From the NCBI GenBank assembly GCA_015488325.1, contig WFOA01000083.1, positions 1-40,551 on the forward strand: DNA of 40,551 nucleotides, given 5' to 3'. The notes under the pieces are model-generated. The model saw nothing but the letters and a program-made list of their open reading frames with translations, ran no database searches and was not told the DNA's origin. A program made the position numbers and the translations under genes. Of this stretch, positions 1-40,551 are shown one piece after another. Numbering within the stretch: position 1 is the first letter of the stretch; each line of letters starts with the position of its first letter. The stretch is from Acidimicrobiia bacterium. GTDB taxonomy: Bacteria; Actinomycetota; Acidimicrobiia; Spongiisociales; ZC4RG35.

Positions 1-411
1 CAATGGCGTGCCGATGCCCCGCTGGTCGACCTCGCCGTCACCGTGCTGCGCCTGCGGGACGCTTCGAATGCATCCGCCGGACCGTTGGAGGCGATACGTG
101 GCGACCAGGATCCCGCCTCCCTTCCCGACGATGTCGTGGTGGTCGACGGGTCGGAGCCGGTGGTGAACATCACCTCGGATGCCGTGGTCGTCTACCAGGA
201 GACCGACGACCCCCCCGACGTCCTCGAAGGACGGCTCCGGGAGGCGTTGGTCGAGGAGGGGTGGACGCCGGGGGCGGAGAGCGACGTCCCGGGCGGCCGG
301 GAGTTCGTGTGGTCGAGCCCGGCACGAACCTGCGTCTATCAGGTGGTGGAGGGGGTCGTGGCCACGGCCGAGGTGTGGATCCGCTGCGTCGCCGCCGAAC
401 CCGGCGGCTGA
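1..411 (+). CDS. Hypothetical protein, 5' end outside window
   Basis: The reading frame is open from the first base to a TGA at 409-411, so the window holds the last 136 residues of a longer protein. A GTG lies at 43, but the frame continues upstream with good coding character, so I treat this as a partial gene. The visible part is acidic, with no membrane segment and two cysteines near the end (one in an ARTCVYQV stretch, one in WIRCV). I recognise no family. It lies 63 bp before malate dehydrogenase on the same strand, but mdh has its own leaderless-type promoter, so co-transcription is not implied. Confidence 0.6.
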   Translation, partial: QWRADAPLVDLAVTVLRLRDASNASAGPLEAIRGDQDPASLPDDVVVVDGSEPVVNITSDAVVVYQETDDPPDVLEGRLREALVEEGWTPGAESDVPGGREFVWSSPARTCVYQVVEGVVATAEVWIRCVAAEPGG

Positions 412-462
412 CCCGGCCGGACATCGGTCTTCCGGCTCTACCGGCGGCAGGGAGCCGACCGC

Positions 463-468
463 TACGCT
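463..468 (+). promoter_or_regulatory. -10 hexamer of leaderless mdh promoter
   Basis: TACGCT fits TANNNT and is followed by exactly six bases and then the mdh ATG at 475. Transcription would start on the start codon itself. No Shine-Dalgarno sequence precedes the ATG, which agrees with a leaderless message. Confidence 0.5.
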
Positions 469-474
469 GGCGGT

Positions 475-1461
475 ATGAAGGACCCAATTCGAGTGGCCGT
501 GACCGGCGCCGCCGGCCAGATCGGCTACAGCCTGCTGTTTCGTATCGCCGCCGGTGAGATGCTGGGTGCCGACCAGCCGGTCGACCTCTCCCTCATCGAG
601 ATCCCGCCGGCGTTGCCCGCCCTCGAAGGGGTGGTGATGGAGCTGGAGGACTGCGCCTTCGGGCTGCTCGGCGACGTCGTCACCACCGACGACCCCGAAG
701 TGGGCTTCGCCGACGCCGACATCGCCATGCTGGTGGGGGCGATGCCCCGGAAGAAGGGGATGGAACGCTCCGACCTCCTCGAAGCGAACGGCAAGATCTT
801 CCAGGTACAGGGACGGGCGTTGGCGTCGTCGGCGAAGAAGGACGTGAAGGTCGTCGTGGTCGGGAATCCGGCCAACACCAACGCCCTCATCGCCGTCAAC
901 AACGCCGAAGGTCTCGACCCGACGAACTTCTCGGCGATGACCCGCCTCGACCACAACCGGGCGAAGACCCAGCTCGCCAAACGTGTCGGGGTGCCCGTCA
1001 CCGCCGTGAAGAAGATGACGATCTGGGGGAACCATTCGACCACCCAATACCCGGACCTCTTCCACTGTGAAGTCGACGGGAAGAACGCCTGGGAGGCGGT
1101 GGGTGACCCCGACTGGGTCGCCGAGGTCTTCATCCCGACGGTGGCCAAACGGGGTGCCGCCATCATCGAAGCCAGGGGCGCCTCTTCGGCCGCATCGGCC
1201 GCCAACGCCGCCATCAACCACGTCCACGACTGGATCCTCGGGACCCCCGAAGGCGACTGGGTGAGCATGGCAGTCGTCTCCGACGGCTCCTACGGGGTGC
1301 CCGAAGGGCTGGTGTCGTCGTTCCCGGTGACCTGCCGGGACGGACGCTGGGAGATCGTCCAGGGCCTCGAGATCGACGACTTCAGTCGTCAGCGGATCGA
1401 CGCCTCGGTGGCCGAGCTGATCAAGGAACGGGACACGGTCCGGGAACTCGGTTTCGTCTGA
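475..1461 (+). CDS. mdh: Malate dehydrogenase
   Basis: This 328-residue protein interconverts malate and oxaloacetate with NAD in the TCA cycle, in the cytoplasm. It has the N-terminal Rossmann motif [15 protein letters not shown] at about residues 11-25, the [10 protein letters not shown] segment, the RLDHNRAK stretch around residue 155, and the catalytic-histidine segment [12 protein letters not shown]. Length and motifs match the actinobacterial, cytosolic-type malate dehydrogenases that use this GNHS motif. The ATG at 475 fits the homologous N-terminus and lies six bases after a -10 hexamer, suggesting leaderless expression. Succinate dehydrogenase lies 7 kb downstream on the other strand, so the TCA genes are neighbours but not one operon. 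Confidence 0.96.
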
Positions 1462-1492
1462 GGTCGGATTGGGGGCCGAACGCGGCGCGAGC

Positions 1493-1498
1493 TAGCGT
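1493..1498 (+). promoter_or_regulatory. -10 hexamer ahead of the short leader ORF
   Basis: TAGCGT fits TANNNT and is followed six bases later by an ATG at 1505 that opens a 22-codon ORF. The arrangement matches the leaderless pattern at mdh and other genes in this window. Confidence 0.4.
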
Positions 1499-1504
1499 CG
1501 GCTC

Positions 1505-1573
1505 ATGCCGAATCGACGCCGTCCGGGCGCGCCCTGGGGAAGGCATCAGCGCCGGCCTCCCAACCTGCGATGA
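1505..1573 (+). CDS. Putative 22-residue leader peptide upstream of the TauE gene
   Basis: The ORF starts with ATG at 1505, six bases after TAGCGT, and encodes 22 residues rich in Arg and Pro (MPNRRRPGAPWGRHQ...). Its TGA at 1571-1573 overlaps the TauE ATG at 1570 as ATGA. The TauE start has no Shine-Dalgarno of its own, since the preceding bases are pyrimidine-rich, so coupled re-initiation would explain how TauE is translated. The peptide has no cysteine, so it is not a cysteine attenuator. It could also be only a 5' leader that happens to be open. Confidence 0.4.
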   Translation: MPNRRRPGAPWGRHQRRPPNLR

Positions 1574-2442
1574 ACGCCCTCACCCTCTCCACGTTGCTGG
1601 CCCTCGCCGGCCTCGGCCTCGGTGCAGGATGGCTGGGGGCGCTGGTCGGCATCGGCGGTGGCGTCATCATCGTCCCCGCCCTCGTCCTCGGATTCGGACT
1701 CGACTTCCAGGTGGCGGTCGCCGCGTCCCTCGTGGCCGTCATCGCTACCTCCACGACGGCCGGGAGCGTGTACGTGGGGCGGGGGATCGCCAACATGCGT
1801 CTCGCCCTGACGTTGGAGGTCGCCACGACGGTGGGGGCGATCGCCGGCGGTCTGGCTGCGGCGGTACTCGCTGAAGACGTCCTGGCTGGGATCTTCGCGG
1901 TGGTGATGGCGGCGACGGCGGTGCTCATGCTCCGAGGTGCGCAGCGGCCCCGCGACAGGACCGTGGAGACCGTCCCCGAGGACGCCACCGGCTGGGAGGA
2001 GCCCGGCACCCTCGCCGGTGCCTACATCGACGACGTTCGCGGCGGGCTGGTGCGGTACCGGGTCGAACACCTTCCGGTGGGCTGGTCGGTGTCGCTCCTG
2101 GCCGGAGGGGTGTCCGGAATGTTGGGTGTCGGCGGCGGATTCTTGAAGGTGCCGGCGATGAATCTGGGGATGGACGTCCCCGTCAAGGTCGCCGCCGCCA
2201 CCTCCAACTTCATGATCGGGGTGACGGCCGCCGCCAGCGTCTTCATCTACTTCGCTCGGGGGTTCGTCGAACCGCTCGTCGTCGCCCCGCTCACCCTGGG
2301 GGTGATCGTCGGCTCGTGGCTCGGCACCCACTCGTCGGGCCGGGCCCGTCCCGAGATCCTGAAACGGGTGATGGCCCTCATCTTGGCGGTCGTGGCCATC
2401 CAGATGGGTCTCCGGGCCGTGGGGGTGACCTTCGGTGGCTGA
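1570..2442 (+). CDS. Sulfite exporter TauE/SafE family permease
   Basis: This 290-residue polytopic membrane protein belongs to the TauE/SafE (DUF81) family, which moves small sulfur-containing or organic anions across the cytoplasmic membrane. Glycine-rich hydrophobic segments recur in two halves: an N-terminal half with GALVGIGGGVIIVP near residue 25 and a second with SGMLGVGGGFLKVP near residue 180. This is the duplicated motif of the family. A hydrophilic loop of about 40 residues separates the halves. The next gene overlaps it by 8 bp and encodes DUF1634, the usual partner of this permease type. The substrate cannot be read from sequence. Confidence 0.88.
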   Translation: MNALTLSTLLALAGLGLGAGWLGALVGIGGGVIIVPALVLGFGLDFQVAVAASLVAVIATSTTAGSVYVGRGIANMRLALTLEVATTVGAIAGGLAAAVLAEDVLAGIFAVVMAATAVLMLRGAQRPRDRTVETVPEDATGWEEPGTLAGAYIDDVRGGLVRYRVEHLPVGWSVSLLAGGVSGMLGVGGGFLKVPAMNLGMDVPVKVAAATSNFMIGVTAAASVFIYFARGFVEPLVVAPLTLGVIVGSWLGTHSSGRARPEILKRVMALILAVVAIQMGLRAVGVTFGG

Positions 2443-2776
2443 GCGGCCCGGACCCCCACAGGTGCAGATGCGCATCCAGACGCTGCTGCGCGTCGGTCTC
2501 GGATTGGCCACCACGTTGATCGTCGTGGGCACCGGGATCGCCTTGGGGGAGGGGGAGCGGGTGCCCGTCCCGGTGCGCCTCGCCGGCCTCTGGCGGGACG
2601 GATCCATACCCGACCGGGTCGCCGCCACCGGGATCCTCATCCTCGCCCTCACCCCGGTCGCCGGGGTCGTGACCCTGATCTGGTCGTGGTGGAGGGAAGG
2701 GGACCGCCGGTTCGCCCTCGTCGGGATCGTGGTCGTGGCGGTGCTGGCGGTCGGGGTCCTCCTCGGACACGCCTGA
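2435..2776 (+). CDS. DUF1634 family membrane protein
   Basis: This is a 113-residue protein with three hydrophobic segments (roughly residues 17-36, 63-84 and 92-112) and the central GILILALTPVAGV stretch characteristic of DUF1634. The GTG start at 2435 lies inside the end of the TauE/SafE gene, so the two are probably translationally coupled. DUF1634 genes commonly accompany TauE/SafE permeases, which supports an accessory role in the same transporter, but no biochemical function is established. There are no charged catalytic motifs. Confidence 0.8.
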   Translation: MAERPGPPQVQMRIQTLLRVGLGLATTLIVVGTGIALGEGERVPVPVRLAGLWRDGSIPDRVAATGILILALTPVAGVVTLIWSWWREGDRRFALVGIVVVAVLAVGVLLGHA

Positions 2777-2811
2777 TCGGCCTGTCCGGTCCGGGTGGGG
2801 AGCCGGCGGGC

Positions 2812-2841
2812 TTGAGGTCGAAGGGTCGCGGGCCGTAGAAT
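2812..2841 (+). promoter_or_regulatory. Sigma-70-type promoter of the HU gene
   Basis: TTGAGG at 2812-2817 and TAGAAT at 2836-2841 are separated by 18 bp. Transcription would start near 2848, leaving a leader of about 35 nt with a good ribosome-binding site (AGGAGGG) before the ATG at 2884. Confidence 0.65.
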
Positions 2842-2883
2842 CACACCGGTGTCATTCGTTTCCCGACCAGGAGGGACACACCT

Positions 2884-3168
2884 ATGAACAAGTCCGAGCT
2901 CGTCGAGGCCGTGGCGAAGGCGGTCAAGTCCTCCAAGGCCGAGGCGCAGGCTCACGTCGATGCGGTGATCGACACCATCTCGAAGAGCCTGAAGAAGGGG
3001 GAGAAGGTCTCCATCACCGGTTTCGGCACCTTCGAGGTGCGCAAGCGTGCCGCCCGGACGGCCCGCAACCCCCAGACCGGCGAGACCATCAAGGTGAAGG
3101 CGTCGAAGGCTCCGGTGTTCCGGGCCGGCAAAGGGTTGAAGGATCTCGTCAACAACCGGAAGAAGTAG
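2884..3168 (+). CDS. hup: HU family nucleoid DNA-binding protein
   Basis: This 94-residue basic protein bends and compacts DNA as a dimer. It starts MNKSELVEAVAKA, has the conserved GFGTFEVRKRAARTARNPQTG segment across residues 46-66 that forms the DNA-binding arm, and ends KDLVNNRKK. The length is that of the short, bacterial-type HU without the long lysine/alanine-rich tail of mycobacterial HupB. A strong promoter precedes it and a rho-independent terminator follows 19 bp after the stop, so it is a single-gene transcript, as expected for an abundant protein. Confidence 0.96.
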   Translation: MNKSELVEAVAKAVKSSKAEAQAHVDAVIDTISKSLKKGEKVSITGFGTFEVRKRAARTARNPQTGETIKVKASKAPVFRAGKGLKDLVNNRKK

Positions 3169-3187
3169 CGGACCGACCCACGCAGAG

Positions 3188-3214
3188 GGCCCCCGACGAC
3201 GTCGGGGGCCTTTT
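3188..3214 (+). terminator. Rho-independent terminator of the HU gene
   Basis: A perfect 10-bp stem (GGCCCCCGAC at 3188-3197 pairs with GTCGGGGGCC at 3201-3210) with a 3-base loop is followed by TTTT. It ends the HU transcript just before the convergent SCP2-domain gene. Confidence 0.88.
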
Positions 3215-3240
3215 GCGTGTCGACGGGTCCGTGTTCGGGG

Positions 3241-3627
3241 TCAGTACTCGACGTCGATGCCTTCGACGGCGTTGCCCCACTGCTGGATCGCCGACTGGTG
3301 CATCATGAGCTTCGCCAGGTTGCCGCTGACCTTCAGTTTGCCGGTCATGAAGGCGGTCTGGGTGTTGAGCTCGCCGCGGGAGATGGCGGCGGCGGTGTCG
3401 TAGGTCTGGCCGACGGTCACGTCGGGATTCTCCAAGGTGCCCAGGGCTACCTCCGCTTCACCGCCGGAGGTCTTCAGGTAGTAGGAGATGTCGCCCTCGG
3501 GACCGTCGGAGACATTGAATTGGAGGCTCAGATCGGCGTTGCCGATGGCACTCTTGAACCCGTCATGCGAGTTGAGGGCTTCGGTCACCGCCTGGGCCCA
3601 TTCCTCGCTCAGGAACTTCACAGCCAC
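3241..3627 (-). CDS. SCP2 sterol-carrier domain protein
   Basis: This 128-residue, single-domain protein has the SCP2/sterol-binding fold pattern: an amphipathic start (VKFLSEEWAQAVTEALN), a strand-rich middle (LSLQFNVSDGPEGDISYYLKTSGG), the DVTVGQTYDTAAAISRGELNTQTAFMTGKLKVSGN segment typical of the family, and a helical end. Such proteins bind lipids or acyl-CoA in the cytoplasm. I chose the GTG at 3625-3627 because GGAAGGAG lies 6-7 bases upstream; the in-frame ATG further up has no such site. It stands alone and converges with HU. Confidence 0.85.
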   Translation of the reverse strand: MAVKFLSEEWAQAVTEALNSHDGFKSAIGNADLSLQFNVSDGPEGDISYYLKTSGGEAEVALGTLENPDVTVGQTYDTAAAISRGELNTQTAFMTGKLKVSGNLAKLMMHQSAIQQWGNAVEGIDVEY

Positions 3628-3712
3628 GCCTGCTCCTTCCGTCGTGGTGGTGGACCACACCGAGGCTAGCAGTCGGCCACGGATTTGACTAAGGGTTCAA
3701 AAACAGGGGAGA

Positions 3713-4594
3713 TCAGCCGGAAAGGCCCGCATCCCGCAACGCCGCCTCGATCGCCCGCACGCCCCCGCGTCCCACCGGTCGCAGGGGACGGCGGGGCGCT
3801 CCCGGTGCGAGCCCGACGACCGCCGACGCCGCCTTCGTTCCGGCGACACCGTGGGCTTCCACCACCTGTGTCAGCTCGGTGAGGCGGCGCTGGGCGGCGG
3901 CCACCGCCGTCGGGGAGCGTCCCGGCCGACTGGTGAGCTCCGCCAGCAGCGGCACCGCGTAGTTGGCGGAGGCGGTGATCGCCCCGTGGGCTCCCGCTCC
4001 CATCGCCAACGACACCGACGCCGACGCCCCGTTGAAGACGAGGAAGCCGTCGTCGCGGGCGGTCACCGTGCGGAGGATCCGTACGGCGTCACCACCCGAA
4101 TCCTTCATCCCGACGACGCCGGGGAGCCGACGGAGCTCGTCGATCGCCCCGTCGGCGAGGCTGTAGGCGGTGACGACCGGCACCGAATAGAGGAACACGG
4201 GGATCCCGGCTCGGTCGGCCACCTCCCGGAAGAACCCGACGACCAGTCCGGTTCGGCCCCGCACCAGGGTGGTGGGGGTGAGGACGAGGACGGCGTCGGC
4301 TCCGCCCTCGACCGCCTCGGCGGTCTGCGCCAGGGCGGCTCGGGTCGACTCGGCTGCCACACCCGTCATGAGAAAGGCACGCCGCCCCAGCGTCTCCCGG
4401 GCGGTGGCGGTCAGGGCCCGGCGTTCCCCGGGTTCCAGGTAGGGACCTTCACCGGTCGACCCGCCGAGGAGGAACCCTCGGATCCCCCGCTCCCACAACG
4501 TGGTCAGGTTGTGGACGTGGGCAGGCAGGTCGAGGTCTCCCCTCCGGGTGAACGGGGTGATGAGCGCCGGGAGCAGGCGGGGCGGTGTGCGCAT
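3713..4594 (-). CDS. Dihydrodipicolinate synthase (DapA) family aldolase/lyase
   Basis: This is a 293-residue TIM-barrel protein of the DapA/N-acetylneuraminate lyase family, which forms a Schiff base with a 2-keto acid. Visible motifs are GGSTGE at about 44-49, the catalytic tyrosine in LYSVP (Y136), and the Schiff-base lysine in GMKDSGGD (K164). The residues after the tyrosine are VVTA; true dihydrodipicolinate synthases have an arginine here that binds the substrate carboxylate. A role in lysine synthesis is therefore doubtful, and another keto-acid substrate is more likely. The ATG at 4594 lies six bases after TACGAT (revcomp of 4601-4606), suggesting a leaderless message. It sits 21 bp downstream of the GNAT gene. 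Confidence 0.85.
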   Translation of the reverse strand: MRTPPRLLPALITPFTRRGDLDLPAHVHNLTTLWERGIRGFLLGGSTGEGPYLEPGERRALTATARETLGRRAFLMTGVAAESTRAALAQTAEAVEGGADAVLVLTPTTLVRGRTGLVVGFFREVADRAGIPVFLYSVPVVTAYSLADGAIDELRRLPGVVGMKDSGGDAVRILRTVTARDDGFLVFNGASASVSLAMGAGAHGAITASANYAVPLLAELTSRPGRSPTAVAAAQRRLTELTQVVEAHGVAGTKAASAVVGLAPGAPRRPLRPVGRGGVRAIEAALRDAGLSG

Positions 4595-4600
4595 GACCCG

Positions 4601-4606
4601 ATCGTA
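4601..4606 (-). promoter_or_regulatory. -10 hexamer of the DapA-family gene, leaderless type
   Basis: On the minus strand this reads TACGAT and is followed by six bases and the ATG at 4594. It lies in the 21-bp gap after the acetyltransferase gene, so the gene can be transcribed independently. Confidence 0.45.
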
Positions 4607-4615
4607 GGACGGCGG

Positions 4616-5188
4616 TCAGAGGTCCGGTTCGCACACCAGACCCCACACCCGAGGCCCGCGCCGCAGCGATCGGACGCTCGCCACCCGAAAACCCCGACGC
4701 AGAAACCAGGGGAGGTTGGCGGGGTTGTGGGTGACGGCGTACACGGCGCAGCCCGTCGCCGCCGCCCGGCGGGCGCCGCGCTCGACGAGGCGTGAGCCGT
4801 GGCCACGGCCCCGGGCCCCGGGGTCGGTGGCGACGAGCTCCAACGTCCAGTGGGGACGGCCTGCGGTGTCGGAGGCCGCCCGCCGTTCCACGTCGACGCC
4901 GGCGGCTCGGAGGCGCAGCACCGCCGGGATCCCCAGTCGGACCGGTGCCCAGGCGAGACGGTGGCGCAGGGCGACTCCGGGAGGGAGGGGACGGGACACC
5001 TCGGGCGGCCGCCACACGGCGACCCCGGCCTCGTCACGGTCGATCAGACAGGTGTCGGCCAGCGCCTCCACCAGCGCCCCCATCAGCCAGCAGAGCCGGC
5101 GGAGACGACGGTCGCGGTCTCCGGGGAGCGCCCAGACGTGGAGGGGATCGTCGACGAAGGCCGCCGCCAGCAGGTCGGCCGTCTCCAC
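4616..5188 (-). CDS. GNAT family N-acetyltransferase
   Basis: This is a 190-residue GNAT-fold protein that would transfer an acetyl group from acetyl-CoA to an unidentified amine. The acetyl-CoA binding motif is clear: LELVATDPGARGRGHGSRL at about 116-134, followed by the C-terminal NPANLPWFLRRGFRV block (asparagine and the RRGF motif of the family). The N-terminus (TADLLAAAFVDDPLHVWAL) is typical of a subgroup starting with an acidic FxxDPL element. The GTG at 5188 starts 7 bp after the stop of the TadG-like gene, so it may be read through from that operon. The substrate is unknown. Confidence 0.85.
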   Translation of the reverse strand: METADLLAAAFVDDPLHVWALPGDRDRRLRRLCWLMGALVEALADTCLIDRDEAGVAVWRPPEVSRPLPPGVALRHRLAWAPVRLGIPAVLRLRAAGVDVERRAASDTAGRPHWTLELVATDPGARGRGHGSRLVERGARRAAATGCAVYAVTHNPANLPWFLRRGFRVASVRSLRRGPRVWGLVCEPDL

Positions 5189-5195
5189 GACCCGG

Positions 5196-6734
5196 TCACC
5201 CGTTGGGGATGAGATGCACCGGGTTTCCGACGATGTACGCCCGCCAGGTGGTGGTGTCGTTCACCGAGTTCGGATAGTTGTAGTTCACCTTCCACCAGCA
5301 GTTCACCGAACAGGTGTAGGAGGTGGGCAGGGTGATCTCCAGCTTGATCCAGTCGCCGTTGTAGCGGTCGTCCCAGACGCTCTGGGCACCACCGCTCTGG
5401 GCGAAGAACTGACACGGGCTGAGGGTGCCCCGATACGTCCACGGGTCGGGCCACTGCAGCTTCACGTACTGTTCGCAGGAGGCGAACACCGACCAGCTCC
5501 CCGGCCCCGAAGGCGCCATGATCTGGATGGTGCCGCCCGGGTTGGCTTCGCCCGGGTCGTACAGCTCGACGACGAAGGTCTTGCCCCGGTAGATGTCCGA
5601 CACCTCGGCCAGGTAGAACTGGGTGGTGGTCCCCGAAGCGTTGTTGTAGATCGACATGTCCCCGAGCCCGTACAGGCGGGCGGCGTTGCCGGGGGAGACG
5701 GCGCGGACCGAATACCGGTTCAGGCCGTCGTCGTTGCCGCCGGAGTCCAGTACCTGGACCTGGACGACGTAGATCCCCGTCGACGGGTTGTTGACGGTGA
5801 AACAGCCCGCCGGCGACGACCACACGTAGGGGTCGCTCTCGGGAACCTGGGGGACCGGTGGGATGTCGACCGAGCAGAGGAGCGTGTTGTCGGAGATGTC
5901 GAGGGGTGTGGGATCGGGGGCGTAGAGACGGACCCGGACGGTCTGTCCGCAGTCCGGTCCGCCCGAGTTCCAGCTGACCTCGCAGCCGCGGTCGCCGGTG
6001 CGGATCCCGTCTCCGGTGGGGTATCCGCCCGAGTCGTTGCGGAACTCGACGTCGACGAACTGGATGGTGAACGACGAGGCGCCCTGGGCTTCCACTCCGT
6101 ACAGGTAACCCCGCTCCCGCCACGTCGGGTTCTGGGCGCAGCCCGAGTTGCCGCTCCCGGCACCGTCGTCGCAGTACGACGAGTAGGCGTCACCCATCCG
6201 GGTGTCGGTGTGGCGGCCGTGGATGTTCGCCCAGAAGTTCGGTTGGCCGCTGCATCCGGGCTCGCCCGGATCACAGGAGTTCCCGAACTGGTTTTCGGGG
6301 CTTCCCAGCGGCAGCGGCGGGACGTATTCGGCCCGGGCCCGACGGGAGACCGTCATGGTGTCGATCCCGAACACCTTCAGGAAGAACGTGGGGACGACGT
6401 CGGTGACGGTCACGTCCACCTGGTTGGGTTCGTTGGGGACCTGGGCGACGGTGACGGTGACACCGTCGACCCCGTCCGTGTAGCCGTTGGCGGTGGTCAC
6501 TTCGTTGGCGGCGACGATGGCGGCGGGGAAGTCCTGGGGCATGTGGACGACGGCGGCGAGGGCACCGGCGTCGGCGGTGCGTTGCACCTGGGCGGCGTTG
6601 ATGTAGAACCACCCGAGGTCCACGGCGAAGGCGGCCATCCCCAACAACACCGTGAACATCACGGCGACGAGGGGGACCGACACTCCCCGTTCGTCGGCGT
6701 GGAGGCGGTGGACGAAGGACCTGGGCGTTCGCAT
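5196..6734 (-). CDS. TadG-like pilus assembly/secreted protein
   Basis: This is a 512-residue protein with the TadE/G N-terminus: a short basic lead, ADERGVSVPLVAVMF, one transmembrane segment at about 18-39, then FYINAAQVQRTADAGALAAV, the conserved signature of TadG-like proteins (Flp-pilus TadE/G). The large C-terminal part is exported, Gly/Ser/Asn/Tyr-rich and contains many cysteines; no known enzymatic domain is evident. I placed the start at the ATG at 6734, preceded by AGGAG at a six-base distance. Earlier starts would overlap the upstream gene. It is the third and last of a tandem of TadE/G genes. No TadA/B/C motor genes are in the window. Confidence 0.8.
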   Translation of the reverse strand: MRTPRSFVHRLHADERGVSVPLVAVMFTVLLGMAAFAVDLGWFYINAAQVQRTADAGALAAVVHMPQDFPAAIVAANEVTTANGYTDGVDGVTVTVAQVPNEPNQVDVTVTDVVPTFFLKVFGIDTMTVSRRARAEYVPPLPLGSPENQFGNSCDPGEPGCSGQPNFWANIHGRHTDTRMGDAYSSYCDDGAGSGNSGCAQNPTWRERGYLYGVEAQGASSFTIQFVDVEFRNDSGGYPTGDGIRTGDRGCEVSWNSGGPDCGQTVRVRLYAPDPTPLDISDNTLLCSVDIPPVPQVPESDPYVWSSPAGCFTVNNPSTGIYVVQVQVLDSGGNDDGLNRYSVRAVSPGNAARLYGLGDMSIYNNASGTTTQFYLAEVSDIYRGKTFVVELYDPGEANPGGTIQIMAPSGPGSWSVFASCEQYVKLQWPDPWTYRGTLSPCQFFAQSGGAQSVWDDRYNGDWIKLEITLPTSYTCSVNCWWKVNYNYPNSVNDTTTWRAYIVGNPVHLIPNG

Positions 6735-6748
6735 CGGCGTCTCCTGAG

Positions 6749-7312
6749 TCATGAGCCGAGTCCGTTGTCCGGCTCGAGGCGCATCACCGTTCGGTCGGTC
6801 CAGGTGACCGTCCCGGTCCAGGGCGGGACCCCGGTGATCCATTCGTGGGTGTAGGTGACCCTGACCCCCACCTCATCCAGGTTGGTGACCACCACCGACC
6901 GGCTGGCCGGCGTCCAGGGGCAGCCGTTGGCGCAGGTGAGGTTGGTGGTGGCGGAGTTGGTGCAGTTCAGGCCGCCCGTGGCGGGGGTGTAGAGGTTGAG
7001 TTTCGTGGCCGGGTCGGAGGGGTCCCCGTTGGCGTCGGCTTCGTAGATCTCCACCGAGACGAGGGAGCCGTACCGGAGGGCGCAGGCGGCCTGTTCCACC
7101 GAACGGAGGATCGACTGGTCGGCGCCGGGGGTGTCGCCGGCGGCGGCTCCGACCCGGGCGCCGGTGCGGGCGGCGTTCGCCATGGTGAGCCGGTCGATGG
7201 CGGCGAACCCGATCTCGGCCAGGCCGATGGCGAGGACGAGCAGGATCGGCAGGATGATGGCCGCCTCCACCACCGCGGCCCCTCGATCCCGGCGACGTAT
7301 GGTCCTCCTCAT
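6749..7312 (-). CDS. TadE family pseudopilin-like protein (second)
   Basis: This 187-residue protein begins MRRTIRRRDRGAAVVEAAIILPILLVLAIGLAEIGF, which contains the TadE signature: a glutamate at the start of a hydrophobic helix following a short basic leader. NAARTGARVGAAAGD then follows. The exported part has four cysteines (AACALRYG, LNCTNSATTNLTCANGCPW). The ATG at 7312 overlaps the stop of the preceding TadE gene as ATGA, so the two are translationally coupled; longer frames upstream are rejected for this reason. TadE-like proteins are minor pseudopilins of the Flp pilus. Confidence 0.85.
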   Translation of the reverse strand: MRRTIRRRDRGAAVVEAAIILPILLVLAIGLAEIGFAAIDRLTMANAARTGARVGAAAGDTPGADQSILRSVEQAACALRYGSLVSVEIYEADANGDPSDPATKLNLYTPATGGLNCTNSATTNLTCANGCPWTPASRSVVVTNLDEVGVRVTYTHEWITGVPPWTGTVTWTDRTVMRLEPDNGLGS

Positions 7313-7851
7313 TCGAAGATCTGGGGCTCGATCTGGAACTCGACGGCGGTGTTGAACGTCGACGTCGACGCGAACATCCCGGTGATCCACTGGTGGTCGT
7401 AGGTGATGCTCACCCCGATACGGTCGGTGACGGGGGCGGACACGTCACGGGTCACCGGGTCCCACACCGGCACCGCGTAGGGCGGCGTGGGAAGGTCGGG
7501 GTCGGGACAGGGGTTCCAGTCGCAGCAGTCGGTGCCGTTGCAGTTCGACCCCGGCGTGTAGTAGTAGGTGGTGCCGACCCCGGTCTGGGGGTTGTAGATC
7601 TGGACGTGTTGGATGCTGACACTGGCCGCCGCCGCCATCGTCGCCGTGATCTCGTCGAGGATGAGGATGTCGGCCCGGAGGTCGTTGCCGTAGGTGGCGC
7701 CGGCCCGGGCCCCTTCCCGGGCGGCGTGGCTCACCGAGAGCCAGCTCTTGAACGCCATCCCGAACTCGAGGACGGCCACGATGGCCATCAGCACGATGGG
7801 GAGGACCAATGCGGCCTCCACCATCGTGGCTCCGCGCTCCCTGTTGTGCAT
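7309..7851 (-). CDS. TadE family pseudopilin-like protein (first)
   Basis: This 180-residue protein starts MHNRERGATMVEAALVLPIVLMAIVAVLEFGMAFKSW, a clear TadE N-terminus with the conserved glutamate in the membrane helix and the SVSHAAREGARAGATYG follow-up. The exported part carries a Cys-rich patch (NCNGTDCCDWNPC). It is the first gene of the three-gene TadE-TadE-TadG unit. GGAGG touches the ATG directly, so spacing is poor and the start could be a few codons downstream, but the N-terminal signature supports this one. Confidence 0.85.
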   Translation of the reverse strand: MHNRERGATMVEAALVLPIVLMAIVAVLEFGMAFKSWLSVSHAAREGARAGATYGNDLRADILILDEITATMAAAASVSIQHVQIYNPQTGVGTTYYYTPGSNCNGTDCCDWNPCPDPDLPTPPYAVPVWDPVTRDVSAPVTDRIGVSITYDHQWITGMFASTSTFNTAVEFQIEPQIFE

Positions 7852-7887
7852 CCTCCACCGACCCAGTCTGGAGAACTACTCATCGGC

Positions 7888-7917
7888 AGGGTAGGCGAAA
7901 AACTGGAGTTGAGTCAC
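7888..7917 (-). promoter_or_regulatory. Candidate promoter of the TadE/TadG operon
   Basis: On the minus strand GTGACT (7917-7912) and TACCCT (7893-7888) are separated by 18 bp. Transcription would begin about 30 bases before the first TadE gene. The -35 is only a partial match. No terminator is visible between sdhB and this site, so read-through from sdh is also possible. Confidence 0.33.
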
Positions 7918-7949
7918 CCGTTTCTTGCGGGACGTCGGGGCCGGTGCGG

Positions 7950-8714
7950 TCAGCCCTGTTGGGCGACGAGGCGGCGGTTCTTGAACTTGGCCTTGACGTA
8001 GTCGTGGTTCAAGAGCGCGATGAAGTCGATGGAGATCGACTTGGGGCAGGCCTTTTCGCATTCGCCGTGGTTCGTGCAGGACCCGAAGAACTCCTCCATC
8101 GTGTCCACCATCGCCACCACCCGGTCCCACCGCTCCGGCTGTCCCTGGGGCAACAGGTTGAGGTGCGCCACCTTGGCGGCGGTGAACAGGTTGGCGGCGC
8201 CGTTGGGACACGCCGCCACGCAGGCGCCGCAGCCGATACAGGCGGCGGCGTCGAAGGCGGTGTCCGCCACCGGCTTCGGCACCGGGATCTCGTTGGCGTC
8301 CGGGGGCGACCCGGTGTTCACCGAGATGTAGCCGCCCGCTTCGATGATCCGATCGAAGGCGGAGCGGTCCACCATGAGGTCCTTCACCACCGGGAAGGCG
8401 GCTGCCCGCCACGGTTCGACGGTGATCGTGTCCCCGTCGGAGAACTTCCGCATGTGGAGCTGGCAGGTGGCGGTGCCGAGCTGGGGGCCGTGGGGGAGCC
8501 CGTTGATCATCACCCCGCAGGCACCGCAGATCCCCTCCCGGCAGTCGCTCTCGAAGGTGATCGGCTCTTCGCCTTGGAGGACGAGCCGCTCGTTGAGGAC
8601 GTCGAGCATCTCCAGGAAGGACATGTCGGGACTCACGTCCTCCACCAGGTACGTCTTGAACCCGCCGGGGGAGGAAGGTTTCGCCTGTCTCCACACCTGA
8701 AGCGTGATGTTCAT
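7950..8714 (-). CDS. sdhB: Succinate dehydrogenase iron-sulfur subunit
   Basis: This 254-residue subunit carries electrons from FAD in SdhA to the membrane quinone site. All three clusters can be traced: the [2Fe-2S] ligands in [10 protein letters not shown] plus a later C in TATCQLH, the [4Fe-4S] motif [12 protein letters not shown], and the [3Fe-4S] motif [12 protein letters not shown]. The gene is last in an sdhC-sdhA-sdhB operon, starting 19 bp after the sdhA stop. The subunit order matches the Bacillus-type, single cytochrome b enzymes that reduce menaquinone. Confidence 0.95.
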
Positions 8715-8733
8715 CTCGTCACTCCCCTGGCCG

Positions 8734-10650
8734 TCACTTGTAGCTTCTCGTCGTCGGCGTCACGAACTCGAAGGTGAGGGGCTCCCGATGTAACACCGGC
8801 TCGGCTCCCGTCCACTCCCACGCCGAGACGTAGGAGAACTCGTCGTCGCGCCGCAGCGCCTCGCCTTCGGGGGTTTGGTACTCCTCCCGGAAGTGGGCGC
8901 CGCAGGACTCTTCCCGTTGGAGGGCGTCGATGCACATGAGCAACCCGAGCTGGAAGAAGTCGTCCACCCGGCCCGCCTTCTCCAAGGACTGGTTCACCGT
9001 CTCGTTCTCGCCGAGCACCCTGACGTCGGTCTTGAACTCTTCGTAGAGGGCCGGGATCTCCGACAGGGCCTTCTGGAGGCCTTCGGCGCTGCGGGACATG
9101 CCGCAGTAGTCCCACAGGATCCTGCCCAACTCCCGGTGGTAATGGTCGACGGTGCGGGTGCCCCGGCTCTGGAGGAAGCGGGCGATCTGGTCTTCGACGG
9201 CGTTGCGGGCCTCCGTGAACGCCGGGTCGTCGGTCGGGACCGGGTCGGTGTTCAGGTAGTCGGCCAGGTAGTCGCCGATCGTGTAGGGCAGGACGAAATA
9301 GCCGTCGGCGAGGCCCTGCATGAGGGCCGACGCCCCCAGCCGGTTGGCGCCGTGGTCGGAGAAGTTCGCCTCCCCGATGGCGAACAGCCCGGGGATGGTG
9401 GTCATCAGGTTGTAGTCCACCCACAGGCCTCCCATCGTGTAGTGGGGGGCCGGGTAGATCCTCATCGGCACCTCGTAGGGGTTCTCGTCGGTGATCCGCT
9501 CGTACATCTCGAAGAGGTTGCCGTACCGTTCTTCGATCACGTGCTTGCCGAGCCGGGCGATGGCGTCGGCGAAGTCCAAGTACACGCCGTTGTGGCGGGG
9601 TCCGACCCCGTGACCCGAGTCGACCATGCGTTTCGCCGCCCGCGAGGCGACGTCCCGGGGGACCAGGTTGCCGAACGCCGGGTACATCCGTTCCAGGTAG
9701 TAGTCCCGTTCGTCTTCGGGGATCTCATTGGGTGGGCGGTCGTCGCCGGGGTTCTTCGGCACCCAGATGCGTCCGTCGTTGCGGAGCGACTCGGACATGA
9801 GGGTGAGCTTCGACTGGAACTCGTCGCTCTGGGGGATGCAGGTGGGATGGATCTGGGTGAAACACGGGTTGGCGAACGCGGCGCCTTTCTTGTGGGCCCG
9901 CCAGATGGCGGTGGCGTTGCAGTTCATCGCGTTCGTGGACAGGTAGTAGACGTTGGCGTAGCCGCCGGTCGCCAGCACGACCGCGTGGGCGGAGTGGGAG
10001 GTGATCTCGCCGGTGGTGAGGTCCCGGACGATGATCCCGACCGCCCGGCCGTCCTTCGTCACGAGATCCAGCATCTCCTTGCGGGTGTGCAGCGTCACCG
10101 TGCCGGCGTGGACCTGGCGCATGAGCGCCTGGTAGGCACCGAGGAGGAGCTGCTGGCCGGTCTGTCCGCGGGCGTAGAACGTCCGCGACACCTGGGCGCC
10201 TCCGAAGGAGCGGTTGTCCAACAGGCCGCCGTATTCGCGGGCGAAGGGGACGCCCTGGGCCACTGCCTGGTCGATGATGTTGAGGGACACCTGGGCGAGG
10301 CGGTAGACGTTCGCCTCCCGCGACCGGTAGTCGCCCCCTTTGATCGTGTCGTAGAAGAGACGGAACACCGAGTCGCCGTCGTTCTGATAGTTCTTGGCGG
10401 CGTTGATCCCGCCCTGGGCGGCGATCGAATGGGCCCGTCGGGGACTGTCGTGGTAGGTGAAGACGTCGACGTTGTAGCCGAGCTCGCCGAAGCTGGCGGC
10501 GGCGGAGGCCCCGGCCAGGCCGGTGCCGACGACGATGATCCGGTACTTGCGTTTGTTGGCGGGGTTGACCAGCCGGATCGAGAACTTGTGCTCGTCCCAT
10601 TTGTCCTCGAGGGGACCGGCCGGGACTTTCGGGTCGAGTTCGATGGGCAT
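8734..10650 (-). CDS. sdhA: Succinate dehydrogenase flavoprotein subunit
   Basis: This 638-residue FAD subunit oxidises succinate to fumarate. It shows the dinucleotide-binding motif [19 protein letters not shown] at about 40-58, the [13 protein letters not shown] segment whose histidine binds FAD covalently, the [15 protein letters not shown] catalytic segment, and [17 protein letters not shown] near the C-terminal part of the FAD domain. The ATG at 10650 has GAGGA upstream and follows the sdhC stop by 8 bp. The frame is open far upstream through the sdhC region, but that part is antisense-type shadow in another frame and is not coding. Confidence 0.96.
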
Positions 10651-10658
10651 GGGCGTCC

Positions 10659-11402
10659 TCACTTCACGATTCCGGTGAGCACCGCCACCGGGAAGCTCAC
10701 GTTGCCGATCACGATCACCGCCGCGAAGGCCTGGGCGAACCAGCGACGCCAGCGGTTGAAGGTGGGGTGGTTCACCCCGAGGCTCTGGAACATCGACCAG
10801 GCACCGTGGAAGATGTGCACGCCCAACAGCAGATTGGCGACAATGTAGAGGACCGACACGGGCCAGCGCGAGAACGAGTCGACGAAGTTCCGGTAGATGT
10901 CGCCCCGGACGAAGGTGTCGGGGGCGAAGGGCTGGATCCCCCAGGTGAAGTCGGCGAGGTGGAACAGGAGATAGGCGAGGACGATCACCCCGCTCCAGCG
11001 CATGGTCCGGGACGCGTAGTTGGCGACCAGGTACTGGCGGGGACCCTGGTAGCCCTCGGGTCGAGCCCGGTGGTTCATGACGGTGAGGGCGTAGGCGGCG
11101 TGGATGTGGAGGGCGAAGGCGACGATGAGGCCGATCCTGATCACCCAGAGCAGCCAGAACTTGGGGACGATCGGGAACAGCAACGACCGGAGCGCCTCTC
11201 CGTACAGGTCGATCTCGTAGGCGCCTTCCTCCTCGAGGAACCCGATGTACACCTTCAGGTTCCCGATCATGTGGGAGAGGACGAAGCCGAGGAGCAGGAC
11301 TCCGGTGATGCCCATCACCCATTTCTTGCCGATGGCCGACCGGTAGAACTCGACGGGCCAGGGGAGCCGTCGGCCGGGTCGGGAAGATGTCGTCGTAGCC
11401 AC
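10659..11402 (-). CDS. sdhC: Succinate dehydrogenase cytochrome b558 subunit
   Basis: This 247-residue membrane anchor has five hydrophobic helices, so it is the single-subunit, diheme-type cytochrome b of Bacillus-like complexes; no sdhD is present or needed. Candidate heme-ligand histidines are in [33 protein letters not shown] and [12 protein letters not shown] chose the GTG at 11402 because GAGG precedes it by five bases and the upstream residues are Arg/Gly-rich without family resemblance. Loading electrons into menaquinone is inferred from the subunit type. Confidence 0.9.
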
Positions 11403-11597
11403 TCCAACCTCGTGTTCGGCGTGTCCCCATTGAAGCACGCCGATTCGGCCGCCCGATCCGCCCGTCGGCATGGCCGGGCCGTGGTGGTCTTGCTCCGTTC
11501 CCCGCCGAGACCTGGGGGAGAGACCCCGTCGGCGCCGGGCCTCGTCGGCGTGGAGGCGGGGACGGGGGTGCACCGGTGAGGCCGTCGAGAAGGGGTC

Positions 11598-11626
11598 TTG
11601 ACGGCGCGCGCGGGGTCTGTCATGAT
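11598..11626 (+). promoter_or_regulatory. Candidate whiB promoter
   Basis: TTGACG at 11598-11603 and CATGAT at 11621-11626 are 17 bp apart. Transcription would begin near 11633, about 40 bases before the WhiB start codon. Confidence 0.5.
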
Positions 11627-11634
11627 CACAATGT

Positions 11635-11644
11635 TGTAATTACA
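11635..11644 (+). promoter_or_regulatory. Palindromic operator-like site at the whiB transcription start
   Basis: TGTAATTACA is a perfect 10-bp palindrome in an otherwise very GC-rich region. It lies right at the expected start of transcription of whiB, where a bound dimer would repress. The regulator is unknown. Confidence 0.4.
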
Positions 11645-11673
11645 CCGATGTGATGAGGGGGGGAGGAGTCCCC

Positions 11674-11952
11674 ATGCAGGCGAAGCTCATCGAGGCCCTG
11701 GCGGTCGACGAGCTCTCCTGGCAGGACTACGCCAACTGTCGTGGCGCCGACGCCGACCTGTTCTTCCCGGAGCGTGGGGCGTCCACCCGGCGGGCGAAGG
11801 CCATCTGCCGGGCATGCGACGTCAGGGTCGAATGCCTCGAGTTCGCGATCGCCAACGGCGAGAAGTTCGGCATCTGGGGTGGGTTGTCGGAGCGTGAACG
11901 GCGCCGGATCCGTCGGGAGCGTCTCATCGCAGCCGCCCGCCGGGTGTCGTGA
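11674..11952 (+). CDS. WhiB family transcriptional regulator
   Basis: This 92-residue protein binds a redox- or NO-sensitive [4Fe-4S] cluster and acts with the principal sigma factor at promoters. The four cysteines are C22 (ANCRG), C45 and C48 (CRAC) and C54 (ECLEF). The GIWGG turn (about 66-70) and the basic RERRRIRRERL tail that contacts DNA are all present. The ATG at 11674 is preceded by GGGAGGAG at a good distance; an earlier in-frame ATG at 11650 is not. The family is restricted to actinobacteria and their phages, which is the strongest taxonomic marker in the window. I cannot assign it to a numbered WhiB subgroup. Confidence 0.93.
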   Translation: MQAKLIEALAVDELSWQDYANCRGADADLFFPERGASTRRAKAICRACDVRVECLEFAIANGEKFGIWGGLSERERRRIRRERLIAAARRVS

Positions 11953-11980
11953 ACACGGTCGAGAGGCGCGGGCGGCTGCG

Positions 11981-11986
11981 TAGACT
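11981..11986 (+). promoter_or_regulatory. -10 hexamer upstream of the membrane-anchored hypothetical gene
   Basis: TAGACT lies about 30 bases before the GTG at 12017, giving a short leader that contains the GAGAAGGA ribosome-binding site. No convincing -35 is seen. Confidence 0.35.
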
Positions 11987-12016
11987 GGTGGTTGGTCCCC
12001 GAGAGAAGGACACGAG

Positions 12017-12970
12017 GTGGATCCTCTCGCCACTGCCCTCCTGATCCTCGTGGCGGCCCTCGCGGTCGTCGCGTTCCTGATGCAGCGTGCACGTCGCCGA
12101 CTCGAAGAGGTCGGTTTGGAGGCGAAACCGAAGACGCCGGGTGTCGGAGTCCCCGAACCGGAGGCCGACCTCGACGTGGTGCATCCCCGTCCGAAGGTCG
12201 TCGACATGCACGTGGTCGACGAGGAGGCCCGGGTCACCTTCGACGTCGCCCTGCCCGACGAACCCGACGAGGTGCTCACCGAGCTGCTCTTGGCCGAAGC
12301 CGTCGAAGTGGTGCGGGAGAAACGCCACACCCTCCCGATGAGCCAGGTCACCAAGGTGGTGGTGTACGCGGGGAAGGGAACCCCTCGCCGGGTGGCCGAG
12401 ACCACCCTCGACACGCCGGGCGAGCTGCCGCCTCGACCCAGCGTCCCGTCGGTCCTCAACCTGACGACGATCGCCGCCGACCCCCTCGAGCAGCAGTTCG
12501 AAGAGCCGATCGGTCCCGTCCCCGGGGTGGAGGCGCCGACCGGGGCCGACGTGCTCCCGCCGATCGGTCGGGAGCTGAAACTCCCGAAGGCGGTGGAGAC
12601 GGGCCTGCGTGCCCTCGGGGTCGACCCGGAGACGATGACGGCCACCGAGCTGGTGTCGGGGACGTTGCGGCTGTTGGGATACCGGATCGAACCGGGGGTC
12701 GGTCCCGGCACCTACATGGCGACGAAGGGCGGGACGAAGACGTTCATCATGGAGGATCTGTACCGGGAGGACGGCCATCCCGAACTCGAAGAGTCGATGA
12801 TCCGGCGGTTCATCGTCGAGTTCGGCCAGTCGGGGGCCGACCGCGGCCTGTTGGTCTCCGAGAAGTACGCCCCCTTCCAGATCTACGACTGGGAGCGCCG
12901 GGAGCCGCGTTGTCGGTTCCTCACCCGTGAACGACTGCAGAAGCTCGTCGACTCGCTCGCCCTGGGCTGA
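12017..12970 (+). CDS. Membrane-anchored hypothetical protein
   Basis: This 317-residue protein has a GTG start at 12017 with GAGAAGGA upstream. It begins with one transmembrane helix (residues about 5-22) followed by a basic stretch QRARRRLEE, so the bulk probably faces the cytoplasm. The middle part (about 55-120) is an alpha/beta segment (VVDMHVVDEEARVTFDVAL...VTKVVVYAG). The C-terminal 130 residues are a compact domain with GYRIEPGVGPGTYMATKGGTKTFIMEDL and RRFIVEFGQSGADRGLLVSEKYAPFQIYDWE. That layout is reminiscent of restriction-endonuclease-like folds of the Mrr type, but I cannot identify a catalytic set. The function is unknown. Confidence 0.75.
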   Translation: MDPLATALLILVAALAVVAFLMQRARRRLEEVGLEAKPKTPGVGVPEPEADLDVVHPRPKVVDMHVVDEEARVTFDVALPDEPDEVLTELLLAEAVEVVREKRHTLPMSQVTKVVVYAGKGTPRRVAETTLDTPGELPPRPSVPSVLNLTTIAADPLEQQFEEPIGPVPGVEAPTGADVLPPIGRELKLPKAVETGLRALGVDPETMTATELVSGTLRLLGYRIEPGVGPGTYMATKGGTKTFIMEDLYREDGHPELEESMIRRFIVEFGQSGADRGLLVSEKYAPFQIYDWERREPRCRFLTRERLQKLVDSLALG

Positions 12971-13045
12971 GGGAACCCTTCGACGCCGCGGCGACGTCAC
13001 AGTGGTGGAAGCCCGGTGGGTGACCGGGCCGACGAGGTGAGGGGG

Positions 13046-13051
13046 TAGAAT
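13046..13051 (+). promoter_or_regulatory. -10 hexamer of tatA
   Basis: TAGAAT is followed by a short leader with AGGAGG at 13061-13066 and the tatA GTG at 13072. There is no good -35 at normal spacing. Confidence 0.4.
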
Positions 13052-13071
13052 GCGGGGAGAAGGAGGCCCCA

Positions 13072-13251
13072 GTGTTCGGATTGAGAGGCCAGGAACTCAT
13101 CATCATCCTCGTGGTGGTGCTGCTGCTCTTCGGGGCGCGGAAACTCCCCGAACTGGCGCGCTCGTTGGGGGCGTCGGCCAAAGAGTTCCGCAAAGGCATC
13201 GAAGAGGGCGCCAAAGGCGACGACGGGGACCAGCCCTCCGAAGAGTCCTGA
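13072..13251 (+). CDS. tatA: Sec-independent translocase subunit TatA/E
   Basis: This 59-residue protein begins MFGLRGQELIIILVVVLLLFGARKLPELARSLG. That is one membrane helix, then the conserved FG hinge and the KLPELARSLG amphipathic helix, then KEFRKGIEEG and an acidic tail. These features define TatA/E, the pore-forming part of the twin-arginine export system. A GTG start has a perfect AGGAGG five bases upstream. It precedes the SigE-like operon, recalling the M. tuberculosis sigE-rseA-htrA-tatB neighbourhood. No tatC is in the window. Confidence 0.9.
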   Translation: MFGLRGQELIIILVVVLLLFGARKLPELARSLGASAKEFRKGIEEGAKGDDGDQPSEES

Positions 13252-13302
13252 TTCCGCCCGGGAACCCCTCGCCGGTCGACGGCGTTGATTCGGTGGGCCG
13301 TC

Positions 13303-13809
13303 ATGGTTGAGACGGCATCGGACATCTCGTGGGAGGACGTGGCGCGCGTCTATGGGCGGAAGATCTACAACTTCGCGTATCGGCTCACGGGGAATCCCGA
13401 CGACGCCCACGACCTCGTCCAGGAGGTGCTGTTGCGGGTCCGCCGTGGGCTCCCCACCTACCGGCCGGGGTCGTTCGAAGGCTGGCTGTGGCGGATCACC
13501 CGCAACGCCTTCCTCGACGACGTGCGGCGCCGGAAACGGCGGCCGACGACCGCCCTCCCCGACGAGCTCGACCGCACCGGGCTGGTGTCGTCGCCGGCAC
13601 CCGACGAGGTGCTGGCGTCGATTCGGCTGGGTGAGGACATCCAGAAGGCCCTCCTCGACCTCCCCTACGACTTCCGGGAGGCGGTGGTGTTGTGTGACGT
13701 CGTCGGCCTCTCCTACGAGGAGATCGCCCAGGCGGTGGAGGCTCCCATCGGGACGGTCAGAAGTAGGATCCACCGGGGGCGGCGCATGCTGAGGGAGCGG
13801 CTGGGATGA
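13303..13809 (+). CDS. ECF RNA polymerase sigma factor, SigE-like
   Basis: This 168-residue group 4 sigma factor directs RNA polymerase to stress promoters. Region 2 is visible as YNFAYRLTGNPDDAHDLVQEVLLRV and FEGWLWRITRNAFLDDVRRRKRR. Region 4 is visible as LPYDFREAVVLCDVVGLSYEEIAQAVEAPIGTVRSRIHRGRRML. I prefer the ATG at 13303; a TTG 18 bases upstream is in frame, and neither has a clear ribosome-binding site. The next gene overlaps it by 4 bp and encodes a zinc-finger anti-sigma factor, so the two form a classic sigma/anti-sigma pair. The neighbourhood with tatA and htrA makes a cell-envelope stress role likely. Confidence 0.92.
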   Translation: MVETASDISWEDVARVYGRKIYNFAYRLTGNPDDAHDLVQEVLLRVRRGLPTYRPGSFEGWLWRITRNAFLDDVRRRKRRPTTALPDELDRTGLVSSPAPDEVLASIRLGEDIQKALLDLPYDFREAVVLCDVVGLSYEEIAQAVEAPIGTVRSRIHRGRRMLRERLG

Positions 13810-14225
13810 TCCATCTGGGCGAACTGTTGTCGGCCCATCTCGACGGGGAGCTGTCCCCGGCCGAGCGGGACCGGGTGGCCGAACATCTGGAAGAGTGCGA
13901 CCGCTGCCGGGACGAACTCGAAGAGCTGGCGGCGGCACGGGCGGCGGTCCGGTCGCTGCCGCTGGTGGAGGTCCCCGCGGCGGCGTTGGGTCTGCCGGAG
14001 CCGGTCGTCGTGCCCCTGACCCGACGGAAGTCGGTGTGGGCGGGGATGGCCGCCGCCGCGGCCGCCATCTCGATCGTCGTCGCCTCCGTGCTCGCACCCG
14101 ACGGCACCGCCGTCACCCCCCAGGACCTGTCCGACCCCTTCGGAGCCCGGGTCTCCCTCGACCCCGGGTTCACGCCGACCAAGGTCGCCCAGGTTCGGGT
14201 CGCCACGGGAGAGTTCGCCGAATGA
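13806..14225 (+). CDS. Zinc-finger (ZAS) anti-sigma factor, RseA/RsiA-like
   Basis: This is a 139-residue anti-sigma factor. The zf-HC2 motif is in the first 35 residues: H11 in SAHLDGELSP, and H27-x3-C31-x2-C34 in EHLEECDRCRDEL. One transmembrane helix follows at about 78-95, then a short extracytoplasmic tail of about 40 residues. It would hold the sigma factor at the membrane until a signal triggers release. It overlaps the sigma gene (ATGA at 13806) and the next gene (ATGA at 14222), so all three are co-translated. Confidence 0.9.
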   Translation: MIHLGELLSAHLDGELSPAERDRVAEHLEECDRCRDELEELAAARAAVRSLPLVEVPAAALGLPEPVVVPLTRRKSVWAGMAAAAAAISIVVASVLAPDGTAVTPQDLSDPFGARVSLDPGFTPTKVAQVRVATGEFAE

Positions 14226-15160
14226 GGAAGGCGCCGCTCCTCGTCGTGATGGTCCTCCTCACCCCGGTGATCACCGCCGCCGACCTGTCCGACTACCTGG
14301 AGCGGTCCACCACCGCCGAATTCCAAGGAGACCAGATCGTCACCTGCGCCACGCCCGACGGGGTCCGCGACGCCGTCCTCCAGATCGTCGGACGGGACGG
14401 GTCGTTGGTCGTCACGTCGCCGGTCGGAGACGGCGAGTCCCTCAGTGCCGGCTACGGGTCGCTGGCGGTGGCCGGACCCGACGGGTCGGTGCGGGCCACC
14501 CAGGTGGCGTCGGCCACCGACGGTCCGGGACCCGACCGTTATTCGATCGTCGAGACGATCCCCGGTGTCTATCTGGGCCGGTCGGCGGAGACGGTGGTGG
14601 TGGAACGGGACGGCGAAGCCCGGGCACGGATGACCTTCGACGCCGAGACCGGGGCGCTGCTGCGCAGCATCGTCTTCCAGGCAGGCCAACGGGTGTACTG
14701 CGACGCCCGCATGGTCAGCTTCGACCCGTCGGCACCCGGGATCGTCACCTCCGGAGCCGAGCCGGAGGTGGTCCACGTCCTCGAATCCACGGCCGAGTTC
14801 GACCCGCGGGCCCTCCCCGACGAGGTGGAAGGGTTCGTCCGTCTCGACCAGTACCGCTACGACGACTCCAGCGTGCTCGCCTACTACTCCGACGGCTTCT
14901 TCGCCTTCACCCTGCTCCACTCTCGGCGCCCCGTCCGGCTGGAGACCTCCGAGGCGCTGACCCGTGTCGAATCGGGGAACGGCTTCTACGAACGGATCTA
15001 CGGTCCCGGCACCTCCCTTTACGTCTGGGAGTCCCGGCTGGGGGGCCTCGCCATGTTCGGGGACCTCCCCCCGGACCTCCAAGACCGGGTGCTCGCCGGC
15101 CTCCCCGAACCCGACCAGCCGTCGATCTTCATCCGCTGGTGGCGCAGGATCTTCGGTTGA
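14222..15160 (+). CDS. Exported RseB/MucB-like sigma-factor regulatory protein
   Basis: This 312-residue protein has a signal peptide (MRKAPLLVVMVLLTPVITAADL, cleavage probably after about residue 19). The mature part is rich in beta-strands: a domain of about 170 residues ending in QRVYCDARM, then a second domain (PDEVEGFVRLDQYRYDDSSVLAYYSDGFFAFTLLHSRR). This two-domain pattern, and the position directly behind a sigma/anti-sigma pair with an ATGA overlap, match MucB/RseB, which binds and protects the anti-sigma factor outside the membrane. The sequence match alone is weak, so the call rests partly on context. Confidence 0.65.
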   Translation: MRKAPLLVVMVLLTPVITAADLSDYLERSTTAEFQGDQIVTCATPDGVRDAVLQIVGRDGSLVVTSPVGDGESLSAGYGSLAVAGPDGSVRATQVASATDGPGPDRYSIVETIPGVYLGRSAETVVVERDGEARARMTFDAETGALLRSIVFQAGQRVYCDARMVSFDPSAPGIVTSGAEPEVVHVLESTAEFDPRALPDEVEGFVRLDQYRYDDSSVLAYYSDGFFAFTLLHSRRPVRLETSEALTRVESGNGFYERIYGPGTSLYVWESRLGGLAMFGDLPPDLQDRVLAGLPEPDQPSIFIRWWRRIFG

Positions 15161-15167
15161 ACCCGCT

Positions 15168-15626
15168 TCAGATCCTGCCGAGCGCCGCCGGGTAGGCGTC
15201 GAAGGGCCGGGCCTCGGAGAGCTGGTCGGTGGCGATGATGTCGCGGATCACCCCGTCGGCGTCGAGGACGTAGGTGGTCCGCATGGCGCATCCGAGCTCG
15301 TCGTTGAAGCAGCCGTACGCCTGGGTGACGGCCCCGTGAGGCCAGAAATCGGAGAGGATCGGGAAGTCGAACCCTTCCTGGGTGGCCCACGCCTTGTTGG
15401 AGAAGATGGTGTCGCAGGTGATGACCACCACCTTGCCGTCCGCCTGGGAGAGCTCGTCGTGGTGGTCCCGGATCTCGCACAGTTCGCCGGTGCAGACGCC
15501 GGTGAAGGGGAAGGGGATGAACACGATCAGGGCCTTGTGGCCGGCCAGGTCGGCGAGGGAGACCGGGTTGCGGTCCTGATCCATCAACGTGAAGTCGGGG
15601 GCTTTCGAACCTACCTGGGCAGACAT
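15168..15626 (-). CDS. Peroxiredoxin, AhpE/BCP type
   Basis: This 152-residue thiol peroxidase reduces peroxides in the cytoplasm. The active-site motif PFTGVCTGELC places the peroxidatic cysteine at C45 with T42 three residues before it and a conserved arginine at R116 (MRTTYVLD). The PFTGVCxGELC form resembles AhpE and related one-cysteine enzymes; further cysteines at 50, 71, 106 and 113 could act as resolving residues. I chose the ATG at 15626 because GGAGGAG lies just upstream. It converges on the RseB-like gene with only 7 bp between stops. Confidence 0.92.
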   Translation of the reverse strand: MSAQVGSKAPDFTLMDQDRNPVSLADLAGHKALIVFIPFPFTGVCTGELCEIRDHHDELSQADGKVVVITCDTIFSNKAWATQEGFDFPILSDFWPHGAVTQAYGCFNDELGCAMRTTYVLDADGVIRDIIATDQLSEARPFDAYPAALGRI

Positions 15627-15670
15627 GTCTCCTCCGTCGTCGTGGCGGATGCCGATGCTACCCGCCGGGT

Positions 15671-16747
15671 TCAGGCCAGATCGTCGAGGAGCACCCGGGC
15701 GGCCCATGCCACCGGATCTTCCAGCTCCGCCGCCGTCGGGAACCGTCCCGTCTTCCGCCACACCGAGTCGAGGGCGTCCTGGCCGTAGCGGCGCACCACC
15801 TCCCGGCAGAACCCGACACCTCGGGCGATGGCGGCGGGCTCCACGAAGGTGGCGGCGAGGGCGGTGCCTTCGGCACCCAACCCGTCGGCACGGTCGTCGT
15901 CACGGTGGGCGTACAGCCGGTCGAGGTCGGGGAGCAGTTCGGCGGCGGCCCGTTCCACCAGGAGACGGGTGAAACCGCCGACGAACCCGAGGAAGGCCTC
16001 CAGCTCGGCCTGTTCCCGGCGGAGCTCCTCGCTGTCGAACAGTTCGGCGAACACGTCGGGGTCGATCGCCCCCGGTTCGGGACCGCCCTGCATGCCCGCC
16101 AGGAGGTCCCCGAGGCGTTCGGGGTCGATCCGCACCGCACCTCCGAAGCGGGCGAGGAGTTCGATCAGGTGGTCGAACGCCCACGGCACCCGGAAGACCC
16201 CCCGGTGGGCGGTCTCGTTGACGGCGACCCACAGCCGAACATGGCGGGGGTCGAGGCCGTGGCGGGCGGTGAAGTCGTCGATGTTGGGGACCACGAAGGT
16301 GGTGGGACGGTCCCCACGGACGGGGACGCCGGCGTCGAAGCTCGCCATCACCCACCGGGCGAGGGCGCCGACGAGGGAGCCGAGCTGCATCCCCGCCAGG
16401 GCGGGGCCGAGGGGCCCGAGGATGGCGGCGGTCGGTCCGGTGGCGACGTCGGCCATCCCGGAGAGGGAGTCGGCCAGGTAGGCGAGACCTTCCAGGGACT
16501 CCAACGCCCAGGTCGGACCGTCGACGGGGAGCACGTCGGGGGCGGGAACGACGGGGAAGGGGGCGACCTGTTCCAGCCGGAACTCGGCGAGGCGGGTGAG
16601 CTCCCGGAACTCTTCCGCCGCCCACGGCTCGACCGGCTCCCGTTCGCCTGCCAGATGCCGGGCCATCTCGGCGGCGAGCTTCAGGTTGACCGGTCCGGGC
16701 TGGTCGAAGAGTTCGAAGAGTCGGGAGAACAGGTCGTCGTCGCTCAT
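15671..16747 (-). CDS. DUF2342 (zinc metalloprotease-like) protein with altered metal motif
   Basis: This 358-residue protein is of the actinobacterial DUF2342 / 'putative hydrolase' family. Recognisable parts are the Gly/Ala-rich GPLGPALAGMQLGSLVGALARWVM stretch at about 111-134, VPNIDDFTARHGLDPRHVRLWVAVNETAHRGVF at about 153-185, the following VPW, and the AFLGFVGGFTRLLV segment near 251-264. Family members normally carry a HExxH zinc site in the second segment; here it reads NETAH (177-181), so the first histidine is replaced. The downstream VGGF also departs from the acidic EG-type motif I expect. It is probably not an active zinc protease. The ATG at 16747 overlaps the htrA stop as ATGA. 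Confidence 0.75.
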   Translation of the reverse strand: MSDDDLFSRLFELFDQPGPVNLKLAAEMARHLAGEREPVEPWAAEEFRELTRLAEFRLEQVAPFPVVPAPDVLPVDGPTWALESLEGLAYLADSLSGMADVATGPTAAILGPLGPALAGMQLGSLVGALARWVMASFDAGVPVRGDRPTTFVVPNIDDFTARHGLDPRHVRLWVAVNETAHRGVFRVPWAFDHLIELLARFGGAVRIDPERLGDLLAGMQGGPEPGAIDPDVFAELFDSEELRREQAELEAFLGFVGGFTRLLVERAAAELLPDLDRLYAHRDDDRADGLGAEGTALAATFVEPAAIARGVGFCREVVRRYGQDALDSVWRKTGRFPTAAELEDPVAWAARVLLDDLA

Positions 16748-17928
16748 GGGCGGAACCATCCCAACGTGACGTCGAGGTCGATCCGGTTGCCGTTGCGTTC
16801 GACGGTGATGGTTGCCGAGTCGCCGGCGCGACGGTGACGGAGCCGGGTGATCAGCTCGTCCAGGGAGGAGACCGGCTCCCCGTCGATGGCGACGATCACG
16901 TCGCCGACCTGGGCGCCTGCCGCCCGGAGCGCCGAGTCGGCGACGAAGTCGGTGATCACCGCCCCGCTCGGGGCGAACCCTCCGGCCGCCCGGGCGGTGG
17001 CGGTGGTGCCGGTGATGCCGAGGAAGGCGTGCCGGACCTCCCCGTCGACGATGAGGTCGGGCACGACTCCGGCGACCAGGTCGGAGGGGACGGCGAACCC
17101 GAGGCCTTCGGCACCGACGTCGGAGACCCCGATGGCGGTGGTGATCCCGATCAGCTCCCCACGGTCGTTGACGAGCGCACCCCCCGACGACCCCCGGGTG
17201 ATCGGAGCGTCGGTCTGCAACAGGCCGTAGAGGACCGTGTCGGGGCTCACCTGCAGGGTCCGTCCGAGCGCCGACACCACACCGGCGGTCACCGACGGCC
17301 CGCCCCGCAGGCCGAGGGGGTTTCCGACCGCCACGGCGACGTCGCCGACCTGCAGGGTGGAGGCGTCACCGAACACGATGGGGGTGACCCCGGCCCGGTC
17401 GACGTCGAGGACCGCCAGGTCGGTGAGGGGGTCGGAACCGACCAGCCGCGCCGGCACGGACGTCCCGTCGGAGAACTCGACGGTGAAGGACTCACCGCCT
17501 TTCACCACGTGGTCGTTGGTGATGACGTACCCGGAGTCGGAGTAGACGACGCCCGAACCCGACCCGGGCCCGCCGAAACCCTCCACCTGGACGGTGACGA
17601 TCGACGGCAGCACCGAGGCGGCCACTTCGGCGACCCCGGTCGCCGCCGTCGGAGCGGCGGTGGCGGCGACGACCCGGGCGGCGGTCACCGGCGGCGGCGC
17701 CGCCGGCGAGGTCTGGACGAGGCCGGAGGCGACGAGGGCGAGGATGGTGACGGCCGAGCCGATCAGGCCGCCGAGGAGCGGGCCGAGCAGCCCGGCGCCG
17801 GGACGAGGCGGCGGTGCCGGGGACCGTGACGGTGCGGGGGGCGGGACGGCGTCCGCCCGCGGGATGATGAGGGGTTCGTGGTCGGGGTCCCAGGGGAGGC
17901 CCGGCCCACGCTGGTCGGGCTCGGTCAT
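16744..17928 (-). CDS. HtrA/DegP-like serine protease with PDZ domain
   Basis: This is a 394-residue membrane-anchored S1C protease of envelope quality control. It has a proline-rich cytoplasmic lead, one transmembrane helix at about 48-72, a trypsin-like domain with H140 (ITNDHVV), D170 (PLTDLAVLDV) and S248 (TRGSSGGAL), and a single PDZ domain at about 300-385. Proximity to the sigE-type operon fits the known coupling of HtrA with SigE in mycobacteria. The ATG at 17928 lacks a Shine-Dalgarno and lies eight bases after TAGAAT on the minus strand, so the message is probably leaderless. The start is only 13 bp from the divergent moaE start. Confidence 0.92.
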   Translation of the reverse strand: MTEPDQRGPGLPWDPDHEPLIIPRADAVPPPAPSRSPAPPPRPGAGLLGPLLGGLIGSAVTILALVASGLVQTSPAAPPPVTAARVVAATAAPTAATGVAEVAASVLPSIVTVQVEGFGGPGSGSGVVYSDSGYVITNDHVVKGGESFTVEFSDGTSVPARLVGSDPLTDLAVLDVDRAGVTPIVFGDASTLQVGDVAVAVGNPLGLRGGPSVTAGVVSALGRTLQVSPDTVLYGLLQTDAPITRGSSGGALVNDRGELIGITTAIGVSDVGAEGLGFAVPSDLVAGVVPDLIVDGEVRHAFLGITGTTATARAAGGFAPSGAVITDFVADSALRAAGAQVGDVIVAIDGEPVSSLDELITRLRHRRAGDSATITVERNGNRIDLDVTLGWFRP

Positions 17929-17944
17929 AGACTTCGATTCTATG
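17926..17944. promoter_or_regulatory. Symmetrical bidirectional leaderless promoter htrA/moaE
   Basis: CATAGA and TCTATG form a perfect 6-bp inverted repeat around 7 bp, and its two ends are the two start codons. Plus strand: TAGACT at 17928-17933 lies eight bases before the moaE ATG. Minus strand: TAGAAT (17942-17937) lies eight bases before the htrA ATG. Each -10 hexamer therefore overlaps the other gene's start codon, and both messages would be leaderless. Confidence 0.5.
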
Positions 17945-18376
17945 AGCGAACCTGCCGCTACCCGACGGGTGGCCGTGCGCAGCGGCCCCCTCGACCCGTC
18001 CGCCCTCCTCGCCGAGGTGGGACGGACCGACGCCGGGGCGGTCACCCTGTTCCTGGGGACGGCCCGCGACCATTCGCCGGGACGGGACGGCGTCACCCAC
18101 CTCGTCTACGACGCCTACCTGGAACACGTCGAAGCGAAACTCGCGGAGATCGTCGACGAGGCATGTGCGCGTTGGCCGGTGCTGGCGGTGGCGGTGGAGC
18201 ATCGTGTCGGACGGGTGGACCTCGGGGAGCCGTCGGTGGCGGTGGCGGTCTCCACCGCCCACCGGGCCGACGCCTTCGCCGCCGCCCGCTACATCATCGA
18301 CGAGCTGAAGGACCGTGCCCCGATCTGGAAACAGGAGCATTGGGCAGGCGGGGTGGAGTGGATCGAAGGGGCGTGA
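17942..18376 (+). CDS. moaE: Molybdopterin synthase catalytic subunit MoaE
   Basis: This 144-residue enzyme adds dithiolene sulfurs to precursor Z in molybdenum cofactor synthesis, together with MoaD. Motifs are FLGTARDHSPGRDGV at about 37-51, YDAYLEHVEAKLAEIVDEA, the RVGRVDLGEPSVAVAVSTAHR stretch, and the catalytic-lysine segment ELKDRAPIWKQEHW near 121-134. The ATG at 17942 has no ribosome-binding site and fits a leaderless start. No moaD, moaA or other cofactor genes are in the window, so the gene stands alone here. Confidence 0.93.
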   Translation: MSEPAATRRVAVRSGPLDPSALLAEVGRTDAGAVTLFLGTARDHSPGRDGVTHLVYDAYLEHVEAKLAEIVDEACARWPVLAVAVEHRVGRVDLGEPSVAVAVSTAHRADAFAAARYIIDELKDRAPIWKQEHWAGGVEWIEGA

Positions 18377-18502
18377 CGTCCCGGCCCGGGTCGGCCCGCA
18401 CGGTCGGTCGGGGGAGGTCTCCGTCGGCGCTCCGGGGCACCGCCGGAGGCAAGATCTTTCCATCTTTTCCCGGTTTCGGTGCACAGGGGGTGCCGAGCGC
18501 TC

Positions 18503-18508
18503 TAAAGT
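18503..18508 (+). promoter_or_regulatory. Candidate -10 of the acyl-CoA synthetase/Liv operon
   Basis: TAAAGT lies about 30 bases before the GTG at 18539 in a 162-bp gap. It is among the few AT-rich hexamers there; no strong -35 is seen. Confidence 0.3.
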
Positions 18509-18538
18509 TCCCGCCGTCGCGGCTTGGAGGAGGATGCG

Positions 18539-20422
18539 GTGACGTCGGTCGTCGAGCGTCGAGAGACCCCAGGTGTCGGTGAGGGATACCCCACCGTCGC
18601 AAGCCACATCCGTGACTGGGCGCAGAAGCTGCCCGATCACGTCGCCCTGCGCGAAAAGGACTACGGGATCTGGCAGGAGATCACGTGGAAGGAGTACTGG
18701 GAGACGGTGCTCGACGCCGCCCACGGGCTCCTCGCCCTCGGGATCGAACCGGGCGACCGGGTCTCCATCCACTCCGAAGACCGACCCGAATGGGTGATCC
18801 TCGACGTCGCCACCGTGGCGGTGCGGGGCATCACCGTCGGCCTCTACCCGACCAACCCGGCCGCCGAAGTCCAGTATCTGCTCTCTGACTCCGGCGCCAA
18901 GGTTCACCTGGCCGAAGACCAGGAGCAGGCCGACAAAGTGATGGAGGTGATCGACTCCCTCCCCAACCTGGAGAAGATCATCCACGTCGAACCCCGGGGC
19001 TTCCGCGAATACCGGAACGACCCCAGGTTCATCTTCTGGGACGACTTCTTGGAGTTGGGGCGGGAGCACCGAAAAGCCCACCCGGGGGCGGTCGAACAGC
19101 GGATGGCGGAGGCGACCGCCGACGACGTCATGACCCTCGTCTACACGTCGGGGACGACCGGGCCGCCCAAGGGAGCGATGCTCACCAACGCCAACGCCAA
19201 ATACGCGATGGATCTGGTCATCAACGTCGAAGGGCGCCTCCCCGGCGACAAGAAGCCGAGCCCCGACGACCAGATCCTCACCTACCTCCCCCTCTGCCAC
19301 GTCGCCGAACGGATCTTCTCGACCTGGACCAACGCCGCCGCCGGCCCGGTCCTCAACTTCGCCGAGTCGATCGAGACGGTGCAGCAGAACCTGCGGGAGA
19401 TCCAACCGACCCTCTTCTTCGCGGTGCCCCGCATCTGGGAGAAGATCCACGCCACCATCATCATCAAGGGCCGGGACGCCACCTTCTTCAAGCGCCTCTG
19501 GTTCGCCCTCGGATTGAAGATGGCCGGCTTCATCGGCCGGGAACGGGTCGCCAACGGTGGGCTCCACACCTGGAAGAGCCGGATCGTGTACGCCATCGGG
19601 TACCTGTTCATCTTCCGGGCGTTGCGGGAACGGATCGGCCTGCGCCGCTGCCGGTGGGCGGGGACCGGCGCCGCCGCCATCGCCCCCGAGGTCATCCAGT
19701 TCTTCCACGGCCTCGGCATCAACCTGTACGAGCTGTACGGGATGACGGAGAACTCGGCGGTGGCGACCGTCAACTTCTACGGGCGGATGAAGCTCGGCAC
19801 CGTCGGCGAGCCGTATCCGGGGATCGGGCTGCGGCTCGACCCGGAGACCGGTGAGATCCAGACGAAACACCCGGGCGTGTTCAAGGGCTACTGGAACAAG
19901 CCCGACAAGACCGCCGAAGCCTTCACCGAGGACGGATGGCTGAAGACCGGCGACGTCGGTGTGTGGGTGGACGGCACCCACGTCAAGATCGTCGACCGCA
20001 TCAAACACATCATCATCACGTCGGGCGGGAAGAACATCTCGCCGTCGGAGATCGAGAACAGCCTGAAGACGTCGCCCTACGTCAAAGAGGCGATGGTCAT
20101 CGGTGACGGCCGGAAATACCTGACCGCCCTCATCGGGATCGAATTCGACGTGGTCGGTGACTGGGCCACCCGGCGGGGCATCCCCTACACGACGTACCGG
20201 GATCTGTCGGAGAAGCCGGAGGTCATCGAGCTGATCCAGGGGGTCATCGACGAGACCAACAAGAAGTTCTCACGGGTGGAACAGATCAAGAAGTTCCGGA
20301 TGATCCCCAAGGAGCTCGACCACGAAGACGGCGAGCTCACCGCCACGCAGAAGCTGAAACGCAAGGCGATGGAAGAGATGTTCGGGGATCTGATCGAGGA
20401 CATGTACGGGTCCGATCGATGA
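18539..20422 (+). CDS. Long-chain acyl-CoA synthetase (AMP-forming)
   Basis: This 627-residue member of the ANL/AMP-binding superfamily activates a carboxylic acid to an acyl-adenylate and then an acyl-CoA thioester. The phosphate-binding loop YTSGTTGPPKG is at about 202-212, the YELYGMTENS motif around 405-414, and the SGGKNISPSEIENSLK and LTATQKLKRKA C-terminal motifs are present. The long-chain (FACS/FadD15-like) type is suggested by length and by the LPLCHVAERIFS segment. The GTG at 18539 has GGAGGAGG upstream. It overlaps livH by 4 bp (ATGA), so this enzyme and the transporter that follows are made together. The acid may therefore be the imported substrate. Confidence 0.92.
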   Translation: MTSVVERRETPGVGEGYPTVASHIRDWAQKLPDHVALREKDYGIWQEITWKEYWETVLDAAHGLLALGIEPGDRVSIHSEDRPEWVILDVATVAVRGITVGLYPTNPAAEVQYLLSDSGAKVHLAEDQEQADKVMEVIDSLPNLEKIIHVEPRGFREYRNDPRFIFWDDFLELGREHRKAHPGAVEQRMAEATADDVMTLVYTSGTTGPPKGAMLTNANAKYAMDLVINVEGRLPGDKKPSPDDQILTYLPLCHVAERIFSTWTNAAAGPVLNFAESIETVQQNLREIQPTLFFAVPRIWEKIHATIIIKGRDATFFKRLWFALGLKMAGFIGRERVANGGLHTWKSRIVYAIGYLFIFRALRERIGLRRCRWAGTGAAAIAPEVIQFFHGLGINLYELYGMTENSAVATVNFYGRMKLGTVGEPYPGIGLRLDPETGEIQTKHPGVFKGYWNKPDKTAEAFTEDGWLKTGDVGVWVDGTHVKIVDRIKHIIITSGGKNISPSEIENSLKTSPYVKEAMVIGDGRKYLTALIGIEFDVVGDWATRRGIPYTTYRDLSEKPEVIELIQGVIDETNKKFSRVEQIKKFRMIPKELDHEDGELTATQKLKRKAMEEMFGDLIEDMYGSDR

Positions 20423-21393
20423 CACCCGACATCCTGATCCTGGCCCAAGAGGCCGCCGATTCGAGCAAGCTGGCGGCCACCATCTGGAGCGGACTGTCGC
20501 TCGGAGCGATCTACGCGCTCTTGGCGATGGGGTTCGTCATCATCTTCAAGGCGACCCACGTCCTCAACTTCGCCCACGGCGCCCTGGCGGCCCTCGGCGC
20601 GTTCTTCGTGGCGTCGTTCGCCACGATCATCGACGTGCCGGGACGGTGGATGCCGAACGCCCCCGCCTGGCTCACCTGGGGGCTGGCGGTCGTCCTCGCC
20701 TTGATCGCCGCGGCGTTGGTGGGAATGCTCCTGGAGCGGCTGTTCCTCCGGCCGATGGTTGGCGAAGAGCTGTTCGCCGTCGCCATCGTCACCCTCGGGA
20801 TCGACATCGTCGTCCGAAACATCACGAACGACTGGATCGGCACCGACATCCGGCCCCTCGGAGATCCCTGGGGGACGAACTTCTTCGACCTCGGATTCGT
20901 GCGGATCGCCCACACCGAGATCGCCCAGTTCGTCGTCAGCATCGTGCTGGTGGTCGGGGTGGCGCTGTTCTTCCGCTCCCGCACCGGGATCGCCATGCGG
21001 GCCACCGCCTTCGACCAGGAGGCGGCCCGGGCCCAGGGGATCAACGTGGGGCGTATCTTCGCCATCTCGTGGGCGATCGGGGCGGTGCTCGCCGCCGTCG
21101 GCGGCATCTTCGCCTCCACCTTCCCGCGGCGCACCGGCGTCGACCAGGCAACGGCCTTCTTCGCCTTCAAGGCCTTCCCGGCGATCATCCTCGGCGGTCT
21201 CGACTCGATCGTCGGGGCCGTCATCGGCGGGTTCGTCATCGGCCTCGCCGAGGTGGCCGCCGGCACCTACCTGGAACAGTTCGAGTTCCTCGGGACCGGA
21301 TTCGGAGGTGTGGTGCCCTACATCGTCATGCTGATCGTCCTGCTCGTCCGGCCCTACGGCCTGTTCGGAACCGAGGAGATCCGCCGCGTATGA
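20419..21393 (+). CDS. livH: Branched-chain amino-acid-type ABC transporter permease LivH
   Basis: This is a 324-residue inner-membrane permease with about eight helices and the LivH hallmarks: GLSLGAIYALLAMGFVIIFKATHVLNFAHGA at about 25-55 (LNFAHG motif), a repeated AFDQEAARAQGINVGRIFAISWAIGA coupling-loop segment near 194-219, and AIILGGLDSIVGAVIGGFVIGLAE. Together with LivM it forms the membrane channel. The ATG overlaps the acyl-CoA synthetase stop, and its own stop overlaps the livM start. The true substrate need not be an amino acid; see the operon finding. Confidence 0.93.
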   Translation: MTPDILILAQEAADSSKLAATIWSGLSLGAIYALLAMGFVIIFKATHVLNFAHGALAALGAFFVASFATIIDVPGRWMPNAPAWLTWGLAVVLALIAAALVGMLLERLFLRPMVGEELFAVAIVTLGIDIVVRNITNDWIGTDIRPLGDPWGTNFFDLGFVRIAHTEIAQFVVSIVLVVGVALFFRSRTGIAMRATAFDQEAARAQGINVGRIFAISWAIGAVLAAVGGIFASTFPRRTGVDQATAFFAFKAFPAIILGGLDSIVGAVIGGFVIGLAEVAAGTYLEQFEFLGTGFGGVVPYIVMLIVLLVRPYGLFGTEEIRRV

Positions 21394-22631
21394 GAGGCCG
21401 CCCACTGCTGTTCACGTCCTACGAGGCCGATCAGGCCTTGATGCCGACGACCACCAAGAAGGTGGCGCTGACGGTGTTCCTGGTGGCGCTGGTGCTCGTC
21501 CCCGTCTACGACGTCATCCCCTTCGCCCCCGACTTCCTGGCGAAGGACGACTGGCTGAAGGTCCTCACCAACGTGATGATCTTCGCCATCGGCGCCCTCG
21601 GGTTGAACATCCTGACCGGCCTCGCCGGTCAGGTCTCCCTCGGCCACGCCTTCTTCATGGGGCTGGGTGCCTACACCGCCGCCGCCCTCGGCGCCCCCGA
21701 AGGCCCCCTCGTCGGGCTGGGCCTGCCCATGTGGATCTGGTTGCCCGCCGCCGCCGTCGTCCCCGCCCTCGTCGGGGTACTGGTCGGACCGACCGCCGTC
21801 CGGGTTCGTGGCCTCTACCTGGCCATCGTCACCCTCGGGCTGGTGTTCATCGGCGAGTACCTGTTCCGGAACACCGAGTCGTGGACGGGAGGCTCCCAGG
21901 CGGGACGGACCTTCCCCCGCTTCCAGTTCCGGTTCTGGAAGGAGGAGGAACCCCTCGTCGACTTCTCCCGGAAAGGCGAATGGTTCGGGATCGAGCTGTC
22001 CAACGAGGCGAAGACCTATATCCTGCTCCTCGGGTTCGCCATCGTCGCCACGTTGATCGCCAAGAACATCCAGCGGACCCGGGTGGGGCGGGCGTTCCAG
22101 GCGATCCGGGACCGGGACATCGCCGCCGAGGTGATGGGCGTCGACGAGTTCCGCTACAAGCTGCTGGCGTTCGGCATCTCCTCGGCGTTCGCCGGGGTGT
22201 CGGGGGCGCTGTTGGCCTCGTTCGTCGGCCGCACCATCCCCGAACGGTGGGATCTGCTGTTGTCGGTCCAGTTCATCGCCATCATCCTGATCGGCGGGGC
22301 CGGGACGGTGACCGGTACGCTCATGGGGGCCCTGTTCGTCATCGCCCTCCCCCGGGTGGTGCAGGACTTTACGGCGTGGCTCTCAGACAAGATCGACGCC
22401 GGAGAGGGGATCATCGCCAAGGTCGGCGACGTCTTCATCGCCACCTCGGGTGACGACTTCGGGATCGTCAACACCCTTCCCGGCACCGGCCCCGGCTTAT
22501 CGGTCTTCCAGCTCAACCTGGTCATCTACGGCCTGCTGATCATCGTCTTCCTCATCTTCGAGCCGTTGGGCCTCTACGGCATCTGGTTGCGGGTGAGGAA
22601 CTACTGGAAAGGTTGGCCCTTCACGTACTAG
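21390..22631 (+). CDS. livM: Branched-chain amino-acid-type ABC transporter permease LivM
   Basis: This is a 413-residue permease partner of LivH. The N-terminal helices are followed by LGLNILTGLAGQVSLGHAFFMGLGAYTAA (the LSLGHAAF-type motif) at about 71-99, the coupling segment GRAFQAIRDRDIAAEVMGVDEFRYKLLAFGISSAFAGVSGAL, and IAIILIGGAGTVTGTLMGALFV. About 100 extra residues near the end (DFTAWLSDKIDAGEG...FGIVNTLPGTGPG) precede a last helix and make it longer than the E. coli protein's core. The ATG at 21390 overlaps the livH stop (ATGA). Confidence 0.92.
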   Translation: MRGRPLLFTSYEADQALMPTTTKKVALTVFLVALVLVPVYDVIPFAPDFLAKDDWLKVLTNVMIFAIGALGLNILTGLAGQVSLGHAFFMGLGAYTAAALGAPEGPLVGLGLPMWIWLPAAAVVPALVGVLVGPTAVRVRGLYLAIVTLGLVFIGEYLFRNTESWTGGSQAGRTFPRFQFRFWKEEEPLVDFSRKGEWFGIELSNEAKTYILLLGFAIVATLIAKNIQRTRVGRAFQAIRDRDIAAEVMGVDEFRYKLLAFGISSAFAGVSGALLASFVGRTIPERWDLLLSVQFIAIILIGGAGTVTGTLMGALFVIALPRVVQDFTAWLSDKIDAGEGIIAKVGDVFIATSGDDFGIVNTLPGTGPGLSVFQLNLVIYGLLIIVFLIFEPLGLYGIWLRVRNYWKGWPFTY

Positions 22632-22699
22632 AAACATCTCGCACGCGCCGTCCGGCCGGGGCGGTGGCGGCGTCTGACACAGAGGAGGAGGAACGGATC

Positions 22700-24109
22700 G
22701 TGAGAATGAAACACAGGTGGGTCGCCCTCCTGATGGTCCTCGGACTGGTCGCTGCCGCGTGCGGTGGCGGCGGTGCCGAGGCACCTGAGGAGACGGCCGC
22801 GACGACGGCCCCTCCGGCTACGGCTGCTACGACGGCGCCGCCTGCCGGGGGCGGTGACGAAGGCGACGGCGGCCAGATGATGGACATCAAGACCGACGTC
22901 GGCGTGGACCTCGAAGCCGGCGTGATCAAGATCGGGTTGTTGTCCGACCTGACCGGTCCGTTCGGTCCGCTCGTGTCGCTCATCGTCGCCGGCCAGGAAG
23001 TGTTCTGGCAGAACGTGAACGACAACGGCGGGATCAACGGACTGCAGGTGGAGCTGGAGGTGCGTGACACCCAATATGTGGTGGACAACCACGTCCAGTT
23101 CTACGAGGAGCTGAAGGACGAGGTGGTCGCCTTCGGGCATTCGACCGGCTCGCCCCACACGGTGGCGATCGTTCCCCAGCTCCAGGAGGACGGGATCCTG
23201 GCGATTCCGCTCACCTGGTATTCGGGCTGGAGCGACCCGGACCTCAACTCGAACCTGCTGCCTCACGGCGCCCCGTACTGCATCGAGGCGCAGAACATGA
23301 TCGAGTATCTGATGAAGCAGGCCCAGGCGAACGGGGTGGACAACCCGAAGCTGGCCATCGCTTCGCTGCCCGGTGACTACGGGCTCGACTCGGCGGCCGG
23401 TGCCAAGATCGCCGCCGAGGCGCTCGGTCTCGAGGTGGTGTACGACGGTTCGGGGACGATCATCCCGACCGACGAGTCGACGTTCACGGCGAACGCCGAC
23501 GCCATCGTGGCGTCCGGTGCCGACATCGTGTGGGTGACGGCGACGCCGGGTTCGTTCTCGTCGATCTACGGTCAGGCGATCGCCAAGGGCTTCCAGGCGC
23601 TGTGGGGTGGCGCCGGGCCGACGTTCAACCCGGCCTTCGTGGCGCCGGATTCGCCGATCAAGGACGCCATCGCCCGGGACTGGTACCAGTCGGGTTACTA
23701 CTCGAACTGGTTCGACGACAACCCCGGTTCGACCGAAGCCCGGGAGCTGTTCGCCAAGTACCGTCCCGACGCTCCGCCCCAGGACTTCTACCTCGAAGGG
23801 TTCATCGAGGGCATCATCATGAAGGCGGCGTTGGAGCGGGCCTACGAGAACGGCGACATGACCCAGGCCGGGGTGTTGGCTGCGGCCAAGAGCCTCGAAG
23901 AGGTCGACTTCAACGGCATGGCTCCGCCGGAGCGGTACACGGGTGAGCCGAACGAGCGGCTCCAGCGGGCGATCTACATCTCCCGCCCCGATCCGGAAGG
24001 CCTCGCCGCCGGCACTTCGACCGGGCTGCAGCTCATCGAGGAGCTGTACGTGTCGGAGACCGCCCAGAACTTCGTGTTCGAGGAGGCCTGCTACAAGCTC
24101 GGAGGTTGA
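22700..24109 (+). CDS. ABC transporter substrate-binding lipoprotein, LivK-like
   Basis: This is a 469-residue lipoprotein that would capture the substrate outside the membrane. The signal peptide ends in a lipobox (LVAAAC) with the lipidated cysteine at C21, followed by a Gly/Ala/Thr-rich linker to about residue 70. The binding fold begins at IKIGLLSDLTGPFGPLVSLIVAGQEVFWQNVNDNGGINGLQVELEVRDTQ, a typical periplasmic binding protein type I opening. The GTG at 22700 is favoured by GAGGAGGAG about nine bases upstream; an ATG two codons later is possible. It lies between the permease and ATPase genes of one operon. Confidence 0.93.
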   Translation: MRMKHRWVALLMVLGLVAAACGGGGAEAPEETAATTAPPATAATTAPPAGGGDEGDGGQMMDIKTDVGVDLEAGVIKIGLLSDLTGPFGPLVSLIVAGQEVFWQNVNDNGGINGLQVELEVRDTQYVVDNHVQFYEELKDEVVAFGHSTGSPHTVAIVPQLQEDGILAIPLTWYSGWSDPDLNSNLLPHGAPYCIEAQNMIEYLMKQAQANGVDNPKLAIASLPGDYGLDSAAGAKIAAEALGLEVVYDGSGTIIPTDESTFTANADAIVASGADIVWVTATPGSFSSIYGQAIAKGFQALWGGAGPTFNPAFVAPDSPIKDAIARDWYQSGYYSNWFDDNPGSTEARELFAKYRPDAPPQDFYLEGFIEGIIMKAALERAYENGDMTQAGVLAAAKSLEEVDFNGMAPPERYTGEPNERLQRAIYISRPDPEGLAAGTSTGLQLIEELYVSETAQNFVFEEACYKLGG

Positions 24110-24130
24110 GATCCCCACACCGTGATGGGG

Positions 24131-24161
24131 GGTGGCCACCGCCAGGTGGGCGGTGGCCACC
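24131..24161 (+). repeat. Perfect 13-bp inverted repeat between binding-protein and ATPase genes
   Basis: GGTGGCCACCGCC (24131-24143) and GGCGGTGGCCACC (24149-24161) flank a 5-base loop. There is no T-run, so it is not a standard terminator. In an operon whose upstream gene encodes the abundant binding protein, such a hairpin would stabilise the 3' end of that part of the mRNA or cause partial termination. Confidence 0.6.
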
Positions 24162-24179
24162 ACCGACCACGGAGGGACC

Positions 24180-24971
24180 ATGCTCGAAGTCTCCAACCTG
24201 GAAGTCGTCTACAACGATGTGATCCTCGTGCTGCGGGGGATCTCCTTGGAGGTGCCCGACGGGCAGATCGTCGCCCTGTTGGGGGCCAACGGGGCGGGGA
24301 AGACGACGACGATGCGGGCCATCACCGGGCTCCTCGACGTCCACGAAGGCGACATCACCAAAGGCCACATCATCTTCGACGGGACCGACATCACCGACAA
24401 AGACCCGGCCGACATCGTCAAGCTGGGCATCAGCCAGGTGATGGAGGGCCGACGGATCTTCGCCGAGTTGACCGTCGACGAGAACCTGCGGGCCGGTGCC
24501 TACACGAACACCGACCGGGAGAAGGTGGAAGCCGCCTACGAATGGGTGATGGAGCTGTTCCCACCCCTCGCCGACCGTCGGAAATCCACCGCCGGGTACC
24601 TGTCCGGAGGGGAACAGCAGATGCTCGCCATCGGCCGGGCCCTCATGCAGGACCCGAAACTGTTGATCCTCGACGAACCGTCCCTCGGCCTCGCCCCCAA
24701 ACTCGTCCAGCAGATCCGGGACATCATCGTTCAGATCAACGAGTCGGGCACGGCGGTGCTGTTGATCGAACAGAACGCCAACATGGCGCTGTCGATCGCC
24801 CACCACGGCTACATCATGGAGACCGGGAAGATGGTGATGGACGGCGCGCCGGAGAAGCTGTTGAAGGACGAAGACGTGAAGGAGTTCTACCTGGGCCTCC
24901 ACGCCGGTGGGGAACGGAAATCCTTCCGGGACGTGAAACACTACAAGCGGCGGAAACGGTGGCTGTCATGA
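24180..24971 (+). CDS. livF: ABC transporter ATP-binding protein LivF-like
   Basis: This 263-residue ATPase shows Walker A GANGAGKTTT at about 36-45, the Q-loop near SQVMEGRRIFAELTVDENL (the EGRxxF form typical of LivF), the signature YLSGGEQQMLAIGRAL at about 140-155, and Walker B LLILDEPSLGLAP. A basic tail of about 20 residues (FRDVKHYKRRKRW) extends beyond the usual end. The ATG at 24180 follows GGAGG. Its stop overlaps the livG start (ATGA). Confidence 0.93.
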   Translation: MLEVSNLEVVYNDVILVLRGISLEVPDGQIVALLGANGAGKTTTMRAITGLLDVHEGDITKGHIIFDGTDITDKDPADIVKLGISQVMEGRRIFAELTVDENLRAGAYTNTDREKVEAAYEWVMELFPPLADRRKSTAGYLSGGEQQMLAIGRALMQDPKLLILDEPSLGLAPKLVQQIRDIIVQINESGTAVLLIEQNANMALSIAHHGYIMETGKMVMDGAPEKLLKDEDVKEFYLGLHAGGERKSFRDVKHYKRRKRWLS

Positions 24972-25792
24972 CCGAGCTGGCGTCACGTACCGAAACCCAC
25001 ACCCCGACAGGGACCACCCACCTGTTGGAGGTGGACGACATCCGCCTGTCCTTCAAAGGGGTGAAGGCCATCGACGGGGTCTCCTTCCATGTCGACGAAG
25101 GGGAGCTGTTCGCCATCATCGGCCCCAACGGGGCGGGAAAGACCTCCATCTTCAACTCGATCAACCAGCTCTACCGCCCCCAGCAGGGCGACATCCGCTG
25201 GAAGGGCCGGTCGCTGATGGGCTTGAAGCCGAACAAGACGGCCGAGCTGGGGATCGCCCGCACCTTCCAGAACATCGCCCTGTTCCCCCACATGACGGTG
25301 GTGGAGAACATCCTCACCGGCCGCCACATCCGGATGAAGACGAGTTGGGTCGCCGGTGCGCTGTGGGTCGGCCCGGCGAAACGGGAAGAGATCGCCAACC
25401 GGGCGAAAGTCGAAGACATCATCGACTTCCTCGAGATCGAACAGTGGCGGAAACACCCGGTGGGGATGCTGCCCTACGGCGTGCAGAAACGGGTCGAGCT
25501 GGGCCGGGCGTTGGCGATGGAACCGGAGCTGCTGCTGCTGGACGAACCGGTGGCGGGCATGAACCTGGAGGAGACCGAGGACATGGCGCGGTTCATCCTC
25601 GACATCCAGGACGAGCTGGGGATCGCCATGATCCTCGTCGAACACGACATGGGCCTGGTGATGGACATCGCCGACCGGGTGATGGTGGTCGATTTCGGCC
25701 GCAAGATCGCCGAAGGCACCCCCGACGTGGTGCAGAAGAACCCGGACGTCATCAAGGCCTACCTGGGCGAAGAGTTCGAAGGGGCCGAATAG
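24968..25792 (+). CDS. livG: ABC transporter ATP-binding protein LivG-like
   Basis: This 274-residue second ATPase of the importer has Walker A GPNGAGKTS at about 55-63, the ARTFQNIALFPHMTVVENIL Q-loop region, the signature MLPYGVQKRVELGRAL (the LPYGxQ form diagnostic of LivG), Walker B LLLLDEPVAGMN, and the switch EHDMGLVM. The ATG at 24968 overlaps the livF stop. It ends the operon; an 81-bp gap with a small CCTCC/GGAGG hairpin separates it from the convergent bioY. Confidence 0.93.
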   Translation: MTELASRTETHTPTGTTHLLEVDDIRLSFKGVKAIDGVSFHVDEGELFAIIGPNGAGKTSIFNSINQLYRPQQGDIRWKGRSLMGLKPNKTAELGIARTFQNIALFPHMTVVENILTGRHIRMKTSWVAGALWVGPAKREEIANRAKVEDIIDFLEIEQWRKHPVGMLPYGVQKRVELGRALAMEPELLLLDEPVAGMNLEETEDMARFILDIQDELGIAMILVEHDMGLVMDIADRVMVVDFGRKIAEGTPDVVQKNPDVIKAYLGEEFEGAE

Positions 25793-25873
25793 GGGAACGT
25801 CGACGTACGGTCCTCCGTGCCCTGGAGTTTCCGGCCTGGTGGAGCCTCCCCGGTGGAGGGAGCACCGGACCCC

Positions 25874-26449
25874 TCAACGCTCGCCGACCAGCCTCCACAT
25901 CACCGGCAGCGTCACCGCCGCCAACCCGGCTTTGAGGACGTCGCCGAACACGAAGGGGGCGACGCCTTTCAGGATCGCCTCGGCCGGCCCCATCCCGGCG
26001 AAGCCCACCAGACCCGCCACCCCGAAGGCGTAGATGACGAAACTTCCGACGAGGAAGGCGGAGAGGGTGGTGGAGAAACGGCGGTCGTGGTGACGTTCGG
26101 CGAGGGCGCCGACGACGGCGGCGGCGACGACGAACCCGGCCAGGTAGCCGCCGGTGGCCCCGGTGAGGACCTCCCAGCCCCCGGTCCCTCCCGAGAACAC
26201 CGGAAGCCCCACCGCACCCATCGCCAGGTAGAGGAGCTGGGATGCCGCACCGGCCCGTACTCCGAGGGACACGCCGGCCAGGAGGACGGCGAAGGTCTGG
26301 CCGGTGATCGGCACCGGGGTGAACGGCAGGTGGATCCGCCATTGGGCGGCGACGGCGGTGAGCAACGCGAAGCCGACCACCAGTACCGTCGTCGAGGTCC
26401 GGGTGCGGGGGAGGATGCGGGCGGTGAGGACCTGGGGGGCGTACGTCAT
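25874..26449 (-). CDS. bioY: Biotin transporter substrate-binding component BioY
   Basis: This is a 191-residue S-component with about six membrane helices. Family motifs are the AQWRIHLPFTPVPITGQTFAVLLAGVSLGVRAGAASQLLYLAMGAVGLPVFSGG stretch (residues about 36-89), then TGATGGYLAGFVVAAAVVGAL and KGVAPFVFGDVLKAGLAA. The ATG at 26449 has AGGAGAG upstream; longer frames do not. No bioM/bioN energising genes are nearby, so it works alone or shares a distant ECF module. Divergent repeats of the form GTATC/GATAC lie between it and the next gene. Confidence 0.92.
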   Translation of the reverse strand: MTYAPQVLTARILPRTRTSTTVLVVGFALLTAVAAQWRIHLPFTPVPITGQTFAVLLAGVSLGVRAGAASQLLYLAMGAVGLPVFSGGTGGWEVLTGATGGYLAGFVVAAAVVGALAERHHDRRFSTTLSAFLVGSFVIYAFGVAGLVGFAGMGPAEAILKGVAPFVFGDVLKAGLAAVTLPVMWRLVGER

Positions 26450-26473
26450 GTTCTCTCCTGGGCGGGTCGCGGA

Positions 26474-26524
26474 ATTGTATCGGGTGCGACGACGCGCCGG
26501 ATACGTCTCCGATGCCGATACGAT
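26474..26524. promoter_or_regulatory. Divergent bioY / PDZ-protease promoter region with GATAC repeats
   Basis: Minus strand: TACAAT (26479-26474) is a good -10 for bioY. Plus strand: TACGAT at 26519-26524 lies ten bases before the protease ATG, so that message would be nearly leaderless. Between them the motif GTATC/GATAC occurs at 26477-26481, 26500-26504 and 26517-26521, two of them as CCGATAC-type half sites in inverted order. This could be an operator controlling both genes. Confidence 0.42.
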
Positions 26525-26534
26525 CGCCTCTCCG

Positions 26535-27551
26535 ATGGATGACCGGTTCCTACCCCGCTGGCTCGTTGCCACCTTCGCTGCGATCTTCGTGTCGGCGGTA
26601 CTGTCGGTGGCAGCCTGGGCGGTCGAGCTCCCCTACTTCGCGTTCTCGGCCGGTCCGGTGGGGGACGCCATCGACGCCATCGAAGTGTCGTCGGACCGTC
26701 TCGAGGTGTATCCGCCGAAGGGAGAGCTCTTCTACCTCACCGTGTCGCTACAGGAGGTGAACGTCTACGAGGCGTTGGCCGCCGGGGTGGATCCGACCGT
26801 CGACCTGGTGCCGGTGTCCCTCATCCGGGGACCCGACGAAAGCGAAGAGGATTTCCGCCGCCGCGGGTTGGAGGCGATGGACACCGCCAAGGAGAACGCC
26901 ATCGCCGTCGCGTTGGACCGGGTCGGCATGGAGGGGGCGGTGGAGTCCGACGGGGTCCGGGTGGTGGAGCTGTTGGAGGGGGCTCCGTCGGCGGCGGCCC
27001 TCCAACTCGACGACATCATCCGTGCGGTCGACGGACGGCAGGTCGTCCTCGCCGACGACCTGCGGGAAGCGCTCGCCGACAACGTTCCCGGCGACCGGGT
27101 GGTCCTCACCGTCGAACGGGACGGTGACGTCTTCGACGTCGAAGTGGAGCTGTTCGCCTCCGACGACCATCCCGACCGGGCCCTCATCGGCATCCTCGCC
27201 CAGACGGTCAACCCCCGTTTCCCCATCGAGATCGAGACCGGCAACATCGGCGGCCCGTCGGCGGGGATGATGTATTCGCTGGCGATCATCGACCTGCTCA
27301 CCCCCGGCGACCTGACCAGGGGGCGGGTCGTCGCCGGGACGGGCACGATCGACCGGAGCGGCAAGGTGGGGCCGATCGGCGGGGTCCGCCAGAAGGCGGT
27401 GGCGGCGGAGGCAGCCGGAGCCGAATACATGCTGGTGCCGGCCGACAACTTCGAGGAGGCACAGTCGGCCCCGACCGACGACCTGATCCTGGTGCCGGTG
27501 TCGACCATCGACGACGCCCTCGCATTCTTCGAAGGGCTCGCAGACGACTAA
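26535..27551 (+). CDS. PDZ-domain, Lon-like (S16) membrane protease, YlbL-type
   Basis: This 338-residue protein has an N-terminal transmembrane anchor (about 9-29), a PDZ domain around 135-205 (VVELLEGAPSAAALQLDDIIRAVDGRQV) and a Lon-type proteolytic domain from about 215. The catalytic serine lies in GNIGGPSAGMMYSLA (S242) and the lysine in GGVRQKAVAAEAAGA (K287), the Ser/Lys dyad of the family. It has no ATPase domain. The ATG at 26535 follows -10-like TACGAT without a Shine-Dalgarno. It is the YlbL-like arrangement common in Gram-positives; substrates are unknown. Confidence 0.92.
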   Translation: MDDRFLPRWLVATFAAIFVSAVLSVAAWAVELPYFAFSAGPVGDAIDAIEVSSDRLEVYPPKGELFYLTVSLQEVNVYEALAAGVDPTVDLVPVSLIRGPDESEEDFRRRGLEAMDTAKENAIAVALDRVGMEGAVESDGVRVVELLEGAPSAAALQLDDIIRAVDGRQVVLADDLREALADNVPGDRVVLTVERDGDVFDVEVELFASDDHPDRALIGILAQTVNPRFPIEIETGNIGGPSAGMMYSLAIIDLLTPGDLTRGRVVAGTGTIDRSGKVGPIGGVRQKAVAAEAAGAEYMLVPADNFEEAQSAPTDDLILVPVSTIDDALAFFEGLADD

Positions 27552-27578
27552 ACGTTCCGTGGATTCGGAGGGGCGGGG

Positions 27579-27584
27579 TATCTT
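27579..27584 (+). promoter_or_regulatory. -10 hexamer of the DivIVA-domain gene, leaderless type
   Basis: TATCTT is followed by seven bases and the ATG at 27592, with no Shine-Dalgarno. Confidence 0.4.
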
Positions 27585-27591
27585 GGCGGCT

Positions 27592-29544
27592 ATGGCCGAC
27601 GAACCGCGCCCTGAAGACATCGCCCGCCGGACCTTCCGGACGGTGTTCAGGGGCTTCGACCCGGCGGAGGTGTCGGCGTTCCTCGGCGAGGTGGCCGAGG
27701 ATCTCCGTCGGGTGATCGAACAGCGTGACCGGCTGGCGGCCCGGCTGGGCGAGTTGGGGTCCCGCGACTTGGCGGCCGAGTTCGAGGCGGTCTCCCGGGA
27801 GGTGGGCCGGATCTTGGAGGTGGCTCGGGAGGCGGCCGAGGCGATGCGGGAACGGGCTGCCGCCGACGCCGCCCGATGGCGGTCGGAGGCCGTCGCCGAA
27901 GTGGAGGCGGAACGGAGACGGGCCCGCGCCGACGCCGAACATCTGCGGGGTGACGCCTGGGCGACCGCCGAAGAGCTGTTGAAACAGGTCCAAAAGGAGG
28001 CGGAGGCGTTGCGTCGCGGCGCCGAACAGGACGCCATCACGGTGCTCGGTGAAGCCGAGCGGGAAGCCCACCGTATCGGGGCGGCGGCCCGCCGTGAAGC
28101 CGAGGAGCTGCTCCGGAACGCCCGGATGGAGGCGGAGCGGTTGGTGGTGGAAGCCCAGGCCCGCCACGACGAGATCATCGAGTCGGCCCGCCGCCAGGCC
28201 GAGGCCGCCCAGGAACGGGCCCGGGCGTTGGAGGAGCGTCGGGACGAACTGATGAAGGAGCTGACGGCGGTCCGGGCGGCGCTGAGCCAGTTCGAAGGGG
28301 AGTTGGATGCCCGCCGGGAGACGGCGGGCCTGAGCGAACCGGAGCCGTCGACCACCGTCAAGGTGGTGCGTCAGGTGGTCCCCGAGGCGGCCGGGACGAG
28401 CGAAGACTGGGAGCCGGGGGAGACGGTGCGGGTGATCCGCCCTGCGGTGGAGACCCCTCCACCGGAGCCGGAGGTGCCCGACGCCGACGAACTGGCCGCC
28501 GAGGTGGAGCGGCTCCGGCGTCGGGCCGAATCCGAGGCGGCGGCGGACGTGTCGGAGGAGCCTGGGGAGCCGGAGGCGGAGTCCGTCGAGGCGACGACGG
28601 TAGAGACCCCGGATGTCGAGACGGTGGCGGAGGTGGAGGCCCCGGCCGACGAAGAACCCGTGTCCCCGGTCGGCGTCGATGTGGAGGAGCCGGCGACCTC
28701 CGACGACGAAGACGTCGAACCTGCCGCCGCCCCGTCCGAACCCGCCGCGGCGGCAGCGGCGGGCCCGCCCCCCGACGTGGAGGACCTGTTCGCCCGTCTC
28801 CGCACCGCACCGACCGTCCCCTCCGAACCGACAGAACCCACCGAAACCGCCGAACCGTCGGAAGGGGAGGAGGCGTCGGCGGCGGACGTCCCCACCGACG
28901 GCCCGCCGGAACGGACCGGCGACGTCGTGGCCGGACCCGACCCCTTCGAGCTACGGGACCGGTTGCTGCTCCCCGTCACCAACCGGGCGCTCCGCAACGT
29001 GAAACGCCAACTCACCGAAGAACAGAACGTGGCGTTGGAGGAGATCCGTCTCTCCGACGGCGCCTGGGATCCCTCCGTCGACGACCTCACCGACAGGGTG
29101 AAAGCCGACTTGGTGGTCCTCGCCGCCGAATCCTTCGCCGCCGGATACACCGCCGTCTGTGAGCTGCTCGGTGAAGACGTGGGCCGTCCCTCCACGCCGA
29201 CGACCGACGTCGCCTCCGGGTTCGCCGCCGACCTGGTCCACGGCCTGCGGGTGGTGTTGGAGGAGGGGCGGGCGGCCGGTCAGGGCAGCCGTCAGCTCGG
29301 TGCCTCCATCTCCCGGGTGTTCCGGGGTTGGCGGACCGACGAAGCAGAACGGCGGGTCAGAGACATCGCCCACGCCGCCTTTCACCGGGGTGTCGCCCGG
29401 ACGTTGGAGATGGCGGAACGGCCGGTCGGGTTCGTGGTGGCAGGCCGGGGATGCGCCACCTGCCGGGCCGCCGCAGAGGAGGATCCGGTGACGTCGGTGC
29501 CGCCGCTGCATCCGGGATGTGCCTGTCTGGTGGTGCCGGCCTGA
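27592..29544 (+). CDS. DivIVA-domain protein with a phage MuF-like C-terminal region
   Basis: This is a 650-residue protein. Residues 1-50 match the DivIVA membrane-curvature domain (FRTVFRGFDPAEVSAFLGEVAEDL). A long Ala/Glu/Arg coiled coil runs to about 240. An acidic, Pro/Glu/Thr-rich linker spans about 250-445. The C-terminal domain (449-650) begins DPFELRDRLLLPVTNRALRNVKRQLTEEQN and ends with C-x2-C (GCATC, about 620) and PPLHPGCAC (637-645), a pattern like the Cys/His end of phage Mu gpF-type head proteins. DivIVA proteins organise polar growth or division. The start is the ATG after a -10 hexamer; a GTG at 27559 is an alternative. Confidence 0.8.
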   Translation: MADEPRPEDIARRTFRTVFRGFDPAEVSAFLGEVAEDLRRVIEQRDRLAARLGELGSRDLAAEFEAVSREVGRILEVAREAAEAMRERAAADAARWRSEAVAEVEAERRRARADAEHLRGDAWATAEELLKQVQKEAEALRRGAEQDAITVLGEAEREAHRIGAAARREAEELLRNARMEAERLVVEAQARHDEIIESARRQAEAAQERARALEERRDELMKELTAVRAALSQFEGELDARRETAGLSEPEPSTTVKVVRQVVPEAAGTSEDWEPGETVRVIRPAVETPPPEPEVPDADELAAEVERLRRRAESEAAADVSEEPGEPEAESVEATTVETPDVETVAEVEAPADEEPVSPVGVDVEEPATSDDEDVEPAAAPSEPAAAAAAGPPPDVEDLFARLRTAPTVPSEPTEPTETAEPSEGEEASAADVPTDGPPERTGDVVAGPDPFELRDRLLLPVTNRALRNVKRQLTEEQNVALEEIRLSDGAWDPSVDDLTDRVKADLVVLAAESFAAGYTAVCELLGEDVGRPSTPTTDVASGFAADLVHGLRVVLEEGRAAGQGSRQLGASISRVFRGWRTDEAERRVRDIAHAAFHRGVARTLEMAERPVGFVVAGRGCATCRAAAEEDPVTSVPPLHPGCACLVVPA

Positions 29545-29576
29545 ACGTCGATCTCCCCTAGTGTCGCCCGGCTCCG

Positions 29577-29582
29577 TACAAT
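29577..29582 (+). promoter_or_regulatory. -10 hexamer of the UPF0182 gene, leaderless type
   Basis: TACAAT lies nine bases before the ATG at 29592, with pyrimidine-rich sequence between and no Shine-Dalgarno. Confidence 0.45.
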
Positions 29583-29591
29583 CCGTCCTCC

Positions 29592-32504
29592 ATGTTCGTA
29601 CGCGCCTCCGAGGGATACCCGACCCGTGAACGGCGTCGGCCGCTGATCGTCGCCGCGGCGGTGGTCACCGTCGTCTACCTGTTCTTCACCGGACTGTCGA
29701 CGGTGTGGACCGACTACCTGTGGTACGAGTCGGTCGGTCTCACCCAGGTGTGGCGGGTCAACCTGGTGGTCGGGGTCGTCCTCGCCACGGTGGGGGCGGT
29801 GACGGTGTTCGCCGTCGTGTGGGCCAACCTGCTGCTCACCGACCGGCTGTCTCCCCGCTACGAGCTGCTGGCGGTCGCCGAAGACGAAGAGCTGGTGGAA
29901 CGGTTCCGGGAATGGGTGGAGCCGCGGCTGCGGCTGGTCCGTCTCGGGGTGGCCGCCCTGTTCGCCCTGCTGTTGGGGGTCGGGTTGGCGGCGTGGCGTG
30001 ACGACGTGCTGCTGTTCTTCAACGCCACCCCCTTCGGGACGGTGGATCCCCAGTTCGGCAACGACATCTCCTTCTACATGTTCAAACTGCCGTTCTGGTC
30101 GCAGCTGGCGGCGTGGCTGTTCAACCTGGTCGCCCTCACCGCCATCCTCGTCGGTGCCCTCCACTACCTGAACGGCGGGATCCGGTGGCGTCGGGAGACG
30201 GGGCTGACCATGTCGACGGCGGTGAAAGCCCATCTGTCGGTGCTGGTGGCGTTGCTCGCCCTCATCCGGGCGGTGATGTATCGGATCGACGCCTGGGAAC
30301 TGCTGTTTTCGCAGACGGGACCGGCACCGGGGGCCGGGTTCACCGACGTCAACGCCCGGCTACCCGCCTTCAACCTGTTGGCGTTGGTGTCGGTGGCGGC
30401 GGCGGTGCTCATCGTCGTCAACATCTGGCGGCACGGCTGGACGATGGCGATCGTGTCGGTGGTGTCGTGGCTGTTCATCTCGGTGGCGGCCGGCCTCATC
30501 TACCCGGCGATCGTGCAGCGGTTCACCGTCAACCCCGACGAACTGAACAAGGAACGTCCCTACATCGCCCGGGCGATCGAAGCGACCCGGACCGCCTTCG
30601 GGTTGGACGGGGTGGAGATCCGCCAGTTCGCCGCGTCGGCGGACCTGACCGCCGACGACCTCGAACGGAACCGGCTCACCGTCGACAACCTCCGGCTGTG
30701 GGACCCCGACGTGCTGGTACGCACCTACCAGAACCTGCAGGAGATCCGCACCTACTACCGGGTGGACCGGGTCGACACCGACCGATACACGATCGACGGC
30801 CAACCCACCCAGGTGATGGTGGCGGTGCGGGAACTGGACGAAGAGAACCTTCCCGCCACCGACTGGCAGAACCGCCGCCTCGCCTACACCCACGGGTTCG
30901 GGGCGGTCCTCAGCCCCGCCAACCGGGTCGAACCGGACGGCCAGCCCGCCTTCTGGTTGCGGGACGTGCCGCCGGTGGCCGAAGTGGACGAACTCCGCAT
31001 CGACCAGGCGCGGGTGTATTTCGGGGAGACCTACGACCGGGACAGTCCGGTGATCGTCCGGACGGGCACCGAACCCCAGGAGGTGGACTTTCCGCTCACC
31101 CCCACCGGCACCGCCCTCAACGAATACGACGGGCCCGCCGGCGTGGAGATCCGGGGGGTGCTGCGCCGTCTCGCCTTCGCCCTCCGCTACCGGGACCTGA
31201 ACATCCTCATCTCCGGGCAGATCCGACCCGACTCGCGGGTGTTGATGGAACGCAACATCCGAGCCCGGGTGGAGAAGGTCGCCCCGTTCCTGTACACCGA
31301 TGCCGACCCGTACCCGATCCTCGTGAACGGGGAGATCGTGTGGATGATCGACATGTATTCGATCTCCGACCGCTACCCCTATTCCCGGCGGGTCACCCGG
31401 CTCGACACCCAGCGGTTGACGTTGTCGTCCCGGCTGCCGCTGGGTGGATGGAACTACATGCGGAACTCGGTGAAGGCGACGGTTGACTCCTTCGACGGGA
31501 CCCTCCGCCTGTATGTGGTGGACCCGACCGACCCGGTGGTGGCGTCGTGGCGGAAGGTGTACCCGGATCTGTTCCTCGACGGCGACGAGATGCCCCCGGA
31601 GATCCGGGACCATCTCCGCTACCCCCAGGACCTGTTCAAGATCCAGTCGGAGATCTACCTCGACTATCACATGGACGACACCGACGTGTTCTTCCGTCGG
31701 GACGACGCCTGGGAGATCCCCGAAGATCCGTCGACGATCCGCCGGTTCACCGCCGCTGACCTGCTGCGGGGCGACCGGCGTAGCCCCACCGACCTGGGGG
31801 CCGTCCAGTATCTGCGGAAGATGCTGCCCTACTACCTGCTGATGCGCCTGCCCGGCGAAGCCGACGTCTCCTATGTGCTGTTGCAGCCGTTCAACCCGGA
31901 GAACAAACGCAACATGGCGTCGTTCCTGGTGGCCGATTCGACCCCGGAGCGGTATGGGCGGCTCATCGACTACCGTCTGCCGCGGGAGTCGGTGGTGGAC
32001 GGTCCCGGCCAGGTGGGGAACCGGATCGACCAGGATCCGCAGATCTCCCAGCAGAAGTCCCTGTGGAACACCCAAGGGTCGACGGTGCTGTTCGGCGACA
32101 TGCTGGTGGTGCCGGTCGAACAGTCGGTGGTGTACGTCCAGCCGGTGTATCTGGAGGCGGAGACAGGCGGGCTGCCCGAGTTCCGCAAGGCGATCGTCGT
32201 GTTCCAGGACCGGGTGGAGTGGCGGGACAGCCTCGACGAGGCGTTGGCGGCCGTCTTCGGTCAGGCGACCGAACCGGGGGAGGAGCCCCCTCCGGCCGGT
32301 GAGGTCCCGCCGCCGCCGTCGGGGACGATCGCCGAGCTGCTGCAGGGGGCGGCCGACGCCTTCGAGTCGGCCGACGCCGCCCTGCGGCGGGGCGACCTGG
32401 CCGAATATCAGCGCCTGGTGAACGAAGCGCGTAGCTTGATCGAAGAGGCCCGGCGTCAACTTTCGGAGGGGACGTCGGCGGAGTTCCCGGCGGTGTGGCA
32501 GTGA
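29592..32504 (+). CDS. UPF0182 family membrane protein
   Basis: This is a 970-residue protein of the UPF0182 (COG1615) family found widely in actinobacteria. The first 330 residues hold about seven membrane helices, starting with RRPLIVAAAVVTVVYLFFTGLSTVWTDYLWYESVGLTQVW. The large exported part has conserved segments such as ERPYIARAIEATRTAFGLDGVE, LWDPDVLVRTYQNLQEIRTYY and YLRKMLPYYLLMRLPGE. The C-terminal 60 residues after a Pro-rich linker form a helical hairpin (AEYQRL...IEEARRQL). No enzymatic motif is known for the family. The next gene overlaps its stop. Confidence 0.93.
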   Translation: MFVRASEGYPTRERRRPLIVAAAVVTVVYLFFTGLSTVWTDYLWYESVGLTQVWRVNLVVGVVLATVGAVTVFAVVWANLLLTDRLSPRYELLAVAEDEELVERFREWVEPRLRLVRLGVAALFALLLGVGLAAWRDDVLLFFNATPFGTVDPQFGNDISFYMFKLPFWSQLAAWLFNLVALTAILVGALHYLNGGIRWRRETGLTMSTAVKAHLSVLVALLALIRAVMYRIDAWELLFSQTGPAPGAGFTDVNARLPAFNLLALVSVAAAVLIVVNIWRHGWTMAIVSVVSWLFISVAAGLIYPAIVQRFTVNPDELNKERPYIARAIEATRTAFGLDGVEIRQFAASADLTADDLERNRLTVDNLRLWDPDVLVRTYQNLQEIRTYYRVDRVDTDRYTIDGQPTQVMVAVRELDEENLPATDWQNRRLAYTHGFGAVLSPANRVEPDGQPAFWLRDVPPVAEVDELRIDQARVYFGETYDRDSPVIVRTGTEPQEVDFPLTPTGTALNEYDGPAGVEIRGVLRRLAFALRYRDLNILISGQIRPDSRVLMERNIRARVEKVAPFLYTDADPYPILVNGEIVWMIDMYSISDRYPYSRRVTRLDTQRLTLSSRLPLGGWNYMRNSVKATVDSFDGTLRLYVVDPTDPVVASWRKVYPDLFLDGDEMPPEIRDHLRYPQDLFKIQSEIYLDYHMDDTDVFFRRDDAWEIPEDPSTIRRFTAADLLRGDRRSPTDLGAVQYLRKMLPYYLLMRLPGEADVSYVLLQPFNPENKRNMASFLVADSTPERYGRLIDYRLPRESVVDGPGQVGNRIDQDPQISQQKSLWNTQGSTVLFGDMLVVPVEQSVVYVQPVYLEAETGGLPEFRKAIVVFQDRVEWRDSLDEALAAVFGQATEPGEEPPPAGEVPPPPSGTIAELLQGAADAFESADAALRRGDLAEYQRLVNEARSLIEEARRQLSEGTSAEFPAVWQ

Positions 32505-32878
32505 GCGACGAAGTTCCGACTCCGATCGGGAAGATGTGGATGGCCGACGGTGTTCTCTGGCATCGGGTGGATCCGGGCGCGACGGTGGACGCGGCTGCTG
32601 CCCGGGAGGTGACCCGGGTCGCCAACGAACTGACCGGAGGCCGGAGAGTGCCGGCGGTGGTGGACATCCGGGGTGTCGCCTTCGCCGAACGTGATGCACG
32701 GGACCTGTTCGCTCGGGAGGGCGACGTGGTGGAGGCGGCGACGGTGCTGGTGGTGACGCCGGGGACGCCGGGCGCGGCGATGGCGGAGCTGTGGCGGAAA
32801 CATTCCCGGCCGTCCCGCCCGGTGGAGGTGGTGTTCTCGGTGGAGGAGGCCGCCGAGTGGACAGCCCGGCACCGCTGA
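32501..32878 (+). CDS. SpoIIAA-like / STAS-type small protein
   Basis: This 125-residue protein starts with a GTG whose bases overlap the UPF0182 stop (GTGA), so it is translationally coupled to it. The segment GGRRVPAVVDIRGVAFAERDARDLFAREG and later PVEVVFSVEEAAEWTARHR form the alternating strand/helix pattern of SpoIIAA-like (STAS/SEC14) domains. I do not see the phosphorylatable serine motif of a true anti-anti-sigma factor. The function is unknown; coupling suggests a link with the UPF0182 protein. Confidence 0.6.
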   Translation: MSDEVPTPIGKMWMADGVLWHRVDPGATVDAAAAREVTRVANELTGGRRVPAVVDIRGVAFAERDARDLFAREGDVVEAATVLVVTPGTPGAAMAELWRKHSRPSRPVEVVFSVEEAAEWTARHR

Positions 32879-32885
32879 GGCCGGT

Positions 32886-32913
32886 TTGCCTAGGTCCCCG
32901 GTGCGCGTAAACT
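32886..32913 (+). promoter_or_regulatory. Promoter of the initiator tRNA gene
   Basis: TTGCCT at 32886-32891 and TAAACT at 32908-32913 are separated by 16 bp. Transcription would start about nine bases before the mature 5' end of the tRNA. Confidence 0.6.
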
Positions 32914-32928
32914 GTGGACGACAAGCGA

Positions 32929-33006
<78 letters not shown>

Positions 33007-33036
33007 CGAAAACCCCCGTAACCACGGGGGTTTTCG
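33007..33036 (+). terminator. Terminator directly after the tRNA, element-derived
   Basis: A perfect 13-bp stem (CGAAAACCCCCGT / ACGGGGGTTTTCG) with a 4-base loop ends in TTTTCG. It starts at the first base after the attL core, so it belongs to the island and has replaced the chromosome's own terminator for the tRNA. Confidence 0.85.
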
Positions 33037-33075
33037 GCTTTCCTGGGGTTGGTGTCTGAGGGCGTCGGAGGGGCT

Positions 33076-33096
33076 CCATGGCACATCCATGGCACA
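33076..33096 (+). repeat. Left integrase arm-type direct repeats
   Basis: CCATGGCACA occurs twice with one T between, an 11-bp period. The same motif, CGATGGCACA twice with the same spacing, occurs near the right end at 39187-39207. Paired short repeats at both ends of a tRNA-integrated element are typical of arm-type integrase binding sites. Confidence 0.6.
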
Positions 33097-33170
33097 GGAG
33101 GGGAGAGAGCGCCCGCGGGAGGGTGTTGAGTGGCCCCTGGCAGGGACGCATCGGGAACGCAGCACAGGGC

Positions 33171-33551
33171 GAACACGACGCCGCTCCGGAAGGCGGGCCG
33201 CTTCGCCTGCACTTGTTCCGCCGTCGCATCTGGTACCCGGCAGTGCGGGAATCGGTGGGTGAGCCGATGCGTCCCCACGACCTTCGCCACACCCACGTCG
33301 CCCTCTTCATCGCCGAAGGAGAAGACCCGTACGTCATCTCTCAGCGGCTCGGTCACGCCTCGATCCGCGCCACCTACGACGTCTACGGGCACCTGCTCGA
33401 AGGCCGCGACCGGGAGGCTGCCGACGCTCTCGAGAAAGCTCGCTCTCGATCTCTCGCGAGGTCGCCGCAGGCTTCTTCGGAACGTGCGGTGGTTTCAATC
33501 GAGCTCTCACGCGGCCACCACCTGAGCTCATGGCCTGCCCGACTACCCTGA
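33171..33551 (+). pseudogene. Tyrosine integrase, C-terminal fragment
   Basis: The frame from about 33171 encodes the catalytic half of a phage-type tyrosine recombinase: APEGGPLRLHLFRRRIWYPAV, then RPHDLRHTH (HxxR box), YVISQRLGHASIRATYDVYGHL with the conserved histidine and the nucleophilic tyrosine. The N-terminal arm-binding and core-binding domains and the first catalytic arginine are missing, and no matching sequence is found upstream in any frame. An ATG at 33078 lies in frame, but the residues before about 32 do not resemble the family. The 3' end overlaps the convergent nuclease-like gene by 9 bp. Confidence 0.85.
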
Positions 33552-34730
33552 TGTTCTCCGTCGGCTCCGGCCAGGAAACGGCTCTCCAGGCGGCCAGTCC
33601 GGCGACAGCCCAAAGAGCTCATGCAGTCGGACTGGCGACGGCCGGCGTTCCAGCGAACCGGATGCCTGGTCGACGATCACATGGTCGAAGGGCAACCCTG
33701 CAAGAGTCGAAGCGTCCGGGTTGTGCCAAAGCGTGAGGCTCGCACGAGCGACAGCCGCCGGCGCGACGTGCGAAGAGGCGAGCACTGCGACTACATCCTT
33801 GTAGCGAGGCCCGCTTCTCGTGATCCACAGCCCCTCGGGAACACTCCTCCACGACGGATTGATGCGTCGGGCCTTCATCATGCCAGGATGCTCCCACGCT
33901 GGTCCGTACAGGGCGAGCGCAAGTTCCTCTTCACTCGCCGTCCACCGAGCGTTCAGCACTGCCAGAACGAGAGGCATCTGAGCATCTCGATACTTCCGCG
34001 CCTTGTCCCGGAGATCATTCCTGATCGCTGTGTGGTCATCGACCCAGCGATCCCGTACGGGCCCTAGGTGGAATCCTCGTGTCGGGTAGAAGTGGTCCTC
34101 CCCACGTCGGATCGCCATGACCTCGATTCTCCAGCCTCGGTCCTCGAAGCTTCGAACCACTCCGGCCTTCCCGCGGACCTTCGGAGCCTGTTCGACCGTG
34201 CTGGGATCCAGCCCATCGATCCACTCTTGCACTTGGCTACACAACCTGCGGCCAGACGCCTGGTCAGGCCCTTCGGCCACAACTTCGACATTGATCCAGT
34301 AGCTGGACGTTTCGAGATGCTGCAACCCGTCTAGGACTGGTGCCCGCCGTGCCTCCGACCGGAGCTCGTCCTCGGGATCAAGGAGGACGGTTGCCTCGAC
34401 TATGAAGTGCTCGCCGTCGAGTTCAACGACGAAATCGGGCTTCTTGCCTCCAGGCAAGACGGGGTCGACCCGGATTTCGGCGCCGATTCGAAGGAGAACC
34501 TCGTGCAGGAGCAGCTCCCAGTACGCTCCCCAGAAACCCGATTCGTTACTCCGGAGTCTGGACCGTAGTGGGGCTTGGGCCCCAGAGGGATAGTTGGAGA
34601 ACCACGACTCGAGGACCCTTCTCACTTCGTCCCAAAACGGGCCTGCTACCCGGTTCAGGAACGCGAACTGTCCCTCCGAGTACGAGGCAGGGCTCGTGTC
34701 CCTCCGAGATCTGTTCTCAAACAGCTGCAT
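33543..34730 (-). CDS. Putative PD-(D/E)XK nuclease-like protein
   Basis: This is a 395-residue protein I cannot assign to a named family. The N-terminal third fits the restriction-endonuclease-like core: a helix with conserved acidic residues (GAYWELLLHEVLLRIGAE, about 68-85), then DPVLPGGKKPDFVVELDGEHFIVEATVLLD (about 89-118), where D99 of PDF and E112 of EAT would be metal ligands. The usual lysine is replaced by threonine (E-A-T). The rest is alpha/beta with no clear motif. AAGGAG touches the ATG, so the start is uncertain. It lies in the island beside the DprA operon and on the opposite strand, which suggests a defence-related role by association only. Confidence 0.6.
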   Translation of the reverse strand: MQLFENRSRRDTSPASYSEGQFAFLNRVAGPFWDEVRRVLESWFSNYPSGAQAPLRSRLRSNESGFWGAYWELLLHEVLLRIGAEIRVDPVLPGGKKPDFVVELDGEHFIVEATVLLDPEDELRSEARRAPVLDGLQHLETSSYWINVEVVAEGPDQASGRRLCSQVQEWIDGLDPSTVEQAPKVRGKAGVVRSFEDRGWRIEVMAIRRGEDHFYPTRGFHLGPVRDRWVDDHTAIRNDLRDKARKYRDAQMPLVLAVLNARWTASEEELALALYGPAWEHPGMMKARRINPSWRSVPEGLWITRSGPRYKDVVAVLASSHVAPAAVARASLTLWHNPDASTLAGLPFDHVIVDQASGSLERRPSPVRLHELFGLSPDWPPGEPFPGRSRRRTSG

Positions 34731-34892
34731 CTCCTTGTCTCCAAATCAGGTACACCTACGGGTCACCGAGATCGCACCAACTTGCTGCAGCAGCCAGTGT
34801 CTTCTCAGTCTCTCACATGGATGGATAGGCGGACTCAAGGGCCAGTAAGGCCTAGCTCTCGCTTCTCCCGTGCCACCTACAGCTCTCTGGCG

Positions 34893-36125
34893 TGACCCCT
34901 TGAGGTTGGTCCACTCGTGATGAGAGCCTGTTGCCCACAATGGTGGGTGAAGGAGGTTCATCGCGATGGGAAGACGACGACGGCATACGCCGGAGCAGAT
35001 CGTCCGGAAGCTGCGGGAAGCGGATCGGCTGTTGGCCGAGGGTGCTGATCTGGCGGCGGTGGCCCGGCATCTGGTGGTGTCGGAGGCGACGTGATCTGCG
35101 GTGGCGGAACCAGTACGGCGGCTTGAAGGCCAACGATGCCAAGCGGTTGAAGGAGCTGGAACGGGAGCGGCGGCGCCTGAAGAAGATCGTGGCAGAGAAG
35201 GAGCTCGAGATCGACGCCGCCGGGGAGATCGCGAGGACAAAGCTGGTGAGCCCGTCGCAGCGACGCCGAGCCGTCTGGATGCTGCAGGATCGGCTGGGGT
35301 TGTGCGCTGGGGCGGGCGTGCCGGATCGTCGGGCAGCACCATTCCACCCAACGCCACACCCCAGCCGACCCGGATCCTGACCGGGAGCTGCGCTCCTGGC
35401 TGCGGGACTTCGCCAAGCAGCATCCCCGCTGGGGATACCGCCGCGCCCACACCGTGGCGGTCCGGGAGGGCTGGCGGGGTGGGTCGCAAGAAGATCCAGC
35501 GGCTGTGGCGCGAAGAAGGCCTCCGGGTACCCGCAAGGAAGCGGAAGCGGCAACGCCTCGGCGACTCGACGGTGCCGACAGGCCGGCTGACGGCGCCCTG
35601 TCCCGAACCTGGGCCCTCGACTTCCCCTTCGACGTCACCGCCACAGGGAGGACCATCAAGATCCTCCACGTCGCCGACGAGCACACCCGGAAAGCCGTTT
35701 GGCCGACCTGGTGGCGTATTCGATCGACGCCGACGCCACCGTCGGAGTTCTGGACAAGATCGTCGCAGAACGGGGCACCCACCCCGAGTTCATCCGCTGC
35801 GACAACGCCCCCGAGCTCACCGCCGCAGCCCTGCGGGACTGGTGCCGGTTCACCGGTGCTGGTACCGCCTACATCGACCCCGGATCACCCTGGCAGAACC
35901 CCTGGGTCGAGTCCTACCCCTCCCGAATGCGCGACGAGCTCCTCGCCATCGAGCAGTTCGACACCCTCCTCGAAGCCTAAGTCCTCGTCGCCGACTGGAG
36001 AAAGGAGTACAACGACTACCGACCCCACTCCGCCCTCGGGATGCTCACCCCCACCGAGTACGCTCGACAATGGCGGAACAACCACCCGAAACTCTCATAA
36101 CGGGTGGACCAACAACCGGGGTCCA
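34893..36125 (+). mobile_element. Degenerate IS3-family insertion sequence
   Basis: The element is 1.23 kb, the normal IS3 length, with imperfect terminal inverted repeats of 34 bp (34893-34926 and 36092-36125; 26 of 34 positions match, starting TG). The inner parts share GTTGGTCCAC and ATGAGAG. Remnants of orfA and orfB fill it. No clear target-site duplication is visible, so flanks may have been altered. Confidence 0.8.
34966..36100 (+). pseudogene. IS3-family transposase OrfA/OrfB, multiply frameshifted
   Basis: OrfA starts at the ATG at 34966 after AGGAGG (MGRRRRHTPEQIVRKLREAD..., helix-turn-helix) and is broken by a one-base insertion giving TGA at 35092. The frame then resumes with LRWRNQYGGLKANDAKRLKELERERRRLKK. 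OrfB pieces follow in changing frames: RWGYRRAHTVAVREGW, VGRKKIQRLWREEGLRVPARKRK, WALDFPFDVTATGR (first D), FIRCDNAPEL (second D), and NPWVESYPSRMRDELL (E). A TAA after DTLLEA interrupts the end (VLVADWRKEYNDYRPHSALGMLTPTEY). At least four frameshifts and a nonsense codon make it inactive. Confidence 0.88.
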
Positions 36126-36403
36126 GCCAGTAGCCGCCGCGACCGAGCCAATACTTGCCAGTCTGCCTCCAGGCGGCGGATCAGCTCTGTTTCCGACGCT
36201 CGGGTCGGCCGCTTCGCATCCACCAGGGGCTCCTCTCGCCATTGGACGAGGCAGAGCGTCAGCGGGAACCCTGTCAGTCGGGTGTCATGAGCCCTGTCAG
36301 TTGAGTAGCAGCTCGTCCCCGGTACAGACACCCTCGGCAGTGGTGCCTCCGGCACGAACGACTCAGCTAGCAGGGACGCGAACGGAGTTGTGGCTGGCGG
36401 CAC
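36126..36403 (-). pseudogene. Possible gene remnant cut by the IS3 element
   Basis: An open frame on the minus strand runs from 36403 into the right end of the IS. The part REEPLVDAKRPTRASETELIRRLEADWQVLARS has a protein-like composition and helical character, but I recognise no family and there is no ribosome-binding site. It could be the remains of a gene into which the IS inserted, or chance. Apart from this and the dyad and -10 listed separately, I see nothing in the 451-bp gap between the IS and the DprA gene. Confidence 0.2.
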
Positions 36404-36412
36404 GACCTGATT

Positions 36413-36469
36413 GAGCGATCGGATCGCTCGCCGGGCCGGGGGTGAAGGCGGTTAGCCCACGGCTAGCAT
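36413..36469 (+). promoter_or_regulatory. Operator-like dyad and -10 upstream of the DprA operon
   Basis: GAGCGATC and GATCGCTC (36413-36420 and 36422-36429) form a perfect 8-bp dyad around one G. About 35 bases later TAGCAT (36464-36469) could be a -10, itself overlapping a small TAGCC-CAC-GGCTA dyad. This is about 110 bases before the DprA start and is the best candidate for operon control. Confidence 0.35.
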
Positions 36470-36576
36470 GGTCTCGACGCGACCGCCTGCCGGTGTCACT
36501 CGTGCGGAGGGCGTGACCAGGCGACCGGTCTCCGCTCCCGTCGACTCGTAGTCCGCGGGTGGTCTGGAGGAATACC

Positions 36577-37527
36577 TTGAGTATCGAACGCACGACGGCC
36601 CTGCGGCTTCCCACCCATACTGCGTTGGCGGCTATCTTCGCCCTTGAGTCCATCAAGGGCTTCGGGCCTAACAAGTTCAAAGAGATTGATGCAGTCGGCC
36701 GTACTCCTGAAGAAGTCCTCGATGCTCCCGACTTGTTGCCGACGAGAGGTAAGCGGGGAGCGGCTCTCCGGGAAGCCATTGCCGCTTTGCCGCAGAATGT
36801 GCGGCTGGACGCAAGAGAGCGGGCAGAGCGGCAGCTTGCGCTCGCCACCGAGTACAACTCCCACATCCTCACCTACAACGATCCTGCGTACCCCAGACGC
36901 GTGTACGCATCCAACAATCCTGTCCCAGCGCTCTTCGTACGTGGTCCGGTCGAGCTGCTATCGCAGGATTCGGCTGTCGCCTGCGTGGGGTCGAGGTCGA
37001 TCCGAGAACCGTATGTCAGCGCACTGCGTCGGATCTCCGAGTATCTCGCGATCAGTCGGATCACTCACGTTTCAGGGTTCGCACTGGGGGCAGACACCAT
37101 TGGTCACACCGCGGTTCACGAGGCAGGTGGTAAGACGATCTGCGTGATGCCCTCGGGGCTCGATGCTCCCTTCCCCCCGGAGAACCGGGAGCTCTGGAAG
37201 GAGTTCCTGGCTTCCGAACGAGCCGTCTTCGTGAGCGAGTTCTTTTTCCATCGGCGAGCTTCCGCGTTGACCCTTCGCAAGAGGAACAAGCTGATCGTTG
37301 CGCTTGCCGACGGCCTCTTTGTCGCTCAGTCCTCGGCATCGGGTGGCGCCATGAACGCATACCGCTTCGCGATCGAACAGAAGAAACCCGTGTCGACTCT
37401 CCAGGCAGACGGCTCCAGCGACACCTCCGGAAATCAGGAGATCGCAGATGCCCACCGACCGCGTCTCACCGTCTTCGACCCTGCTAGGCCCCTCGACGGG
37501 TTCACCGAATGGGTGCTGCGGCTGTAG
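36577..37527 (+). CDS. DprA/Smf-like protein (SLOG superfamily)
   Basis: This is a 316-residue protein with a TTG start at 36577, six bases after GGAGG. A helical N-terminal region (KGFGPNKFKEI, 1-95) precedes the DprA Rossmann core: YNDPAYPRRVY at about 100-110, VACVGSRSI, then VSGFALGADTIGHTAVHEAGGKTICVMPSGLDAPFPPEN at about 165-203 and RKRNKLIVALADGLFVAQSSASGGAMN at about 234-260. These match the conserved SG-GxD-xAH, GLD-P and RN-I-L-SG blocks of DprA. The C-terminal winged helix of chromosomal DprA is lacking. No competence machinery is nearby. It overlaps the HAD gene by 19 bp. I infer a conflict/defence role rather than transformation. Confidence 0.88.
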   Translation: MSIERTTALRLPTHTALAAIFALESIKGFGPNKFKEIDAVGRTPEEVLDAPDLLPTRGKRGAALREAIAALPQNVRLDARERAERQLALATEYNSHILTYNDPAYPRRVYASNNPVPALFVRGPVELLSQDSAVACVGSRSIREPYVSALRRISEYLAISRITHVSGFALGADTIGHTAVHEAGGKTICVMPSGLDAPFPPENRELWKEFLASERAVFVSEFFFHRRASALTLRKRNKLIVALADGLFVAQSSASGGAMNAYRFAIEQKKPVSTLQADGSSDTSGNQEIADAHRPRLTVFDPARPLDGFTEWVLRL

Positions 37528-38105
37528 TCGTGGATCTAGACGGAACCATCTGGGACAGCGAGCCGTGGTTCGCGTCGATACTGGCGACGGCTGCCGGCAT
37601 CGACCCCGAACTGGCGATCTGGCGACTCAGCCACACACCTGTGGCGACGTTGATACGACGCACACGGGGGATGAGCCCAGCAACATTCTCTAGACAAGCA
37701 GAGAAGGCCATCAATGACCTACCCCTATATCCGGGTGTCCAGGAGACACTCTCCGCCTTGAGCTCGGCAGGAGTGGCACTGGGAGTCGGAACGAGCTTGC
37801 CCGGCTGGATCGCGAAACCCATGTTGGCACACACCGGCCTCGCACCCTTCTTCCGGGCGGTCGTTCATTCCAGCAATACGATTCCGCGCAAGCCCAGTGC
37901 CGCGTTCCTGGACTCTGTTCTGCGGCAGCTGGGCGAGCATCGAGGCCAGGAGGTGTGGTACGTAGGAGACCGTGAGGTTGATGCGGCAGCGGCTCATGCT
38001 GCTGGCGTAGCGTTCGCCTGGGCCAGCTACGGATACGGACCCCGCCCGGATTCGCCCATACGGAAGGTGCTACACAGCTTCCCGGACCTGCTCGAAGTAC
38101 TGTGA
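37509..38105 (+). CDS. HAD superfamily phosphatase
   Basis: This is a 198-residue hydrolase with all HAD motifs: DLDGT with D9 and D11, T95/S96 in GVGTS, K128 in IPRKPSAAF, and GDREVD with D154 and D158. A small helical cap lies between motifs I and II (about 15-75), as in phosphoglycolate-phosphatase-like members that act on small phosphorylated molecules. The ATG at 37509 lies inside the end of the DprA-like gene, so translation is coupled. In context it probably acts on a nucleotide- or sugar-phosphate made or bound by its partners. Confidence 0.85.
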   Translation: MGAAAVVVDLDGTIWDSEPWFASILATAAGIDPELAIWRLSHTPVATLIRRTRGMSPATFSRQAEKAINDLPLYPGVQETLSALSSAGVALGVGTSLPGWIAKPMLAHTGLAPFFRAVVHSSNTIPRKPSAAFLDSVLRQLGEHRGQEVWYVGDREVDAAAAHAAGVAFAWASYGYGPRPDSPIRKVLHSFPDLLEVL

Positions 38106-38172
38106 TGAGCCCCTCCTTCACCGCCACCCGACCCAGTCGCCCGCCTAAGAGGCATAGCTCTCTGAGTACCGA

Positions 38173-39072
38173 ATGGCTGACATCGACTTCACCGGAGTGA
38201 TCATCGCGAAGGCCGAGGAGGCTCTCGCCAACGGACAAGCAGGTCGGGCCGCCGAGTGGCTCGCACGGCTGAAGCCCAACGAGCGCCCCTCGGACCTTGA
38301 GGAATCAGCCTGCTACGCCGCGGCGAAGGAGGCAATGGCGAAACTCCGCTGGGGAAGCGCTCAGGCATTCTTGGAACGGGCGAACGCCGCACGTCATGAT
38401 CCCTTCGTGCAGCGACGGCTCGGCCTCATCCGTCAACGATCTTCTCTTGAGCTCGATCAAGAGTCGCTGGAGCTCGTGGCGGCCCGGAGCCGCCGGGCGA
38501 CCCGGCTCCGCACCGACCTGTTGCAACCGGAAGTGTCAGGCGTGTGGGCCTGGGCGGCCTACATCTCTCGTGGCTACGAGAGCGGGTCCCCTATGAGCCG
38601 TTTCATCCGCTACAGCAAGGAGTCCTTGCCTCCCGAAGAACAGCAAGCGATGGCGCGAATCGGCGGATCAGTTCTTTGCAGGTACATCGAAGAGGAAACT
38701 CCGATACTCGCTCACGCGGATGTTGTCGTTTCTGTCCCGGCGAATCCCGGCCGATACTCCTCACGGGGTTGGAGCCTTCCAGACGAGCTGGCCCGGAGAA
38801 TCGAAAAGCACCTTGGCCTGCCGTTTCTCTTCGGCGCACTCGAATCACAGGCTGGGGATCTAGAGCTTCGCGGCATGAGCTGGGCTGATCGCCGGCGTGC
38901 CGTCAGAGGCAGCATGGTGGCTAGGGAACTCGGCGACGGTCAAGGCCGAACCGTACTCGTCGTGGATGACGTCATCACGTCGGGTGCGACCCTCAGAGAA
39001 GCCGCTCGCCAACTTCGGGGCGCGGGCGCCGCAGATGTCCTCGGTGTTGCGCTTACACACACAGAGGGATGA
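38173..39072 (+). CDS. ComF-like phosphoribosyltransferase with helical N-terminus
   Basis: This is a 299-residue protein. Residues 1-105 are helical and repeat-like (EEALANGQAGRAAEWLARLKP, AMAKLRWGSAQAFLERANAA), reminiscent of TPR-type repeats. From about 120 it follows ComF: SRFIRYSKESLP, VVVSVPANPGRYSSRGWSLPDELARRI, RRRAVRGSMVA, and the PRPP-binding loop VLVVDDVITSGATL (261-274). It lies 67 bp after the HAD gene on the same strand and is probably in the same transcript. The type I PRTase fold transfers or releases phosphoribosyl groups; substrate unknown. Confidence 0.85.
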   Translation: MADIDFTGVIIAKAEEALANGQAGRAAEWLARLKPNERPSDLEESACYAAAKEAMAKLRWGSAQAFLERANAARHDPFVQRRLGLIRQRSSLELDQESLELVAARSRRATRLRTDLLQPEVSGVWAWAAYISRGYESGSPMSRFIRYSKESLPPEEQQAMARIGGSVLCRYIEEETPILAHADVVVSVPANPGRYSSRGWSLPDELARRIEKHLGLPFLFGALESQAGDLELRGMSWADRRRAVRGSMVARELGDGQGRTVLVVDDVITSGATLREAARQLRGAGAADVLGVALTHTEG

Positions 39073-39178
39073 TCCGTGCGTGCGGCCGAACGCTGGTGGC
39101 CTCGGAGGGACCAGGATCCGAGAGAGACTGGTTCCGGGTGGCTGAGGGGTCGAACACCCGGTTGTCCTCATGTGTGAC

Positions 39179-39245
39179 CAGCGTTCCGATGGCACATCGA
39201 TGGCACAAGAAGATGCCATCGGATGGGCATCAGCGCGGAACGCTG
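39179..39245 (+). repeat. Right-end arm repeats and nested dyads of the island
   Basis: CGATGGCACA occurs twice with one T between (39187-39207), matching the left-end pair. The region is also bounded by a perfect 10-bp inverted repeat (CAGCGTTCCG at 39179-39188, CGGAACGCTG at 39236-39245), and CCGATGGCA (39186-39194) is complementary to TGCCATCGG (39214-39222). This looks like the accessory-protein arm of an attachment site. The 240 bp between the phosphoribosyltransferase gene and attR hold no gene. Confidence 0.55.
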
Positions 39246-39313
39246 AGAAGTGACAACCCTCGCTGACCAGGGCATTCGCGCATTCTCCCAGGTCGCGGGA
39301 ACCCCCTGGTTCT

Positions 39314-39361
39314 GGCTCATAACCCGAAGGTCGCGGGTTCAAATCCCGCCCCCGCTACGAA
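39314..39361 (+). other. attR core (duplicated 3' end of tRNA-Met)
   Basis: Identical over 48 bases to the 3' part of the tRNA gene and its immediate flank. The 5' half of a tRNA is absent, so this is the duplicated attachment site and not a second tRNA gene. Confidence 0.88.
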
Positions 39362-39377
39362 GAAACCGCAGGTCAGC

Positions 39378-39394
39378 GCCCCTTTCCGAGGGGC
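39378..39394 (+). terminator. Likely original terminator of the tRNA gene, now orphaned
   Basis: GCCCCT-TTCCG-AGGGGC forms a 6-bp stem followed by CCTTCT, 17 bases after attR. Before integration it would have followed the tRNA. Confidence 0.4.
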
Positions 39395-39475
39395 CCTTCT
39401 GCGAATGCGGGCTTTGACTCGCCAGTTGCGTCCAGGGTGGTGGTGTACGAGGGGCCTGGGGGTCCTTTGAAAAGG

Positions 39476-39541
39476 GTGATCACCGCGTCAGCCTCACGAG
39501 TACGTGTTGAAAGCAACCGTGAGGAGGAACGCGGTGATCAC
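39476..39541 (+). repeat. Inverted repeat burying the IS256 transposase start
   Basis: GTGATCACCGCGT (39476-39488) and ACGCGGTGATCAC (39529-39541) are perfectly complementary over 13 bp with a 40-base loop. The right arm contains the GTG start codon (39534-39536), and the GAGGAGG ribosome-binding site lies immediately before it. Confidence 0.7.
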
Positions 39542-40551
39542 GGACAGGATGGACGTTTTGGAGTGGCTGCGCAACCAGCTCGAGGACGCGGATGCGGATC
39601 TGTTGGGTGAGATGGTGCGCACTTTCGCGGAGACGCTGATGTCGGCCGAGGCCGACGTGTTGTGCGGCGCCTCTTATGGGCAGCGGTCTGTGGAGCGGGT
39701 GAACCGGCGGAACGGGTATCGGGGTGTGCCGGTGGGACACGCGGGTGGGCAGCATCGACCTGCGCATCCCGAAGCTGCGGGAGGGCTCGTATTTCCCTGG
39801 CTGGCTGTTGGATGCCCGCACCCGGGCGGAGCGGGCGTTCATTCAGGTGGTGGCTGAGGCCTACGTCAAGGGGGTGTCCACCCGGCGGGTCGCCAAGCTG
39901 GTGGAGACCCTGGGGGTCGCCTCGTTGTCGAAGTCGCAGGTCTCGGAGATGGCGAAAGACCTCGACGAGCTGGTGGCCGACTTCCGGCATCGGCCCCTCG
40001 ATCAGGGCCCCTACACGTATGTGTGGGCCGACGCCCTCACCATGAGGGTGCGGGAAGGCGGCCGGGTGGTCAACGTCGCCTGTCTGACCGCCACCGCCGT
40101 CAACGCCGACGGGCATCGGGAGATCCTCGGCCTCGACGTCACCACCTCCGAAGACGGCGCCGGCTGGCTGGCGTTCCTCAGAAGCCTGGTCGCTCGGGGC
40201 CTGTCGGGAGTGCAGCTGGTCATCTCTGATGACCACCCCGGCCTCGTCGACGCCATCTGCGCCACCCTCCCCGGTGCGGGCTGGCAGCGGTGCCGCACCC
40301 ACAACGCTCGAGAGCCTGCTCACCAAGGTGCCCAAGGCCTCGGAGGCGATGGTGGCCACCATGGTGACGCCGCCGTCTTCGCCCAGGCCCTCCGCCGACG
40401 AGGTCTGGGCCCAGCATCGCCGGGTCGTCGACCACCACCCTCCAGGTGGGCCTCGTCGACGCCGCCGACCACCTCGACCAAGCCGCCGCCGACCTGCTGG
40501 CCTTCACCGGATTCCCCAAAGCCCACTGGCGGCAGATCCGGTACCAGCAAC
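39534..40551 (+). pseudogene. IS256-family transposase, frameshifted and partial
   Basis: The GTG start with GAGGAGG upstream opens MITDRMDVLEWLRNQLEDADADLLGEMVRTFAETLMSAEADVLCGASYG...RVNRRNGYR, an IS256/Mutator-type N-terminus. The frame shifts near 39725 and resumes as RWDTRVGSIDLRIPKLREGSYFPGWLLDARTRAERAF. The DDE-domain parts TYVWADALTMRV and LVISDDHPGLVDAICATLPGAGWQRCRTH follow. Further shifts occur near 40305 (LLTKVPKASEAMVATMV resumes) and near 40430-40450 (QVGLVDAADHLDQAAADLLAFTGFPKAHWRQIRYQQ resumes). At least three shifts make it inactive; the 3' end is outside the window. Confidence 0.85.

Follow-up and report, generated by a model that had tools for sequence, protein, structure and literature searches.

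We analyzed a 40,551-nucleotide stretch of DNA, here called the window, from an Acidimicrobiia bacterium (contig WFOA01000083.1). Three genes at positions 36577–39072 probably form a divergent three-gene relative of the ShosTA/PsyrTA (RqlHI) class. They encode a DprA-like protein, a HAD phosphatase, and a phosphoribosyltransferase (PRT); the PRT would be the toxin, the HAD would help it, and the DprA-like protein would be the antitoxin and sensor. DprA-PRT pairs are a known class of toxin-antitoxin or defense systems, comprising ShosTA, PsyrTA, and RqlHI. We call the trio ShosTA-like, rather than a ShosTA member, because its HAD and PRT are unfused and its DprA and PRT show mixed affinities. 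As judged by sequence comparison, what is new is this split, divergent make-up, for which close relatives were not found. The exact trio had no close copy in 296 genomes of the class (searched with the DprA), 396 of the phylum (searched with the PRT), or 138 of the order (searched with the HAD). Searches of IMG/VR with all three proteins, and of genome contigs with the PRT, likewise returned no confirmed relative.

A three-gene set on a tRNA-linked island

The three open reading frames are intact and collinear, all on the forward strand, in the order DprA-like, HAD, PRT. The DprA/ShosA-like gene (36577–37527, +) encodes a SLOG Rossmann core without a winged helix. PF02481 (DNA_processg_A, E 7e-42) is its only Pfam match, and no winged-helix match was obtained with Pfam. 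Its start is a TTG at 36577 with GGAGG six bases ahead; an alternative in-frame start is a GTG at 36559. The gene for a HAD-IA phosphatase with all catalytic motifs follows (ATG at 37509, to 38105, +; HAD_2 E 5e-22, Hydrolase E 4e-19), overlapping the DprA-like gene by 19 bp. After a gap of 67 bp comes the gene for a ComF/ShosT-type PRT with a predicted helical N-terminal extension (ATG at 38173, to 39072, +; Pribosyltran E 2e-8). None of the three proteins has a RecQ-type helicase domain by Pfam. A reading of the DNA made earlier from the sequence alone (the sequence-only reading) had placed the three genes and their 19-bp overlap correctly, and had also recognized that the DprA lacks its winged-helix end.

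The trio lies next to a tRNA-derived repeat. A tRNA-Met gene (32929–33003, +; ARAGORN) forms the integration site, and a 48-bp repeat over its 3′ part marks attL (32959–33006, +). The second copy, attR (39314–39361, +), is an exact match, identical at 48/48 bp, and the island between the repeats is ~6.3 kb. Because the 3′ part of the tRNA-Met recurs mismatch-free over 48 bp, we regard the trio as cargo in the right-hand part of an integrated island of small size. Just inside attL is the C-terminal remnant of a tyrosine recombinase (integrase; 33078–33551, +; Pfam Phage_integrase E 2.5e-7), and the island also carries a broken IS3-type element. With the tRNA, the perfect repeat, and the integrase remnant all in place, the tRNA-integrated island seen in the sequence-only reading is confirmed. 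The trio has a G+C content of 61–63%, compared with about 68% for the window’s first 29 kb. When an empty site was sought in a genome of the same genus, the matching contig stretch had no tRNA match. Elsewhere in the same genome as the window there is another DprA, of canonical type, on contig C145, as well as a ComF-type match on contig C6.

Two further genes were observed in this region. A 395-amino-acid protein on the same island (33543–34730, −) has a PDF...EAT-type nuclease-like stretch. It had no match in a Pfam search and weak PADLOC matches to PD-T7-5 (E 7e-5) and PD-T7-1, and is a possible second defense gene of the island. Immediately to the right of attR, an IS256/Mutator-type transposase gene runs from 39504 to the contig end at 40551 and is split by a frame change near 39724–39857.

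The DprA-like protein

We built two DprA profiles, one from 25 proteins of DprA-PRT loci (system) and one from 26 canonical proteins, and scored them by the leave-one-out method. All 25 system DprAs scored at least +41 bits toward the system profile, and all 26 canonical DprAs scored −45 or lower. The window DprA gave 157.8 bits with the system profile vs 134.1 with the canonical profile, a difference of +23.7 that falls between the two sets; on this score it leans to the system side. The same score divided 30 further loci of the phylum into 8 system-type and 22 canonical DprAs. A PRT gene adjoins 7 of the 8 system-type DprAs, vs 0 of the 22 canonical ones (Fisher p 4e-6). One of the eight system-type loci, L219, had already served in training as L070.

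The sequence-only reading had proposed comparing the DprA tree with that of known systems, and the outcome was divided. The profile leans toward the system proteins (+23.7), whereas in a tree without a long-branch partner the window protein joins the canonical clade, with support of 42/15. Because of the long branches, no single DprA tree assigns the window protein to either side. Its motifs are mixed as well: RNKLI is canonical-like, and VAQS and GGAMN are system-like. PADLOC gave a ShosA match for the window DprA, and the same profile strongly matched the canonical DprAs of E. coli and B. subtilis used as controls. We therefore dropped the PADLOC match as proof of class, since the profile also finds housekeeping DprA.

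HAD phosphatases accompany PRT and DprA in other genomes

Aligned HAD-PRT fusions served as the query for a scan of GTDB genomes and IMG/VR. DprA adjoins 12/12 loci with the full HAD-PRT architecture (two of them, both viral, near-identical), vs 0/71 loci that matched by the HAD part only (Fisher p 1e-14). Fusions occur in Pseudomonadota and Acidobacteriota as well as in phages, and in those seen the HAD is joined to the PRT and never to DprA. In a genome of the window’s own family (G553) and in Sinorhizobium fredii psfSMH12b, DprA is followed by a single protein in which HAD and PRT are joined to a zinc ribbon of the topoisomerase type. In the Pf phage PfAC02a, the fusion is annotated as ShosT and adjoins ShosA and Kiwa (PMC11878078). 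These loci, together with that of Psychrobacter pA3H5, resemble the trio in having the three domains with DprA adjoining and with HAD and PRPP motifs intact. Unlike the trio, they are fused and often end in the zinc ribbon; the window has neither feature.

Unfused PRT-DprA-HAD trios were found on plasmids of S. meliloti (pHRB800), R. leguminosarum (CB782, L064), and Segatella copri; the first and last are loci L082 and L084. They match the window in having three genes with the same three folds. They differ in having the PRT first and the HAD last, a short-cap HAD of about 165 amino acids, and a PRT without the extension. The sequence-only reading had named occurrence in this genome alone as a reason to give up its proposal; indeed no close relative of the exact trio was found, whereas the DprA-HAD-PRT architecture is found elsewhere. 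Among the actinobacterial loci with a system-type DprA, one of 8 has a HAD, and most DprA-PRT pairs there are without one.

The crystallised ShosT (PDB 8zvb/8zvc/8zvd, 9w2p, and 9w2q) is a full-length match to the P2_4C9 protein. This ShosT (L085, 1199–2470) is collinear with the HAD-PRT fusions over both halves (hhalign probability 95, E 3.7e-8). Its HAD match is weak: motif I reads SIAD, not DLD, and the catalytic DxD is lost. SopEPhi-type ShosT is a 193-amino-acid PRT without a HAD, so the HAD-PRT fusion is not universal in the ShosTA class. These alignments indicate that the class has long included the HAD, which most members seen here keep intact and which has decayed in the ShosT that was crystallised. 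The earlier idea that the HAD and the extension set the trio apart as a distinct, larger system is not supported, as the HAD recurs in the class in fused form (in several phyla), as a separate gene, or decayed in ShosT.

ShosTA (DprA-PPRT; ShosT 8zvb/8zvc/8zvd, ShosA 9vzo) shares with the trio a DprA without a winged helix, a PRT with a PRPP loop, and a location on mobile elements; the N-terminal half of the crystallised ShosT is HAD-like as well. In contrast to that single polypeptide, the HAD and PRT of the window are two genes. The window HAD has an intact DxD and a larger cap, and the window PRT is closer to ComF and carries its helical extension where ShosT has the HAD half.

Several of the loci have features of their own. 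In the Segatella copri plasmid (L084, 983–2951), three successive PRT-type genes lie ahead of DprA and HAD. In Klebsiella pS161-2.2 (L078, 5066–10665) and E. coli pEc1675 (L079), DprA is followed by a 1558-amino-acid HAD-PRT-DUF559-RecQ fusion, which links the ShosT and PsyrT/DpdF architectures; the pEc1675 copy is interrupted by IS1. The DprA cores of the HAD-PRT systems in G553 (L068) and in Terriglobia SB0664 (L093) are nearly identical across two phyla, which we therefore attribute to recent horizontal transfer.

The HAD phosphatase of the trio

All four motifs of the window HAD are intact, as the sequence-only reading had found: DLDGT (residues 9–13, 37533–37547, +), TS at 95–96, K128, and GDREVD (GDxxxD) at 153. 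The protein aligns with the HAD half of the HAD-PRT fusions at an hhalign probability of 98.6 and is equally similar to Gph (phosphoglycolate phosphatase) controls and to system HADs. Its cap has about 30 residues more than those of all 20 system HADs, in which motif I is likewise intact (20/20). In a tree, its position is nearer to Gph, though not significantly so (p-AU 0.22 against joining the system clade). Given the larger cap, the Gph-like match, and the tree position, the window HAD may be an independent recruit.

The 19-bp overlap with the DprA gene, the joint occurrence of the same three domains in distant phyla, and the intact motifs, both here and for motif I in the system HADs, argue against taking the HAD for a bystander. 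Such a bystander would be an independently captured passenger or metabolic gene of Gph/nucleotidase type, outside the mechanism of a ShosTA-like pair made by DprA and PRT. We consider this unlikely, although several points speak for it: the equal closeness to Gph, the larger cap, the lack of fusion, the scarcity of HADs among actinobacterial DprA-PRT pairs, and the crystallised ShosT, in which HAD catalysis is dispensable because the DxD is lost.

An independently recruited HAD could also fit within the ShosTA-like reading. In one version, which we hold to be possible but would not favor, an active Gph-type phosphatase stands in trans for the short-cap HAD half of ShosT while a helical domain takes the place of that half on the PRT, making the trio a convergent reassembly of DprA, HAD, and PRT. 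If so, the HAD reaction would be a needed step in some lineages.

The phosphoribosyltransferase

PADLOC matched the window PRT to PsyrT (E 2.5e-10) and ShosT (E 7e-8). The PRPP loop VVDDVITSGAT (residues 263–273, 38959–38991, +) is intact by sequence and motif reading, in line with the sequence-only reading, and D265, D266, T269, and G271 are invariant in alignments A2/A3. The residue previously called D264 is really D265/D266, because the loop begins at residue 263. Profile scores were 106 bits for ComF vs 70 for system PRTs; the ComF score is favored here because the ComF set was picked by likeness to the window PRT. The PRTs of other actinobacterial DprA-PRT pairs likewise lean to ComF.

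A predicted model of the window PRT has a mean pLDDT of 72, with a good core and a poor stretch at residues 54–109 (pLDDT under 50). Its closest structural match is ComF (7p0h, Z 16.9), followed by ShosT (8zvc, Z 12.9; 8zvd, Z 12.6), and the next match has a Z of 11.2. A PDB sequence search with the PRT gave weak generic PRT matches only. The zinc finger of ComF is absent, as there are no CxxC pairs in the sequence. The N-terminal extension (about residues 1–110) is helical in a low-confidence prediction, and residues 1–130 had no relative among the open reading frames of the fetched loci. The extension had earlier been described as helical and TPR-like; the helical part stands as a low-confidence prediction. 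We do not adopt the TPR identity, as the model is too weak there (pLDDT under 50 for residues 54–109) and no relative was found.

Four actinobacterial DprA-PRT pairs (L218, L219, L071, and L238) have PRTs with ComF-like cysteine-rich N-termini and are possible intermediates between ComF and ShosT. In another genome (G061; L246, 2610–6298), a system-type DprA and a ComF-like PRT form a pair ~0.7 kb ahead of a canonical DprA gene.

ComF/ComFC with canonical DprA provides the nearest PRT fold and sequence to those of the window, again with a DprA partner; in competent bacteria, ComFC interacts with DprA (PMC9005727), and a DprA/ComF-like pair stands beside the canonical DprA of one actinobacterial genome. 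The trio could accordingly be a competence-like DNA-processing operon of DprA and ComF that moved onto the island and aids recombination of incoming single-stranded DNA, with no toxin involved. The missing ComF zinc finger and DprA winged helix, the genome’s own canonical DprA and ComF-type genes elsewhere, and the flanking tRNA att repeats make such an operon improbable in our view.

Proposed mechanism and significance

The sequence-only reading had the PRT and HAD making and removing a phosphorylated nucleotide-like signal, sensed by the SLOG-fold DprA as effector; all three folds handle nucleotides, and the SLOG domains of other systems have nucleotide ligands, but the window DprA has no attached effector domain, and we give this model very little credence. 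Work on RqlHI (PMC4670107) and on ShosTA, the latter as summarized in PMC12593503, points instead to the PRT as the toxic part and DprA as its restraint. In RqlHI, DNA damage and filamentation stem from the PRT domain, mutation of the PRPP site abolishes toxicity, and the DprA-like RqlI binds RqlH via its PRT domain (PMC4670107). According to the summary of Pu et al. 2025 in PMC12593503, ShosT is a phosphoribosyltransferase and pyrophosphatase that disturbs purine metabolism and damages DNA, ShosA binds DNA, and T7 Gp0.7 is the trigger. A DprA-PRTase pair of P2-like phages protects E. coli from T7 and lambda (PMC9122126). RqlHI and PsyrTA resemble the window in pairing a DprA-like antitoxin with a PRT-dependent toxin, roles that are putative at the window, and differ in that their toxin is a RecQ-PRT fusion, whereas the window is without a helicase.

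By analogy with these relatives, we propose toxin, antitoxin, and defense roles for the trio. The PRT would bind PRPP and pass its phosphoribosyl group to an acceptor that is a nucleobase or resembles a nucleotide; the outcome would be distorted nucleotide pools and DNA damage. For the HAD, we purely infer both a substrate and joint action with the toxin: it would complete the activity of the toxin as its other half, pulling the reaction forward by cleaving pyrophosphate or the phosphorylated PRT product. The DprA-like protein would bind both DNA and the PRT, holding the PRT inactive until infection or DNA stress.

In favor of this ShosTA-like reading, we counted the DprA adjacency (12/12 vs 0/71), the unfused trios, the alignment of ShosT with the fusions, the structural match to ShosT, the DprA profile score (+23.7), the PRT beside 7/8 system-type DprAs, and the RqlI-RqlH work. 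Against it, we counted the DprA tree, the mixed DprA motif, a PRT nearer to ComF, the cap and tree position of the HAD, and the unspecific ShosA profile of PADLOC. The sequence-only reading described the trio as a candidate DprA-PRT defense module that lies on a tRNA-linked island and belongs near the DprA-PPRT/ShosTA class, and this description is upheld.

If the ShosTA-like reading is right, many ShosTA-type systems include a phosphatase step, even though the ShosT whose structure was solved has lost the HAD DxD. The true substrate and product of the PRT toxins would then have to be sought in systems whose HAD is intact, whether fused or separate, and because the genes are separate at the window locus, each activity could be removed there alone.
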